Origin: an uncultured Gammaproteobacteria bacterium
GTDB taxonomy: Bacteria > Pseudomonadota > Gammaproteobacteria > PS1 > Pseudothioglobaceae
Assembly: GCA_913020715.1 (NCBI GenBank)
Contig: CAJVZH010000011.1
Coordinates: forward strand, 1 to 57,949
Reading direction: 5' to 3'
Length of the DNA stretch: 57,949 nt
How positions within the stretch are numbered: position 1 is the first letter of the stretch; the number at the start of each line of letters is the position of its first letter. Below are positions 1 to 57,949 of this stretch, piece after piece. A program made the position numbers and the translations under genes. The notes beneath the pieces were generated by a model, which saw nothing but the letters and a program-made list of their open reading frames with translations, was not told where the DNA came from and did no database searches.

Positions 1-171
1 ACCGACCAACACGAGCTGATGGAAATTCAAGCTGGTGAAATGGATGTTTTACTTCCAGGCGCTGATGAGTGGATTACTATCACTGGCGGTCAGTCGTTTG
101 AAGTGCCTGCGAACAGCTCATTCAAGCTACAAGTTAAATCAGTAATCGATTACTGCTGTTCTTACTCTTAA
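1..171 (+). CDS. ppnP: Pyrimidine/purine nucleoside phosphorylase, 3' end only
   Basis: The reading frame is open from base 1 and ends at TAA 169-171, leaving the last 56 residues; the start lies outside the window. The pattern [14 protein letters not shown] followed by [11 protein letters not shown] and a C-terminal DYCCSY is the cupin barrel end of the PpnP (YaiE, DUF1255) family, whose full length is about 95-105 residues. The family cleaves nucleosides by phosphorolysis in the cytoplasm (family knowledge). Its stop is four bases from the stop of the convergent hydrolase gene. The assignment rests on these C-terminal motifs only. Confidence 0.85.
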
Positions 172-175
172 TAAA

Positions 176-1108
176 CTATTGCCGACTTAGCCATACATCA
201 AGGCCTTGGGTACAGATTCCGAGGTCGTCTTCAAAAAGTGTCATTTGTAGGGTTTTCTCTAGAGAGACATCGTGCTCGGCGGCGCAATGTAATAAGTAGC
301 GTCCTAGTGATTTTTTGATGACTTCAAAACGATTTTTTGAGCCCTTGTGCTTAAGTGCAATTGCGGCAAAACTATCAATGCCATTTTTAAGTTTCTGTGC
401 ATTGTCTTCACTGAAAGGCATGCGTGAAAAGTGAGTTAAGTAAGCACATTCTGGTTGTAGTTTTAGAAGTTTGTCAATTGTGTTGTGCCAAGCACTAGGA
501 TCGAATTGAACGGGCGTTGTTGGAGGAAAAATAAGTTCGCCTTTTGCTGTGTCAAACTCTCGATAGCTTGCGCCAAGCGTGTCACCGCTAAAAATTCCTT
601 TTGAAGCCTCGTCCCAGACACAGTAATGATGCCTTGCATGGCCTGGCGTATCAATAAATGTGAGTGTTCGGTTGCCGAGTTTAATACTCTCACCGTCCTC
701 CGGGATTTTAATTCGATCTTCTGGAGTTGGGATCAAATCACCCAGAGTTTGCTTAAAAAACACTTCACCGTATACAGCCAATACGCCCGCTTTAAGCCTT
801 GTTGGATCGATCATATGTCTGGCGCCACGTTGATGCACATAAGCTATTGCATTTGGCAGGTATTTGATGAGCTCGCCTAGGCCGCCGGCATGGTCGAGGT
901 GAATGTGAGTCGTGAGGATGTAGGACACATTCTCTCGTTTAACACCCTTATCTTCAAGGGTTTGTAATAATATGGGCACTGATAGATGACAACCGGTATC
1001 AACAAAAGCTGCATATTCACCATCTTGTATTAGGTAGGCGGCCACAGCGTTGGGTCGTAAATGTTGCGTGTCAATACAGGTGATTTGATGACCTAAATCA
1101 TGAGTCAT
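176..1108 (-). CDS. Metallo-beta-lactamase-fold hydrolase
   Basis: A 310-residue protein of the MBL superfamily. The metal-binding motif HxHxDH is seen as THIHLDHAGG (His68, His70, Asp72, His73), followed by a GHARHH histidine cluster, SGDTLG (bridging Asp) and a late LTHF histidine, so both zinc sites look complete. The roughly 80 C-terminal residues after the MBL core have no motif I recognise. No signal peptide is seen, so it should be cytoplasmic. It overlaps the upstream CBS gene by 11 bases and is the last gene of the DUF1538/P-II-like/CBS set. Glyoxalase II-type thioester hydrolysis or another hydrolytic role is possible; the substrate cannot be told from sequence. Confidence 0.8.
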   Translation of the reverse strand: MTHDLGHQITCIDTQHLRPNAVAAYLIQDGEYAAFVDTGCHLSVPILLQTLEDKGVKRENVSYILTTHIHLDHAGGLGELIKYLPNAIAYVHQRGARHMIDPTRLKAGVLAVYGEVFFKQTLGDLIPTPEDRIKIPEDGESIKLGNRTLTFIDTPGHARHHYCVWDEASKGIFSGDTLGASYREFDTAKGELIFPPTTPVQFDPSAWHNTIDKLLKLQPECAYLTHFSRMPFSEDNAQKLKNGIDSFAAIALKHKGSKNRFEVIKKSLGRYLLHCAAEHDVSLEKTLQMTLFEDDLGICTQGLDVWLSRQ

Positions 1109-1517
1109 CAGTCTCGTCAGAATCCTTTAATTCATTGTTGTTAAACACAATACTGGTTAGACTGATAACGCCTACGACTTTTCCATCGTCAATAACGGGG
1201 CAACGAGAGAGATTAAACCTTGTCAGAAGTCGAGCACAATATCGAATATGCATTTTCGAATGCACTGAAATGGCGGGCTTGTTCATGATTTCATAGACGT
1301 TGACGCGATCTAAGGCTTTGTTTTTAGCGATGACCTTCCCTGCAATGTCGCCCATCAATACCACTCCGTATTCGTCATGCTCGTGAGCTTTATCGATAAT
1401 CAGCATTTTGGTTTTTTTGTGCTGCATGGTGTTGAGCGCTTCTTGCACAGTCATTCTACGATCAATGACATCCACTTGGGGCCACATTACATCTTCCACC
1501 AGTATGTCGGTTTTCAT
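1098..1517 (-). CDS. CBS-domain pair protein
   Basis: A 139-residue protein made of two CBS repeats: DVMWPQVDVIDRRMTVQEAL opens the first, and YEIMNKPAISVHSKMHI opens the second, which ends with CPVIDDGKVVGVISL. CBS pairs bind adenosine nucleotides and gate channels or transporters (family knowledge). It starts at an ATGA overlap with the P-II-like gene, with AGGAGG-type Shine-Dalgarno sequence just upstream, and overlaps the MBL gene at its end. With the P-II-like protein it most likely forms the sensing part of the DUF1538 membrane system (inference). There is no catalytic domain. Confidence 0.85.
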   Translation of the reverse strand: MKTDILVEDVMWPQVDVIDRRMTVQEALNTMQHKKTKMLIIDKAHEHDEYGVVLMGDIAGKVIAKNKALDRVNVYEIMNKPAISVHSKMHIRYCARLLTRFNLSRCPVIDDGKVVGVISLTSIVFNNNELKDSDETDDS

Positions 1518-1864
1518 AACTCCTCCTTCAAGGTTCTATTAAGTATATCAACTTGATGCATGACACCGACGGCATCTTCAACATCGATTTGAAAAGCGAT
1601 ACCTTCGTGCGATTTTTTGTCGAAAGCACCGACTTTGTTGATGGTTTCTAAAATTTCCCTAGCGTTGTTTTCCTCTACTAACATTAACAGAGCATCTCTG
1701 GGCGACTCAACATGTAAACCTAGAAAAGTCCTTTGGTCTTGCGAGCCCTCACCCCTGGCTTGGGAAATAACGGTTGACCCAGTCGCACCTTTTTCGCGTG
1801 CTGCAACTAGAATCTTATCGGTTTTATCGCAATCTACAAACGCGATAATCAGTTTAAAGTGCAT
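1514..1864 (-). CDS. P-II-like nucleotide-sensing protein
   Basis: A 116-residue protein of the nitrogen regulatory P-II superfamily. It begins MHFKLIIAFVDCDKTDKIL (beta1 and helix), has a T-loop segment around GSTVISQARGEGSQDQRTF, and continues with VESPRDALLMLVEENNAREILETI. The T-loop lacks the classical GlnB/GlnK uridylylation Tyr context, so it is a divergent P-II relative of the kind found beside DUF1538 genes, not GlnB. A strong GAGGAGGG ribosome site lies just before the ATG, ten bases after the DUF1538 gene. Its likely job is to report nucleotide or energy state to the transporter (inference). Confidence 0.8.
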   Translation of the reverse strand: MHFKLIIAFVDCDKTDKILVAAREKGATGSTVISQARGEGSQDQRTFLGLHVESPRDALLMLVEENNAREILETINKVGAFDKKSHEGIAFQIDVEDAVGVMHQVDILNRTLKEEL

Positions 1865-1874
1865 AGCACCCTCC

Positions 1875-2606
1875 TCACTTGTTAATCAAGTGCTTAAGTT
1901 GAACATAAACTAAAACGCTCATAATCGCAAATAGGCTTGCAAAAGCAATCAGCCCAAATCCGTCTATCAGCGGATTTCTTCCTTCAATCGTGCTAGCAAG
2001 ACCAAGGCCAAGTGCAGCCACTAAAGGAACGGTGACAGTTGAGGTTGTAACCCCACCCGTGTCATACGCCAAAGCAATGATTTGTTTTGGCGCAAAATAA
2101 GTTTGAACAATGACAATCAGATACCCTGTAAGAATGAAGTAATGTAGTGGTATGCCGACAACGATTCGATAGCTGCCCAATGCAATTCCCATCGCTACCC
2201 CAAGCGCCACAGCGATTCTCAGAGGCCAAGGTTTTACCGAGCCACCAGAAACTTGATTGGCTTTTATTGCAACGGCCAGTAATGACGGTTCTGCAATCGT
2301 GGTGGCGAAGCCAATGCAGGCTGCAAATATATACACCCAATAATAGTCAAACCAGAAAAGCTCTTCTTTGCCAAGAAAGTCGAGAGAAGTGAGTTGCTCA
2401 GCCATAAGCCTTCCTAATGGAAATAATGCTTTTTCGAGCCCCAACATGAAAAATGTTAGCCCAACCCACACCATTAGCAGGCCGAACAACACCTGTTTGA
2501 TATTGGGTATTTTCTTCTTAAGAATCAGTAATTGAAAAGCAAAGATTGTTGCAATAATTGGCGCAATATCGCCAAACATACTGATGAATGGATTAATGTA
2601 GCTCAT
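1875..2606 (-). CDS. DUF1538 membrane protein B (UmpB-like)
   Basis: A 243-residue integral membrane protein. The start is taken at the ATG of the ATGA overlap with the upstream DUF1538 gene (2603-2606), not at the upstream in-frame codon about 190 bases earlier, because that extension lies inside the neighbour and is rich in Cys, Trp and His. About seven hydrophobic segments are visible. Conserved family motifs are ATTIAEPSLLAVA (about 101-113) and YDTGGVTTSTVTVP (about 181-194), followed by GRNPLIDGFGLIAFA. Paired DUF1538 proteins were reported as a two-component Na+(Li+,K+)/H+ antiporter (UmpAB) in Halomonas, from memory. It is paralogous to its partner. Confidence 0.85.
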   Translation of the reverse strand: MSYINPFISMFGDIAPIIATIFAFQLLILKKKIPNIKQVLFGLLMVWVGLTFFMLGLEKALFPLGRLMAEQLTSLDFLGKEELFWFDYYWVYIFAACIGFATTIAEPSLLAVAIKANQVSGGSVKPWPLRIAVALGVAMGIALGSYRIVVGIPLHYFILTGYLIVIVQTYFAPKQIIALAYDTGGVTTSTVTVPLVAALGLGLASTIEGRNPLIDGFGLIAFASLFAIMSVLVYVQLKHLINK

Positions 2607-3337
2607 AACATGATGCCAAAAATCATCACTGCGATAATTGGCGATAATGAACAAATGGCTATCATGCCAAAGCCATCGGTAAGAGGGTTGCGACCCCGAA
2701 TACTGCTGGCGAGCCCCACCCCCAATGCGGTGACCAAAGGCACAGTGATGGTTGAGGTGGTAACACCGCCAGCATCGTAAGCAATGCCAATAATCCACTC
2801 AGGGGCTATCAGTGTTGTCAGAAGCACCAGTAGATAGCCACCAATGATAAGCCATTGAATTGACCAGCCTTTGAGTATTCTAAAGACGCCCAAAACAACT
2901 GAGAGCCCAACTGCAATTGCCACTGCAATTCTAAGTGTGGAGGCGTAATTATCAATTGCGGATTGGTCGTGTGAAATAATTCCACCAACTGCAGCAACAT
3001 CTGCGGATTCATTCGCAATAGCAATAAGGGCCGGCTCTGCGATTGTGGCACCAAAGCCAAGGGTAAAGGCAAATACCAGTAGCCACAATAATGAGCCTCT
3101 TTCGACAAAGGCATGGGCAATGCTTTCGCCTATTGGAAAAAGACCGGTTCGAAGGCCAGAAATAAACAATGTTAGGCCAATTAGGATATAGAGAGTGCCC
3201 AGTGCGATAGAGCTAAAATCAGGTATTGGACGCTGAAGGACAGCGATTTGGAAAAAAGCGATAACAACAACAATAGGAAGTAAGTCTTTGCCGCTTTCAA
3301 GCAGGTTATTTACAAGCCTCCTAAGTGCCTCATTCAT
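2603..3337 (-). CDS. DUF1538 membrane protein A (UmpA-like)
   Basis: A 244-residue membrane protein, first gene of the minus-strand operon. It has about seven transmembrane segments and the same two signature motifs as its partner: GATIAEPALIAIA (about 96-108) and YDAGGVTTSTITVP (about 187-200), then GRNPLTDGFGMIA. The glycine- and threonine-rich re-entrant-looking motifs and the internal similarity of the two proteins suggest a heterodimeric transporter with inverted or parallel halves (inference). A GGAGGAAG ribosome site lies about ten bases before the ATG. A -10 TATAAT on this strand is at 3368-3373. Cation/proton exchange is the best guess from the UmpAB precedent. Confidence 0.85.
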   Translation of the reverse strand: MNEALRRLVNNLLESGKDLLPIVVVIAFFQIAVLQRPIPDFSSIALGTLYILIGLTLFISGLRTGLFPIGESIAHAFVERGSLLWLLVFAFTLGFGATIAEPALIAIANESADVAAVGGIISHDQSAIDNYASTLRIAVAIAVGLSVVLGVFRILKGWSIQWLIIGGYLLVLLTTLIAPEWIIGIAYDAGGVTTSTITVPLVTALGVGLASSIRGRNPLTDGFGMIAICSLSPIIAVMIFGIML

Positions 3338-3367
3338 TGGTGTTTTACTTCCTCCATTCTTTCTCGT

Positions 3368-3373
3368 ATTATA
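3368..3373 (-). promoter_or_regulatory. -10 box for the DUF1538 operon
   Basis: A perfect TATAAT read on the minus strand, placing transcription start near 3361 and a short leader before the ATG at 3337. No good -35 match is visible at the usual spacing, so strength is uncertain. Confidence 0.45.
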
Positions 3374-3411
3374 AACCTGCTATCGATGGTTAAAATGACT
3401 TGTACTTTGTT

Positions 3412-3417
3412 TATAAT
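3412..3417 (+). promoter_or_regulatory. -10 box for the pabC-mltG gene
   Basis: TATAAT on the plus strand 30 bases before the ATG at 3447. The best -35 is a weak TTAAAA with a 16-base spacer at 3390-3395. The site lies back to back with the minus-strand -10 at 3368-3373 in the only gap between the two operons. Confidence 0.45.
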
Positions 3418-3446
3418 GCATTTAGATTGTCAATTTTTTACTTACA

Positions 3447-5246
3447 ATGAACCCAATCGTTCTTATTAATGGCGCCAAGCAATCCAAGACTACTGTCTTT
3501 AACCGCAACACGCAATTTGGTGACGGTTTGTTTGAAACGTGTATTGTTGAAAGCAAGAACATTCTCTTTTGGCCTGATCACTTGGCGCGATTGAATAAGG
3601 GCTGTGAAAAGCTTGGTATTGGTAAAGTTGACGAGTCATTTTGGTTGAGTGATATTAGAAAAGCGCTGTCTTTTTCGCGTCTAAGTAACTGTGTTGTCAA
3701 AATAATCCTATCCAGGGGTGAATCGCTCCGAGGTTATGGTTTTGTGGGTGATATCAAGCCAGTTCGGATTGTTATTGTTTCTGAAATGTCCAAGGCCGCA
3801 CCGCGTCAAGACCTCACTCTGGATTTTTGTGAAAGTGGCTATGCATCGAACCCAAAACTCGCTGGCATTAAGCATTGCAACCGATTAGAGCAGATACTTG
3901 CCCGGGCTGATTTGAAGTGTGACGAAGGCGTGATGTTGGATGAAGGCGGTAATGTCATCTCTGTTACACAAGGTAATATTTTCTCTATTTATGCCAATAC
4001 GCTGCACACGCCACGCCTTGATAAATGCGGCATCGAAGGCACACGCCGTGCCATTATTCTTGAGATTGCAAGTGAACTCGGCATGCAAATCAATGTTGGT
4101 CCGCTTAGTGTGAATAAACTCATGGAATCTGACGAGGTGTTTATTTCTAATAGTGTGATGGAGATTCAATCAATCACTCAAATTGGTGATATGAGCTTTG
4201 CGAGCAATGGTGTGACAGAATCTATTAGGTCGGCGTTTGAAGAAAAGAAGCGGGCAAACAATGCTTGGCTTTCGGTAAAAAAAAATAAAACCTTTGCAAG
4301 GTTGACTAAAGTCGTCTTGATCTTGGCTTTGGGCATGTGGGTTTGGACTTCAAAAGATATGCTTGTAGAGGATGCACAAATATATCATTTGCAAAAAGGC
4401 GCGACTATTGACGTTGTTGCCCTAGATTTGCATAATAAGGAGTTGATTAATTCCGAGTGGTATTTCAAACTTAGCGCGATGGCTGTGGATGCAAGCACAA
4501 AACTGCAAACCGGCTACTACCAACTTAAGCCAAAGATGAGCGTTTTGAGCTTTCTAGATAAGGTGACGAGTGGTGATGTGGTTAGACAGAATGTCACCCT
4601 GATTGAGGGCGTCACCATTGACAGTTACTATTTGCAATTAAGTCAAAATCCAGCGGTGAAAGGCAAAGATACGTTTGAAGGTGTTATGAAATCCCTAAAT
4701 ATTGAAGCACCTTTTGAGGGTTGGATATTCCCTGAGACTTACCAAGTTACATACGGCGATAGCATTCAAAGTGTTTTCGCAAGGGCGCACGATTCAATGA
4801 GGATGCAACTCGATGATTTATGGCAATCAAGGGCAGACGCTCTGCCGTATAACTCTCCATACGAGGCGATTATTTTGGCCTCTCTCATTGAGAAGGAAAC
4901 TGCGCATCACCAAGAGAAGTCAATGATTGCCGGAGTGTTCATGCGTAGACTCGCAGAAGGTATGAGATTGCAAACCGATCCAAGCGTTATTTATGCGTTG
5001 GGAGATGCCTATACAGGTTCGTTGTCCAGGAACGACTTAAGAATTAAAAGTCCGTACAACACCTATCGACACGAAGGCTTGCCGCCGGGCGCAATTGGCT
5101 CAGTTGGCTATGAGTCTTTGTATGCGGCTTTTCATCCAGATGACGGCCATAGCCTTTATTTTGTCTCGAAAAAAGACGGCAGTCATGCATTTGCCGAAAC
5201 CTATCAAGGGCACAAGGACAATATCCAGCGTTACTTAAGTAATTAA
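3447..5246 (+). CDS. Fused aminodeoxychorismate lyase and endolytic murein transglycosylase (PabC-MltG)
   Basis: A single 599-residue frame joins two proteins that are normally separate neighbours. Residues 1-about 265 are a class IV PLP aminotransferase-fold lyase (PabC, 4-aminobenzoate formation for folate), with NTQFGDGLFET, PLP lysine Lys142 in IKHCNRLEQ and QGNIFS. Residues about 284-300 form one transmembrane helix preceded by a basic stretch (KKNKTFARLTK). Residues about 310-599 are MltG (YceG), the lytic transglycosylase that ends glycan strands, with the catalytic-region IEKETA at 481-486 and RLQTDPSVIYALG. Topology fits: PabC inside, MltG in the periplasm. tmk and holB follow, the usual gammaproteobacterial order. 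No frameshift or stop is visible at the junction. Confidence 0.9.
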   Translation: MNPIVLINGAKQSKTTVFNRNTQFGDGLFETCIVESKNILFWPDHLARLNKGCEKLGIGKVDESFWLSDIRKALSFSRLSNCVVKIILSRGESLRGYGFVGDIKPVRIVIVSEMSKAAPRQDLTLDFCESGYASNPKLAGIKHCNRLEQILARADLKCDEGVMLDEGGNVISVTQGNIFSIYANTLHTPRLDKCGIEGTRRAIILEIASELGMQINVGPLSVNKLMESDEVFISNSVMEIQSITQIGDMSFASNGVTESIRSAFEEKKRANNAWLSVKKNKTFARLTKVVLILALGMWVWTSKDMLVEDAQIYHLQKGATIDVVALDLHNKELINSEWYFKLSAMAVDASTKLQTGYYQLKPKMSVLSFLDKVTSGDVVRQNVTLIEGVTIDSYYLQLSQNPAVKGKDTFEGVMKSLNIEAPFEGWIFPETYQVTYGDSIQSVFARAHDSMRMQLDDLWQSRADALPYNSPYEAIILASLIEKETAHHQEKSMIAGVFMRRLAEGMRLQTDPSVIYALGDAYTGSLSRNDLRIKSPYNTYRHEGLPPGAIGSVGYESLYAAFHPDDGHSLYFVSKKDGSHAFAETYQGHKDNIQRYLSN

Positions 5247-5284
5247 GCAGAGTTCTTTGTACAAATCATTTTAAAATTACCATT

Positions 5285-5902
5285 ATGAAACAAGGCAAGT
5301 TTATAACTCTAGATGGCGTAGAAGGTGCAGGTAAAAGCACGCAAATTGATTTTATTTGCGCTTATCTTCAAGAAAAAGGCATTGAAGTCGTAAGAACTCG
5401 TGAACCAGGCGGCACTGAACTTGGAGAAAAAATTCGAACACTGCTGCTTGGTGTGGAAACAGGTGCTATGCACAGCGATACGGAATTGTTATTAATGTTC
5501 AGTGCGCGGAATGAGCACATCCACAGCAAAATACAGCCCGCTTTAGCGCAGGGTAAGTGGGTTGTCAGTGATCGTTTTACTGACGCTTCTTTTGCCTATC
5601 AGGGCGGCGGCAGATCGTTAGATTTATCTAGAATTGAAGCACTTGAAGCTTGGGTTCAGGGTGAATTCAGGCCTGATTTAACGCTGCTTTTAGATCTTAG
5701 TGTTGATATTGGCATGACAAGAATTGAAGCTCGTTCAGCCAAGGATCGTATTGAGCAAGAGGAGCGAGCCTTTTTTGAGCGAGTCAGAAAAGTGTTTATT
5801 GACCGTTCACAACAATATCCTCAACGTATTAAATTGGTCGATGCCTCTGTCGGAATAAGTGAAGTCAGTCATCAAATTCATACTTATTTAGAGCAGTTAT
5901 GA
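5285..5902 (+). CDS. tmk: Thymidylate kinase
   Basis: A 205-residue cytoplasmic kinase that phosphorylates dTMP to dTDP. The P-loop is GVEGAGKST (11-19), the DR motif is Asp96-Arg97 in SDRFTDASFAYQGGGR, and a TREPGGTELGEKIR segment binds the dTMP. Length and motifs are standard. It lies 38 bases after the pabC-mltG fusion and overlaps holB by four bases (ATGA), as in many gammaproteobacteria. Confidence 0.97.
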   Translation: MKQGKFITLDGVEGAGKSTQIDFICAYLQEKGIEVVRTREPGGTELGEKIRTLLLGVETGAMHSDTELLLMFSARNEHIHSKIQPALAQGKWVVSDRFTDASFAYQGGGRSLDLSRIEALEAWVQGEFRPDLTLLLDLSVDIGMTRIEARSAKDRIEQEERAFFERVRKVFIDRSQQYPQRIKLVDASVGISEVSHQIHTYLEQL

Positions 5903-6942
5903 TTCTACCTTGGCATCAAAATGCTTTTGCAAAGCTCACTCAAATGCTAGAGCAAAGACATCTGCCGCAAGCGCTACTGATTACCGGTTCTGAAAAAATT
6001 GGAAAATTTGAACTTGCACAGCGTTTTATTCAAACACTTTTGTGTGAGAATGACTCTTGTGGTGAATGCCGACACTGTCGTCAACTTGCCAAAGATAATC
6101 CAAGAGAGATGCTGGATCAGAGCGTACTGGTTAGAAGGTCGTATTATCCTAATATGGTTTTTTGTCGCACAGAGTTAAGAGAGTCTGGCAAGGAATCAAA
6201 GGAGATTCGAGTGGACCAGATTCGGGCTTTTTGTGACATTCTCAACAAAACTGCGGATGAACTGCAAATTGGCGTTATCTTTTATGCCGATCAGATGAAC
6301 GTCAGTGCTGCCAATAGCTTACTTAAGACTCTTGAAGAGCCTCGAGAAAATACTCTGATTATTTTACTGGCGCACAATGCCAGTGCATTGCCGGCAACCA
6401 TTCTTTCTCGCTGTCAAAGTGTGCATATTAGTCCAGCTTTTGATTCGGAGAGTGTGGAGTGGCTGTCCAATCATATTGACCGTGAAAAGCGCAGTGATTT
6501 TGATGCTTCTCAGTTACTTGAAAGTGCTCACGGCATTCCATTTAAGGCAGTAGAAGAATTGCAGGGGGATTATTTTCTTCAGTTTCAAAGTTGGCAAAAC
6601 CATTTGCTGGAAATGGCAATGAACCCTGCCAAAACTATTGAGACGGAGATTTTTGAGGGCCATGAGCTAGAAACTCTGGTCTGTTTACAGCAACTTATCA
6701 CCGAAGGCATTCGCCTAAAATTACTTAAAACGCAGGGCGCATTATTGGAGCTAAACAAGGTTGTTAGCAAGGCGTCTTCGGATAATTTATTCCGCCTATT
6801 GGACGATATTTCACGGGCGATTTCGCTGTCACAAAACCCTGTAAATATGATCTTATTATTGGATAATGTGCTCATTGTTTGGTCGCATATTACCCACCTC
6901 AAACAATATCCAATTATTACCATTCCTCAGGAGACCTTATGA
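5899..6942 (+). CDS. holB: DNA polymerase III delta' subunit
   Basis: A 347-residue clamp-loader AAA+ subunit. It has a Cys4 zinc module ([12 protein letters not shown] near 51-62), a P-loop relative that looks degenerate ([11 protein letters not shown]), and sensor 1/SRC motif as [20 protein letters not shown] is typical of delta'. Between the zinc module and [14 protein letters not shown] there is an insert of about 20 residues containing [15 protein letters not shown], longer than in E. coli HolB. The start overlaps the tmk stop (ATGA) and the end overlaps the hemL start (ATGA), so the three are translationally coupled. Confidence 0.93.
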
Positions 6943-8222
6943 GTCAGTCGTCAACGTTTTTTAATGAAGCCAAAAACTATATTCCTGGCGGTGTCAATTC
7001 GCCTGTGAGAGCGTTTAATGGTGTTGGTGGTGATCCTATCTATTTTGAGCGCGGTGCCGGCGCTTACCTTGTTGATGTTGATGGCAAAGAATACGTAGAC
7101 TACGTTGGCTCCTGGGGTCCGATGATTTTGGGTCACTCAAATCCAGTAGTTCTTGATGCTGTCAGAGAGACTTTGGATAAAGGGTTGGGTTTTGGTGCGC
7201 CGACCGAAATTGAAACTCGACTGGCCAAAAAAGTGTGTCAGCTGGTGCCGTCAATTGAACTGGTGAGAATGGTAAGTTCGGGTACAGAGGCAACGATGAG
7301 CGCTATTCGTTTGGCCCGTGGATACACTAACCGAGACAAAATTGTTAAGTTTGAAGGCTGTTATCACGGTCATTCTGATTCTCTATTGGTTAAGGCAGGC
7401 TCAGGTGCGCTAACTTTAGGTGTACCCACTTCGCCGGGCGTACCAGAAGATTTGGCGCAACATACCTTGACTTTGGAGTACAACAACTTAGGATCGGTTC
7501 AGTCATTGTTTTCTGAGATGGGCGAGCAAGTGGCTTGTATTATTGTTGAACCAGTGGCGGGTAATATGAATTGTATTCCACCGAGCGAAGGATTTTTGCA
7601 AGGCCTCAGAGACGTCTGTGACGCACATGGTACCGTACTTATTTTTGACGAAGTGATGACCGGTTTTCGAGTGGCGCTCGGTGGCGCGCAAGCGTACTAC
7701 CAGGTAAAGCCCGACCTAACCACCCTGGGCAAGGTAATTGGCGGTGGTCTACCAGTTGCAGCTTTTGGTGGTAAGCGTGAAATTATGAGTGGCATCGCCC
7801 CTTTGGGTCCTGTGTATCAAGCAGGCACACTGTCGGGCAACCCATTATCCATGGCTGCCGGTTTGGCCATGTTAAACGTCTTGGAAAATGATGTGAATTT
7901 CTACCGAAACCTCAGTGAAAGCACTGAGTATTTGACCTCAGGTATTGTTAATGCTGCAAAGGCGTGCGATATTCCAATGACTGCAAATACTGTCGGTGGT
8001 ATGTTTGGACTGTTCTTTAGTGATGAAGAAAAAGTTAGTAATTTTGCCCAGGCGTCGAATTGTAATATCGAGCGCTTTAAGGCCTTTTATCAGCTGATGC
8101 TAGGTGAGGGCGTGTATTTGGCGCCATCGGCCTATGAAGCTGGATTTTTGTCGGGCGCTCATGGCAAAAACGAACTCGATAAAACCATTGAAGCTGCAAG
8201 CAAGGCATTCTCTCAACTGTGA
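6939..8222 (+). CDS. hemL: Glutamate-1-semialdehyde 2,1-aminomutase
   Basis: A 427-residue PLP enzyme converting glutamate-1-semialdehyde to 5-aminolevulinate in the C5 tetrapyrrole pathway. The start is the ATG at 6939, preceded by CAGGAGA and overlapping the holB stop; a longer in-frame start at 6879 lies inside holB and has no ribosome site. The product opens [18 protein letters not shown] as expected. The PLP lysine is Lys265 in [17 protein letters not shown]; the FDEVMTGFR aspartate and SSGTEA phosphate loop are present. Its placement after holB is less usual than the tmk-holB pairing. Confidence 0.97.
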
Positions 8223-8821
8223 ATATCGTTGATGTAGGGATTGAAATGGCTGAGGCGCAGAAGCTTTTGGCGGCCTATCAAAATAACATTACTGTATTTG
8301 GTTCGGCAAGAGTAAAGCGCACAGATCCACTGTTTCAAGAGGCGTATCAATTAGCAAAAGAGCTATCAGACGATGGCTATAACATTCTCACTGGCGCTGG
8401 ACCTGGCATTATGAAAGCTGCTAATAAGGGTGCTTATGAGGGAAAATCAAAAAGCATAGGGCTTAATATTGAACTGCCCCACGAACAAAGTGCTAACCCT
8501 TATTTGGATGAATGCCTAACCTTTGAGCACTTTTTTTCTCGCAAGGTGATGCTAGTTAAGCATGCACAAGCTTGTGTTTACTTCCCGGGCGGTTACGGTA
8601 CAGCTGACGAGTTGATGGAGGTCTTGACCTTGGTACAAACGGAGAAAATGCGCCCCATCCCTTTGATTTTGTATGGATTTGAGTATTGGAAGCCACTGTT
8701 ATTTTGGTTTACGAAATTAGCAGAAGGCGGCTATATTTCCAAACAAGACTTGGCTTTAATGCGTGTTGTCGACTCAACCGATGAAATTATTCAAATTATT
8801 AAGGAAAACGTATGCCACTAG
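8219..8821 (+). CDS. LOG-family Rossmann protein (TIGR00730 type)
   Basis: A 200-residue protein of the lysine-decarboxylase-like LOG family, which hydrolyses nucleoside 5'-monophosphates and releases free cytokinin-type bases in studied members. Visible motifs are [14 protein letters not shown] (59-72), catalytic Arg108 region (SRKVMLVK) and PGGYGTADE (123-131). The frame can start at a GTG overlapping the hemL stop (GTGA, 8219) or at the ATG at 8246, which has AGGG upstream; the second would give 191 residues. It overlaps the next gene by ten bases. The physiological substrate is not evident. Confidence 0.85.
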
Positions 8822-9465
8822 CAATTTTTGATATGGACAATACACTTATTAGTGGCGATTCTGATTACCTATGGGGTGAATTCCTCTGTGAAATTGGCGC
8901 AGTTGATGTAGAGACTCACCGAGAAAAAAATGAGCACTATTTTCAACAGTACAATCTTGGCACACTTGATATTCATGAATATTCAGAATTTGCCATTGAG
9001 CCATTATCTCGCTTTAGTATGGACGAACTGGCGTTGATGCACGAGCAATTCATCACCGAGAAAATAAAGCCTATTATTCTTGATAAGGCGCAGCAACTAA
9101 TTGACAAGCATAAAAGCCAAGGCGACACGGTATTAGTGATTACTGCAACCAGTCGATTCGTGACCGAGGCGATTGCAAACTTATACGGCATTGAGGATAT
9201 ATTGGCAATTGAAGCCGAGATAGTGGGTGGTCGTTATACCGGAAAGATAGTTGGCATTCCAACTTACGGCTCGGGGAAAGTGGAAAATTTAATGCTGTGG
9301 CTTACAGAGTTTGATGAAACTCTAGAGGGTTCAAGTTTTTATTCCGATTCACATAACGATATCCCATTACTTGACGTGGTTGATAACCCGGTTGCAGTTA
9401 ACCCTAATGACGCGCTAAGAGTGTACGCCGAAGGTAGAGACTGGCCTATTCTGGACTTGCGTTAG
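8812..9465 (+). CDS. HAD-IB family phosphatase (SerB-like)
   Basis: A 217-residue HAD-superfamily hydrolase. Motif I is FDMDNTL with nucleophile Asp7 and Asp9; motif II is the Thr/Ser in VITATSRF; motif IV is YSDSHNDIPLL. A helical C1 cap lies between motifs I and II, as in phosphoserine phosphatase and histidinol-phosphate phosphatase relatives of subclass IB. Cytoplasmic. AAGGAAAA serves as ribosome site inside the LOG gene. The natural substrate is not predictable; phosphoserine is one possibility but cap residues differ from typical SerB. Confidence 0.85.
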   Translation: MPLAIFDMDNTLISGDSDYLWGEFLCEIGAVDVETHREKNEHYFQQYNLGTLDIHEYSEFAIEPLSRFSMDELALMHEQFITEKIKPIILDKAQQLIDKHKSQGDTVLVITATSRFVTEAIANLYGIEDILAIEAEIVGGRYTGKIVGIPTYGSGKVENLMLWLTEFDETLEGSSFYSDSHNDIPLLDVVDNPVAVNPNDALRVYAEGRDWPILDLR

Positions 9466-9476
9466 CACACCTCTTT

Positions 9477-9992
9477 CTAGATAAACAAGTCATGGTTAGA
9501 GCCTTGGGCGATGTCAAGGTAAGTTGCCGCACCTGCATATTCGATACCGTCGATAAAGTCTTCTCGTGAATAACCAAACATACCAATCGTCATCTCGCAG
9601 GCAATGAGTTTGACGCCCATTTCTAGGCAAATGTCTCTGAGCTCTTCAATGGTGGCAATGTTATTTTTTTTCATTGTTTTTTTCATCATGCTGGTTGCAA
9701 ACAGCTCCATTCCTGGGATGTTCCACATGATGTTGGGGATTTTTGGCGCAAAATCAATGTTTTGAAGCCACTTCGGTCCAAAAGGCATCTTCATTGGCAT
9801 TGCCGGATTTCCTTGGGGGGAAACGCGTAGACTAGAGAGGTCTTTTAAGAGTAAACCAAGACCGTAAAAAGTAAAAAATATTGTTACCTCTTTTCCCATA
9901 GCAGCAGCTGTTGAGCCAACAATAAACGGCGGAAAAGCCCAATCTAGAGTGCCTTTTGAGGCAATTATTGTCATTCCGTTGTTTTCAGACAT
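9477..9992 (-). CDS. DsrE2-type sulfur-trafficking protein
   Basis: A 171-residue DsrE/DsrF-superfamily protein. It starts MTIIASKGTLDWAFPPFIVG and has hydrophobic stretches around AMGKEVTIFFTFYGLGLLL. Two cysteines stand out: Cys122 (RDICLEMG) and Cys132 (LIACEMTIGM), the latter at the conserved DsrE2 position. An internal insert rich in Met and Pro (residues 60-90) is typical of the long DsrE2 subtype. It follows tusA with its ATG immediately beside the tusA stop. The pair moves persulfide sulfur, in sulfur oxidisers towards Dsr or sHdr systems (family knowledge); no such system is in this window. Confidence 0.82.
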   Translation of the reverse strand: MSENNGMTIIASKGTLDWAFPPFIVGSTAAAMGKEVTIFFTFYGLGLLLKDLSSLRVSPQGNPAMPMKMPFGPKWLQNIDFAPKIPNIMWNIPGMELFATSMMKKTMKKNNIATIEELRDICLEMGVKLIACEMTIGMFGYSREDFIDGIEYAGAATYLDIAQGSNHDLFI

Positions 9993-10220
9993 TTACGCGC
10001 TCTTCTCAATATTAAAAATAAATTGATTGCCTTCGGTATCGTGTGAAAGTAGTGTGTTGCCAGTTTGATGGCAAAAAGCAATAAAGTCCTTGGTTGAGCC
10101 TTTATCAGTGCAGGTTACTTTTAGAGTGTCATGCGCCTCCATTTTAGCTAGAGCCTGCTTGGCTTTTAAAATGGGCATTGGGCAGTTGAGCTCAGTTGCA
10201 TCCAGAACATGTTGTGTCAT
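9993..10220 (-). CDS. tusA: TusA-family sulfur carrier
   Basis: A 75-residue protein with the invariant CPxP motif as NCPMPILKAK (Cys13), which carries persulfide. Small, cytoplasmic and of the usual length. It is cotranscribed with dsrE2 and has its own strong promoter at 10261-10289, downstream of rpiA on the same strand. It may serve tRNA thiolation or, given the DsrE2 partner, dissimilatory sulfur transfer; the sequence alone does not decide. Confidence 0.88.
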   Translation of the reverse strand: MTQHVLDATELNCPMPILKAKQALAKMEAHDTLKVTCTDKGSTKDFIAFCHQTGNTLLSHDTEGNQFIFNIEKSA

Positions 10221-10260
10221 AAAGGTCTCAGAAAAATGAAATTAATTGGCTGTAAGGATT

Positions 10261-10289
10261 ATTTTAGGCTTGAGCTGAAAGACTGTCAA
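10261..10289 (-). promoter_or_regulatory. Sigma-70 promoter for tusA-dsrE2
   Basis: Read on the minus strand, TTGACA (10289-10284), a 17-base spacer and TAAAAT (10266-10261). The -35 is perfect and the -10 is five of six, making it one of the best promoters in the window. Start near 10254, about 34 bases before the tusA ATG. It lets tusA-dsrE2 be expressed apart from rpiA upstream. Confidence 0.75.
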
Positions 10290-10304
10290 TAACAAGCCGC
10301 TTGA

Positions 10305-10967
10305 CTATAGATTAATCGTTTTGACACCCTGTTGAGTGCCAAGCAGTAGAACATCTGCACTACGATTGGCGAACAAGCCATTGGTAACGACGCCAACAAT
10401 ATTGTTTAGCTCAGTTTCCAGTGCTTTTGGATTGGTAATATTCAGGCCTGTGACATCAAGGATAAGGTTGCCGTTATCGGTGGTAAACCCTTCTCGTAGT
10501 ACAGGGGTGCCCTCAATGTTGTTGGTGATTTCACGCTTAACATAATTTGCTGACATTGGTATAACTTCAACCGGTAAAGGGAACTCGCCCATAACGTCAA
10601 CCAATTTGGATTCGTCCGCAATACAAACAAACTGCTGTGCAACTGCAGCGACTATTTTCTCGCGAGTGAGAGCGCCGCCACCCCCTTTGATAAGATTTAG
10701 TTCGCCGTCCGATTCATCTGCGCCATCAATATAGACCGACATGGATTCAACATCATTAAGATCGAAGACAGGTATGCCGTGACTTTCTAGGCGCTCTTGT
10801 GTGGCCATCGAACTCGCTACTGCACCTACAATTTGATCTTTCATTGTGGCTAAGGCGTCAATGAAAAAATTGGCTGTAGAGCCTGTACCGACACCAATAA
10901 TCGTGTTTGGAACGACGTACTTAAGGGCGGCTTTTGCCACGTCATTTTTCATTTCATCTTGCGTCAT
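10305..10967 (-). CDS. rpiA: Ribose-5-phosphate isomerase A
   Basis: A 220-residue cytoplasmic isomerase linking ribose-5-phosphate and ribulose-5-phosphate in the pentose phosphate pathway. [15 protein letters not shown] (substrate phosphate loop), DGADE (YIDGADESD) and [14 protein letters not shown] are all present with catalytic Asp, Glu and Lys. Length matches E. coli RpiA (219). It is divergent from rdgB across a 76-base gap. Confidence 0.97.
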
Positions 10968-10985
10968 CGTACATTTCGATTGCTA

Positions 10986-11014
10986 TTGATGGGCGATTAT
11001 ACCTCAGATATAAT
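10986..11014 (+). promoter_or_regulatory. Sigma-70 promoter for rdgB
   Basis: TTGATG (10986-10991), a 17-base spacer and a perfect TATAAT (11009-11014), giving a start near 11021 and a leader of about 20 bases before the ATG at 11044. It probably drives rdgB, hemW and the cytochrome c/DUF4396 genes. Confidence 0.62.
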
Positions 11015-11043
11015 TTCCCTTATATTATGCGCCTCTATATTCC

Positions 11044-11631
11044 ATGAAAAAACTCATGCTTGCCACCGGAAATTCAGGAAAAGTGCGCGAACTGAATGCG
11101 ATTCTGGCTGGTGTTTGTGAGGTTATCTCGCAAAAAGAACTGGGCGTGAATGAAGTGCCAGAAACAGGGCTTAGTTTTGTTGAAAATGCTTTAATTAAGG
11201 CGCGCAACGCCTCCCGGCAAACTGGCCTGCCCGCGCTCGCTGACGATTCCGGCCTTGTAGTCGATGCACTGAACGGTGCGCCGGGCATATATTCTGCTCG
11301 TTATGCAGGGGAAGGTGCTACCGATGAGGAGAATTTACAGAAATTATTGTCCGATCTTAAGCGCAACAATAATGACAATCGACAAGCCCGTTTTTGGTGC
11401 GCGCTAGCTTTCGTCTTGCACGGCGATGACCCGACCCCAGTGATTATCCAAAGGGGCTGGGAGGGTAAAATTATTGATGAGGTTCGGGGTGAGGGTGGTT
11501 TTGGCTACGACCCTATCTTTTATCTATCTACACACAATTGCACTTCTGCAGAGCTGAGCTCCGAAGAAAAAAACAAAATTTCACATAGGGGTCAAGCTTT
11601 ACAAGCTTTTCTCAAGCAACTTAAAGACTGA
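11044..11631 (+). CDS. rdgB: dITP/XTP pyrophosphatase (Ham1/RdgB)
   Basis: A 195-residue house-cleaning NTPase that hydrolyses dITP, ITP and XTP to monophosphates. TGNSGKVREL (8-17), the metal-binding ADDSGLVVDAL, and GGFGYDPIFY followed by SHRGQA (substrate-base pocket) are intact. It is followed by hemW at five bases, the order rdgB-hemW being common in gammaproteobacteria. Confidence 0.96.
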   Translation: MKKLMLATGNSGKVRELNAILAGVCEVISQKELGVNEVPETGLSFVENALIKARNASRQTGLPALADDSGLVVDALNGAPGIYSARYAGEGATDEENLQKLLSDLKRNNNDNRQARFWCALAFVLHGDDPTPVIIQRGWEGKIIDEVRGEGGFGYDPIFYLSTHNCTSAELSSEEKNKISHRGQALQAFLKQLKD

Positions 11632-11636
11632 TTGAC

Positions 11637-12761
11637 TTGTTACAGTTGCCGCCAATTTCGCTCTACATCCACTACCCTTGGTGTGTAAAAAAATGCCCTT
11701 ATTGTGACTTTAATTCACATGAGGGTGTGCCAGATAGTGATTATGTGGGGGCTTTGCTTACAGATTTAGAGCAAGATTTGCCGTATTTACAAGGTCGATC
11801 AATCCACTCCATTTTTATGGGTGGTGGCACACCTAGCTTGCTCGGTGTCGATGAACTTGAACGCTTGATGCAAGGGCTTTATCAAAACCTAAGTATTGAT
11901 AAAGATGTAGAAATTACTCTAGAGGCCAACCCAGGCACATTTGAGATTGATAAATTTGCACGCTTTAGAGGCGCGGGCGTTAATCGGCTGTCTATTGGTG
12001 TGCAGTCATTTCATGATCAGCACTTGCGCCAATTAGGTAGGATTCACTCGAGTGATGAGGCTATTCATGCCATTGAAAAAGCCAAAGAAGTGGGTTTTGA
12101 TAATTTTAATATTGATTTAATGCATGGGCTTGAAGGGCAAACGATGAAGCAATGCCTGAGCGATATCGAGATTGCCCTATCATTTAAATCAACTCATATT
12201 TCCTATTATCAACTCACTGTGGAGCCGAATACGTTATTTGCCAAATTCCCACCCAAATTGCCAGACGACGAGAACATTTGGGCAATGAGTGCCAAAGGGG
12301 CTGCTCTAATAGAGAGTCACGGGCATCCACAATATGAAATTTCAGCGTATGGCAAAATCCCATCGAAGCACAATATGAATTATTGGCAATTTGGCGATTA
12401 TTTGGGTATTGGTGCAGGCGCCCATGGAAAAATAACCGACAATAAAACGCAAACAATATTCCGCACTTTAAAGCCAAAGTCGCCAAAGGATTACATGGTT
12501 AAATTCCAGGGGAAAGATTTTGGTTCGGCTACTAAAGTCATCGAAAATACAACCTTTGAATTTATGCTCAACGCTTTGAGATTGAAACAGGGCTTTGATT
12601 TGGAATTATTCGAATCTAGAACTGGAAAATCGCGAGATATTATTGGTGACATAATGAATAATGCTGTTGATTTGGGTTTGTTGAGTACTGAAGGTAATCG
12701 ACTAAGGCCAACTACTAAGGGCTTTGACTTTGTAAATGACCTGCAGGAAATGTTTTTATGA
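11637..12761 (+). CDS. hemW: Radical SAM heme chaperone HemW
   Basis: A 374-residue radical SAM protein. The [4Fe-4S] motif is WCVKKCPYCDF (Cys16, Cys20, Cys23), followed by the GGGTPS SAM-binding loop. A C-terminal HemN-type domain follows. HemW proteins bind heme and hand it to respiratory enzymes; they lack the oxygen-independent coproporphyrinogen dehydrogenase activity of HemN (family knowledge). No ATG fits the N-terminus, and the conserved PPISLYIHYPW requires a TTG start (11637, or 11646). The next gene, a c-type cytochrome, starts inside the stop codon (ATGA), an apt partner for a heme chaperone. Confidence 0.93.
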   Translation: MLQLPPISLYIHYPWCVKKCPYCDFNSHEGVPDSDYVGALLTDLEQDLPYLQGRSIHSIFMGGGTPSLLGVDELERLMQGLYQNLSIDKDVEITLEANPGTFEIDKFARFRGAGVNRLSIGVQSFHDQHLRQLGRIHSSDEAIHAIEKAKEVGFDNFNIDLMHGLEGQTMKQCLSDIEIALSFKSTHISYYQLTVEPNTLFAKFPPKLPDDENIWAMSAKGAALIESHGHPQYEISAYGKIPSKHNMNYWQFGDYLGIGAGAHGKITDNKTQTIFRTLKPKSPKDYMVKFQGKDFGSATKVIENTTFEFMLNALRLKQGFDLELFESRTGKSRDIIGDIMNNAVDLGLLSTEGNRLRPTTKGFDFVNDLQEMFL

Positions 12762-13150
12762 AATTGCTGGGTATTTTTTTGTTGTTACTGCTTTCTGCTT
12801 GCAGTAGTAATGATTCTGAAAATGCGGATGTTTCCACTGGCAAGGCCGTATTTGAGGCTAACTGTGTTGTTTGTCATGGTAAAGAGGCGGGCGGGCTTGT
12901 CAGTAATTGGAAGGAAAAAGATGTTGACGGAAAATTCCCGGCACCCCCGCTGGATGGTTCAGCGCATACCTGGCATCATTCGCCGATGCAATTATTGAAA
13001 ACGATTAATGGGGGTGGCATTAAGATGGGTGGACAAATGCCTGCTTTCGAGGCGATATTAACGAAAGACGAGAAGCAAGCGGTGCTTGACTATATTATGA
13101 GCCTTTGGCCGAGTGAATTAAAAACTAAATATGACGAGAGGTTTAGATAA
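12758..13150 (+). CDS. Lipoprotein c-type cytochrome (monohaem)
   Basis: A 130-residue exported cytochrome. The N-terminus is a lipoprotein signal with lipobox LSAC (Cys15), so it should be membrane-anchored on the periplasmic side. The haem motif is CVVCH (36-40). A Met axial ligand is likely in GGGIKMGGQMPAF. Translation is coupled to hemW (ATGA) and to the DUF4396 gene (TAATG). Class I cytochrome c with a shape seen in small electron carriers paired with membrane oxidoreductases; its redox partner is not identified. Confidence 0.85.
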   Translation: MKLLGIFLLLLLSACSSNDSENADVSTGKAVFEANCVVCHGKEAGGLVSNWKEKDVDGKFPAPPLDGSAHTWHHSPMQLLKTINGGGIKMGGQMPAFEAILTKDEKQAVLDYIMSLWPSELKTKYDERFR

Positions 13151-13575
13151 TGGATAGTGGATTTTGGTCTTGCAAACACACGTGGAAGCGTAGCGCTAAC
13201 AACACTAAGTGGTGCTTAATTGGCTGTGCAATTGGTGACTTTGGTACGATTGCTCTTATGCAAGATAGCGGTTATTCAACGATGTTTATTTTTGCGCTTG
13301 CAATGTTTAACGGAATTTTAACCAGTATTATTCTTGAGACCATTCTACTCATGCGCCAATCAATGGCGCTGAAATTAGCCTTTAAAACAGCCGTTGGCAT
13401 GAGCCTTATTTCAATGGTTTCAATGGAATTGGCCATGAATTTGGTTGACTATTTGATTACCGGTGGCGCTGTGTTTATGTGGTGGGTGTTGCCAATTGCG
13501 CTATTTTTTGGTTTTATCACACCTTGGCCATATAACTATTGGCGCCTTAAGAAATTTGGTAAGGCCTGTCATTAA
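13150..13575 (+). CDS. DUF4396 membrane protein
   Basis: A 141-residue membrane protein with about four transmembrane helices. Recognisable family signatures are GCAIGDFGTI, the helix GMSLISMVSMELAMN and the C-terminal FITPWPYNYWRLKKFGKACH. The N-terminal CKHTW and C-terminal CH, with several Met residues in the helices, could bind metal; copper handling has been suggested for relatives but is not established. It starts within the cytochrome c stop (TAATG), so the two are made together. Confidence 0.8.
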   Translation: MDSGFWSCKHTWKRSANNTKWCLIGCAIGDFGTIALMQDSGYSTMFIFALAMFNGILTSIILETILLMRQSMALKLAFKTAVGMSLISMVSMELAMNLVDYLITGGAVFMWWVLPIALFFGFITPWPYNYWRLKKFGKACH

Positions 13576-13580
13576 CTGAC

Positions 13581-15366
<1,786 letters not shown>

Positions 15367-15367
<1 letters not shown>

Positions 15368-16011
15368 TGATCGCACATAACTTAGATAAAGTTAATGCGA
15401 GAATTCATTCTGTTGGCCACGATCAAGCTGTTCAGCTCATTGCCGTTAGTAAAACTCGCACCTCTGCCGAGCTCCAATTGGCGGTTGACGCTGGTCAAAA
15501 CCATTTTGGTGAAAACTACCTTCAGGAGGCGCTCGACAAAATAGACAGTCTTAAAGGTCAGAATCTTGTTTGGCATTTTATCGGCCCAATTCAGTCTAAC
15601 AAATCATCAAAAATAGCCGAGAATTTTCATTGGGTTCATAGTGTCGACCGTATCAAAGTAGCAAAAAGGCTTAACGATCAAAGACCTGATGCAATGGGAA
15701 AATTAAATATCTTACTACAAGTCAATATCGATCAAGAGCTGACAAAGTCAGGATTTTTGTTAGATGAAATAGCTTCCGTAGTGCCTCAAATCGAAAATTT
15801 GCCAAATATTGTCTTGAAAGGGTTTATGTGCATACCTTCTCAAGCAAATCCAGCCGAGAGTTTTGCTAAAATGGCTGAATTATTAGCAAAATACCCAGCA
15901 ATGGATACTTTGTCGATGGGTATGAGTCAAGATTTGGAGTTAGCGGTTGAAAATGGCGCAACTTTTGTGCGAATCGGTACCGATATCTTTGGGGCAAGAG
16001 CTGCTAAATAG
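15367..16011 (+). CDS. yggS: PLP homeostasis protein (YggS/PROSC)
   Basis: A 214-residue single-domain PLP-binding barrel. The PLP lysine is Lys29 in LIAVSKTRTSAEL; HFGENYLQEA, WHFIGPIQSNK and SMGMSQDLELAVENGATFVRIGTDIFG are diagnostic. The family buffers PLP and has no known catalysis. The start overlaps the PyrK-like stop by one base (TAATG). Slightly short of E. coli YggS (234), but all motifs are intact. Confidence 0.95.
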
Positions 16012-16132
16012 CCGTTTTCATTTTTTTCGAAATTATTAAATACTTTTTTTTCAGATTCTTTGATTCTCGAGAAAGGGTTTCAGCTTTTGACTTGAATTCA
16101 AAGATACAGTTTGCGCTTTCGAAAAGCGTACA

Positions 16133-16651
16133 ATGTTTTTTTCGATTTCTATTCTGTCTATGTTTAATGGCGCCTTAAAAATACAAGTACTAGCATTGGC
16201 CGCGATGATGTTATTTTCAGTTTCGTCAATTGCTGATACCGAGGGAGATAGACTGCTGGGTTTTTGGTTCACCGAAGACGATACAGCCACTGTACAGGTG
16301 TATCTTGAAGGGGATGAGTACTTTGGCAGGATTGTCGCCTTGAAAGAGCCTTTGTACCCAGCAGGGCATGAGAGTGGCCTCGAAGGCCAGCCAAAGGTTG
16401 ATCGTAATAATCCAGAATCAGGAAAACAGGCTCAATCTATTGTTGGACTTAACATGCTAAGAAACTTTGCTTATGTTGGCAATAACAAATGGAAGAAAGG
16501 CAAAATCTATGACCCTTCTAACGGTAAGGATTATGATTGCAAGATAACACTCAAAGTTGATGGCACATTATCAGTTAGGGGTTATATTGGCCTCTCATTG
16601 TTTGGACGAACAACAATATGGCGCCGCACCACTGCACCCAATGACAGTTAG
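16133..16651 (+). CDS. Secreted DUF2147 protein
   Basis: A DUF2147-family protein of 172 residues from 16133, or 163 if it starts at ATG 16160. The N-terminus is a cleavable signal peptide (hydrophobic ALKIQVLALAAMMLFSVSSIA, cut near ADTEGD). The mature part has GFWFTEDDTATVQVYLEGDEYFGRIV, QSIVGLNML and NGKDYDCKITL, DUF2147 landmarks; it is a small periplasmic beta-barrel-like protein of unknown role. A hairpin (16114-16128) sits directly before the first start. The SDR gene begins one base inside its stop. Confidence 0.8.
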   Translation: MFFSISILSMFNGALKIQVLALAAMMLFSVSSIADTEGDRLLGFWFTEDDTATVQVYLEGDEYFGRIVALKEPLYPAGHESGLEGQPKVDRNNPESGKQAQSIVGLNMLRNFAYVGNNKWKKGKIYDPSNGKDYDCKITLKVDGTLSVRGYIGLSLFGRTTIWRRTTAPNDS

Positions 16652-17400
16652 TGATAGAGTTAAATAATAAAACGGTATTTATCACCGGCGGTAGTCGAGG
16701 GATTGGCAAGGCAATCGCACTGAGTTTTGCTGCAAATGGCGCTAACGTGGCGATCAACTACCAAACCAATAGCGATGCAGCCAAAGCGGTTGTAACTGAG
16801 ATCAAATCGATGGGGCGCAAAGCGATTGCTCTAAAAGGCGATATCGCTAATAAAGAAAGTGTTTTGCAGATGCGCGATCAGGTGCTGGCGAGATTCGAAA
16901 CGGTTGACATTTTGGTAAATAATGCTGGAATCAACCTGGACAATACACTACTTGAGATGGAAGAGGAGCAGTGGGACCGAGTGTTGGATGTTAATCTCAA
17001 AGGGCCTTTTCTTTGCTCTCAAGTGTTCGCAAAATTAATGGTCGAGAATAGAAGCGGTAAAATAGTTAATATCTCAGCAATTACTGGCGCTAAAGCGAGA
17101 TTGAATGCGCCGAATTATTGCTCATCAAAGGCGGGATTGAATATGCTTACCAAATGCATGGCGCTGGAATTGGCGCCTAATGTGCAGGTCAATGGTATTG
17201 GTGTGGGTTTTATAGAATCAAAATTGGTGCGAGAAATCTATTCGCAAGCACAAATTGACGCTGCTAATGCAGTGACGCCGCTTAATCGAATGGGCACCAA
17301 AGATGAAATTGCACAAATGGCATTATACTTGGCCTCTTCAGGCTCGGATTTTATGACGGGACAAACCATCGCGCTTGATGGTGGAAAAATAATAGGCTGA
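16651..17400 (+). CDS. SDR-family oxidoreductase (FabG-like)
   Basis: A 249-residue short-chain dehydrogenase. GGSRGIG (13-19) binds the dinucleotide, NNAG (90-93), and the catalytic Ser142, Tyr156 and Lys160 (NYCSSK) are complete, as is a C-terminal GQTIALDGGKIIG. It is close in pattern to 3-oxoacyl-ACP reductases. The start is a GTG overlapping the DUF2147 stop. The substrate is uncertain: the gene is away from fatty acid genes and next to an asparaginase-like gene. Confidence 0.85.
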   Translation: MIELNNKTVFITGGSRGIGKAIALSFAANGANVAINYQTNSDAAKAVVTEIKSMGRKAIALKGDIANKESVLQMRDQVLARFETVDILVNNAGINLDNTLLEMEEEQWDRVLDVNLKGPFLCSQVFAKLMVENRSGKIVNISAITGAKARLNAPNYCSSKAGLNMLTKCMALELAPNVQVNGIGVGFIESKLVREIYSQAQIDAANAVTPLNRMGTKDEIAQMALYLASSGSDFMTGQTIALDGGKIIG

Positions 17401-17404
17401 TAAA

Positions 17405-17896
17405 ATGAATATAAAGTTACTGATTACCGGCGGCACCATTGACAAGGTTTACAACCAATCGAGTGGCAGCGTGGAGTTTGAGCAATCACATTTTCCTGAG
17501 ATGTTGAAAAGGGCTCGAGTGGAAGTTGAGATTAACTCAGAAGTGTTAATGCTTAAAGATAGCCTGGATATGGGCGACGCTGATCGTCAATTATTACTTA
17601 ATAGTTGCCTTACATGTAAGGAGGATAAAATTTTAATTACCCATGGCACGGATACGATGTGCGAAACGGCAAAGCTACTGGGTGAGAAGGTTGATAATAA
17701 AACCATCGTTTTGTTTGGTGCAATGATTCCGTATACGGTTGGTAATTCTGACGCTTTGTTTAATTTGGGCTGTGCACTCGGATCAGTTCACCTGCTTGCC
17801 CCCGGTGTTTATGTAGCGATGAATGGCAGAGTGTTACCTTGGAGTGACGTGCAAAAAAATAGGGACTTGGGTGTATTTCAACCGTTAAGCCCCTAG
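17405..17896 (+). CDS. Half-length asparaginase-domain protein
   Basis: A 163-residue protein that matches only the N-terminal domain of type I/II L-asparaginases. Both threonine motifs are present: TGGTID (8-13) and THGTDT (79-84). Full asparaginases are about 330 residues with a second domain that completes the active-site dimer, which is absent here; the frame ends cleanly and no remnant follows. Stand-alone N-domain proteins exist as a separate family of unknown activity. It is cotranscribed with the SDR (four bases apart). Confidence 0.8.
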   Translation: MNIKLLITGGTIDKVYNQSSGSVEFEQSHFPEMLKRARVEVEINSEVLMLKDSLDMGDADRQLLLNSCLTCKEDKILITHGTDTMCETAKLLGEKVDNKTIVLFGAMIPYTVGNSDALFNLGCALGSVHLLAPGVYVAMNGRVLPWSDVQKNRDLGVFQPLSP

Positions 17897-17917
17897 TTGG
17901 TTTATTGGTGCTAGGCT

Positions 17918-18355
17918 CTACTTACTGCTATCCATCATGTATTGAACAACAGATCTAAGTTCATTGTCTGAACAATCAGAACAACCGCCTTTTGGTGGCA
18001 TCGCCCCTCTACCAGCAATAGCAACCTGAAGAACATCATCAATGCCACGCTCAATTCTCGGCGCCCAATCGGCTAGAGAGCCAAGCTTTGGTGCACCCAT
18101 GGCGCCCGTACCATGACAGCCCTGACATCTTGCGTAAAGCTCTTCGCCTGAGCGTTCAGTGCCACCTGTTGATGCAACAGCGCTTTCCACGCTAACTTCG
18201 CCCACTGGCTGAATGCGCTCAAGTGTTGCGCTATCGGTGGAAATTTCGACAGAATCATCACTTGAACCACCAAAGAACATCGCTGCAATAAACACCATTG
18301 CAGCTAACCAAGCTATTATCATTAGCTTACTTGTACCTTTTGCACCTTGACTCAT
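17918..18355 (-). CDS. Membrane-anchored cytochrome c5-type protein
   Basis: A 145-residue class I cytochrome c. One uncleaved N-terminal helix (about 11-28) anchors it, followed by a linker of about 45 residues, haem motif CQGCH (77-81) and Met119 in GAMPPKGGC as likely sixth ligand. Cys125 and Cys128 (GGCSDC) form the disulfide typical of cytochrome c5. It would carry electrons in the periplasm towards a terminal oxidase (inference). It is divergent from yhdP and convergent with the asparaginase-like gene. Confidence 0.9.
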   Translation of the reverse strand: MSQGAKGTSKLMIIAWLAAMVFIAAMFFGGSSDDSVEISTDSATLERIQPVGEVSVESAVASTGGTERSGEELYARCQGCHGTGAMGAPKLGSLADWAPRIERGIDDVLQVAIAGRGAMPPKGGCSDCSDNELRSVVQYMMDSSK

Positions 18356-18390
18356 TTTTCTTCCTTCATAATCAGATTAAATTCCGGCAT

Positions 18391-18410
18391 ATTATACATT
18401 TGGTTATAAT
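18391..18410. promoter_or_regulatory. Divergent -10 boxes, cytochrome c5 and yhdP
   Basis: TATAAT occurs on the minus strand at 18396-18391 and on the plus strand at 18405-18410, in the 81-base gap between the two divergent genes. -35 matches are poor for both. The two promoters would overlap, so their use may be mutually exclusive. Confidence 0.4.
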
Positions 18411-18436
18411 GACTTGCACTCGAATCCACGATAAAT

Positions 18437-20953
18437 ATGCTTAACATAAGTCTCCACCGCAGCTTCAACCTTCTTAAGATGAGTACTTGGTTTACCGCCA
18501 TTGCATCGCTGCTATTATTGAGTGTTGTAGCCTTCTTTGTGCTCTTTCCACAATCCATAAAAGGACCTCTTGAGCAGAGGCTTTCCAGTGCCACGGGTTT
18601 GGATGTTAGTATTGAGCGACTCGCATTAGAATTTATTGACAACGAATTGTTATTGGCTGCTCACGGTTTGGAGGTTGGCGCAAAAGATCTAAGTCCCATT
18701 GTGTCGATGGATGTGCTTCGTTGGGATGTTAATCTTTCTGCACTTATTGACGGTATTGAAATACCTGGACATATTGATATTGGCAAGCTAACTGTTGACG
18801 CAACGTTAATTGAATCTTATATGGCATTTATTGACACCGATGCTGTTTTCTCCAATACTGGACTTTCCAGTCTACTGGCACTGGAGACCTTGTCCATCAA
18901 CAAGACCATTATTCGTGGCGAAAGCTCACACCAGCTCGCGCCGATTGAGCTAAAAAGAAACAAACAAAAGATTACTTTTTCGATGGAAAATCAAGCACTA
19001 GTGACAAGTGTTCAAGCCCCAAAAATTGGTAATACTGTGGATATAAAAACCAGTGTTGATGTCACCAGGGCGAAAGAGGACAGAATGGCTGTTTTTCCTT
19101 TCACTATTAAAAATGCTGATTTTAGCCTTTCCGCTCAGCTTAAAATATTCTCAGAGAAAGGGCAAATGTTTCTTGAATTTGAAAGCTATGTTGATCAAAT
19201 TGATGTTGCTAAAATTCAGCAAAATATACCCGAGGCATTGGCAAACACGCAAAGTGCTGTTTGGCTAAGCCAATCGCTAAACTCGGGCATGATAAAAAAT
19301 GCAATGTTTACCACGCGTTTTAATTTATCCGCTAAACAGGCTGCGCCAATAACAAAATTTAGTGCAGATCTTGAGGATGCTCAATTGACAATGGACCCAG
19401 AATGGGCGCCAATTACTGAGCTCAATGCCAGAGTATCCTTTACCAATAACTACGTGCAAATTACGGGTAAAGACGCTAAGGTGGGCGATATTGATATCAG
19501 TTATTTAAATATTTCAGCGCATAATTTTGGTCAGGACGACGCCAAAATAATTGCCCATGGTCGCGTTAATTCGACCAGTGAGAGGGTTGCAGCATTTATT
19601 AAAAAATCGCCCGCTTCGGAGACTACTAAATATTTTATTGATCAGTTTGAACTCAGCGGAGATATTTGGGGTGATGTTATTATTGAGGCGCCTTTTGATG
19701 AAAATCAAGGGAAAAAGGTTGTACTGGATTGTGATATGTTCGTCACGGACAATCGACTGAGTCTACAAGAAGGAAGAATAAAAATCGATCATTACACCTC
19801 TCAAATTTCTTACCACGATGGCACTCTTCAAACTAATGGCAAGGGTGACATAGGTGGCGTACCGTTTGACTTGTCAATTAATCCTGGCGAATGGATAGAT
19901 GACAACGATTCAACATTTAAGGTGGCGATGAAGCAGAGAGACAGCGACCTTGAGGTATTTATCAGTAAAGAGGGTGGTAGTGAGTGGCATGCGCAGATTA
20001 ACTCAGAAGATGTTGAGGTGGGCGTTTATCTTTATCCGCATCCTAAAGGGCCTGCATTTGTTGAATTGCACGATCTAAGAATGGCCGATATTGACGAGAT
20101 CAAAAGCCCTTGGAATTTTTTACCGGGTGACTTCCCAAGCTTTCACTTAATCTCAAAGAATGCTGAAGTGAATGGCAGTGCGATTCCAAATTTTGAAGCC
20201 GATCTCATTAGCAAAGAGCAAGTGATGCAAATTCAGAGCTTGAGATTTGAAGACATTGGTGTCAGCGACAAGGAATTAGTTTTTAATGGCGACTGGATGG
20301 ATGGAAAAACCATTCTTAGGGCTCAAGCTTCGCACCAAAACCTATCCGACTTCCTTGAAAGGTTTGGCATTGAGGAGCCTGTGAGTGGTGGTAAATTTAC
20401 CACTGATATACGTCTTTATTGCGATTGTGCGCCGTGGGAAGTATCGACCACTAAAGTAAGTGGCTTTATCAAGGTGGATATTGAAAAAGGTGTGTTTACT
20501 GAGCAAGATCCAAGTTTCTTTAAATTATTGTCTTTTGTAAGTTTGGACTCGATTGCCAGTCGAATGAAGCTCGATAAGAGCGAACTACAAGAGCAAGGTT
20601 TTGCTTACGACAGAATTAATGTGAAATTACTATTTGGCGATGCAAAGGCCAGTATTTATGACTTTCAAATTGAGAGCGAAGACAGTGAAATCGAATTATC
20701 AGGCTACGCCGATTTAATTAATCGCGATTACAATTTAGCGGCAACTGTCAGACCTGCCATCGCTGATAGCGTACCCCTAGCCACTTATATTGCTGGTGGT
20801 GGCCTCACTGGATTGGGTATCTGGGCAGCTGATAAGCTGCTGTTTGGTGGTGAGGTTATTGGCCAGATGTTTAATGATGTGCTGGAATTCAACTACACAA
20901 TTATCGGTCCTTGGTCTAACCCGGTGATCGAATCCAAAGGTGCCGACTCATGA
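18437..20953 (+). CDS. yhdP: YhdP-family AsmA-like protein (short form)
   Basis: An 838-residue protein with one N-terminal membrane anchor (about 16-38; the first Met or Met15 may be the start) and a long periplasmic beta-rich body. It ends with VPLATYIAGGGLTGLGIWAADKLLF and YTIIGPWSNPVIE, the characteristic YhdP/AsmA C-terminus. In E. coli, YhdP, TamB and YdbH carry phospholipid between the membranes. E. coli YhdP is about 1270 residues, so roughly a third is missing, probably from the repeating groove. The tldD gene overlaps its end (ATGA), the usual yhdP-tldD order. Confidence 0.85.
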   Translation: MLNISLHRSFNLLKMSTWFTAIASLLLLSVVAFFVLFPQSIKGPLEQRLSSATGLDVSIERLALEFIDNELLLAAHGLEVGAKDLSPIVSMDVLRWDVNLSALIDGIEIPGHIDIGKLTVDATLIESYMAFIDTDAVFSNTGLSSLLALETLSINKTIIRGESSHQLAPIELKRNKQKITFSMENQALVTSVQAPKIGNTVDIKTSVDVTRAKEDRMAVFPFTIKNADFSLSAQLKIFSEKGQMFLEFESYVDQIDVAKIQQNIPEALANTQSAVWLSQSLNSGMIKNAMFTTRFNLSAKQAAPITKFSADLEDAQLTMDPEWAPITELNARVSFTNNYVQITGKDAKVGDIDISYLNISAHNFGQDDAKIIAHGRVNSTSERVAAFIKKSPASETTKYFIDQFELSGDIWGDVIIEAPFDENQGKKVVLDCDMFVTDNRLSLQEGRIKIDHYTSQISYHDGTLQTNGKGDIGGVPFDLSINPGEWIDDNDSTFKVAMKQRDSDLEVFISKEGGSEWHAQINSEDVEVGVYLYPHPKGPAFVELHDLRMADIDEIKSPWNFLPGDFPSFHLISKNAEVNGSAIPNFEADLISKEQVMQIQSLRFEDIGVSDKELVFNGDWMDGKTILRAQASHQNLSDFLERFGIEEPVSGGKFTTDIRLYCDCAPWEVSTTKVSGFIKVDIEKGVFTEQDPSFFKLLSFVSLDSIASRMKLDKSELQEQGFAYDRINVKLLFGDAKASIYDFQIESEDSEIELSGYADLINRDYNLAATVRPAIADSVPLATYIAGGGLTGLGIWAADKLLFGGEVIGQMFNDVLEFNYTIIGPWSNPVIESKGADS

Positions 20954-22374
20954 TTCAGCAGTTACTTGATGATCACAGCATTAATGAAGAGAGTGTTTTT
21001 GATTTATTAAACTCCCTTTCTGAAACTGGTGCTGATTATGCCGATTTATACTTTCAGCATTCAGAAGCCGAGTCTTGGGTGCTCGATGAAGGTATTGTGA
21101 AGGATGGTTCGTATCATATTAGCCATGGCGTTGGTGCGCGCAGCGTAGTAGGCGACAAAACAGGCTTCTCTTATTCGGACGATCTTAACATAAAAGCCAT
21201 CCAGGGTGCGATTGACTTTGCCAAAGGTATTTCAGACACAAAGCGCCTACATCAGCCAAAAGACTTACACGAGTCACCTTCTCGAGCAAAATATCCAGCC
21301 CTTAGCCCGTTGGGTAGCTTGACCCCAGAGGAGAAAGTTGACGTGCTGCGCCAGATTAACGTTATTGCCAGAAAAGAGAAAACAGTCAAACAAGTCAGCG
21401 CCTCACTTTCAGGGGCTTATAGCGAAATTTTAATCGCCTCGACCGACGGTGTTTATCAAATGGATTGCCGTCCAATGGTTCGAATAAGCATCAGTGTTGT
21501 TGTTGAAAAAAACGGCCGAGTTGAGCAGGCCTCAAGTGGCGGCGGTGGTCGCTACGATTACCGTTATTTTGTTGATAATGGCTTTATAGAGATTTACACC
21601 AAAGAAGCCATTCGCATGGCTCTGGTTGCACTTGAATCGGAAGATGCGCCAGCTGGGAAAATGCCGGTGATTCTTGGCTCTGGTTGGCCGGGCGTATTAT
21701 TGCATGAGGCAATAGGGCACGGCCTTGAAGGAGACTTTAACCGTAAAAAAACGTCGGTTTTTAGCGGCAAGATTGGCCAGCAAGTTGCCAATAGAAAATG
21801 CACTATTGTTGATAATGGCACAATTGCTAACCGTAGAGGTAGTCTAACCATTGATGACGAGGGTACTCCAACTCAGGAAACCGTTCTAATTAAAGGTGGT
21901 GTTTTGAAGGGTTATATGTTCGACAAGCTCAATGCTAGACTCATGGGCGAGTCAAGCACAGGAAACGCCAGACGTGAATCTTATGCGCATATCCCCATGC
22001 CGAGAATGACTAACACCTATATGCTTAGTGGTGATGACAGCTTTGAAGATATGATCACCTCGGTTGACAACGGCATTTATGCCAAGAACTTTGATGGCGG
22101 CCAAGTGGATATCACCAATGGCAAGTTTGTCTTTTCTGCCAATGAGGCCTATCTTATCAAAAATGGCAAAATTACCAAGCCGATTAAAGGAGCGACATTG
22201 ATCGGTGCGGGCGATGAAGTATTGCACCAAATATCCATGGTTGGAAACGACTTAAGGCTTGACCCGGGTATAGGTGTTTGCGGTAAAGAGGGGCAAAGTG
22301 TTCCGGTCGGTGTCGGTCAACCAAGCTTGAAGCTGGATTCTCTCACTGTCGGCGGCACGCAACTCAATACTTAA
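20950..22374 (+). CDS. tldD: Metalloprotease TldD
   Basis: A 474-residue zinc peptidase subunit. The HExxH-like motif is HEAIGH (252-257) in LLHEAIGHGLEGDFNRK. TldD forms a heterodimer with TldE (PmbA), which supplies no metal site, and cleaves unfolded small peptides such as microcins and CcdA. A late GVCGKEGQSVPVGVGQPSLK is conserved. tldE is not in the window. Coupled to yhdP. Confidence 0.96.
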   Translation: MIQQLLDDHSINEESVFDLLNSLSETGADYADLYFQHSEAESWVLDEGIVKDGSYHISHGVGARSVVGDKTGFSYSDDLNIKAIQGAIDFAKGISDTKRLHQPKDLHESPSRAKYPALSPLGSLTPEEKVDVLRQINVIARKEKTVKQVSASLSGAYSEILIASTDGVYQMDCRPMVRISISVVVEKNGRVEQASSGGGGRYDYRYFVDNGFIEIYTKEAIRMALVALESEDAPAGKMPVILGSGWPGVLLHEAIGHGLEGDFNRKKTSVFSGKIGQQVANRKCTIVDNGTIANRRGSLTIDDEGTPTQETVLIKGGVLKGYMFDKLNARLMGESSTGNARRESYAHIPMPRMTNTYMLSGDDSFEDMITSVDNGIYAKNFDGGQVDITNGKFVFSANEAYLIKNGKITKPIKGATLIGAGDEVLHQISMVGNDLRLDPGIGVCGKEGQSVPVGVGQPSLKLDSLTVGGTQLNT

Positions 22375-22438
22375 GACCACTTTTTCGGATTTTCTCTGTG
22401 TTTTCAGCACCATCTTTCTCGCTGTTTTACGATTAAGT

Positions 22439-22447
22439 TGTTATAAT
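22439..22447 (+). promoter_or_regulatory. Extended -10 promoter of the nuo operon
   Basis: TGT-TATAAT (22439-22447) is a full extended -10 element, which explains the absence of a -35 match at the usual distance. Start near 22454 and leader of about 23 bases to the GTG of nuoA. The 102-base gap between tldD and nuoA holds nothing else visible. Confidence 0.6.
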
Positions 22448-22476
22448 ATTCGCACCCCTAATCCGAGCAAGAAAAA

Positions 22477-22833
22477 GTGTTAGAAAATTATTTACCGATT
22501 GCAGTATTTATATTCCTAGGCATCGCATTTGGCGTTGGCTTAACCCTTGTTGGTTATCTTCTTGGCCCAAGCAAGCCAGACGAAGAAAAAAATTCACAAT
22601 TTGAGTGTGGTTTTCCCGCATTTGAAGATTCCAGAATGCATTTCAATGTTCGCTACTATTTGGTGGCAATCCTGTTTATTCTTTTTGATCTGGAAGTTGC
22701 ATTCTTTATCCCTTGGGCTGTTGTACAGGCCAAGCTTGGTTGGTTTGGTTTTATTGGTATGTCTATCTTCTTATTGCTGCTCGTGGTTGGTTTTGTTTTC
22801 GAGTGGAAGAAGGGTGCATTAGAGTGGGAATAA
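22477..22833 (+). CDS. nuoA: NADH-quinone oxidoreductase subunit A
   Basis: A 118-residue membrane subunit of respiratory complex I with three transmembrane helices. The [30 protein letters not shown] region (read in part) is the conserved first loop and second helix, with the [12 protein letters not shown] motif. The only good start is a GTG at 22477. First gene of a 14-gene operon in standard order. Confidence 0.97.
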
Positions 22834-22845
22834 TAAGAATTAATT

Positions 22846-23325
22846 ATGGCTATTGAAGGTTTAATGAAAGAGGGGTTTGTTACCGCCTCACTCGACAAAG
22901 TAATTAATTGGGCGCGTACTGGTTCTCTTTGGCCAATGACGTTTGGCTTGGCGTGTTGCGCAGTTGAAATGATGGAGGCGGGCTCATCTCGTTACGATCT
23001 TGATCGTTTTGGCATTGTTTTTAGGCCAACACCTCGACAATCCGATTTAATGATTGTTGCTGGCACTCTAACCAACAAAATGGCGCCAGCGTTGCGCAAA
23101 GTTTACGACCAAATGCCAGAGCCAAGATACGTGATATCCATGGGCTCTTGTGCTAACGGCGGCGGTTATTACCATTACTCTTATGCGGTGGTTCGTGGCT
23201 GCGATCGAATCGTACCGGTTGACGTTTATGTGCCGGGTTGCCCACCAACGGCTGAAGCCCTACTTTACGGCATTTTGCAGTTGCAAGATAAAATCCGTCG
23301 AACCAACACCATAGCCCGCACTTAA
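22846..23325 (+). CDS. nuoB: NADH-quinone oxidoreductase subunit B
   Basis: A 159-residue peripheral subunit carrying cluster N2, the last iron-sulfur centre before quinone. All four ligands are seen: Cys37, Cys38 (LACCAVEMM), Cys102 (GSCANGG) and Cys132 ([12 protein letters not shown]). It sits 12 bases after nuoA. Confidence 0.98.
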
Positions 23326-23327
23326 TT

Positions 23328-23942
23328 ATGAGCGACTTAAAACAGCAATTAAATGACGTTTTTGGCGCTGAGGGCATTACTGAGGCATACGGCGAACTCA
23401 CATTAACCATTGATAGTGGTGCTATTATCGAAACGTGCACCAAATTAAGAGACGATTTCAATTTTGAGATTTTGGTCGATCTTAGTGGTATTGATTATCT
23501 CACTTATGGTGAATCGGATTGGGATGGCAATGCCAGCTCATCGGGCTATGGCCGTGGCCGTACAGCCCAACAATCCGAGAAGACACAAAGCCATCGATTT
23601 GGTGTTGTTTATCACATGCTCTCTGTTTCTGACAATAAGCGACTGCGCGTCAAAGCACTTTTAGCGGGTGACAACCTCATTATTGAGTCTGTGACCGGTA
23701 TCTGGAATTCAGCGGATTGGTACGAAAGAGAGGCTTTTGATTTATTTGGTATTTTGTTCGAAAACCACGCAGATTTACGCAGAATTTTGACCGATTATGG
23801 TTTTGTTGGCCACCCTCTGAGAAAAGACTTCCCAATGATTGGCGAAGTAGAAATGCGCTACGATGAAGAATTAGGCAGAGTTGTTTACGAGCCTGTAAGT
23901 ATTGAGCCTAATGTCAATGTTCCAAGGGTGGTAAGGAAATAA
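23328..23942 (+). CDS. nuoC: NADH-quinone oxidoreductase subunit C
   Basis: A 204-residue 30-kDa subunit of the connecting arm. [29 protein letters not shown] (motif read in part) and HPLRKDFP are diagnostic. A Gly/Ser-rich insert around 67-85 ([11 protein letters not shown]) is typical of beta/gamma NuoC. It is a separate gene from nuoD, unlike the nuoCD fusion of enterobacteria. Confidence 0.97.
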
Positions 23943-23944
23943 TT

Positions 23945-25198
23945 ATGTCTGAAATGCGCAATTACACCCTTAACTTTGGGCCGCAACATCCTGCAGCACA
24001 CGGCGTACTTCGTCTTATTCTTGAAATGGACGGGGAAGTTGTAGAGCGCGCCGATCCGCATATTGGATTACTCCATCGTGGTACAGAAAAACTAGCAGAA
24101 TCAAAACCATATAATCAATCGATTGGCTACATGGACAGACTTGATTACGTCTCCATGATGTGCAACGAGCACGCCTATGTAATGGCGATTGAAACAATGC
24201 TTGAGCTTGAGATTCCAGAGCGTGCAAAATACATTCGAGTAATGTTTGATGAAATTACTCGCATTCTCAATCACCTTATGTGGCTAGGCACCCATGCACT
24301 AGATGTTGGTGCAATGAGTGTTTTCTTGTACGCCTTTAGAGAGCGTGAAAAATTGATTGATTGTTATGAAGCGGTCAGTGGTTCGCGTATGCACGCAACG
24401 TATTATCGCCCGGGCGGTGTGTACCGTGATTTGCCAGAAAAAATGCCGCAATATTTGGAATCAAAGTTGCGCAAGGCCAAAGAACTTGAAGAAATGAATG
24501 CCAATCGACAAGGCTCATTACTTGATTTTATTGCCGATTTTGCTGCTAATTTCCCGGACAGTATTGACCAATACTCAAACCTTTTGACGGACAACAGAAT
24601 TTGGAAGCAACGCCTAGTCAATATCGGTATTGTTACCCCAGAGCGCGCAATGCAACTTGGCTTTACAGGCCCAATGCTTCGTGGCTCGGGTGTTGAGTGG
24701 GATATTCGTAAAAATGAACCTTACTCGGTTTATGACAAGATGGAGTTTGATGTCCCTGTTGGTGTTACCGGCGATAGCTATGATCGCTATTTGGTGCGTA
24801 TGGAAGAAATGCGTCAGTCGAATCGTATTATTGAGCAGTGCGTTACTTGGCTTCGTGCTAATCCAGGTCCTGTAATGTCGGATGACCACAAAGTGGCCCC
24901 GCCTAAACGCAGCGATATGAAGGACGACATGGAGTCGCTCATTCATCACTTTAAATTATTTACAGAAGGCTATTGCCTGCCTGAGGGCGAAGTCTATTCT
25001 GCCATTGAGCACCCAAAGGGTGAATTCGGCGTTTACTTGGTTTCTGACGGCGCCAACAAGCCGTATCGTATCAAGATGCGTGCACCAGGTTTTGCGCATC
25101 TGGCGGCAATGGATGAGATGGCCAAAGGGCACATGCTATCCGATGTGGTCACGATTATTGGAACACAAGATATTGTATTTGGTGAGATAGATAGATAA
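23945..25198 (+). CDS. nuoD: NADH-quinone oxidoreductase subunit D
   Basis: A 417-residue 49-kDa subunit that with NuoB forms the quinone pocket. Landmarks are [13 protein letters not shown] (quinone-site His), [12 protein letters not shown], and the C-terminal [18 protein letters not shown]. Two bases follow nuoC. Confidence 0.98.
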
Positions 25199-25672
25199 AT
25201 GATTTCAGAACAAGCAAAACAACAAATTGACACTTGGGTGGCCAAGTATCCCGCTGGCTATCAAAGCTCAGCGGTGATGGAGGCATTGAAAATTGTCCAA
25301 GCTGAAAACGACGGCAGTCTAACCAGTGAGCTAATTCAAGCAGTTGCTGATTACTTGGAAATGCCTGTCATTAGCGCACACGAAGTGGCCACTTTTTATG
25401 AGAACTACAATCACAAACCCGTAGGCAAGCACGTTATTCGTTTTTGCCATAATATTTCATGCATGCTCAATGGTGCGGATGATTTGATCTCGTATTTAGA
25501 AACAAAAACAGGTGTGAAAACAGGCGAAGTGAGTGAAGACGGCTTGGTTAGTGTTAAGAAAGTAGAGTGTTTAGGCGCATGTGTTGGCGCACCAATGTTT
25601 CAAATTGGTGATCAATATTATGAAAACCTAACACCGCAAAAAATTGATGAGATTTTGGATGGTTTGCAGTGA
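25199..25672 (+). CDS. nuoE: NADH-quinone oxidoreductase subunit E
   Basis: A 157-residue thioredoxin-like subunit with the [2Fe-2S] cluster N1a: Cys83 and Cys88 (FCHNISC), Cys124 and Cys128 (CLGAC). Part of the NADH-dehydrogenase module with NuoF and NuoG. Starts directly at the nuoD stop. Confidence 0.97.
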   Translation: MISEQAKQQIDTWVAKYPAGYQSSAVMEALKIVQAENDGSLTSELIQAVADYLEMPVISAHEVATFYENYNHKPVGKHVIRFCHNISCMLNGADDLISYLETKTGVKTGEVSEDGLVSVKKVECLGACVGAPMFQIGDQYYENLTPQKIDEILDGLQ

Positions 25673-26943
25673 ACGAAGTCTGTTTCAAAAATATAGATAA
25701 AGAAAACCCATCAAGTTTAGCGACTTACGAAGCGACGGGTGGTTATAGCGTTTGGCGCAAAATTCTTCATGGTGAGTTATCGCCAGAGGCGATTTTGGGT
25801 GAACTAAAAACTTCCGGCCTAAGAGGGCGCGGTGGTGCTGGCTTCCCGACAGGCCTTAAGTGGAGCTTTATGCCTCGCAACCAGGATGGACAAAAGTACG
25901 TTGTTTGTAATTCTGACGAAGGCGAGCCAGGCACTTGTAAAGACAGAGATATTCTAAGATTCAATCCGCATTCGGTGATTGAGGGCATGGCGATTGCCGG
26001 TTATGTGATGGGCGCTACCGTGGGTTACAATTACATTCGTGGCGAATTCATGGAGCCTTACTATCGCTTTGAAGAGGCTTTAAAAGAAGCTTACGATGCC
26101 GGCCTTTTAGGGGGTGACATTGGCGATAGCGAAGTTAATTTTGACTTGCATACCCACTTGGGTGCTGGCGCTTATATTTGTGGTGAAGAAACAGCATTAC
26201 TGGAGTCGCTCGAAGGCAAAAAAGGTCAACCAAGATTTAAGCCGCCGTTTCCAGCTAATGTTGGACTGTATGGTATGCCAACAACAATTAACAACACTGA
26301 AAGCTTTGCTTCTGTGCCAGATATTTTGGCGCGTGGCGGTCAATGGTTTGCCGATCTAGGTGTGCCAAACTCTGGTGGCTGTAAATTATTCTCGGTGACG
26401 GGTCATGTAACTAAGCCTGCAAATTTCGAGATTCCAATGGGTACTCCATTTTCTGAATTATTGAAAATGGCGGGCGGCCTTAGAGAGGGCAGAACATTAA
26501 AAGCAGTGATTCCGGGTGGTTCTTCAACGCCAGTGCTTCCAGCAGATGATGCGATGAAAATGACAATGGATTATGACTCCATTGAGCAAGTTGGGTCTAT
26601 GTTGGGCGCGGGCTCGGTGATTGTTATGGACGACACAACATGCATGGTGGCAGCATTAACGCGTTTAGCGCATTTTTATTACGATGAATCGTGCGGTCAA
26701 TGCACGCCATGTAGAGAGGGTACCGGCTGGATGTATCGCGTCTTAAAACGCATTATGGATGGCCAAGGAAAAATACAAGACTTGGACTTATTAATGAGTG
26801 TTCAAGACAAGATTATGGGCAATACGATTTGCGCATTAGGCGATGCAGCAGCGATGCCTGTAGAGAGTTTTATTAGACATTTTAGACACGAGTTTGAGTA
26901 TTACATCAAACACGGTAAGAGTATGGTGGAAAACGATGGTTGA
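25669..26943 (+). CDS. nuoF: NADH-quinone oxidoreductase subunit F
   Basis: A 424-residue NADH- and FMN-binding subunit. GRGGAGFPTGLKW (53-65) binds NADH and FMN; N3 cluster ligands are Cys342, Cys345, Cys348 (CGQCTPC) and Cys388 (NTICALGDA). The start is a GTG in a GTGA overlap with nuoE. Confidence 0.97.
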   Translation: MNEVCFKNIDKENPSSLATYEATGGYSVWRKILHGELSPEAILGELKTSGLRGRGGAGFPTGLKWSFMPRNQDGQKYVVCNSDEGEPGTCKDRDILRFNPHSVIEGMAIAGYVMGATVGYNYIRGEFMEPYYRFEEALKEAYDAGLLGGDIGDSEVNFDLHTHLGAGAYICGEETALLESLEGKKGQPRFKPPFPANVGLYGMPTTINNTESFASVPDILARGGQWFADLGVPNSGGCKLFSVTGHVTKPANFEIPMGTPFSELLKMAGGLREGRTLKAVIPGGSSTPVLPADDAMKMTMDYDSIEQVGSMLGAGSVIVMDDTTCMVAALTRLAHFYYDESCGQCTPCREGTGWMYRVLKRIMDGQGKIQDLDLLMSVQDKIMGNTICALGDAAAMPVESFIRHFRHEFEYYIKHGKSMVENDG

Positions 26944-29164
26944 TATTGAAATCGAAATTGACGGCAATGTCGTTCATGGCCACTCTGGTGAGTCGATTAT
27001 TTCGATTGCCGACAGAGAAGGTATTGATATTCCTCGTTTTTGTTACCACAAGAAATTATCGGTAGCGGCTAATTGCCGTATGTGCCTTGTTGATGTTGAA
27101 GGTAATCCGAAGCCACAACCGGCTTGCTCAACGCCAGCATCGGCGGGTATGAGAGTTCATACAAATAATGAAAAAGCCAAGGCGTCACAAAAAGCAGTGA
27201 TGGAGTTTTTGCTCATTAACCACCCATTGGATTGCCCAATTTGCGATCAAGGTGGCGAGTGCGAATTGCAAGATGTTGCGATGGAATACGGCTCAGACGT
27301 TTCCAAATTTAATGAAGGCAAGCGTATTGTTGCCGACAAAGGTATTGGTGCATTAATTCAAACCGATATGACTCGCTGTATCCACTGTACACGTTGTGTG
27401 CGTTTTGGTGCAGAAGTGGCGGGCATTGTTGAAATGGGCGCAACTGGGCGTGGTGAAGAACTGAAAATTGAGCCTTTCTTAAGCGAAGGTATTCAATCCG
27501 AACTTTCGGGCAATATGATTGATGTTTGTCCAGTGGGCGCGTTGACTTCAAAGCCATTCCGTTATGAAGTTCGCTCTTGGCAAATGAGCTCTGTACAGAG
27601 TGTTGCGCGTCATGATTTAGTTGGCTCCAACGTCTTCACCCAAACACACAAAGGCAAAGTCAAGCGTGTCGTTGCAAGGGATAACGAGAGCGTTAATGAG
27701 ACTTGGATTTCAGATAGAGACCGCTTTTCATACGAGGGCCTTGCAAATGAAAATCGCGCTTTAACACCTAAGATTAAGGTAAAGGGCGAATGGCAAGAGG
27801 TCTCTTGGGAGACTGCACTTGAAGCGGCAATAAGTGGTATTAAAAAGAATTCAGCTGAGGCGTTTGGCGCTTTGGCTTCAAAGAATGCAACCTTGGAAGA
27901 ATTGTATTTATTGCAAAAACTAACGCGTGAACTAGGCTCTGAAAACTTAGACACTCGTTTAGATGTTGCCAATCCTAGCAGTGCAAGCGCATTAGAGACC
28001 ACTATCTCTTTAACGGGATTAGAGGCTGTCGACCATGCGTTGATTATTAACTCTTACTTGCGTTTAGAGCAGCCGATGATTAATCATCGAATTAGGAAAG
28101 CCACCCTTCAGGGCGCTAAAGTTTCTACTGTCAATGCTAAGGCTTTCGATTTTAATTATCGAGTTGCGAGCAGTGTGTTAAGCGCGCCGCAAAATACGGT
28201 TGTTACACTCTCGGGCGTATTGAAAGTCCTGTTAGAGTCCAATTCTCAGGCGTTGCCAGATTACTTAAAAGGTACGAAAGTTAATCAAGCGCAGATTGAT
28301 ATTGCCAATGCTTTGTCAGCTGCAGAAAATGGCGTTGTGGTATTGGGCGAGCAGGTTAGCAGTAATCCTTGTGCAGACCAAGTGGCCAAGCTTGTGGAGC
28401 AAATTGCTAAAGCATCAAACGCCAAAACGCTTAACGCAAGCGCTACAGGCAATACGCTTTCTGCAGAAAAAGTAAGTTTTAAGCCAAACGGCGGTTTGAA
28501 TGCAAAGCAAATGTTTGATGCAGATTTAAATGCTTTTGTTTTGTTGGATGTTTACCCTGCATTTGATTGTGTGGATTCAGCTGCTGCGATTGAAAATTTA
28601 AGCCGTGACGATGCTTTTGTTGTGGCGCTTAATAGTTTTGAAGATGCGTCAGTATTGAGTTTCGCCGATGTTATTTTGCCGCTTGCAAGTTTCTATGAGA
28701 CTTCCGGAACGCACATCAATATTGAGAATGTAGCGCAATCTTATAGTGCTTCAGTAAAGGCTGCGGGCGATTCTAAGCCGGGTTGGAAAGTACTTAAAGT
28801 ATTGGCTGACTTATTGGAGCTGCCAGGTTTTGACTATACGGATTCGTCACAAGTAGCTGATGACGCACTGTCACTAAGCCCAAGTTTGGCGGCCACTGAA
28901 GTTGATATTATTGCCATGGAAGTGCCAAATATAGCTACCGTTTGGCAGTATACGCCTTATGCGTCCGACGTATTAACAAGGCATTCACAGTCCTTGCAGC
29001 AAACGCAAATCGGTCAAGTAAGCGAGGCAACTGTGAGTGAGGCGACGGCGAAAATACTTGAATTATCACAGGGCGATTGTTATAAAGGCGTTCCTGTCAA
29101 TATTAACGAAACCGTTGCTGAGGGCTGTGTGTTTGTTCACACAAACCAAGCAAGACAGCGATAG
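26936..29164 (+). CDS. nuoG: NADH-quinone oxidoreductase subunit G
   Basis: A 742-residue subunit. The start is set at ATG 26936, giving MVDIEIEIDGNVV; a longer in-frame start at 26894 lies inside nuoF and adds 14 non-conserved residues. The N-terminus has the [2Fe-2S] ferredoxin domain (FCYHKKLSVAANCRMC), the HPLDCPICDQGGECELQD segment for N5, and a four-Cys cluster (CIHCTRC with DVCPVG). The C-terminal half is a degenerate molybdopterin-oxidoreductase fold with low conservation and many Ala/Ser. It is shorter than E. coli NuoG (about 908), as in many non-enteric proteobacteria. Confidence 0.95.
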   Translation: MVDIEIEIDGNVVHGHSGESIISIADREGIDIPRFCYHKKLSVAANCRMCLVDVEGNPKPQPACSTPASAGMRVHTNNEKAKASQKAVMEFLLINHPLDCPICDQGGECELQDVAMEYGSDVSKFNEGKRIVADKGIGALIQTDMTRCIHCTRCVRFGAEVAGIVEMGATGRGEELKIEPFLSEGIQSELSGNMIDVCPVGALTSKPFRYEVRSWQMSSVQSVARHDLVGSNVFTQTHKGKVKRVVARDNESVNETWISDRDRFSYEGLANENRALTPKIKVKGEWQEVSWETALEAAISGIKKNSAEAFGALASKNATLEELYLLQKLTRELGSENLDTRLDVANPSSASALETTISLTGLEAVDHALIINSYLRLEQPMINHRIRKATLQGAKVSTVNAKAFDFNYRVASSVLSAPQNTVVTLSGVLKVLLESNSQALPDYLKGTKVNQAQIDIANALSAAENGVVVLGEQVSSNPCADQVAKLVEQIAKASNAKTLNASATGNTLSAEKVSFKPNGGLNAKQMFDADLNAFVLLDVYPAFDCVDSAAAIENLSRDDAFVVALNSFEDASVLSFADVILPLASFYETSGTHINIENVAQSYSASVKAAGDSKPGWKVLKVLADLLELPGFDYTDSSQVADDALSLSPSLAATEVDIIAMEVPNIATVWQYTPYASDVLTRHSQSLQQTQIGQVSEATVSEATAKILELSQGDCYKGVPVNINETVAEGCVFVHTNQARQR

Positions 29165-29179
29165 GGGCGAGACTTTATT

Positions 29180-30247
29180 ATGTGGCAAGCATTTGTAGAT
29201 CTTATTCATCAGCTAATACCGTGGTTTGACGGCGGCTTGGCCGATGTTGTTATTATTCTTATTAAGGGTGTTGCCTTAATTCTGCCGCTCATTATTATGA
29301 TGGCTTACATGACTTATGCTGAGCGTAAAGTTATTGGCTATATGCAGCTTCGCATCGGCCCAAATCGTGTTGGCCCGCTTGGCTTATTGCAGCCATTTGC
29401 CGACGTTTTCAAAATGATGTTTAAGGAAATTATTTTTCCTTCTAAAGCCAACATCTATTTATTTCTGCTTGCACCAATCTTGGCATTTGTTCCGGCAGTG
29501 GCTATTTGGGCGGTTATCCCAATGGGCGAAGGCTTTTATATTACTGACCTTGATGTTAGCTTACTTTATGTCTTGGCTATTGGCTCGGTCGGTGTTTATG
29601 GCATTATCCTGGCAGGTTGGGCATCGAATTCAAAATACCCGCTTCTAGGCGCACTTCGTAGTGCTTCAATGTTGGTGTCGTATGAAATTGTTATTGGCTT
29701 TGTTGTTGTCACCGTGGTGATGATTGCAGGCTCTGTTAACTTGAACACCATTGTTTCCGATCAATCGGGCGGCATTTGGAATTGGTATTGGATTCCGTTA
29801 TTCCCAATGATGATTGTATTCTGGATTTCGGCACTTGCTGAGACTAACCGTGCACCATTTGACGTGGTTGAGGGTGAGTCCGAAATTGTTGGCGGCACCC
29901 ACGTTGAATATTCAGGCATGTGCTTTGCCTTATTCTTTATGGCTGAATACATCAACATGATCATGATGGCAGCCCTTGCCGTACTGATGTTTTTCGGTGG
30001 TTGGCATTCACCGTTTGAAGGTGTGCCTTATTTAGAGGCTTGGTTTGCTTTTGTGCCCGATATTATGTGGTTACTGGCAAAAATGAGCTTCTTCCTATTT
30101 CTGTACCTGTGGATTAGGGCAACATTCCCAAGATACCGTTACGACCAAATTATGCGTTTATGTTGGAAAGTGTTTTTACCACTAACCATTATTTGGATTT
30201 TTGCTGTGGCTTTAATGACCCAGCTTGAAATTGGCCCTTGGTTCTAA
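29180..30247 (+). CDS. nuoH: NADH-quinone oxidoreductase subunit H
   Basis: A 355-residue membrane subunit at the joint of both arms, about eight helices. [22 protein letters not shown] (quinone-site loop, read in part), [21 protein letters not shown] and [13 protein letters not shown] are invariant-type motifs with the acidic residues that link quinone chemistry to proton movement. Confidence 0.98.
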
Positions 30248-30258
30248 GAGGAAATTTA

Positions 30259-30750
30259 ATGATTAAAAAAGTAAAAAAACTCGTTAAAGACTTTGGATTA
30301 AGCGAGATCCGTGCAGGCATGAAAATTACTGCTAAGCAGCTTGTTACTGACAAAATTACGGTGCAGTTCCCGGAAGAGCGAACGCCGATTTCACCAAGAT
30401 TTAGAGGCCTCCATGCTTTGCGTCGCTACCCAAACGGTGAAGAGCGCTGCATTGCTTGTAAGCTTTGTGAAGCGGTTTGTCCGGCCAATGCAATTACCAT
30501 CGAATCCGAAATGAGAGACGATGGCACCCGCCGCACAACACAATACGACATCGACCTATTCAAGTGCATTTTCTGCGGTTTTTGTGAAGAAGCGTGCCCC
30601 GTTGATGCGATTGTAGAAACGCATATTTTTGACTACGCATTCGAATCTAGAGAGGGCAGTATTATTGACAAAGAAGGCTTGTTGGCGATTGGCGACGAAA
30701 ACGAAAAGGCAATCGGTCAGGCTCGCGCCGAAGATTCGAAATACAGGTAA
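30259..30750 (+). CDS. nuoI: NADH-quinone oxidoreductase subunit I
   Basis: A 163-residue ferredoxin-type subunit with two [4Fe-4S] clusters: Cys64, 67, 70, 74 ([12 protein letters not shown]) and Cys103, 106, 109, 113 ([12 protein letters not shown]). The start is ATG 30259 with GAGGAAA upstream; a longer frame from 30238 overlaps nuoH and adds seven unsupported residues. Confidence 0.97.
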
Positions 30751-30758
30751 TTTTGATT

Positions 30759-31373
30759 ATGGAATTTACATCAGTACTATTTTATGTGTTCGGCTTTTGC
30801 TTCGTGGTAAGTGCTGCGTTAATGGTGACGGCGAGAAACACAATGAAAGCGGCAATGCTATTAATATTGTCGTTTTTCAGTGCAGCCAGTATTTGGTTGC
30901 TACTAGAGGCTGAATTCTTAGCGGTGACGTTGATTCTGGTCTACGTTGGCGCAGTGATGGTGCTGTTCTTATTTGTTATCAAGATGCTTGATGTCGATCA
31001 GTCCACTTTGCGCGCCAAATTCACTAAATATTTACCACTCGGCATTGTCGTTGCTGCGATCGTTATTGCACAAATGGCGTTGGTCCTAAGTGCTGGACAG
31101 TTTGGGCTTGACGTTGTTGCCGAGCCAGCTAGACATGCTGCAGATTACAGCAATATCACAGAACTTGCGAATGTGCTGTATACCGCTTACGTGTATCCAT
31201 TCGAGCTGGCTGCAGTGTTGCTGTTGATTGCGATTATTGCCGCAATTACACTGGTTCATCGCAAAGGCTCTAGAAGTAAAAAACAAGATGTTTCGGAGCA
31301 AGTGAACGTGCAAGCAAAAGACAGAATGCGCATTGTCTCTATTCCCTCTGGCAAACGTAAGGAGTCAAAATGA
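30759..31373 (+). CDS. nuoJ: NADH-quinone oxidoreductase subunit J
   Basis: A 204-residue membrane subunit with five helices. AALLLILSFF-type third helix and [25 protein letters not shown] (read in part) are the conserved TM3 with the pi-bulge. Start taken as ATG 30759; a TTG six bases earlier is less likely. The C-terminal tail ([15 protein letters not shown]) is hydrophilic and longer than usual. Confidence 0.96.
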
Positions 31374-31675
31374 TTGCTCTATCGGACTACCTCATTTTAA
31401 GTGCCATCGTTTTTTGTATTGGCTTAGCGGGAATCTTTATCAACAGAACCAACATCATCATGTTGTTGATGTGCGTTGAATTAATTTTGGCAGCGGTTAA
31501 TACTAATTTCATCGCTTTCTCTTATTACAGTGGCGATGTTGCGGGGCAAATTTTTGTCTTCTTTATTCTGACAGTTGCGGCAGCAGAAGTTGCTATCGGC
31601 CTCGCGATTCTTACGCTAATGTATAGAAATCGTGGTTCGATTGATGTTGACGTCACCAACAGCTTGAAGGGTTAA
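31370..31675 (+). CDS. nuoK: NADH-quinone oxidoreductase subunit K
   Basis: A 101-residue, three-helix antiporter-related subunit. Conserved membrane glutamates are present in [11 protein letters not shown] and [11 protein letters not shown]. Overlaps nuoJ by four bases (ATGA) and nuoL by one (TAATG). Confidence 0.98.
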
Positions 31676-33651
31676 TGATGGAAAATATTTACTTAACACT
31701 TGCCTTAGCACCACTTGTTGGTTCACTCATTGTCGGCCTTGCTGGCAATCGCTTGGGTCGCACACTGTCGCACACCATTACCATTTTGGGCGTTGCTATT
31801 TCGACTGTTTTAGCGCTGTATGTTTTCAACCACCACGTGCTTGAAGGCGGCGATGTCTTTAACGAAAACCTCTACACCTGGATGCAAATTGGTGGACTAA
31901 ACATCAGTGTTGGATTCTTGGTTGATAATTTAACCTCGGTGATGCTGGTTATTGTCTCATTCGTCTCTTTAATGGTGCACATCTACACCATCGGCTATAT
32001 GCATGACGATGATGGCTATACTAAGTTTTTCAGCTATATTTCGCTGTTTACTTTTGCGATGTTCATACTGGTTATGTCAAATAACTTCATGCAGTTGTTC
32101 TTCGGCTGGGAAGCGGTAGGCCTTGTATCTTATTTATTGATCGGCTTCTGGCATGGCAAAGAGTCTGCAGTTGAAGCCAATCTAAAAGCTTTCTTAGTTA
32201 ACCGCGTCGGTGACTTTGGTTTCTTATTGGGTATTGCGGTGTTGTTGATGTTTTTTGACACGCTGGATTACGCCGAGACATTCGCTCTGGCTGATCAAGT
32301 GAACGGCCAAACAATCTTTGGCGATATGTCCGTTATTACCGTTATTTGCTTATTATTATTCGTAGGTGCTATGGGTAAATCAGCGCAAGTGCCACTCCAC
32401 GTATGGCTACCGGGTTCTATGGAAGGCCCTACGCCGATTTCAGCGTTGATTCACGCGGCAACGATGGTAACGGCCGGTATTTTTATGGTGTCTCGCATGT
32501 CGCCTATTTTCGAGCTCAGTGATGTCGCTCTTACGGTTGTAATGTGTATCGGTGCGATTACTGCTTTATTTATGGGCTTGCTTGGTATTGTTCAGAACGA
32601 CATTAAGCGCGTTGTTGCTTATTCCACGCTTTCTCAACTGGGCTATATGACTGTCGCTCTCGGCGTTAGCGCATACTCGGTGGCTATTTTTCACCTAATG
32701 ACACACGCTTTCTTTAAGGCGTTATTGTTCCTCGCAGCAGGCTCGGTGATTGTTGCCATGCACCACGAGCAAGATATTCGCAAGATGGGTAATTTACGCA
32801 AGAAAATGCCGATTACTTACATCACTTCATTGGTGGGCACATTGGCACTGATTGGCTTCCCTGGCTTTGCCGGTTTCTTCTCTAAAGACATGATTATCGA
32901 AGCGGTCCATTTCTCTAATCTACCGTTTGCAGAATGGGTTTATTACGCGGTTGTTGCTGGTGTATTTATTACCGCTTTGTATTCTTTCCGTATGTTCTTT
33001 TTGGTTTTCCACGGCAAGTCGCGTGTTGACCATCACACCGAAGAGCATCTGCACGAAACTGCACCATCTATTACTGCGCCGCTTATTATGCTTGCCATTC
33101 CATCGGCCGTTATTGGTTACTTTACGATTGAGCCGATGCTGTTTACCGGCTGGTTAGACAATGCCATTACGATTAACTTGGAAGCGCATGGCTCTGTTGC
33201 AGCGTTGAAAGAACATTTCCACTCAGCAATGGGCCTGATTACTCATTCTGTAATGACACTGCCATTCTGGATGATGGTTGGTGGTATTGCTACCGCTTGG
33301 CTGTTCTCGCTTTATCGCACGCAGTGGGCGGACGCTATCCAAAAACGCTTCCGTCGTACAAATTACGTCTTAGAGTCACTTTACGGTTTTGATCGTTTTA
33401 ACGAGGTTGTTTTTGTTCGCGGCTCAAAAAAGTTGGGCGATATTTTGTGGCGTATTTCAGACATGGCAATCATCGACCAATTTGTGGTTAATGGCTCCGC
33501 CAGATTTGCACGCTTTGTTGGCTCGGTTATCCGACCAGTACAAACGGGCTATTTATACCATTACGCCTTCTTTATGATTATTGGCTTAATGCTTGTTTTA
33601 ACTTGGGTGCTGGTTTCAGGCAACACCCCACTTATTGACTTGGGATCGTAG
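31675..33651 (+). CDS. nuoL: NADH-quinone oxidoreductase subunit L
   Basis: A 658-residue Mrp-type antiporter subunit at the distal end of the arm, about 16 helices including the long lateral helix at the C-terminus. FFGWEAVGLVSYLLIGFW, LPGSMEGPTPISALIHAATMV (read in part) and SQLGYM are diagnostic. The start has two adjacent ATG codons (31675, 31678). Confidence 0.97.
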   Translation: MMENIYLTLALAPLVGSLIVGLAGNRLGRTLSHTITILGVAISTVLALYVFNHHVLEGGDVFNENLYTWMQIGGLNISVGFLVDNLTSVMLVIVSFVSLMVHIYTIGYMHDDDGYTKFFSYISLFTFAMFILVMSNNFMQLFFGWEAVGLVSYLLIGFWHGKESAVEANLKAFLVNRVGDFGFLLGIAVLLMFFDTLDYAETFALADQVNGQTIFGDMSVITVICLLLFVGAMGKSAQVPLHVWLPGSMEGPTPISALIHAATMVTAGIFMVSRMSPIFELSDVALTVVMCIGAITALFMGLLGIVQNDIKRVVAYSTLSQLGYMTVALGVSAYSVAIFHLMTHAFFKALLFLAAGSVIVAMHHEQDIRKMGNLRKKMPITYITSLVGTLALIGFPGFAGFFSKDMIIEAVHFSNLPFAEWVYYAVVAGVFITALYSFRMFFLVFHGKSRVDHHTEEHLHETAPSITAPLIMLAIPSAVIGYFTIEPMLFTGWLDNAITINLEAHGSVAALKEHFHSAMGLITHSVMTLPFWMMVGGIATAWLFSLYRTQWADAIQKRFRRTNYVLESLYGFDRFNEVVFVRGSKKLGDILWRISDMAIIDQFVVNGSARFARFVGSVIRPVQTGYLYHYAFFMIIGLMLVLTWVLVSGNTPLIDLGS

Positions 33652-33652
33652 T

Positions 33653-35197
33653 ATGGAATCGTTACTCAGTATATTGATTTGGCTACCAGTATTAGGCGGT
33701 GGCTTGGTTCTAGCGATTGGTAACAATCGTAGTGAGAGTGCGAAGTGGGCGGCTGTTGCAATTTCTGTTGTTGTTTTTGCACTATCGCTGATGCTCTGGA
33801 CAGGCTTTGACACCTCAACGTCTGCCATGCAATTTGTTGAAAATATCCCTTGGATTGCACAATTTAATATCAATTATCACCTAGGTATTGACGGCATCTC
33901 GATGCCTTTGATTATCCTTACGACATTCTCAACCATTTTGGTGATTGTTGCTGGTTGGGAAGTAATTCAGAATAGACCTGCCGACTACATGGCAGCTTTC
34001 CTAATGATGGAGGGTGTCATTATTGGCGTGTTCTCATCAATGGATGCGATTCTGTTCTACGTATTCTGGGAGGCTTCACTCATTCCAATGCTGCTTATTG
34101 TGGGTATTTGGGGTGGCCAAAATCGCGTTTATGCGGCAGTTAAGTTCTTCCTCTATACATTCCTTGGTTCGGTATTCCTGCTGGTGTCTTTGATCTACAT
34201 GTACACCATCCAAGGCGATGGCGCCTCATTCTCGCTTGCAGCGCTGAACGATTTACCATTGACGCTCATTGAGCAAAGTTGGATTTTCTGGGCATTCTTC
34301 TTAGCCTTTGCGGTTAAAGTACCAATGTTCCCAGTACACACTTGGTTGCCCGACGCACACGTACAAGCACCTACAGGCGGCTCGGTTATTCTAGCGGCCA
34401 TCATGTTGAAGATGGGTGGCTACGGTTTCTTCCGTTTTTCATTGCCAATCACACCAGACGCATCGTCAGAGTTTGCAACCGTTGTAATCGCACTTTCCCT
34501 TATTGCCATTGTCTACATTGGCTTTGTTGCCCTTGTGCAAAAAGACATGAAGAAGCTCATTGCTTATTCATCAATTTCCCACATGGGTTTTGTTACTTTG
34601 GGTGTGTTCGCTTTATTCTCAATCGTTGAGATGGGTACAGATGGCAATATTATTGGCAGCCTTGAAGGTGTCTACCTTGGTCTAGAAGGCGCAATGATTC
34701 AAATGATTTCGCATGGCTTTATTTCTGCCGCGATGTTCTTGGTGGTTGGTGTGCTTTACGACCGCCTGCACTCAAGAGATATTTCAACTTATGGCGGTGT
34801 CATTAACTCCATGCCTAAGTTCACAGGTTTTGCCGTGCTCTTCGCCATGGCAAATGCCGGTCTGCCAGGCACTTCAGGTTTTGTTGGTGAGTTTATGGTT
34901 ATCCTTAGTGCGCTTCAGGCAAACTTCTGGTACGCCTTCCTTGCAGCAACAACGCTTATTATTGGTGCAGCTTACACGCTGTGGATGGTGAAGCGTGTAT
35001 TCTGGGGCCCAGTGACGAATTCAGCTGTCAGCACGTTGAGTGACATTAACAACAGAGAATTCTTTATCCTGGCAACACTTGCTGTGGCGGTTCTTGTTAT
35101 GGGTATCTACCCTCAACCTGTGATTGAAGTGATGCATGCATCCGTTGTTAACCTTCTTGAACAAGCGCTTACAACCAAACTACCGGTGACATTATGA
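33653..35197 (+). CDS. nuoM: NADH-quinone oxidoreductase subunit M
   Basis: A 514-residue antiporter-like proton-pumping subunit, about 14 helices. YVFWEASLIPMLLIVGIWGG and HTWLPDAHVQAPTGGSVILA carry the key Glu and Lys region. ATG 33653 follows the nuoL stop by one base; a TTG 18 bases earlier is not needed. Confidence 0.97.
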   Translation: MESLLSILIWLPVLGGGLVLAIGNNRSESAKWAAVAISVVVFALSLMLWTGFDTSTSAMQFVENIPWIAQFNINYHLGIDGISMPLIILTTFSTILVIVAGWEVIQNRPADYMAAFLMMEGVIIGVFSSMDAILFYVFWEASLIPMLLIVGIWGGQNRVYAAVKFFLYTFLGSVFLLVSLIYMYTIQGDGASFSLAALNDLPLTLIEQSWIFWAFFLAFAVKVPMFPVHTWLPDAHVQAPTGGSVILAAIMLKMGGYGFFRFSLPITPDASSEFATVVIALSLIAIVYIGFVALVQKDMKKLIAYSSISHMGFVTLGVFALFSIVEMGTDGNIIGSLEGVYLGLEGAMIQMISHGFISAAMFLVVGVLYDRLHSRDISTYGGVINSMPKFTGFAVLFAMANAGLPGTSGFVGEFMVILSALQANFWYAFLAATTLIIGAAYTLWMVKRVFWGPVTNSAVSTLSDINNREFFILATLAVAVLVMGIYPQPVIEVMHASVVNLLEQALTTKLPVTL

Positions 35198-36642
35198 TCG
35201 ATTATCAATTCAATATTGCCGACTTGTGTTTCGCTCTGCCAGAGATTTTTATGTTGGCCGCTATCGTAGTAATCCTGTTGCTTGATTTATACACTGCTAA
35301 GCGCTTTCAAAATCTGACTTACTATTTAACGCAAATCACCTTGTTTGTTACTGGCTATTTAGCCTTTACTTTAATCGGTGAATCGCAAGTGATTTTCGAC
35401 GGTACTTTTGTGCTTGATGCGATGGGTTCAACCTTTAAGGTCTTTACCATGGGCTTTGCTATGGTGGCGCTTGTCTATACTCGCCACTACCTTAAAGTGC
35501 ACAATCTGTTTAGAGGTGAGTACTTTGTTCTTGCCTTGCTCAGCGTGCTCGGCATGATGGTGATGATTTCGGCTCACAGTCTTTTGACAATCTATCTTGG
35601 TCTTGAAATCATGTCGTTGTCTTTGTACACACTGATTGCCATTGCCAGAGACCGTGCTACAGCTGTTGAGGCGGCGCTTAAATATTTCGTGCTGGGTGCA
35701 ATAGCATCGGGTTTATTGCTCTATGGTATGTCGATGATTTACGGTATCACTGGTGCGCTAGATATTGCCCAAGTTGCGGCGTTTGCAACGAGCGCAACCC
35801 TTGCCTCAGAGCAGGTACTTATTCTTAATTTTGGCTTAGTGTTCTTGGTTATTGGTATTGCTTTCAAGTTGGGTGCAGTTCCATTCCACATGTGGGTGCC
35901 GGATGTTTATCAAGGTGCGCCGACTTCGGTGACCATGTTTTTATCAACCGTGCCAAAAATTGCTGCTGCAGCAATGTTAGTGCGTTTAATGATTGACGGC
36001 CTTGGTGCGATGCAGGCGTATTGGTCAGATCTATTCATGGTGCTTGCAATTCTCTCCATTGCGCTTGGCTCATTGGTTGCTTTAATGCAATCTAATATTA
36101 AGCGCCTATTGGCTTACTCGACGATTTCACATATTGGTTTTATTTTGCTTGGTTTTGCTACTGGGGTTATTGAGGGCTACGGTGCTGCTGCATTCTATGT
36201 ATTGGTCTATATCTTGATGAGTTTGGCTGCGTTCGGCTCAATCATTGCTCTTAACAAGCAAGGCTTTGAGGCTGAGCAAGTTGCAGACTTTAGAGGTCTT
36301 AGCAAGCACTCACCTTGGTTCGCTTTAATCATGCTTGTCGTCATGCTTTCAATGGCTGGCGTGCCGCCGTTTATCGGCTTCTTCTCAAAGCTATTCATTC
36401 TTCAGCAAGTTGTTTCAGCGGGTTATGTTTATCTTGCCATCATCGCTGTTGTTTTTGCTGTGATCAGTGCTTACTACTATTTGCAAATCATCAAAACCAT
36501 GTACTTTGATGACGCCGAAGGTGAGATTGCAGTCACCGCACCAATAGACATGAAAGTCGTTTTGTCTATTAACGGTATTCTTATTTTAGTGATTGGCCTT
36601 ATGCCAAGTTACTGGATGGAATTGGCGATTTCATTGTTCTAA
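35194..36642 (+). CDS. nuoN: NADH-quinone oxidoreductase subunit N
   Basis: A 482-residue antiporter-like subunit, last gene of the operon. YLGLEIMSLSLYTLIA, FHMWVPDVYQGAPTSVTMFLS (read in part) and PPFIGFFSKLFILQ are conserved. ATGA overlap with nuoM. A terminator hairpin follows at 36693. Confidence 0.97.
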   Translation: MIDYQFNIADLCFALPEIFMLAAIVVILLLDLYTAKRFQNLTYYLTQITLFVTGYLAFTLIGESQVIFDGTFVLDAMGSTFKVFTMGFAMVALVYTRHYLKVHNLFRGEYFVLALLSVLGMMVMISAHSLLTIYLGLEIMSLSLYTLIAIARDRATAVEAALKYFVLGAIASGLLLYGMSMIYGITGALDIAQVAAFATSATLASEQVLILNFGLVFLVIGIAFKLGAVPFHMWVPDVYQGAPTSVTMFLSTVPKIAAAAMLVRLMIDGLGAMQAYWSDLFMVLAILSIALGSLVALMQSNIKRLLAYSTISHIGFILLGFATGVIEGYGAAAFYVLVYILMSLAAFGSIIALNKQGFEAEQVADFRGLSKHSPWFALIMLVVMLSMAGVPPFIGFFSKLFILQQVVSAGYVYLAIIAVVFAVISAYYYLQIIKTMYFDDAEGEIAVTAPIDMKVVLSINGILILVIGLMPSYWMELAISLF

Positions 36643-36650
36643 ATTCTCAT

Positions 36651-36675
36651 ATCAATAATTTCTGAAATTATTGAT
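36651..36675. repeat. 12-bp perfect inverted repeat after nuoN
   Basis: ATCAATAATTTC, one base, then GAAATTATTGAT, starting eight bases after the nuoN stop and followed by CTTTTT. It could be a weak, AT-rich first terminator or an RNA-stabilising 3' hairpin ahead of the GC-richer terminator at 36693. Confidence 0.6.
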
Positions 36676-36692
36676 ACTCAATCTTTTTGACA

Positions 36693-36733
36693 CCGGTTTA
36701 GAGCTTAAAAGCTCAATAAGCCGGGGTTTTTCG
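36693..36733 (+). terminator. Rho-independent terminator of the nuo operon
   Basis: CCGGTTTA-GAGCTT / AAGCTC-AATAAGCCGG folds into a long stem (inner arms GAGCTT/AAGCTC perfect, outer CCGGTTT pairing AAGCCGG with one G-U) followed by GGTTTTTC. This closes the nuo transcript; the rest of the 215-base gap to 36858 holds only the next promoter region. Confidence 0.75.
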
Positions 36734-36857
36734 TTCAAATGTCACAATAATTCGGTCTTTTTACGGGTTTTTGTAGCCCACTTAAATAATTTCCGAATTT
36801 TTTATGATGTAGGTATTACACTAAGCAACTGAATCGGCACTTAAATAAGGAGAAAGT

Positions 36858-37511
36858 ATGGAGTTTATAGAAATAGCAACAGAACAGACAACCGCGGTGA
36901 CAGACGCAATTATGGCAATTATGTCAATTGTTGCAGCGCTTCAATTAAGAAAAATTGGCGCATCAAATCGATGGAAATCTAATCTCTGGGTTTGTGCGTT
37001 TGCCTTATTGACTACGGCGGGCGTATTGGGCGCCATAGCACATGGGTTTAAAATATCAGACGACTTGCGCTCTTTTCTTTGGCAGCCACTTTATTTATCG
37101 TTGGGTTTATTAGTTTCGCTTTTTACTGTTGCAGCTGCTTACGATATTTTTGGTAAAAATGCCGCCAGCCGACTATTACCGATAATGATTGTTGTTGGCG
37201 TAGGATTCTTTGGTGTCACTTTAGTGCTGCCTGATAGTTTCTTGGTATTTATTGCTTATGAAGTCTCTGCGATGCTTTTTGCACTGTTTGGGTATGTGGT
37301 TGTGGCGTCCCGTGGAAAGCTTGAGGGTGCATGGTTAATGGTTCTTGGTGTGCTTGTTACAGTTATTGCGGCGGGTGTTCAGGCCACCAAAGCTCTATCA
37401 TTTACCTTTATTTGGTCGTTTGACCATAATGGTGTTTATCACTTAATTCAAATGGCTGGCATTGTGTTGCTTGTGGCTGGATTAAGGAAGGCGTTTCCTT
37501 CTCGGAATTAA
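36858..37511 (+). CDS. Orphan membrane protein, possibly DUF6962/CREST-like
   Basis: A 217-residue protein with about seven transmembrane helices. ATG 36858 is preceded by AAGGAGAAAG. Polar residues fall inside hydrophobic segments: AIAHGFKIS near 61-69 and FDHNGVYHLIQMAG near 193-206. The Asp/His spacing recalls the CREST superfamily of membrane hydrolases (alkaline ceramidase, PAQR), but this is a weak visual match. I do not recognise the family with confidence. It has its own promoter region (TATGAT at 36803-36808) and stands alone between the nuo terminator and the glpD-like gene. Confidence 0.65.
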   Translation: MEFIEIATEQTTAVTDAIMAIMSIVAALQLRKIGASNRWKSNLWVCAFALLTTAGVLGAIAHGFKISDDLRSFLWQPLYLSLGLLVSLFTVAAAYDIFGKNAASRLLPIMIVVGVGFFGVTLVLPDSFLVFIAYEVSAMLFALFGYVVVASRGKLEGAWLMVLGVLVTVIAAGVQATKALSFTFIWSFDHNGVYHLIQMAGIVLLVAGLRKAFPSRN

Positions 37512-37535
37512 AACTTATTTGTATTTTCTTGTTCA

Positions 37536-37559
37536 CTAAGCCCTATAATGCAGGCTTAG
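37536..37559 (+). promoter_or_regulatory. Promoter with palindromic operator, glpD-like/ugpQ
   Basis: TATAAT (37544-37549) with a possible TTGTAT -35 at 37519. The -10 box lies exactly inside a perfect inverted repeat CTAAGCC-N10-GGCTTAG (37536-37542 and 37553-37559). The arrangement suggests an operator over the -10, or a hairpin at the very start of the RNA. The ATG of the glpD-like gene is at 37580. Confidence 0.55.
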
Positions 37560-37579
37560 TAGATACTGATTTAATCTGA

Positions 37580-38647
37580 ATGAAAATTGGCATTGTAGGT
37601 GGGGGTATTAATGGCCTTTGCGTGGCCTCAGAGGCTTTGAAAAAAGGCCATGAAGTCGCCCTATTTGAGCGCGGATCCTTGATGAGTGAGACAAGTGCAA
37701 ACTCTTCCAAGCTGTTGCATGGTGGGCTGCGATATTTAGAGCATGCCGAATTTCGTTTGGTGCGAGAGTCCCTTAAAGAGCGGGAGTATTGGCTCAAAAA
37801 ATCCAGCGAGCTAACTCGACCTTTGCGCTTTTATCTTCCTGTTTACAAAACAAACAGACGCCCAGCTTGGATGGTAAGAATCGGCCTCTACCTGTACGAT
37901 GTTTTGGCAGGCAAACACACGATTCAAAAGCATCGTAAAGAAGATATCGATCAATTTTCTAAGCAGTTTCCTCAGTTTAATAAAGCCAGTTTGTCCGTCA
38001 TTTACAGCTATTCGGATGGCCAGATGGACGATCAACAATTAGGGCTTATGTTGGCTGACGAGTTGCGTTCAGAAGGTTGCAGGGTGCTTGAAAATAGTCC
38101 TGTGGATAAGCTTGACAAAGTTGGCTCAATACAGCTGAAATCGGGAGAACGCTATCAATTCGACAAAGTCATCAATGTTGCAGGCCCTTGGGCTGAGATC
38201 TTGTTACAGCGCTCTAATATAGATTGTGAAACACATCTTGATTTAATTCGGGGCTCGCACATAATTATTGATCGGCCTTTAGATAAAGGTTTTATTTTGG
38301 AAGTGCCCAATGAAGACCGTGTCTTTTTTGTGTTACCCCATCATGGCAAAACACTTGTCGGTACAACCGAAGTTCGTCAATCGATTGACGAACCGATTAA
38401 AGCGTCGAGCGAAGAGATCAACTACTTGCTGGCCGCCTATCAATATTACTTTAAGAATGGCGTAACTGAGTCAGACATTATTGGTAATTATGCTGGTGTT
38501 AGGCCGTTGTTGATCTCACACAAAAATCCTAATAAGGCATCACGAGAATATGTGATTGAAAAAAATGGCGAAATTATTACCGTTTTTGGCGGCAAGTGGA
38601 CCACATCAAGAGCGCTCGGTGAAAGGCTTGCGAGAATGTATTTATGA
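37580..38647 (+). CDS. FAD-dependent glycerol-3-phosphate dehydrogenase-like protein (short GlpD)
   Basis: A 355-residue flavoprotein. FAD fingerprint GGGINGL (7-13) with FERGSLMSETSANSSKLLHGGLRYLE (motif read in part), the GlpD hallmark, and late GTTEVRQ and FGGKWTTSRALGERLA. Standard GlpD has about 500 residues with a C-terminal helical cap; here that cap is missing and the protein ends after the FAD domain, as in a short clade of such dehydrogenases. Probably oxidises sn-glycerol-3-phosphate to dihydroxyacetone phosphate and reduces quinone at the membrane. The coupled downstream phosphodiesterase would supply the substrate. Confidence 0.82.
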   Translation: MKIGIVGGGINGLCVASEALKKGHEVALFERGSLMSETSANSSKLLHGGLRYLEHAEFRLVRESLKEREYWLKKSSELTRPLRFYLPVYKTNRRPAWMVRIGLYLYDVLAGKHTIQKHRKEDIDQFSKQFPQFNKASLSVIYSYSDGQMDDQQLGLMLADELRSEGCRVLENSPVDKLDKVGSIQLKSGERYQFDKVINVAGPWAEILLQRSNIDCETHLDLIRGSHIIIDRPLDKGFILEVPNEDRVFFVLPHHGKTLVGTTEVRQSIDEPIKASSEEINYLLAAYQYYFKNGVTESDIIGNYAGVRPLLISHKNPNKASREYVIEKNGEIITVFGGKWTTSRALGERLARMYL

Positions 38648-39363
38648 TGATTGTTGCCCATAGGGGTGCTTCTGGCGCTGCGCCAGAAAACACCTTAGCC
38701 TCCTTTAAGCTTGCATGGCAACAGGATGCCGATGCGATTGAGGGTGATTTTCGGTTGACGAAAGATGGGGTTATTGTTTGCATTCACGATGAAGATACTG
38801 AGCGTCTTGGCGATAAGAAGTTAACGATTGCTGAATCCACCTTGGAGGAGCTAAAAATTGTCGATATTGGCAGTTACCGAGGCATTCAGTTTGCCGATGA
38901 AAGAATTCCTACTTTGGATAAAGTGATAGCCACCATTCCAGAAGGTAAAAGGATATTGATAGAAATTAAGTGCGGCACCGAAATCGTACCGATACTTATG
39001 AATCAACTGCAGAGCTCAGAGTTAAGTGCTGAGCAAGTTGTTATTATTGCGTTTGATTCAAGCGTTATTAAGGCGTGTAAGGATTTGGCACCTCAATATG
39101 AGGCGAATTGGCTGAATGACTTTGAGCAAGATTTTGATATTGAAAAAATAATACCGATACTGATCGAAATAGGGGCGGAAGGGCTTAGCTCTAACAATGA
39201 ATCTACAAAAGATTTAGCCGATGCAGTTCTTGGGTTGGGCCTCGCATATCATGCTGGCTGGACAATGGATGATATTGATCTTGTTCAAAAAATGATTGAC
39301 TGGGGGGCATCGTCTATCACCACTAATAACCCTTACCAACTCAGGCAAAACCTCAATAAATAG
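38644..39363 (+). CDS. ugpQ: Glycerophosphodiester phosphodiesterase (cytoplasmic, UgpQ type)
   Basis: A 239-residue GDPD TIM barrel without signal peptide. Catalytic motif residues His6-Arg7 (AHRGASG), Glu15 (APENT), Glu33 and Asp35 (IEGDFRLTKDG) and His48 (IHDE) are intact; usual DxD/ExD is ExD here. It releases glycerol-3-phosphate from glycerophosphodiesters. Translation is coupled to the GlpD-like gene (ATGA), making a two-step route from phospholipid head groups to central metabolism. Confidence 0.9.
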   Translation: MMIVAHRGASGAAPENTLASFKLAWQQDADAIEGDFRLTKDGVIVCIHDEDTERLGDKKLTIAESTLEELKIVDIGSYRGIQFADERIPTLDKVIATIPEGKRILIEIKCGTEIVPILMNQLQSSELSAEQVVIIAFDSSVIKACKDLAPQYEANWLNDFEQDFDIEKIIPILIEIGAEGLSSNNESTKDLADAVLGLGLAYHAGWTMDDIDLVQKMIDWGASSITTNNPYQLRQNLNK

Positions 39364-39390
39364 GCGCTCATATTTGAGTAAAGATAAAGC

Positions 39391-39420
39391 TTGACGCTAC
39401 GTATTTTTGAGTTATAAAAT
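39391..39420 (+). promoter_or_regulatory. Promoter for the DMT transporter
   Basis: TTGACG (39391-39396), 16 bases, TATAAA (39413-39418), or equally TAAAAT with an 18-base spacer. About 35 bases before the ATG at 39454. Confidence 0.55.
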
Positions 39421-39453
39421 GCAGGCTTTCTATGTGGTCTTATCTTTGTTGCT

Positions 39454-40320
39454 ATGAAAGCGTTACTCTCTACAAATATTCTGTCAGCTATCGTTTCGGC
39501 GCTTTTCTTTTCGTTTGCCGCTTCCGTAGCGCCGTTGTATTATGCTGCCGGAGGTGGTGTCTTTCTTTTGCTGTGCATTCGTTATACTACAACACTACTA
39601 CTCTCAAGCGCTTTAGACAAACCCAGCAAAAAGAAAAAGACAAAATCGCTATATATTAGACTTATTACGATTAGCATTTTGCAGGCGGTATTTGTGGGCT
39701 GCTACATGTATTCTCTCAAATTAATTCCACTCAGTTTGGCGGTTGTAGTGATTTACACCTTTCCTTTATTCACTTTTTTTGCTAATTCTGTCATTAAAAG
39801 TCGCTCCATTGATTTAATATCAGCTGCAGCTTTATTCATATCGCTTGCTGGCATTTGGTTGATGGTGCAGGGTGATGCTACAGACTGGAATGGTTGGGGG
39901 GTTTTTTGGGGTACGGTTGCCTCAATTGCCCAGACAGGGGTTAATATACTTTCCCGACACGATGATGTTGAACCGGGCTGGGGTTTAATCAAATACTTGA
40001 TGGTTTTGCCAACAGCTATATTTGCGCTTATTTATTTTATTATTACCCCAGAGCCGATCGCATCAGTTAGTTATGAGATGATTCAGTGGAGTCTCATGTC
40101 AGCGGCTGGCATGATTGGTGGTTTTTATTTCTTTTTCTATTCGATTGCAAAAATTGGGCCAGTGCGTACATCGAATGTAATGTTCTTTGAGCCTGTATTT
40201 ACCATAATGATTGGTATTTTAATCTTTCAAAACAACCTTGCTTTAATGCAATGGTTGGGGATATTGGTTATCATTGTCGCAACAAGCAGCCTTGAAATTT
40301 GGGGTAAAAAGTATTCATAA
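39454..40320 (+). CDS. EamA/DMT-superfamily transporter
   Basis: A 288-residue membrane protein with about ten helices arranged as two EamA halves. YMYSLKLIPLSLAVVVIYTFPLF in the first half (read in part) and FYFFFYSIAKIGPVRTSNVMFFEPVFTI in the second (read in part) show the repeated pattern. Such proteins export metabolites or amino acids; substrate unknown. It lies 56 bases before glycerate kinase, so a related substrate is possible but unproven. Confidence 0.85.
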   Translation: MKALLSTNILSAIVSALFFSFAASVAPLYYAAGGGVFLLLCIRYTTTLLLSSALDKPSKKKKTKSLYIRLITISILQAVFVGCYMYSLKLIPLSLAVVVIYTFPLFTFFANSVIKSRSIDLISAAALFISLAGIWLMVQGDATDWNGWGVFWGTVASIAQTGVNILSRHDDVEPGWGLIKYLMVLPTAIFALIYFIITPEPIASVSYEMIQWSLMSAAGMIGGFYFFFYSIAKIGPVRTSNVMFFEPVFTIMIGILIFQNNLALMQWLGILVIIVATSSLEIWGKKYS

Positions 40321-40375
40321 TTTTTTTTGCCTCTCATTTGTGATCTAAAAACCTTATTGAGTTGAATATCTTTTT

Positions 40376-41515
40376 ATGAAAATTGTTATTGCACCCGATT
40401 CCTTCAAAGGTAGTCTATCCGCCAAGGAGGCAGCGGCATCGATAGCTCAAGGTTTTATTGATGTTTTACCCGAAGTTGAAATTGTGCAGCTACCCATTGC
40501 TGATGGTGGTGAAGGTACAACCGAAACATTGGTCGCAGCCACATCGGGCAAACTCAACTCGACAACGGTTGCTGGCCCATTGGGTGATATAGTAAATGCC
40601 CAATGGGGGCTTCTTGGAAATCTAGAAACGGGCGTTGTCGAAGTGGCATCCGCTTGCGGTTTGGACATGCTTGAGCCAAAGGAGAGAAATCCAATGTTGA
40701 CAAGCAGTTACGGTTTGGGAGAGTTAATCCTTGCTGGACTCAACCAAGGCGTTCGTCATTTTATTGTTGGTTTGGGTGGCAGTGCTTGCAATGATGGTGG
40801 TGCTGGCATGCTTCAAGCGCTGGGAATTCGCTTGTTAGACGAGGCGGGTGAAGAGCTTGCAAGAGGGGGCGGCAGCCTTCATTCACTCAACAATATAGAT
40901 ATCAGCACGCTGGATTTCCGATTAAAAGATGTGCGCTTTGAGGTGGCTTGTGATGTGGATAATCCACTACTTGGTGAGCTGGGTGCATCGGCTGTTTTCG
41001 GGCCGCAGAAGGGCGCTGATGCTCAAATGGTTGCTGAGCTTGATGCCAATCTTGAGCACTATGCAAAGATTATTCGTAAAACAACTGGCAAAGACATTGC
41101 ATTAACTGCTGGTGCGGGCGCTGCAGGAGGTTTGGGCGCGGCTTTTCTTGCTTTTTTCAACGCAGAATTGAAAAGTGGTATCGATATTGTCCTTGATGCA
41201 CTCAATCTAGAGAAACATCTTGAGAATGCTGATTTGCTTATAACTGGCGAGGGGCGTATTGATTCTCAGAGTTTGCACGGAAAGGCGCCTATTGGTATTT
41301 CCAAGAGGGCCAAGTGTTATCAATGCCCTGTTATTGTTATTGCCGGATCGGTTGAGGGTGATGTGAAGTTAATCCAAGAGCAAGGAATTGATGCTGTTTA
41401 CGTTGTTGTCTCGGGAAAACTTTCACTTGCTGGGGCCCTGGCAGAGCCATCAAAAAACCTCACACTTGTATCGCGCCAGGTTGCTAAGAGCTGGCTGCAA
41501 AAGCTAAATAGTTAG
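40376..41515 (+). CDS. Glycerate kinase (GarK/GlxK family)
   Basis: A 379-residue type II glycerate 2-kinase. It opens KIVIAPDSFKGSLSAKEAA, has ADGGEGTTE and GLGGSACNDGGAGMLQALG (read in part), and ITGEGRIDSQ. Makes 2-phosphoglycerate from glycerate with ATP. It converges on the GarR-like reductase, the stops sharing bases (41512-41515), and the two enzymes are consecutive steps from tartronate semialdehyde. Confidence 0.93.
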   Translation: MKIVIAPDSFKGSLSAKEAAASIAQGFIDVLPEVEIVQLPIADGGEGTTETLVAATSGKLNSTTVAGPLGDIVNAQWGLLGNLETGVVEVASACGLDMLEPKERNPMLTSSYGLGELILAGLNQGVRHFIVGLGGSACNDGGAGMLQALGIRLLDEAGEELARGGGSLHSLNNIDISTLDFRLKDVRFEVACDVDNPLLGELGASAVFGPQKGADAQMVAELDANLEHYAKIIRKTTGKDIALTAGAGAAGGLGAAFLAFFNAELKSGIDIVLDALNLEKHLENADLLITGEGRIDSQSLHGKAPIGISKRAKCYQCPVIVIAGSVEGDVKLIQEQGIDAVYVVVSGKLSLAGALAEPSKNLTLVSRQVAKSWLQKLNS

Positions 41516-42396
41516 CAAAGTTTTTGGTTGCTGAGATGCTCAATGGCTTGCACCAAAGCCGAGTGGTCACTATCTGCTAGTTCTAGCGATTCACAAACGT
41601 TCATCATTTGCTGGCAATTGGCGGTATTGGGCAACGCAACATTGAGCGCTTTGGCGCCGGATAACGCTAAACCCAAATCTTTTTGATGAAGTTTGATGCG
41701 AAAACCGGGATCAAAAGTTCGCTTAATCATTCGCTCACCATGTACTTCTAATATTTTCGACGAGGCAAATCCACCCATTAGCGCTTCACGCACCTTGGCA
41801 GGGTCTGCGCCGGCACTCTTGGCAAAAACCAATGCTTCGGATACCGCTTGAATATTAAGCGCAACAATGATTTGGTTAGCTACTTTGCAAGTTTGGCCAT
41901 CACCAGACCCACCAACAAGTGTGATATTCTTTCCCATCAATTCAAATAGCGGTTTAACTTTCTCAAAAACTGCTTCTTTGCCACCGCACATAATGGTGAG
42001 CGAGGCATTTTTAGCACCGACCTCTCCACCAGAAACGGGCGCATCAACATACTCGCAGCCAAGCGCTTCGATTTGCTTGGCAAAAGCTTTTGTTTCGATT
42101 GGTGATATCGAGCTCATGTCGATAACAATCTTTCCCTTAGATAGGCCTTCGGCGATGCCATCTGAGCCAAATAGAACTGTCTCCACTTGTGGCGTATCAG
42201 GCAACATAGTTATAATAATATCTGCTTCTGCTGCAGCCTGAGATAAACTGGCAACCGCCTTAATGCCTTTGGCTTCGATCTTGGCGGGTAATGGGCTGTT
42301 ATGAGTTTTGGTGATAATTTGATAACCCGCATCAGCAAGATGTGTCGCCATAGGCCCACCCATGGTGCCGAGCCCGATAAAAGCAATTGTTTTCAT
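41512..42396 (-). CDS. garR: 2-hydroxy-3-oxopropionate (tartronate semialdehyde) reductase-like
   Basis: A 294-residue beta-hydroxyacid dehydrogenase. GLGTMGGPM (8-16) binds NAD(P)H, DAPVSGG (118-124) binds substrate, and catalytic Lys171 sits in CKVANQ. It could equally be a 3-hydroxyisobutyrate dehydrogenase; glycerate kinase next door favours the tartronate semialdehyde assignment. It lies 18 bases after the 2-hydroxyacid dehydrogenase gene and is probably transcribed with it and the Rieske oxygenase from the divergent promoter. Confidence 0.83.
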   Translation of the reverse strand: MKTIAFIGLGTMGGPMATHLADAGYQIITKTHNSPLPAKIEAKGIKAVASLSQAAAEADIIITMLPDTPQVETVLFGSDGIAEGLSKGKIVIDMSSISPIETKAFAKQIEALGCEYVDAPVSGGEVGAKNASLTIMCGGKEAVFEKVKPLFELMGKNITLVGGSGDGQTCKVANQIIVALNIQAVSEALVFAKSAGADPAKVREALMGGFASSKILEVHGERMIKRTFDPGFRIKLHQKDLGLALSGAKALNVALPNTANCQQMMNVCESLELADSDHSALVQAIEHLSNQKLC

Positions 42397-42413
42397 GTAT
42401 TTTCCTATTGAGT

Positions 42414-43436
42414 CTAATAGCCTAAATTCGGCCTGACTAGGTTATTAAGGGTTTCACCAGCAAGATAGCGCTGTATATTTATAAAGACCAAGTCGAGTGT
42501 CAGTGGGATATAACTATCACCATCATCAGCTGAAATATGTGGCATCACCAGCAAATTAGGCGCCGCCCAAAGAGGTGAGTCTGCTGGCAAAGGCTCAGGG
42601 TCAAATACGTCGATAATTGCGCCGCCAATGTGGCCAGAATGAAGATTGTCTTGCAAAGCATCGTAATCCATCGTTGCAGCTCTGCCAACATTGATAATGC
42701 CAACACCAGGTTTCATTAGTGCTTGGCGTTCTCGATTTAACAGATTATTGGTTTCAACAGTGTTTGGTGTTGACATAAAAATGTAGTCAGCTTTAGGTAG
42801 TACATCGTCAAGGTGTTCAGTAGTGACCATTTCGTCAACACCTTCCAATACCTTACCATGGCGACTAACACCAATCACATGCATTCCCACCATCTTGCAA
42901 TGCTTGGCTGCAGAGTGGCCGATATTACCGGTGCCAATCACAAGCAAGGTTTTGCCTGCAATCGGTGTCGAATATAACGATTCCCAGTGATTGTTGCGTT
43001 GATTGGCAATCACCTGGGGTATGTGAGTGTGTAGCATTAGAATACTCATTAGGCCAAATTCGCCCGCCTTAGCGGCATGTGCACCTCGGTTATTAACAAC
43101 TGTTACATTTTCTGGCACCCAGTTCATTGGGCATAGGTGTTCAACGCCTGCACCAATAATGTGAATCCAGCGAAGGTTTGGTGCAATCTCTGTCAAGTTT
43201 TCGGTTGGAAAGTCCCAACAAACAAGCACTTCTGCTGTTTTCATTGATTCGTAGAAGTTGTCAAGATCCCAGTCAAATACTGGATCAATTTTTCCTTTTA
43301 AATTAGGATGCCCCTCTAAGGCATCGTTGTAGCGCTCTTCGGTTAGAGCAAAGACAGCCTCGCCCTCAATTGTTGGTGGAAATGAGTCAGGGTTGGCATG
43401 GTTACTTTTAAAGTGAACTCGAATTTTTTGATCCAT
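42414..43436 (-). CDS. D-2-hydroxyacid dehydrogenase family protein
   Basis: A 340-residue NAD(P)-dependent dehydrogenase. GTGNIG (168-173) nucleotide loop and the catalytic set Arg252 (NVGRAATMD), Glu281 (FDPEPLP) and His300 (MPHISADD). The glyoxylate/hydroxypyruvate reductase-like subgroup fits, but the first 60 residues are unusual (NHANPDSFPPTIEG). It lies 16 bases after the Rieske oxygenase gene. Substrate could be a 2-keto acid produced by the pathway. Confidence 0.82.
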   Translation of the reverse strand: MDQKIRVHFKSNHANPDSFPPTIEGEAVFALTEERYNDALEGHPNLKGKIDPVFDWDLDNFYESMKTAEVLVCWDFPTENLTEIAPNLRWIHIIGAGVEHLCPMNWVPENVTVVNNRGAHAAKAGEFGLMSILMLHTHIPQVIANQRNNHWESLYSTPIAGKTLLVIGTGNIGHSAAKHCKMVGMHVIGVSRHGKVLEGVDEMVTTEHLDDVLPKADYIFMSTPNTVETNNLLNRERQALMKPGVGIINVGRAATMDYDALQDNLHSGHIGGAIIDVFDPEPLPADSPLWAAPNLLVMPHISADDGDSYIPLTLDLVFINIQRYLAGETLNNLVRPNLGY

Positions 43437-43452
43437 GGGATTCTCTATTAAA

Positions 43453-44820
43453 TTATTTTGAGGAGTTGTAGTGTGATTGCATTTCTTTTAATTTATCAGT
43501 GACGATATTAATTCTTTCATTTTCCGATATACCATCAACTGCGAACTGAATTTCGACAAATTCATGGGCAATCTTGCTCAACAATGATAATTCATCATCT
43601 TCAGTTTTGCGTGGAATATTAAGAACGGTGTCACCACCGTAGGTAGGAATTGACGCAGTGTCAGTTGAACTAACATGCATTAGCTCATTTCCAGCCTTAA
43701 GGGCGCGGATTTGTGCGCGGATTTGTCGGCGCATCAGGGCAACGCCGATATCGCTAGTTGTTAAATTCTCATTACTGTGAATAGTAATAGGACCCATACC
43801 TTCACAGGCTTCAACGTCAGCCGGGAACTTTTGCTTTTGTTCGTATGGTCGATCAAAAACCTCACCTTGTTCAATTAGTTCCGGCCCTTCAGGGGTGTTG
43901 TACTCTTGAGGGTCGCCTCGTTCACCAAAGTTTGCCCAGGCGTAACATATAGTGGTTTCGTCATCGATAGGCACTACCCAGCGGGTAAATGAACTGCGAC
44001 CATAAAAGATCTCCTTGGTGCCATCAGCTGCGAATGCAGATCCCGCTTGGGTAAAGTTTGGCAGGATGACTTCGTTAATTCTAAGCCATACATTGTCGCC
44101 AACACGACGGGTATTGCAGCCAAGAATCCAAGAGTCACGCTCAAAAAAGTCCATTTGACCCACTTCTCCAAATCCCTCGGAAAACTGCACACGACTTACG
44201 TTGGAATGCAAGAAGGCGGTGTGAAGCGGATCAACAATGGCATCGAGAACTTGTAGCCAATTACAATTAAAAGGTGCTTTGTATGGAACCATTTCCATAT
44301 CTTTAAAATTAAAGCTGTCGTAAACAGGAAATTCTGGAATTGATTCTATCGGCCCCATGTAGGCAAATATAAGTCCTTTAAATTCATGCGTTGGGTATGC
44401 GCCAAGTCGAACTCGCTCTTTAATCATATTGATCGCTTTCTCTGGTTGGCCCGGCACTTCTAGAATGCGTCCATCGGCAGCAAAATGCCAGCCGTGGTAG
44501 CAGCACTGTATACCGCTCTCAGTACACATCCCAAATTCAAGGGATGCTTGCCTGTGAGGGCAGTGTTTATGAACAAGACCGATCTTCCCATTTTTGGTTC
44601 TGAAAATTACCAGCTCTTCACCAAGTATTTTTATTGCAACTGGTTGCTCACCTAAATCTTGCGTTAGAAAAACCGGATGCCAATAACGTCGTAGATACTC
44701 GCCCGCCGGGGTTGTTGGGCCGACACGGGTTATTTCGTCATCAGTCTCATTGGTAAGCGCTAAACCATGACCAGCAAAATTTTTAAAGTTTGTTTTAATT
44801 TCTTCTACTGTATTTCCCAT
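43453..44820 (-). CDS. Rieske oxygenase, phthalate/vanillate-demethylase type
   Basis: A 455-residue oxygenase component. Rieske motif: Cys87-x-His89 (CPHRQASLEF) and Cys106-x2-His109 (QCCYHGWHF). Mononuclear iron motif: Asp197-x2-His200-x4-His205 in VDPLHTAFLH. The pattern fits the one-component-oligomer group (phthalate dioxygenase, vanillate O-demethylase), which needs a separate FMN/ferredoxin reductase; none is in the window. AGGAGG precedes the ATG. It heads the minus-strand arm of the divergent cluster. Confidence 0.88.
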   Translation of the reverse strand: MGNTVEEIKTNFKNFAGHGLALTNETDDEITRVGPTTPAGEYLRRYWHPVFLTQDLGEQPVAIKILGEELVIFRTKNGKIGLVHKHCPHRQASLEFGMCTESGIQCCYHGWHFAADGRILEVPGQPEKAINMIKERVRLGAYPTHEFKGLIFAYMGPIESIPEFPVYDSFNFKDMEMVPYKAPFNCNWLQVLDAIVDPLHTAFLHSNVSRVQFSEGFGEVGQMDFFERDSWILGCNTRRVGDNVWLRINEVILPNFTQAGSAFAADGTKEIFYGRSSFTRWVVPIDDETTICYAWANFGERGDPQEYNTPEGPELIEQGEVFDRPYEQKQKFPADVEACEGMGPITIHSNENLTTSDIGVALMRRQIRAQIRALKAGNELMHVSSTDTASIPTYGGDTVLNIPRKTEDDELSLLSKIAHEFVEIQFAVDGISENERINIVTDKLKEMQSHYNSSK

Positions 44821-44893
44821 TGGTGGCGCCTCCTAATACCCATATTGTATATTCTCTTAAATAATACAGAAATTTATTGCATATTAATTAATT

Positions 44894-44952
44894 ATTATGT
44901 AAAAAGATGTGTATATTGACAAAATTAAGTAGTTAAGTTACATTTAATGTAA
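44894..44952. promoter_or_regulatory. Divergent promoters with overlapping -35 boxes and palindromic operator candidate
   Basis: Plus strand: TTGACA (44916-44921), 17 bases, TACATT (44939-44944). Minus strand: TTGTCA (44922-44917), 17 bases, CATAAT (44899-44894). The two -35 boxes are the same near-palindrome TTGACAA read both ways. The plus -10 lies inside a perfect palindrome TTACATTTAATGTAA (44938-44952), and the minus -10 region reads TTTACATAA, a related half-site. The rest of the 184-base gap is AT-rich with no other feature seen. Coregulation of both Rieske arms is likely. Confidence 0.7.
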
Positions 44953-45004
44953 ATATATAGTTATCATGATCTGGCCAGTGTTGGCTTGCTGATCCAAGGG
45001 TATT

Positions 45005-46114
45005 GTGAGTAAAAATATGATTGACTTGTCTTCGTTCTATGAGCAAGGCTCACTTAAGAGTGGCTTGCCCGCAACAGCGTACAATGACGAGCAGTTCTTT
45101 CAAGCCGAATGCGATACACTGTTTTCAGATAATTGGGTATTTGTGGGCTTCGTTCACGAACTCGCTGAGCCTGGCGATACACAACCGGTGACAGTTGCCG
45201 GCAAACCAGTCCTTCTAATCAAGAATACGCAGGGTGATATAGGGGCGTTTCATAACGCTTGTTCGCACCGATGCTTAAAACTAGTTGATGAGCCAACAAA
45301 TGTCGGCTCAATGCTGTGCTGTCCTTATCATGCGTGGACCTACAATTTAGACGGCGATCTGTGCGCTACACCATTTTTTGGAGGTAAAGAGCACCAGCCG
45401 GAAGGTTTTGATATGTCTAAACATGGCCTTAAGTCTATTAGACTGGCTATCTGGCACGATTGGATTTTTATAAATTTAAGTGGTGATGCGCCAGAATTTG
45501 TAGAGTATGCGAAGCCATTGATTAAGCACTTGGATGGCATAAACTTTAATCAAGTTACACCAGTAGCAGCCCTAAATTTTGGCGAGGTGTCATGTAATTG
45601 GAAATTCTTAATGGAGAACTTCATCGAGCCTTATCACGTTCAATTTGTTCATCGAACCACAACCAATCAGCCCCTAGAAGATCATTATACAATTGTTGAT
45701 GACGTGTGCCTTGGAAGTGCTGTAGATTTGAATGACAGTGAGCAAGTTAAGGGTTCATTATCGGTAAGTTCTCGCTACTTAACGCTCTTTCCAAATTTTA
45801 TTATTGGACGTTACTTCCCAGATCAACTCGGGGTGTATTTAAGTGTGCCAGTGGATTCTGGACACACAGCACAGAAAAGAGTGATTTATACCACTGAAAG
45901 TCAATCATTGTCTGAACCAGAGGTGGAAGATCTAAAAAAATTATGGTGGGATGTGCACAAAGAAGATCACGCGATTTGCGAACGAATGCAACTCGGTAGA
46001 GCGTCACCAGTTGCGGCGTCGGGCGGCCTTTTATCTCCCCATTGGGAGGATAGTGTTCACGCCTTTCAAGCTATGATTGCAACAGCGGTAATACAAAAAA
46101 ACAAACAAAACTAG
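45005..46114 (+). CDS. Rieske oxygenase with Glu in the bridging position
   Basis: A 369-residue oxygenase. Rieske motif Cys86-x-His88 (CSHRCLKL) and Cys106-x2-His109 (CCPYHAWTY). The mononuclear iron motif is ENFIEPYHVQFVH: His211 and His216, with Glu208 where most family members have the bridging Asp. Acid substitutions here occur in the carnitine/choline/betaine-type monooxygenases, as I recall for CntA. The start is GTG 45005 or ATG 45017. It leads a plus-strand operon with the glyoxalase (ten bases). A quaternary or N-methylated amine substrate is the best guess. Confidence 0.85.
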   Translation: MSKNMIDLSSFYEQGSLKSGLPATAYNDEQFFQAECDTLFSDNWVFVGFVHELAEPGDTQPVTVAGKPVLLIKNTQGDIGAFHNACSHRCLKLVDEPTNVGSMLCCPYHAWTYNLDGDLCATPFFGGKEHQPEGFDMSKHGLKSIRLAIWHDWIFINLSGDAPEFVEYAKPLIKHLDGINFNQVTPVAALNFGEVSCNWKFLMENFIEPYHVQFVHRTTTNQPLEDHYTIVDDVCLGSAVDLNDSEQVKGSLSVSSRYLTLFPNFIIGRYFPDQLGVYLSVPVDSGHTAQKRVIYTTESQSLSEPEVEDLKKLWWDVHKEDHAICERMQLGRASPVAASGGLLSPHWEDSVHAFQAMIATAVIQKNKQN

Positions 46115-46124
46115 GAGGTTAACA

Positions 46125-46547
46125 ATGTCAAACGAAAATAAAAAACCAAATTATAGGTTGGCACACACCATGATTAGAGTATTGGATTTAGATAAGTCTA
46201 TCCACTTTTATTGCGATATTTTGGGGATGCGAGTACTGCGAAAAACCGATTACCCGGGTGGCCGCTATACCAATACTTTTATTGGCTATGGTCCAGAGGC
46301 GGAGTTTCCAACCTTGGAGTTAACTCACAATTGGGATCAAGAAGATCACTACGATAAGGGTAATGGCTGGGGCCATCTTTGCATTGAAACACCTGACGTT
46401 CATCAGGCCTTCAACGACTTAACTGCGCAGGGTGCAGAAGTTGTAGCAGCCCCGGCTCCGATGAGCCATGGAACAAGAATTTTAGCCTTTTTGAGGGACC
46501 CAGATGGCTATGTTGTTGAATTAAATGAAACCATTAACTTAAGTTAA
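46125..46547 (+). CDS. Glyoxalase I-like protein (GloA type)
   Basis: A 140-residue vicinal-oxygen-chelate protein. RLAHTMIRVLDLDKSIHFY, LELTHNWDQEDHYDKGNGWGHLCIE (read in part) and FLRDPDGYVVELNE supply the His/Glu/His/Glu metal set of lactoylglutathione lyase. GloA removes methylglyoxal as the glutathione hemithioacetal. Strong AGGAGG site. Inside this operon it may detoxify a reactive aldehyde product, or act on a different carbon skeleton. Confidence 0.88.
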   Translation: MSNENKKPNYRLAHTMIRVLDLDKSIHFYCDILGMRVLRKTDYPGGRYTNTFIGYGPEAEFPTLELTHNWDQEDHYDKGNGWGHLCIETPDVHQAFNDLTAQGAEVVAAPAPMSHGTRILAFLRDPDGYVVELNETINLS

Positions 46548-46560
46548 TTAGGAGAGAGCG

Positions 46561-46962
46561 ATGAGTGATAAAACACCAAAATTATATAAATTTAGTGATA
46601 TTGAGAACCGCCTTCACACGTTGGAGCCAGGCAAGTCCTATATCAAGCCTTTTGTCACTAGTAACGTTAGTGATACAATGTGTGGCGGACTTAATTTCTT
46701 GAATCAAGTGTCGGTCCCGTGGGATCTTACTTGTGATGAGATTATTTACTGTATGGAGGGTGAGTTCAGATTGACTTGTGATGGTGAGTCCTATACTTGT
46801 TCACCAGGAGATGTCCTCTACATTCCGAAAGATAACCATATCGCTTACGAGTGTGATGAAAAATGCGTGATTTTTTATGCGGCCTATCCTCATGATTGGA
46901 AGCAGCAGGCCGGTATCACTTTTGTGCCGGGCATTGATCCTGAAGATATGCCGCAGAATTAA
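46561..46962 (+). CDS. EutQ-like cupin
   Basis: A 133-residue single cupin. CDEIIYCMEGEFRLTCDGE and SPGDVLYIPKDNHIAYECDE are the two cupin motifs; motif 1 has Glu but lacks the classical His pair (GxHxH), as in EutQ, while motif 2 keeps one His. AGGAGAG ribosome site. EutQ relatives have acetate-kinase or structural roles; here it may be a small metal-dependent enzyme or a sensor. Function unknown. Confidence 0.75.
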   Translation: MSDKTPKLYKFSDIENRLHTLEPGKSYIKPFVTSNVSDTMCGGLNFLNQVSVPWDLTCDEIIYCMEGEFRLTCDGESYTCSPGDVLYIPKDNHIAYECDEKCVIFYAAYPHDWKQQAGITFVPGIDPEDMPQN

Positions 46963-46971
46963 AGTCTATAG

Positions 46972-47523
46972 ATGACCAATCAAAGCAACCCCCCAACAAC
47001 CTTGAACCACGTGTCTGAGATGAATGATGGAGATCAATTGTTGCGCATCCCGACACGAGACACCTTAGATGACAAGTTAAATCAGCAAATTATTGGCATG
47101 CTAGAGGTCGATGGTCGTCTGCCTTTCAAGGAAATTGCAAAAAAATTGGATGTTTCAGAAGGCACAGTAAGAAATCGTGTGAACCGAATGAAAGATTCTG
47201 GCGTCTTGCAAATAAAAGCCTTGGTTGACCGTTCAGCTATTAATTATGCGACGGATTCGATGCTTGGCATTAAGGTTGCACCTACTTCAAGCCCAACCGA
47301 AGTTGCTGAGCGACTTCAAAATTGCAATGAAATTGTTTTTATTATCTGGATCACAGGGCGGTTCGACCTGTTGGTGGAAATTGTCTCTGATGGAGATGAT
47401 ACTTTGTGTCGTTTTTTGGATACACATTGTTTTAATAAAGACGATATTAGTAATGTTGAAGTAATGAAGGGGCTGGCAACTTTTAAGAATCAGTTCTTAT
47501 TAAAGTCACAAGAATTACTTTAA
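46972..47523 (+). CDS. Lrp/AsnC-family regulator
   Basis: A 183-residue regulator. The winged helix-turn-helix covers about 35-80 (DDKLNQQIIGMLEVDGRLPFKEIAKKL read in part, VSEGTVRNRV), followed by the RAM ligand-binding domain. A 30-residue N-terminal extension is longer than in Lrp. It sits nine bases after the cupin and just before two ligase genes, so it probably senses the amine, an amino acid or a glutamyl intermediate and controls the divergent promoters at 44894-44952 (inference). Confidence 0.88.
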   Translation: MTNQSNPPTTLNHVSEMNDGDQLLRIPTRDTLDDKLNQQIIGMLEVDGRLPFKEIAKKLDVSEGTVRNRVNRMKDSGVLQIKALVDRSAINYATDSMLGIKVAPTSSPTEVAERLQNCNEIVFIIWITGRFDLLVEIVSDGDDTLCRFLDTHCFNKDDISNVEVMKGLATFKNQFLLKSQELL

Positions 47524-47525
47524 TT

Positions 47526-47546
47526 TTATGTAAACACAAGTAAACA
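47526..47546 (+). promoter_or_regulatory. Direct repeats GTAAACA before the first ligase gene
   Basis: GTAAACA occurs at 47530-47536 and 47540-47546, ten bases apart, on one helix face. The first copy is part of TTATGTAAA (47526-47534), the same string found at 44895 in the divergent promoter region. An AGGAG ribosome site follows. Candidate binding site for the neighbouring Lrp-type regulator; not proven. Confidence 0.35.
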
Positions 47547-47555
47547 GGAGAAAAT

Positions 47556-48974
47556 ATGACAGATATATACCCAACATCAATGGCAGATGCCCTGCCATCA
47601 AAGGCTCGCGTTAACGAGGCCAAAGAGAGACTTGAGAAGGCAGGTGTTAAATACATTTTGTCTTGTTGGATTGATTTGCTTGGGATACCAAAAACAAAGC
47701 CTGTACCAATGTGTGAGTTTGAAGCATTGTGCGCTGGCAAAGGGCCGCAATTTGCGGTTCATTCGATATCTTTCGTTCCCGAATTGGGGCCGGCCGACTC
47801 TGATCAAATTCCCCTCCCTGATTTGGATAGTCTGGTGATTTGCCCTTGGGACAAGACTTGCGCCTGGGTTTTTGCTGATTTGTGGTGGCAAGACAAGCCG
47901 TACAATCTTTGCCCGAGGCAGACACTTAAGCGTGCAGTTAAGGGAGCTGAGGATGCTGGTTATAAGGCTTTCTGTGGCATTGAGCCAGAATTTATAGCAA
48001 TGCGCTGGGAAGATGGTAAACCTGTAAAAGCCATTGATGACGACCCCTTGCCAGGCAAAGGTCTGCGTCCACGTCGTCAGGCATTTGGTTACGATGCTGA
48101 ATATAGCATTGAGTCAATGGGCTTTCTAGGTGAAATGATCGACATTCTGAACGGCCTTGGATGGGGTGTCAAAGATGTTGTTGCTGAAGGTGCTTATTCA
48201 CAATTTGAATTGGACTTTACCTACACCAATGTTCTTGAAATGGCTGACCGGCTAGTTTTTTTACGCGTCTTATTAAAAGAGATTGCAAAAAACCACGGTA
48301 TGTTTGTTACATTTATGCCAAAGCCTACAATTGGTGACTGGCGCTCTGGCGCCCATATTAACTTTAGTTTGACTGAAACAAATGGTGCTATCAATATCCT
48401 CGAAGGTAAGGATGGCGAGTTTTCAGAGGAGGCCTACTATGCGATTGGCGGCATATTAAAACACGGTCATGCGATTACAGCAGTCGCATGCTCAACGGTT
48501 AATTCTTATAATGGCTTGGTGCCTAAAGTGGGTGGATTTGAAGGGGGTACAGTCACTTGGGCGCCAACCCACATGGCTTATGGAGATAACAACCGTTCAT
48601 GCATGGTTCGTTTGCCTCAAAACCGATTTTGCATTGAGAATCGTGCTGCGGATATGTGCATGAATCCATATTTGTCACTTGCGCTAACAACGGCAGCAAC
48701 GATAGATGGTATCCAAAATAAAATTGACCCAGGAAAACCTTTGAATTTGGATTTGTACTCTTTAAGTCAAAAGGAGATCAAAGAAGCTGACATTGCTTCA
48801 CTGCCACGTAATCTTTTAGAGGCGCTGGAGGAGCTTCAGCAGAGTGACTTTGCTCGTGAAGTTTTAGGTGACTCTATGATGCAGCAATTTTTTGCTTACA
48901 AAATGGATGAATGGGATCGATACCATCAAGCGGTAACTGAGTGGGAGGTTGAAGAGTACCTCAGGCTGTACTAA
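47556..48974 (+). CDS. Glutamine-synthetase-family ligase, divergent
   Basis: A 472-residue GS-fold enzyme. Metal-site glutamates are visible at Glu143 and Glu145 (GIEPEF) and Glu211 and Glu218 (VAEGAYSQFELDF); the late NRSCMVRLPQNRFCIENRAADMCMNPYL gives the glutamate-site arginines (read in part). The usual glutamate-binding loop GNGSGxHxH is replaced by GDWRSGAHIN, losing the Asn. This suggests gamma-glutamylation of an amine, or use of a glutamate analogue, and not ammonia assimilation. Probable relatives are gamma-glutamylpolyamine and anilide synthetases. Strong AGGAG site; operon with the second ligase (48 bases). Confidence 0.82.
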   Translation: MTDIYPTSMADALPSKARVNEAKERLEKAGVKYILSCWIDLLGIPKTKPVPMCEFEALCAGKGPQFAVHSISFVPELGPADSDQIPLPDLDSLVICPWDKTCAWVFADLWWQDKPYNLCPRQTLKRAVKGAEDAGYKAFCGIEPEFIAMRWEDGKPVKAIDDDPLPGKGLRPRRQAFGYDAEYSIESMGFLGEMIDILNGLGWGVKDVVAEGAYSQFELDFTYTNVLEMADRLVFLRVLLKEIAKNHGMFVTFMPKPTIGDWRSGAHINFSLTETNGAINILEGKDGEFSEEAYYAIGGILKHGHAITAVACSTVNSYNGLVPKVGGFEGGTVTWAPTHMAYGDNNRSCMVRLPQNRFCIENRAADMCMNPYLSLALTTAATIDGIQNKIDPGKPLNLDLYSLSQKEIKEADIASLPRNLLEALEELQQSDFAREVLGDSMMQQFFAYKMDEWDRYHQAVTEWEVEEYLRLY

Positions 48975-49025
48975 AGTTTACTAGTCAGTTATTTTCTTTG
49001 AAATTTAATTATAAAGGAGTATGTG

Positions 49026-50339
49026 ATGTCGATCAATCTTTCACAAGTGGCCGCTGAACGCGGAATTGAGTATTTTTTGATTAGTTTTGTTGACTTGTTT
49101 GGTCATCTACGCTCGAAGCTTGTTCCCGCAAGAGCGATCGACGGTATGCAGAAAGATGGCGCAGGCTTTGCAGGCTTTGCGGCTTGGCTGGATATGACGC
49201 CTGCACACCCTGATATGTTTGCTATTCCCGACCCAGAAAGCCTTATTCAGTTACCATGGAAACCGGAAGTTGCTTGGTTGGCTTCTGATTTGTATATGGA
49301 CGGCAAACCTGTTGAAGCGTCACCCAGGGTGGCTTTAAAGCACCAACTTGATAAGGCGAAAGCTTTAGGCTTTCGAATGAAAACAGGTGTTGAGTGTGAG
49401 TATCATTTAATCAACGAAGATGGTTCGAATATTGCAGATAGCAAAGATCAACAAAATAAACCTTGCTATGATCAACAATCACTAATGCGACAATACCCTG
49501 TGATTAAGCAGATCTGTGACGCAATGATCGACCTGGGGTGGAGCCCCTATCAAAACGATCATGAAGATGCCAACGGTCAATTTGAAATGAACTGGGATTT
49601 TGATGACGCATTGAAAACGGCAGATCGTCATGTTTTTTTTAAGTTTATGGTAAAGTCTATTGCCGAAATACACGGTATGAGGGCAACATTCATGCCCAAA
49701 CCATTTAGCCACCTAACCGGCAATGGTTGTCATGCTCATATTTCAGTATGGGATTTATCAGGCAAGGAAAACCTATTTAGTGGCGATGATGGTAAGTACG
49801 GCTTGGGGTTGTCCTCTCTCGCTTACCAGTTCTTGGGCGGCATTATGCAAAGTGCCGACCAACTTACAGCAATTTTTAATCCAACTGTAAACAGTTTCAA
49901 GAGAATTAATGCCCCCCGCACACTTTCAGGCGCCACTTGGTCGCCTGACTCTATAACTTATGGCGGTAATAACAGGACCCATATGATTCGGATACCCGAT
50001 GCTGGTAGGTTTGAGTTACGTCTTATGGATGGGGCTGCTAACCCATATTTGATGCAGGCTGGAATATTGGCTTGCGGTCTTGAGGGCGTTGCTGCTAATA
50101 GGGATCCTGGTGCACCTCTAGATATTAACATGTACGAACAAACTGAAAAGTTGGAGGGTTATAAACGACTACCAAACAACTTATTGGACGCGCTGAGACT
50201 ACTTGATTCAAGTCAGACACTTAGAGAGTGTTTGGGCGATGATTTAATCAATGCTTATGTTAAATTAAAGAAAAAAAATTGGGATGATTACACTTACCAC
50301 TTATCGCAATGGGAGCGTGATAACACCTTAGATTGCTAA
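49026..50339 (+). CDS. Type III glutamine synthetase-like ligase (GlnT/TIGR03105 type)
   Basis: A 437-residue GS-fold enzyme. Start is ATG 49026, six bases after AAGGAG; a GTG three bases earlier is possible. Metal residues Glu124 and Glu126 (GVECEYHLI), Glu181 and Glu188 (HEDANGQFEMNW), and the glutamate loop LTGNGCHAHISVWD are complete; Asp24 (SFVDLFG) matches the ammonium-site aspartate. It resembles the alpha-proteobacterial GlnT group, which includes gamma-glutamylmethylamide synthetase (GmaS). No N-methylglutamate synthase or dehydrogenase genes are here, so methylamine use by that route is not shown. Confidence 0.85.
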   Translation: MSINLSQVAAERGIEYFLISFVDLFGHLRSKLVPARAIDGMQKDGAGFAGFAAWLDMTPAHPDMFAIPDPESLIQLPWKPEVAWLASDLYMDGKPVEASPRVALKHQLDKAKALGFRMKTGVECEYHLINEDGSNIADSKDQQNKPCYDQQSLMRQYPVIKQICDAMIDLGWSPYQNDHEDANGQFEMNWDFDDALKTADRHVFFKFMVKSIAEIHGMRATFMPKPFSHLTGNGCHAHISVWDLSGKENLFSGDDGKYGLGLSSLAYQFLGGIMQSADQLTAIFNPTVNSFKRINAPRTLSGATWSPDSITYGGNNRTHMIRIPDAGRFELRLMDGAANPYLMQAGILACGLEGVAANRDPGAPLDINMYEQTEKLEGYKRLPNNLLDALRLLDSSQTLRECLGDDLINAYVKLKKKNWDDYTYHLSQWERDNTLDC

Positions 50340-50365
50340 AGAGTGGTCGATAAAACGTATTTGGT

Positions 50366-51376
50366 ATGCTGGATTTTGAAACGTACAAATTAGAAAATGT
50401 GACATTGCTTTCGGGCGAAATACTTCTCGATGCGCATTTAGCTTTCAAAACTTATGGAAAACTAAACAGCAACAAAGATAACGCTGTGATTTTGCCAACT
50501 TTTTATACCGGTTCTCATCAAAGGAATGAAGGATTTTTTGGCGAAGGAAGGGCGATCGACCCAAACAAGCATTTTGTTATATCAGTAAATTTATTTGGCA
50601 ATGGCTTGTCGTCTTCGCCGAGCAATACTCCGGCACCGCAAGATGGTTCTCGCTTTCCTAAAATAAGTCTTTGGGACAATGTCGCTTGTCAGTATCGATT
50701 ATTAACCGAACATCTAGAGGTTGAGAGTATAGCGCTTGTTACTGGGTGGTCTATGGCTGGATGCCAAGCCTATCAGTGGGCGGCGCAATATCCAGATTTT
50801 GTCAATGCCATTTTGCCATTTTGTGCATCTGCAAAAACCTCGATCCATAACTATGTGTTTTTAGAGGGTGTGAAAGCCGCACTGTGCGCAGACTCACACT
50901 GGAATAATGGTAACTACCAAACACAACCGATTGTTGGCCTTAAAGCTTTTGCAAGAGTATATGCGGGCTGGGCGTTTTCGCAAACATTTTATCGAGACGA
51001 GTTGTTTAAAGAGATCGGTTATGAGTCAGCTGAAGCATTACTTCTTGATTGGGAGAAAGACCATGCTGATAACTGGGACGCCAACAATTTGTTGGCAAAG
51101 TTAGACACTTGGCAAGCAGGCGACATAAGTGTTGGGCCACTGTATAGCGGTGATTATCATCAAGCGCTCGGATCCATTAAAGCAAAGACAATTATCATGC
51201 CTTGCACTCAGGATTTGTACTTTCCGCCGGCAGACAATCAAATTGAAGCTGAACTCATACCGAATGCGGAGCTTAGGGTCTATAACTCCCCTTGGGGACA
51301 TTGTGCCGCTAACCCGGGAAATGATTCTGGCTTCACAGCCGCACTTGAGAGATCAATCAGGGACTTGCTTGTTTAA
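50366..51376 (+). CDS. Alpha/beta hydrolase, homoserine O-acetyltransferase-like
   Basis: A 336-residue hydrolase-fold protein. Nucleophile Ser129 in GWSMAG, Asp283 (PCTQDLYFPP) and His312 (WGHCAANPG) form the triad. The N-terminal half (HLAFKTYGKLNSNKDNAVILPTFYTG, read in part) matches the MetX family, but the helical lid differs and Met biosynthesis genes are absent nearby. In this operon it may hydrolyse an amide or ester, for instance a glutamyl intermediate (inference). It starts 26 bases after the second ligase gene. Confidence 0.8.
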   Translation: MLDFETYKLENVTLLSGEILLDAHLAFKTYGKLNSNKDNAVILPTFYTGSHQRNEGFFGEGRAIDPNKHFVISVNLFGNGLSSSPSNTPAPQDGSRFPKISLWDNVACQYRLLTEHLEVESIALVTGWSMAGCQAYQWAAQYPDFVNAILPFCASAKTSIHNYVFLEGVKAALCADSHWNNGNYQTQPIVGLKAFARVYAGWAFSQTFYRDELFKEIGYESAEALLLDWEKDHADNWDANNLLAKLDTWQAGDISVGPLYSGDYHQALGSIKAKTIIMPCTQDLYFPPADNQIEAELIPNAELRVYNSPWGHCAANPGNDSGFTAALERSIRDLLV

Positions 51377-51424
51377 GATAAGAGGTAGAATAACCGGCCC
51401 ATCTTTGTTGTTTTGTAACTAATT

Positions 51425-51889
51425 ATGCTGAAAAGGATTGAAACAAAAATTCCACCACCTATGCTGGCAGCATCTTTTGTTTTTTGTATGTGGGTCGCCG
51501 ATCAGTATTTTCCAAGATCTGTCCTTGGTGAAACTGTGCGAATATCAGTGGCAACAGGTTTCATCCTTTTTGGGGCATTATCTGTAGTATTGGCTGTCGT
51601 ATCTTTTGCTAAGGCCAAAACAACGGTTAACCCTCTTCAGCCTGAAAAAGCTGGAACGCTTGTGACAACGGGAATTTATCAATACACCCGTAACCCAATG
51701 TATTTAGGAATGCTGTGCGCGCTATTGGCATGGGGTGTGTTTTTAGCTAATGGTTTTTCACTGGCATTGGCCATATTGTTTGTTCCTGTGACGAATTTAC
51801 TGCAAATCCTTCCGGAAGAGAGGGCAATGGAGCTTAATTTTAGAGAGCACTATATAGCTTACAAGGCAAAAGTTCGTCGGTGGTTTTAA
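51425..51889 (+). CDS. Isoprenylcysteine carboxylmethyltransferase-family membrane protein
   Basis: A 154-residue membrane protein with four helices. The C-terminal motif RNPMYLGMLCALLAWGVFL and LPEERAMELNFREHYIAYKAKVRRWF (read in part) is the ICMT/PEMT-like SAM-binding signature. It methylates a membrane-associated substrate; bacterial members are mostly uncharacterised. It stands alone 48 bases after the hydrolase. Confidence 0.82.
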   Translation: MLKRIETKIPPPMLAASFVFCMWVADQYFPRSVLGETVRISVATGFILFGALSVVLAVVSFAKAKTTVNPLQPEKAGTLVTTGIYQYTRNPMYLGMLCALLAWGVFLANGFSLALAILFVPVTNLLQILPEERAMELNFREHYIAYKAKVRRWF

Positions 51890-51901
51890 TTTGGGGCGTG
51901 T

Positions 51902-52240
51902 ATGACAGAAATTAGCTGGTCAGATTTTGAAAAAGTAGAGATTAGGGTCGGTACAGTAGTCATTGCGCAAGATTTTCCAAAAGCAAGAAATCCCTCCTAC
52001 ATCTTAACTGTTGATTTTGGAGATGAAATTGGGGTGAAAAAATCTAGTGCGCAAATAACAGACCTATATTCAAAGGAGGGACTTGTCGGCAGGCAAGTGC
52101 TGGGAGTTGTTAACTTTCCACCTAAACAAGTGGGCCCAATTATGAGTGAGTGTTTAGTTCTTGGTTTTTATCGTAAGGACAATTTTGTTGTTTTGGCAAT
52201 GCCTGATGGTGAAATCGAGAATGGAGCAAGGTTGCTGTGA
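51902..52240 (+). CDS. csaA: CsaA-type tRNA-binding-domain protein
   Basis: A 112-residue OB-fold protein equal in length to CsaA. FEKVEIRVGTVVIAQDFPKARNPSYIL opens the family pattern (read in part), followed by SSAQITDLYS and VLGVVNFPPKQVGPIMSECLVLGF. CsaA is a chaperone-like dimer thought to aid export and to bind tRNA. 12 bases after the methyltransferase gene. Confidence 0.88.
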   Translation: MTEISWSDFEKVEIRVGTVVIAQDFPKARNPSYILTVDFGDEIGVKKSSAQITDLYSKEGLVGRQVLGVVNFPPKQVGPIMSECLVLGFYRKDNFVVLAMPDGEIENGARLL

Positions 52241-52284
52241 GTAAAATAAGCACAAATTAAATACACCTAATACCATTCAGCATT

Positions 52285-53205
52285 ATGAATCCAATTATCA
52301 TCATTGATAGTTTAAGTAAAACTTATGAAACAGGTTTTAAGGCTTTAAAGAGCGTCTCTTTAGAGATTAGAGAGGGTGAAATTCTCGCTCTGTTGGGGCC
52401 AAATGGGGCGGGTAAGACAACGCTTATTTCTACGATTTGCGGTATTGTTTCTCCGAGTGCTGGTACCGTTACTGTCGCTGGTAAAGATATTATTAAAGAC
52501 TTTCGTCAGACAAGAGAGATTATTGGATTGGTGCCACAAGAGTTAACGATTGGCGCATTCGAGACGGTTTGGGGCACTGTTAATTTTAGTCGTGGACTGT
52601 TTGGTTGTAAGAAGGATGAGGCTTATCTAGAACAGTTATTGAAAGATTTATCTCTTTTTGATAAAAAAAATGACGAATTAAGGGCGCTCTCTGGCGGCAT
52701 GAAGCGTCGAGTATTGATTGCTAAAGCATTATCGCATGAGCCAAAAATATTATTCCTAGATGAACCGACAGCAGGTGTTGATGTTGAGTTAAGAAAAGAC
52801 ATGTGGGCGATTGTTCGTAAACTTCGCGCTTCAGGTGTGACCATTATTCTTACCACACACTATATTGAGGAAGCTGAAGAGATTGCTGATAGGGTTGGCG
52901 TCATTAACAACGGTGAGTTGCTATTGGTTGAGGAGAAAGACCAACTGATGGTGAACTTTGGTAAAAAACAACTTCTTTTGGAATTGAGTGAACCTGTTGA
53001 GTCTATCCCTGAATCTCTATCGTTGTTTGATCTTGACGTGTCGGAAGATGGCTATTCAGTCACCTATACTTACGATCCCACAGGGGATGGTGCAGAAATC
53101 GCCGACGTCTTGCAAGCAATTAGCAAAGCGGGCTTAGCATTTAAAGATCTGAAAATTTCGCAAAGCTCGCTTGAAGATATTTTTGTTGATTTGGTAAGGG
53201 GGTGA
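52285..53205 (+). CDS. ABC transporter ATP-binding protein (YadG-like)
   Basis: A 306-residue ATPase. Walker A GPNGAGKT (38-45), signature LSGGMKRR (135-142), Walker B ILFLDE (155-160) and H-loop [10 protein letters not shown] are complete. The C-terminal 80 residues form the ABC-2 exporter-type extension. Length and sequence resemble YadG. It pairs with the permease (one base apart); likely exports a drug or polysaccharide-like substrate, unknown. Confidence 0.92.
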
Positions 53206-53206
53206 C

Positions 53207-53968
53207 ATGAATTTCCGTGCAATCAAGGTGATTTACGTCAATGAAATGACGCGTTTTTGGCAGACTTTGTTTCAGAGTATTGCTTCTCCAGTAATTTCAA
53301 CGGCACTGTACTTTATTGTTTTTGGTGCGGCAATTGGCGCTAGTATTGATAAGATAGAGGGCGTCTCTTACGGCCTCTTTATTGTGCCAGGCCTGACTAT
53401 GCTCTCCATTCTGACACAAAGCATTTCTAATGCTTCCTTCGGTATTTTCTTTCCAAAATTTACCGGCACAATTTATGAGCTTCTCTCGGCGCCTATTTCG
53501 TTTTATGAGGCGTTGATTGGCTTTGTAGGTGCAGCTGCAACCAAATCACTCATTTTGGCTGTTATCATCTTAATCACAGCCAGTTTCTTTGTCGAGCTGC
53601 AAATTGCCCACCCTATATGGATGATATCTTTTCTTGTGCTTACTTGCATCACCTTTAGTTTGTTTGGATTTATCATTGGTCTTTGGGCGGGTAATTTCGA
53701 AAAGCTGCAAGTGGTTCCACTGTTAATCGTTACCCCTCTGGTTTTTTTGGGCGGCAGCTTTTATTCGATTAGCATGCTGCCGGAGTTTTGGCAAAAAGTC
53801 ACCCTGTTTAATCCAGTGCTGTATTTGGTTAGTGGTTTTCGCTGGAGTTTCTTTGAGGTTTCTGACGTCAGTGTTGGCACTAGTTTAATGATGATTTTGA
53901 TTTTTCTGAGTGCCTGCCTTGCGGTTGTCGCTTGGATGTTTAAAACAGGCTATCGACTCAAGCAGTAG
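53207..53968 (+). CDS. ABC-2 type transporter permease (YadH-like)
   Basis: A 253-residue permease with six transmembrane segments. The ABC-2 signature [18 protein letters not shown] followed by [12 protein letters not shown] is clear. Its length matches YadH (256). Functions as a dimer with the upstream ATPase. The substrate is unknown. Confidence 0.92.
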
Positions 53969-53982
53969 AATTCATTTATCTC

Positions 53983-54011
53983 TTGGAGATTTTGTTAAGT
54001 TCTATTACAAT
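53983..54011 (+). promoter_or_regulatory. Promoter for the 2OG-oxygenase gene
   Basis: TTGGAG (53983-53988), 17 bases, TACAAT (54006-54011), 28 bases before the ATG at 54039. Moderate match in a 70-base gap. Confidence 0.5.
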
Positions 54012-54038
54012 GTAGACTTTTGAGTGGATTGATGCGAA

Positions 54039-55049
54039 ATGGGAAAAAAACTAATAAATCAGCCGATTGCATTTCCAAAAACCTTGCCAGAGGGGTATCA
54101 GTATTTGGCTGATGAGCCGACTTATGATTCAGATATACATTTGGCATTAGAATATCCAACAGAGTCACTGTCTTTACGAGATTTAGGTTACAGTGATTCT
54201 GAGGTTTCCGAATGCCCTACAGACTACGGAATTTCTGGAATTGCTAGACTACTTTCAGAAGCAGGTGTGGCGGCCTTAATGGATGTTGTTCAGCAGTTAA
54301 GGCAATACACAGTGACAGGTGGCGTGAGAATTCAATACATGTTGCGTGGAGGTGTGTATCGATCCCGATTTTTACGAGACTTGTGTTTATGTCCAAAAGT
54401 TTCAAAATTTCTTTCAGATATATTCGGCATTGCAGTTGCACCACATAGTGTTCCTCTGCATCTGGGTCATTGTAATTACGCCCCAGATGACCTAGATCGA
54501 GCGGTGGATAAATGGCATAGTGACACCTTGGGCTTGGATTATGTCCTAATGGTTTCAGATCCCAGAGAGCAGGTGGGTGGCGAGTTTCAATATTTTTTTG
54601 GAACAAAGGCTGAGATGGAGGAAATTAAGAGTAGTGGTCAATCGATCCCTGAAGACCGAATCGTTAGCCCGTATTTTCCTGGCCCTGGTTATATGGTAGT
54701 TATGCAAGGTGGAATGGTTGTCCATCGTGGTGCGAAATTAAAGGAAGTATATGATCGCATAACAATGGTAAATGGTTACGTGACACTTGATACAGTTTCA
54801 CATGACCCCTCTCGTTTTTCCGATATTAAAGCTGTCGATCCTCACGATGTTTTGTTCCCTGAATGGGCGCGACATAAGGCGTGGTTGGCTCGTGGTCGAC
54901 TTGACCGTTTGATCGATGAACTGCCATTTACTAGAGATAGAAATTACATTATTAGCGAACTCAAAAATGCCATTCATGAGGTTGAGGTTGCCATCCAAGA
55001 TCTTGAAGATGAGGCGCCTGGTTTTTCAACTAATTATGGTGATTTGTGA
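54039..55049 (+). CDS. Fe(II)/2-oxoglutarate-dependent oxygenase-like protein
   Basis: A 336-residue protein with a double-stranded beta-helix facial triad: His160-x-Asp162 (KWHSDTLG), His229 (MVVHRGAKL) and Arg240 (DRITMVNGY) as 2-oxoglutarate anchor. It is of phytanoyl-CoA dioxygenase-like type. The long N-terminus (1-100) and C-terminal helices (about 290-336) are not ones I recognise. It hydroxylates or demethylates a small molecule, not known. Lies alone after the ABC exporter; the following 109-base gap holds only the next gene's leader. Confidence 0.78.
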   Translation: MGKKLINQPIAFPKTLPEGYQYLADEPTYDSDIHLALEYPTESLSLRDLGYSDSEVSECPTDYGISGIARLLSEAGVAALMDVVQQLRQYTVTGGVRIQYMLRGGVYRSRFLRDLCLCPKVSKFLSDIFGIAVAPHSVPLHLGHCNYAPDDLDRAVDKWHSDTLGLDYVLMVSDPREQVGGEFQYFFGTKAEMEEIKSSGQSIPEDRIVSPYFPGPGYMVVMQGGMVVHRGAKLKEVYDRITMVNGYVTLDTVSHDPSRFSDIKAVDPHDVLFPEWARHKAWLARGRLDRLIDELPFTRDRNYIISELKNAIHEVEVAIQDLEDEAPGFSTNYGDL

Positions 55050-55158
55050 TTTGCCACACAATCATGGGTGCTGACAGCTTAAGTCTAAGTGATTGCAGTG
55101 TCAATTGATATGTGAGCCAGTTTATTTTTTTATGTAAATATACGTCAAATTATATGCA

Positions 55159-56025
55159 ATGGTTAAAACTAGTTTGATCAGTATTAGGCAGTTATTTATT
55201 TATCCGGTTAAATCCCTTTCGGGTATTTCACTTCAGAAGGCTAAAATTTGTTCAAATGGCTTTCAGTATGATAGAGAGTGGATGATTACCGATAGTGATT
55301 ATCAATTTGTTACTCAGCGTCAAATTGAATCTATGGCAACAATTAGAGTGGAGATTGATTCTACTAAGCTCACTCTGTATTACCCAGATTCGAAGCCCCT
55401 GGTTATGTCGTTGAATTTTTCTCACAAAAAATTGGTGAAAGCCACAGTATGGCAAGACCGTTGTGAGGCGTATGATGAAGGAGAGGAGGCGTCTATTTGG
55501 CTTACTCGTCATCTAGGTGAATACAAGGGGTCAAGTTTAAGGTTGGTTAGGTTTTCTCCAAATGAGAGGCGAGAAGTTCCAGATGAGTATTTGCATTCTG
55601 AGCAAGCACAAAGCGCCTTTTCGGATCAGTTTCCGTATTTAATTACCTCGAATGCAAGTCTTGATTGTCTGAATACGAGCCTCATACTAGATGGTGCATC
55701 GGTCGTAACGATGGATCGATTTCGCTCAAATGTTGTTGTTGATGGGCTTGATTGTTTAGAAAAAAAAACTTCATATTTTCTTGATGAGGTGAATGATCGT
55801 TATAGGTTCGCTATGAAAAAGCCTTGTACTCGCTGCAAAATTGTAACAATCCAGCAAGATACCGGTGTTGTGAGGAATTCGAAGGAGCCACTTGCAACAT
55901 TAATTAAATTGAATATGAGTGGTGATGAGAAAAGTGCAATTTTTGGACAGAATGCAATTATTTCTAGAGTCGCTAGTCAAATGACCTTGGTTGAAGTGGG
56001 TGATCAGTTGTTTTTAAATGTATAA
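55159..56025 (+). CDS. MOSC-domain protein (YcbX-like, no ferredoxin)
   Basis: A 288-residue protein. An N-terminal MOSC beta-barrel (QLFIYPVKSLSGISL, FQYDREWMITD) is followed by the MOSC domain with RFRSNVVVDGLD and the conserved cysteine pair Cys223 and Cys226 (KPCTRCKI), one of which binds the molybdenum cofactor in mARC/YcbX. E. coli YcbX has a C-terminal [2Fe-2S] ferredoxin domain that is absent here, so it needs a separate electron donor. Reduces N-hydroxylated compounds (family knowledge). Upstream lies TTATGTAAA (55130). Confidence 0.85.
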   Translation: MVKTSLISIRQLFIYPVKSLSGISLQKAKICSNGFQYDREWMITDSDYQFVTQRQIESMATIRVEIDSTKLTLYYPDSKPLVMSLNFSHKKLVKATVWQDRCEAYDEGEEASIWLTRHLGEYKGSSLRLVRFSPNERREVPDEYLHSEQAQSAFSDQFPYLITSNASLDCLNTSLILDGASVVTMDRFRSNVVVDGLDCLEKKTSYFLDEVNDRYRFAMKKPCTRCKIVTIQQDTGVVRNSKEPLATLIKLNMSGDEKSAIFGQNAIISRVASQMTLVEVGDQLFLNV

Positions 56026-56065
56026 GTTTGGTGTAGAATGGGTTAATCATGTTATGGGGGTTGGT

Positions 56066-56266
56066 ATGGAAAAGTTGGCTTATGTACTCTTAGGTGTCGC
56101 TGTAATTTCTTGGGTTCTGACGGCTTTGGAAATTGTTCAGATTGGCGGCTTGGAATTATCTGCACTTACTGGCGTTATTGGTATTGCTTTATTGATTATT
56201 AAGGTTATTGTTGAGCGCCTCAAAAATAAAGAAGATGGTCATTATTCAAGAGTAGTTAAAAAATAA
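56066..56266 (+). CDS. Small membrane protein of unknown function
   Basis: A 66-residue protein with two transmembrane helices (about 3-20 and 27-47) and a basic C-terminus (ERLKNKEDGHYSRVVKK). The start ATG 56066 follows GGGGG; an upstream in-frame ATG at 56018 overlaps the MOSC gene and is less likely. No family recognised. It precedes ybjQ by 13 bases and may be made with it. Confidence 0.6.
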   Translation: MEKLAYVLLGVAVISWVLTALEIVQIGGLELSALTGVIGIALLIIKVIVERLKNKEDGHYSRVVKK

Positions 56267-56279
56267 AAGGAGCGTTAAA

Positions 56280-56600
56280 ATGCTGGTTACAACACAAGAC
56301 ACATTTTCAGATTACAAAGTTATCGAGACGCTTGGCCTTGCAAAGGGTAATACTATTCGTGCGAGGCATGTCGGCAAAGATATTCTTGCGGGTTTACGCA
56401 CTTTGATTGGCGGAGAAATTACTGAATATACAAAAATGATAGCTGAGTCTAGGGAGCAATCGATCGATAGAATGATTGCTGACGCAAAATCCATGGGTGC
56501 TGATGGCATTGTTTGTGTCAGATTTACAACATCAACAGTGCTACAAGGCTCGGCAGAATTGTTTGCCTGCGGAACCGCGGTTAAATTAGAGAAAAGCTAG
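56280..56600 (+). CDS. ybjQ: YbjQ/DUF74 family protein
   Basis: A 106-residue protein of the YbjQ (heavy-metal-binding annotated) family, normally a pentamer. TTQDTFSDYKVIETLG, VGKDILAGLRTLIGGEITEYTKM (read in part) and SREQSIDRMIADAKSMGADGIV are clear. AAGGAG precedes the ATG. The role is unknown; metal binding is an annotation, not well proven. Confidence 0.88.
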   Translation: MLVTTQDTFSDYKVIETLGLAKGNTIRARHVGKDILAGLRTLIGGEITEYTKMIAESREQSIDRMIADAKSMGADGIVCVRFTTSTVLQGSAELFACGTAVKLEKS

Positions 56601-56605
56601 TTAAA

Positions 56606-57391
56606 TTAACTATCGAGTGCGATAGAGCCAAGGGAATTTTCACTTTTCCAAGCGTGCCCATAGATAACTTCGTATGTTGCGGGCAGCTTTCCCTCATTGC
56701 GAAAGCTTTCGTACATCTCAATCATCTTTTTGAACTTCGTTTTCCCAGTTAGGGATTTCGAGCGATTGTGCACAGTTTGTGCACCAATACCTTTTAAGTC
56801 ACGCATCAAGTCGACGGCTTTATCATAAGTAAGTGTTAGGGTTTCCATCTCCATAATTGGGCTATTAAAGCCTGATTGTAGCATCTGATCGCCCACATCA
56901 TGCATATCGGTAAATGAATTAACATGAGGCTCAGAATCAACAACTGACCAACTGCGCTTTAACTCTTTTAATGTGTCTGGCCCAAATGTAGAGAAAAGCA
57001 TCAACCCACCTGGTTTCAGTACTCGGTGACATTCCTCAAATAAACCCTTTAAATCCGTACACCACTGCATCATCAGGCTTGAGGCAATGAAATCAACACT
57101 TTTGTCGGCGAAGGGTAATTGGTACGCATTTGCACAGACATTGTGGTTGTTAGTATTGGCTCTTAAAGATTGTTGGGCAAAATCAACGCAAATCAGATGT
57201 GATTTTGGACACTTTTTGGATAATTTTTCACTTAAGAGGCCTGTGCCAGCGCCTAAATCTATCATTACTATAGGGTCTATAGAAATGACGTTAAGCTTCT
57301 CCGAAAGGCGGAAAGCCACCTCTTCTTGTAAGGCTGCGTGGGCGTTGTATTGCGATGCTGCTTTGTTGAAGTTTGGTCTTATTGAAGGCAT
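56606..57391 (-). CDS. bioC: Malonyl-ACP O-methyltransferase BioC
   Basis: A 261-residue class I methyltransferase. SAM motif is IDLGAGTGLLSEKL (GAGTG 47-51); SSLMMQWCTDLKGLFEECHRVLKPGG (read in part) is the BioC core motif with W. It methylates malonyl-ACP to start biotin's pimeloyl chain. Other bio genes are not in the window. It overlaps the zinc-binding-protein gene by 13 bases. Both it and ybjQ end inside TAGTTAAATTAACTA (56598-56612). Confidence 0.9.
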   Translation of the reverse strand: MPSIRPNFNKAASQYNAHAALQEEVAFRLSEKLNVISIDPIVMIDLGAGTGLLSEKLSKKCPKSHLICVDFAQQSLRANTNNHNVCANAYQLPFADKSVDFIASSLMMQWCTDLKGLFEECHRVLKPGGLMLFSTFGPDTLKELKRSWSVVDSEPHVNSFTDMHDVGDQMLQSGFNSPIMEMETLTLTYDKAVDLMRDLKGIGAQTVHNRSKSLTGKTKFKKMIEMYESFRNEGKLPATYEVIYGHAWKSENSLGSIALDS

Positions 57392-57948
57392 TGTGCAAGT
57401 TGTGACGTAAGATTATTCATTAGTTTGAAATATTGGTTAGAGCCACTTTCTAATTCATTGCCTAGGACACTAATCTCTTCGCGTTTAATAGGCATGTCTT
57501 CAGTTAGAATCTTGGTTTTTTTGACGCTAACTTGGTTGGTGTGTAGTAGGCATTTTGTTTGTTGCTGCCTCATTAATTTTTTGGCATTTAATACAGCGCG
57601 AATACTTAGCCTTGAGCCGTGAAAAGGGGTGATAACAATGGGCTGACTCAGGTTGTGAGATTTTTCAAAATATTGCAGTGTGTCTGAATAATTGGCAAAA
57701 TTTACTACACCAACACTTGCCAACTTTAGGTTTATGTCTTTTTCTAATTTTAGTAGTTTGGCATTAAGCACCTGTAGATTACTGGTGTAGGTTGATTCAT
57801 TGATTGTATCGAGCTTGATTAAGCGTTGTGCCACTTGCTCAGCAATCAATTTAGCATTGTTAATATCCAGCCAAAGATGGTAATCATACTCCTGGTTATG
57901 ATCGTCGTGATCGTCGTGATCGTCGTGATCGTCGTGATCGTCGTGATC
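57379..57948 (-). CDS. ZnuA-like zinc ABC-transporter binding protein, C-terminal part
   Basis: Open from the window end to a stop at 57379, giving the last 189 residues; the start lies outside. A repeat of Asp-His-Asp (DHD five times, then DHNQEY) is followed by DYHLWLDINNAKLIAEQVAQRL, the ZnuA/SBP family signature with the metal His in HLWLD and an acidic/His loop. The usual FHDAYGYFE His ligand is replaced (NYSDTLQYFEK), so one metal ligand seems missing or supplied elsewhere. Probable role is periplasmic Zn2+ capture. Confidence 0.8.
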   Translation of the reverse strand, partial: DHDDHDDHDDHDDHDDHNQEYDYHLWLDINNAKLIAEQVAQRLIKLDTINESTYTSNLQVLNAKLLKLEKDINLKLASVGVVNFANYSDTLQYFEKSHNLSQPIVITPFHGSRLSIRAVLNAKKLMRQQQTKCLLHTNQVSVKKTKILTEDMPIKREEISVLGNELESGSNQYFKLMNNLTSQLAQCLQ

Positions 57949-57949
57949 G
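57901..57949. repeat. 9-bp tandem repeat coding Asp-His-Asp
   Basis: ATCGTCGTG is repeated five times in full plus four bases, identical throughout, running to the last base. It encodes the Asp-His-Asp run of the ZnuA-like protein on the minus strand. The true number is unknown because the window ends within it. Confidence 0.95.

Follow-up and report, generated by a model that had tools for sequence, protein, structure and literature searches.

The window analysed here is the whole 57,949-nucleotide stretch of contig CAJVZH010000011.1, which comes from a genome of the SUP05/Thioglobus group. The genes at the locus were assigned to families with NCBIfam and Pfam profiles, and with two elements between the divergent genes they are as follows.

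41512-42396, minus strand: GarR-like P0010 (TIGR01505), in line with HADH and RieskeA
42414-43436, minus strand: HADH P0001, D-2-hydroxyacid dehydrogenase-like (PF02826)
43453-44820, minus strand: RieskeA P0002, phthalate-dioxygenase/LigXa type (PF00355 + PF19301, LigXa_C)
44877..44888, plus strand: element TTGCATATTAAT in the divergent promoter region
44938..44952, no strand assigned: near-palindrome TTACATTTAATGTAA between the divergent genes
45005-46114, plus strand: RieskeB P0003 (PF00355+PF00848)
46125-46547, plus strand: GloA-like P0004, glyoxalase I/VOC (TIGR00068)
46561-46962, plus strand: EutQ-like cupin P0005 (PF06249)
46972-47523, plus strand: Lrp/AsnC-family regulator P0006 (PF13404/PF01037)
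47556-48974, plus strand: GS-like ligase P0007 (TIGR03105, under the cut-off)
49023-50339, plus strand: P0008, predicted GmaS, earlier called GS-like/GlnT (TIGR03105, over the cut-off)
50366-51376, plus strand: MetX-like alpha/beta hydrolase P0009 (NF005757/PRK07581)

The nine genes named in the original prediction (P0001 to P0009) are intact open reading frames that each fit the family given to them, and a gene-by-gene reading bears out that the window's cluster holds neither an amidotransferase nor a ferredoxin reductase gene. In the divergent promoter region, TTGCATATTAAT is matched once in the window against 0.04 matches expected, one match being reached in 4 of 100 shuffles, and it can be made out across 14 aligned loci. 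The half-sites of TTACATTTAATGTAA are likewise recognisable in 14 loci. Within the window it is matched nowhere but at its own site, both strands counted; with up to two mismatches allowed, 0.35 matches are expected and two were reached in 7 of 100 shuffles, which makes for weak statistics. We regard this near-palindrome as a candidate operator, and it is a guess that the Lrp-family protein P0006 is the regulator acting there.

Relatives keep these genes together in a unit in which RieskeA-HADH is divergent from RieskeB-GloA-cupin-(Lrp)-GS-like-MetX-like. An orthologue of P0007 (at least 78% identity) is found in 23 of the 29 genomes of the window's genus, its own included, and RieskeB in the same 23, although the RieskeB match contains one TAA in four of them; in the two of these that were compared (G012 and G005) the TAA precedes the start used for the open reading frame. 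We read 23 loci bearing a P0007 orthologue, 22 from the other genus genomes and one from a sister genus. RieskeB, GloA and the cupin adjoin the orthologue in all 23, and the MetX-like gene does so in 20, the remaining three reaching a contig edge first. Because RieskeB, GloA, the cupin and the MetX-like gene lie beside the P0007 orthologue in relatives, the cluster is more than a chance neighbourhood.

Beyond the genus, the unit is present whole or in part in SAR11, SAR324, roseobacters, Rhizobiales and other MAGs; the roseobacter carriers include Leisingera thetidis, with the locus on a plasmid, and Ruegeria conchae TW15. Group counts were taken from a six-frame search, since the picking of open reading frames misses genes in G+C-rich loci. 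Among 37 SAR11 loci, RieskeB is present in 35, GloA in 35, the cupin in 36, the MetX-like gene in 35, RieskeA in 25 and HADH in 24, and the Lrp gene in none of the 37. The SAR324 locus has all genes of the unit, two loci from other lineages (L092 and L121) have both Rieske genes, GloA, HADH, the GS-like gene and the MetX-like gene, with RieskeB linked to the relative of P0007 in L092, and L064 has RieskeB, GloA and the cupin by the same search. P0007 occurs in 9 and RieskeB in 11 of 198 SAR11-family genomes, and all 9 carriers of P0007, counting the centre genome that was picked as a carrier, have RieskeB on the same contig, about 2 kb away from start to start. The MetX-like gene accompanies P0007 in 72 of 83 loci overall. 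RieskeB is not obligatory, as 10 genomes bearing the GS-like gene were searched that have no linked copy; three of them have a RieskeB orthologue on another contig, and the other seven gave none or weaker matches of at most 271 bits. Three gammaproteobacterial MAG loci (L091, L095, L097) show the relative of P0007 with no other core gene in view. The pairwise identities of the core proteins correlate with r of 0.83-0.96 when the cupin is left out and common descent is ignored, and gmaS, a passenger, correlates equally (0.81-0.99 in 14 sequences, common descent again ignored). The expectation that the genes are kept together in relatives thus holds in the genus loci, the SAR11 sample and the six-frame recount. 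Taken over these sequence comparisons, the core genes are kept and lost together, and we conclude that there is a real gene module, conserved across several groups of ocean bacteria.

The two ligases differ in their place in this module. P0008 scores 662.6 bits against TIGR03105, over the cut-off, and 621 bits against 7cql, and it has the equivalents of Asp177, Glu186 and Arg312 and lacks the Asp50' of GS (residues as given in the accessible part of PMC7948447). It is accordingly predicted to be GmaS, the gamma-glutamylmethylamide synthetase of the known N-methylglutamate pathway, whose other enzymes are MgsABC and the N-methylglutamate dehydrogenase Mgd. Like that pathway, the locus has a GmaS with all catalytic residues and genus relatives with mgsABC; unlike it, the window lacks mgsABC, which are missing from the 48-bp gap before P0008 and from the same place in six other genus loci that were read. 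Of the 22 same-genus loci, 14 have mgsA, which resembles class-II amidotransferases, together with mgsB and mgsC in this place; in 13 of them the three genes are flanked by the orthologues of P0007 and P0008, and in the fourteenth (L042) the contig ends after mgsC. Canonical mgsC is found in 16 of the 29 genus genomes; the genome of the window (assembly 94.7% complete) has instead just a paralogue of 51% identity, at G000:C12:592-1887. One genus genome (G042) has gmaS on a different contig from the module, and two (G032, G036) have gmaS and no P0007 orthologue. Outside the genus the P0008 gene does not, in most cases, adjoin the conserved unit: gmaS is near the module in L137, L139, L142 (where mgsABC lies past it) and L145, and is missing from the retrieved loci of Mesorhizobium (L094, L096) and roseobacters (L064-L066, L140, L144, L146). 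With mgsABC beside P0008 orthologues in most of the same-genus loci read, the two ligases do not form one pathway, and the pairing that had been predicted for them is rejected. P0008 is a passenger in the module and only P0007 belongs to the core; RieskeA and RieskeB, GloA, the cupin, P0007, the MetX-like protein and HADH all stand outside the N-methylglutamate pathway.

P0007 reaches 368.6 bits against TIGR03105, below the cut-off of 469.6. In GmaS, Asp177 deprotonates methylamine, and the GmaS residues have been mapped against GS (PMC7948447, in its accessible part); the flap Glu of GS was located here only through the published mapping of GmaS Trp300. In all 11 aligned sequences (P0007 and 10 orthologues) there is Ala at the GS Asp50' column, Trp at the Trp300 column and Val209 at the Asp177 column, and the amine pocket has Asp207 and Asp220. 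The genome's own GlnA carries the Asp at the Asp50' column and has a gap at the flap column. Lacking both signature residues of ammonia GS and the Asp177 of GmaS, P0007 is by its residues neither enzyme, and its sequence places it in a separate subfamily of the GS fold in which the phosphate-transfer residues are kept and the amine pocket is changed. A plain ammonia glutamine synthetase, the reading that could have undone the original prediction, is ruled out by these residues for P0007 and P0008 alike.

The best solved relative of RieskeB in profile matches is CntA (6y8j, 141.8 bits). Its bridging Glu208 is present in 60 of 60 homologues, position 206 is Phe in 54 and Tyr in 6, and the two align with Glu205 and Tyr203 of CntA. 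A bridging Glu with Tyr or Phe at CntA position 203 marks group Va, which comprises CntA for carnitine, the choline enzymes and OxyBAC for benzalkonium, whereas group Vb (Stc2, GbcA/BmoA) has Asn there, according to the accessible text of PMC7948474. RieskeB therefore has, as far as its sequence can indicate, the marks of the quaternary-amine Rieske oxygenases of group Va. It differs from group V in that no reductase gene is nearby, in scoring far under the GbcA cut-off of NCBIfam (138 bits against 670) and in lacking the Cys-X-X-Cys near the iron site, where Pro209 and Val212 stand in 60 of 60 homologues; this motif is, however, described as not universal in group-V enzymes (PMC10952381, in part). 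RieskeA has 7fhr as its best PDB match, and its Fe-S ligands, His200, His205 and bridging Asp197 are kept in 45 of 45 homologues; it does not show the group-Va marks, having Asp in place of the bridging Glu.

The GloA-like P0004 scores 132 bits against TIGR00068 (cut-off 120) and has all four metal ligands (His14, Glu65, His84, Glu132) in 58 of 58 sequences, and Arg252, Glu281 and His300 of HADH are found in 44 of 44 homologues. The hydrolase P0009 scores 440 bits against NF005757/PRK07581 (cut-off 332) and 154.6 bits against the NCBIfam MetX family of homoserine O-acetyltransferases, below the cut-off of 500, with an intact Ser129-Asp283-His312 triad in 70 of 70 homologues. Its nearest PDB entries are 5e4y and 5d6o (215 and 219.6 bits), which we take to be the MetX-like esterases MekB/Hle; it differs from these in accompanying P0007 in most loci. 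The cupin P0005 resembles EutQ in matching PF06249 and the structures 4axo and 2pyt, but it is a short single cupin with seven Cys, lacks the usual HxH metal motif by eye, scores 54 bits against the NCBIfam EutQ cut-off of 193, and has no ethanolamine gene among its identified neighbours. It is 87-89% identical to three SAR11 copies, and a recent transfer between the window's lineage and SAR11 is ruled out by its saturated 4-fold sites, only 25-34% identical in the same comparisons (37-41 sites each). The cupin is thus extremely conserved and strikingly constrained.

Transporter genes of betaine type recur around the module. The labels v1 and v3, which we read as ProV- and ProW-like genes, are found in 13 and 10 of the 37 SAR11 loci and in 8 and 6 of the 17 loci from other Alphaproteobacteria, although the v1 counts are generous since the label covers certain further ABC ATPases as well; elsewhere, TauABC-like transporters stand in place of the betaine-type ones. 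Candidate reductases are encoded elsewhere in the same genome at G000:C1:195672, which we read as GbcB-like, and C8:69220. A sarcosine-oxidase-beta-like open reading frame lies beside C1:195672.

From these observations we propose, giving the proposal an even chance of being right, that this is a horizontally shared module for the oxidative catabolism of a quaternary or N-methylated amine in which P0007 carries out a gamma-glutamylation, and that gmaS is lodged in it. RieskeB would oxidise the carbon adjacent to the quaternary nitrogen, whereupon the C-N bond would split, releasing an amine and leaving an aldehyde-type fragment. With ATP, P0007 would attach glutamate to an amine, and GloA, the MetX-like protein and HADH, with the GarR-like protein here, would convert the carbon fragment to a 2-hydroxy or 2-oxo acid. 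RieskeA could provide a second oxygenation or serve a second substrate, methylamine, if released, would pass to GmaS, and electrons would come from a reductase encoded elsewhere. The amine-catabolism role that had been predicted is favoured by the quaternary-amine signature of RieskeB and the recurring betaine-type transporter genes; the two-ligase pathway attached to it is not. Because that signature suggests a quaternary substrate, and such an amine has to be dealkylated before glutamate can be attached, oxygenation before glutamylation would be at least as likely as the predicted reverse order.

In that reverse order P0007 would glutamylate a small secondary or primary amine such as dimethylamine, and a Rieske enzyme would then oxidise or demethylate the gamma-glutamyl amide and so feed MgsABC; with dimethylamine the product would be gamma-glutamylmethylamide, and the route could fill the dimethylamine step that is missing in SAR11. 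In the accessible part of PMC5520151, dmmDABC is absent from every SAR11 representative studied. The module and gmaS-mgsABC are moreover neighbours both in the window's genus and in the alphaproteobacterium L142. The degradation of aniline and 1-naphthylamine, in which GS-like gamma-glutamylation is joined to a Rieske dioxygenase, would be a precedent and likewise has a GS-like ligase with Rieske oxygenases in one cluster. However, the window's cluster lacks the amidotransferase, linked reductase and Rieske beta subunit of the aniline pathway and its RieskeB carries amine-type marks, with a carnitine monooxygenase as best solved relative, so that aniline, put forward earlier as an analogue, is a poor one. 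Glutamylation first is further at odds with the RieskeB signature and with the Mesorhizobium and roseobacter loci without gmaS, it leaves HADH, GloA and the MetX-like protein without a role, and 9 carriers of P0007 among 198 SAR11-family genomes are too few for a clade-wide gap; we consider it unlikely.

It is quite unlikely, too, that P0007 activates a carboxylate or conjugates some other nucleophile in the breakdown of a non-amine compound, for instance an aromatic acid on which RieskeA, HADH and the hydrolase act, the betaine and methylamine genes adjoining since genes of these kinds collect in shared genomic islands. The phthalate/LigXa-like RieskeA with its bridging Asp, the three positions at which P0007 departs from GmaS in the amine pocket and the variable SAR11 flanks with several other catabolic-looking sets would all suit this explanation. 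Against it, the GS-fold enzymes known to us ligate a nitrogen nucleophile to glutamate, RieskeB bears the marks of quaternary-amine enzymes and genes for betaine-type transport turn up repeatedly in separate lineages. Finally, the locus could be a worn N-methylglutamate cluster that happens to adjoin unrelated oxidative genes and shares no function with them, as the absence of mgsABC and the independent occurrence of gmaS in G042, G032 and G036 might suggest. This accounts for gmaS but not for the joint presence of RieskeB, GloA, the cupin, P0007 and the MetX-like gene in distant bacteria, nor for the co-occurrence of RieskeB with P0007 in 9 of 9 SAR11-family genomes; it is very unlikely as a whole and, where the core genes are concerned, already refuted for the most part.

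The full-text literature, a body of text that leaves subscription journals mostly outside, yielded no account of this gene set, as had been supposed, nor any paper joining SAR11, Rieske and glutamine synthetase; for Thioglobus and Rieske the text available of PMC12478193 concerns a different system. The P0007 ligase subfamily would be new; GmaS and the N-methylglutamate pathway are already known. It is doubtful that P0007 glutamylates an amine used by no known GS-like enzyme, within a new route by which members of SAR11, SUP05 and the roseobacters would degrade a common marine quaternary amine and that possibly includes the missing SAR11 dimethylamine step. Quaternary and methylated amines form an important share of marine dissolved organic nitrogen. 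SAR11 and SUP05 relatives are among the carriers of the module, whose new ligase subfamily, uncharacterised oxygenase with quaternary-amine marks and constrained cupin would provide markers of a flux so far unseen, along with six to eight enzymes open to assay. A neighbourhood of a GS-like gene and gmaS can be two pathways, to be split before functions are assigned.

Other flanking genes vary. Those that we read as a carnitine-dehydrogenase-like (v7), a BKACE-like (v14) and an LLM-monooxygenase-like gene (v4), among others, differ from one SAR11 locus to the next, and we did not include them in the module. Of 84 loci, 15 have ureohydrolase-family genes of several subfamilies in the flanking sequence retrieved, and L064 has one further gene of this type, annotated agmatinase; the genus loci have none. 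This is suggestive at most, and guanidine compounds were set aside as substrate. The GarR-like P0010, a tartronate-semialdehyde-reductase-like beta-hydroxyacid dehydrogenase (407 bits against TIGR01505, cut-off 341), received no label in the loci read from the 23 relatives. Copies 59-61% identical to it occur in 5 of the 17 other alphaproteobacterial loci and stand beside HADH in L065, L096, L140 and L144, so that in some roseobacters and Mesorhizobium, too, a GarR-like gene is in line with HADH-RieskeA.

All nine open reading frames named in the original prediction are present and intact in the window (contig C11), each at the position given there, and the families assigned to them agree with NCBIfam and Pfam matches. 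The assembly is 1.55 Mb and 94.7% complete, and named relatives with proteins at least 78% identical to the GS-like ligase P0007 carry the record titles 'Candidatus Thioglobus', SUP05 cluster, Thiotrichales or gammaproteobacterium. A P0007 orthologue is found in 23 of 29 genus genomes, counting the window's own, and in a single sister-genus genome (G042). RieskeB orthologues occur in the identical set of 23 genus genomes, with one TAA in the matched stretch in four genomes (G004, G005, G012, G019). At the 23 loci whose surroundings were read, one in G042 and 22 in genus genomes other than the window's, RieskeB, GloA and the EutQ-like cupin each accompany the P0007 orthologue in every case, and the MetX-like gene does so in 20, a contig edge coming first in the other three. 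RieskeA is seen at 19 of these loci, and HADH and Lrp at 18 each; in five (L038–L041 and L054) the gene order is rearranged and Lrp is missing. A GarR-like gene (window 41512–42396) adjoins HADH and is unlabelled in the relatives' loci read; GarR together with HADH-RieskeA is seen in roseobacters and Mesorhizobium. Full-text literature searches, whose reach mostly excluded subscription journals, returned no prior description of this gene set.

P0007 was aligned with 10 orthologues (RhGmaS numbering). All have Ala at the GS Asp50' position and Trp in the GmaS Trp300 column, as does GmaS; Trp300 takes the place of the Glu flap in the mapping given in PMC7948447. By these marks P0007 is not an ammonia GS, which speaks against the alternative, raised with the original prediction, of a plain ammonia-assimilating enzyme. 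P0007 and its orthologues differ from GmaS in having Val for Asp177, described in that paper as the residue that deprotonates methylamine, and Asp for both Gln175 and Asn188, while Glu179, Glu186, Arg312 and Arg317 are kept. P0008 lies above the TIGR03105 cut-off and P0007 below it, and the GmaS catalytic residues listed in PMC7948447 are kept in P0008 by alignment.

Of the gene order expected to be conserved, the association of RieskeB-GloA-cupin with the GS-like gene held (23/23 loci), but the GlnT-like P0008 (GmaS) is a passenger, found with three further genes (u1, u2, u0) between the P0007 and P0008 orthologues in 14 of 22 genus loci, in one of which (L042) the contig stops ahead of the P0008 orthologue. 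These genes read as a class-II glutamine-amidotransferase-like, a GltS-C-like and an FMN glutamate-synthase-like protein, which we name, going by sequence and gene order, MgsA, MgsB and MgsC. In G016 the three share a second contig with the P0008 orthologue, at L063 u1 alone is visible before the contig end, and they are missing from six genus loci (L038–L041, L044, L054). GmaS and the module are on separate contigs in G042, and GmaS is present without the module in G032 and G036. Among 19 module-bearing genomes from SAR11, three other alphaproteobacterial genomes and SAR324, whose completeness is not given, 12 have GmaS (E ≤1e-120); it is within view in 1 of 37 SAR11 loci among those listed (best 80 of 516).

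Canonical mgsC (at least 94% identical to the G006 copy) is found in 16 of 29 genus genomes and was not found in the window's genome, where the sole match is a paralogue of 51% identity, on contig C12. Paralogous mgs-like genes may be the reason that GmaS is kept without mgsABC. A second cluster (L156, G000:C12:1-12000; L157, G006:C1:1100001-1116000) combines, by sequence reading, mgsABC-like genes with a betaine-type ABC transporter and a gene for a 766-aa protein, and may be related to the glycine betaine system of PMC12478193. Near the G006 cluster are genes resembling GS and methionine synthase; a GS gene like the one in G006 sits toward the end of contig C15 in G000. At L036 and L037 (G026, G001) a LysR-like regulator gene (u8) lies on the opposite strand between mgsA and the GS-like gene.

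To follow the module beyond the genus, 84,980 species genomes were scanned once for P0007 relatives, and of 516 confirmed loci the best 80 were kept; four more stretches, three of them plasmid loci, were added. Neighbours were counted by six-frame search of each locus, as ORF picking fails in G+C-rich loci; because many loci end at contig edges, the counts are lower bounds. L067, the second stretch of one plasmid, was excluded from the groups, and the SAR11 group was set by record title. Among the loci listed, the 37 from SAR11 have RieskeB, GloA and MetX-like in at least 35 each, cupin in at least 36, RieskeA in at least 25, HADH in at least 24 and Lrp in none. The 15 from the Thioglobus group, whose species also belong to the genus set, have RieskeB, GloA and cupin in all 15, and at least 13 RieskeA, 12 HADH, 12 MetX-like, 11 Lrp, 11 GmaS and 7 mgsC. 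The single SAR324 locus has all genes, Lrp at 40%. Other alphaproteobacteria (17 loci, plasmid loci L064–L066 included) have at least 15 MetX-like, 13 Lrp, 6 each of RieskeB, GloA, cupin and HADH, 5 each of RieskeA and GarR, 3 GmaS and 1 mgsC. Other gammaproteobacterial MAGs (13 loci, one titled Deltaproteobacteria and one Proteobacteria) have at least 9 MetX-like, 5 RieskeB, 5 Lrp, 4 GloA, and 2 each of cupin, RieskeA and HADH; at L091, L095, L097 and L098 the six-frame search found no core gene in view besides the P0007 relative. At E ≤1e-170, the P0007 alignment matches 1 of 397 evenly drawn Pseudomonadota genomes, the window's own.

Genes from several subfamilies of the ureohydrolase (agmatinase/arginase) family flank 15 of the 84 module loci read (L065, L066, L099, L100, L103, L109–L111, L115, L117, L130, L135, L137, L145, L147), with one further family gene at L064 from annotation. 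A GS-like protein sharing 40% identity with P0007 is encoded at L062 (G085), next to genes that read as creatininase-like and urea-carboxylase-like.

In 198 SAR11-family genomes, P0007 relatives occur in 9 and RieskeB relatives in 11. All nine P0007 carriers also have RieskeB, on the contig that bears P0007 and about 2 kb away between starts. Among the nine are G502, the centre genome, which was picked as a carrier, and G505 and G507, known carriers beforehand; G529 and G530 have RieskeB without a P0007 relative, the G530 match spanning 223 of 371 positions. RieskeB was also sought in 13 genomes and two plasmid records of P0007-relative carriers. It is linked at L121, L146, L064 and L092, and was not found on the plasmid record of L065. 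Of the other 10 genomes, three match strongly on a different contig (G493, adjoined by GloA and cupin; G500, adjoined by GloA; and G498); the remaining seven give no match (four) or weaker matches only, up to 271 bits (three). Because RieskeB is linked, unlinked or missing across carriers, the module looks like three sub-units, RieskeB-GloA-cupin, RieskeA-HADH(-GarR) and GS-like-MetX-like. Pairwise identities of the core proteins without the cupin correlate at r 0.83–0.96, and those of the cupin with the others at r 0.58–0.84, both uncorrected for common descent; GmaS (14 sequences) correlates with the core likewise highly (0.81–0.99).

CntA is the top solved match of RieskeB, over nearly the full length. 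Glu208 and Phe/Tyr206 of RieskeB, each kept in 60/60 homologues, align by profile with CntA Glu205 and Tyr203. According to PMC7948474, Tyr/Phe at CntA 203 marks group Va, whose enzymes act on carnitine, choline and benzalkonium; that paper also shows what the bridging Glu does. The pair of Cys that some group-V enzymes have was not found in the 60 RieskeB homologues. RieskeA has Ile195 and Asp197 at the two places (45/45). On sequence grounds, we regard as established that the module's genes are inherited together, which classes its enzymes belong to and which active-site marks they carry, and because of RieskeB and the betaine-type transporter genes the substrate would be a quaternary or N-methylated amine. 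A step order, the amine used by the ligase and roles for GloA, cupin, MetX-like, HADH and RieskeA are proposed with low confidence.

No reductase gene is linked in the window; the original prediction already noted the absence of ferredoxin reductases. The window's genome has six Rieske-domain matches, four in oxygenase-size frames, and three PF00175 matches, two of which are plausible electron donors:
C1:195672, candidate reductase of 404 aa with a 2Fe-2S end by sequence reading
C8:69220, candidate reductase of 345 aa, a PF00175 match

All four GloA metal ligands are kept in 58/58 sequences, and the MetX-like triad in 70/70. The cupin (window 46561–46962) is 87–89% identical to three SAR11 copies (L103, L104, L124), compared with 67% for P0007, 63–65% for GloA and 56–60% for RieskeB, so that among these proteins it is under the strongest constraint; copies from roseobacters, SAR324 and others are more distant (57–67%). 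Recent transfer could account for such identity but is ruled out by the 4-fold sites, which are 25–34% identical between the window and the SAR11 copies, synonymous sites being saturated; this argues for strong constraint. Four of the seven cupin Cys are present in 57/57 copies, and an HxH metal motif was not found by eye.

At a guess, the Lrp gene controls the divergent intergenic region, where two elements are recognisable in 14 aligned loci:
44938–44952, near-palindrome
44877–44888, AT-rich element
The count for the near-palindrome is reached by 7 of 100 shuffles, which is weak, and that for the AT-rich element, which does better, by 4 of 100.
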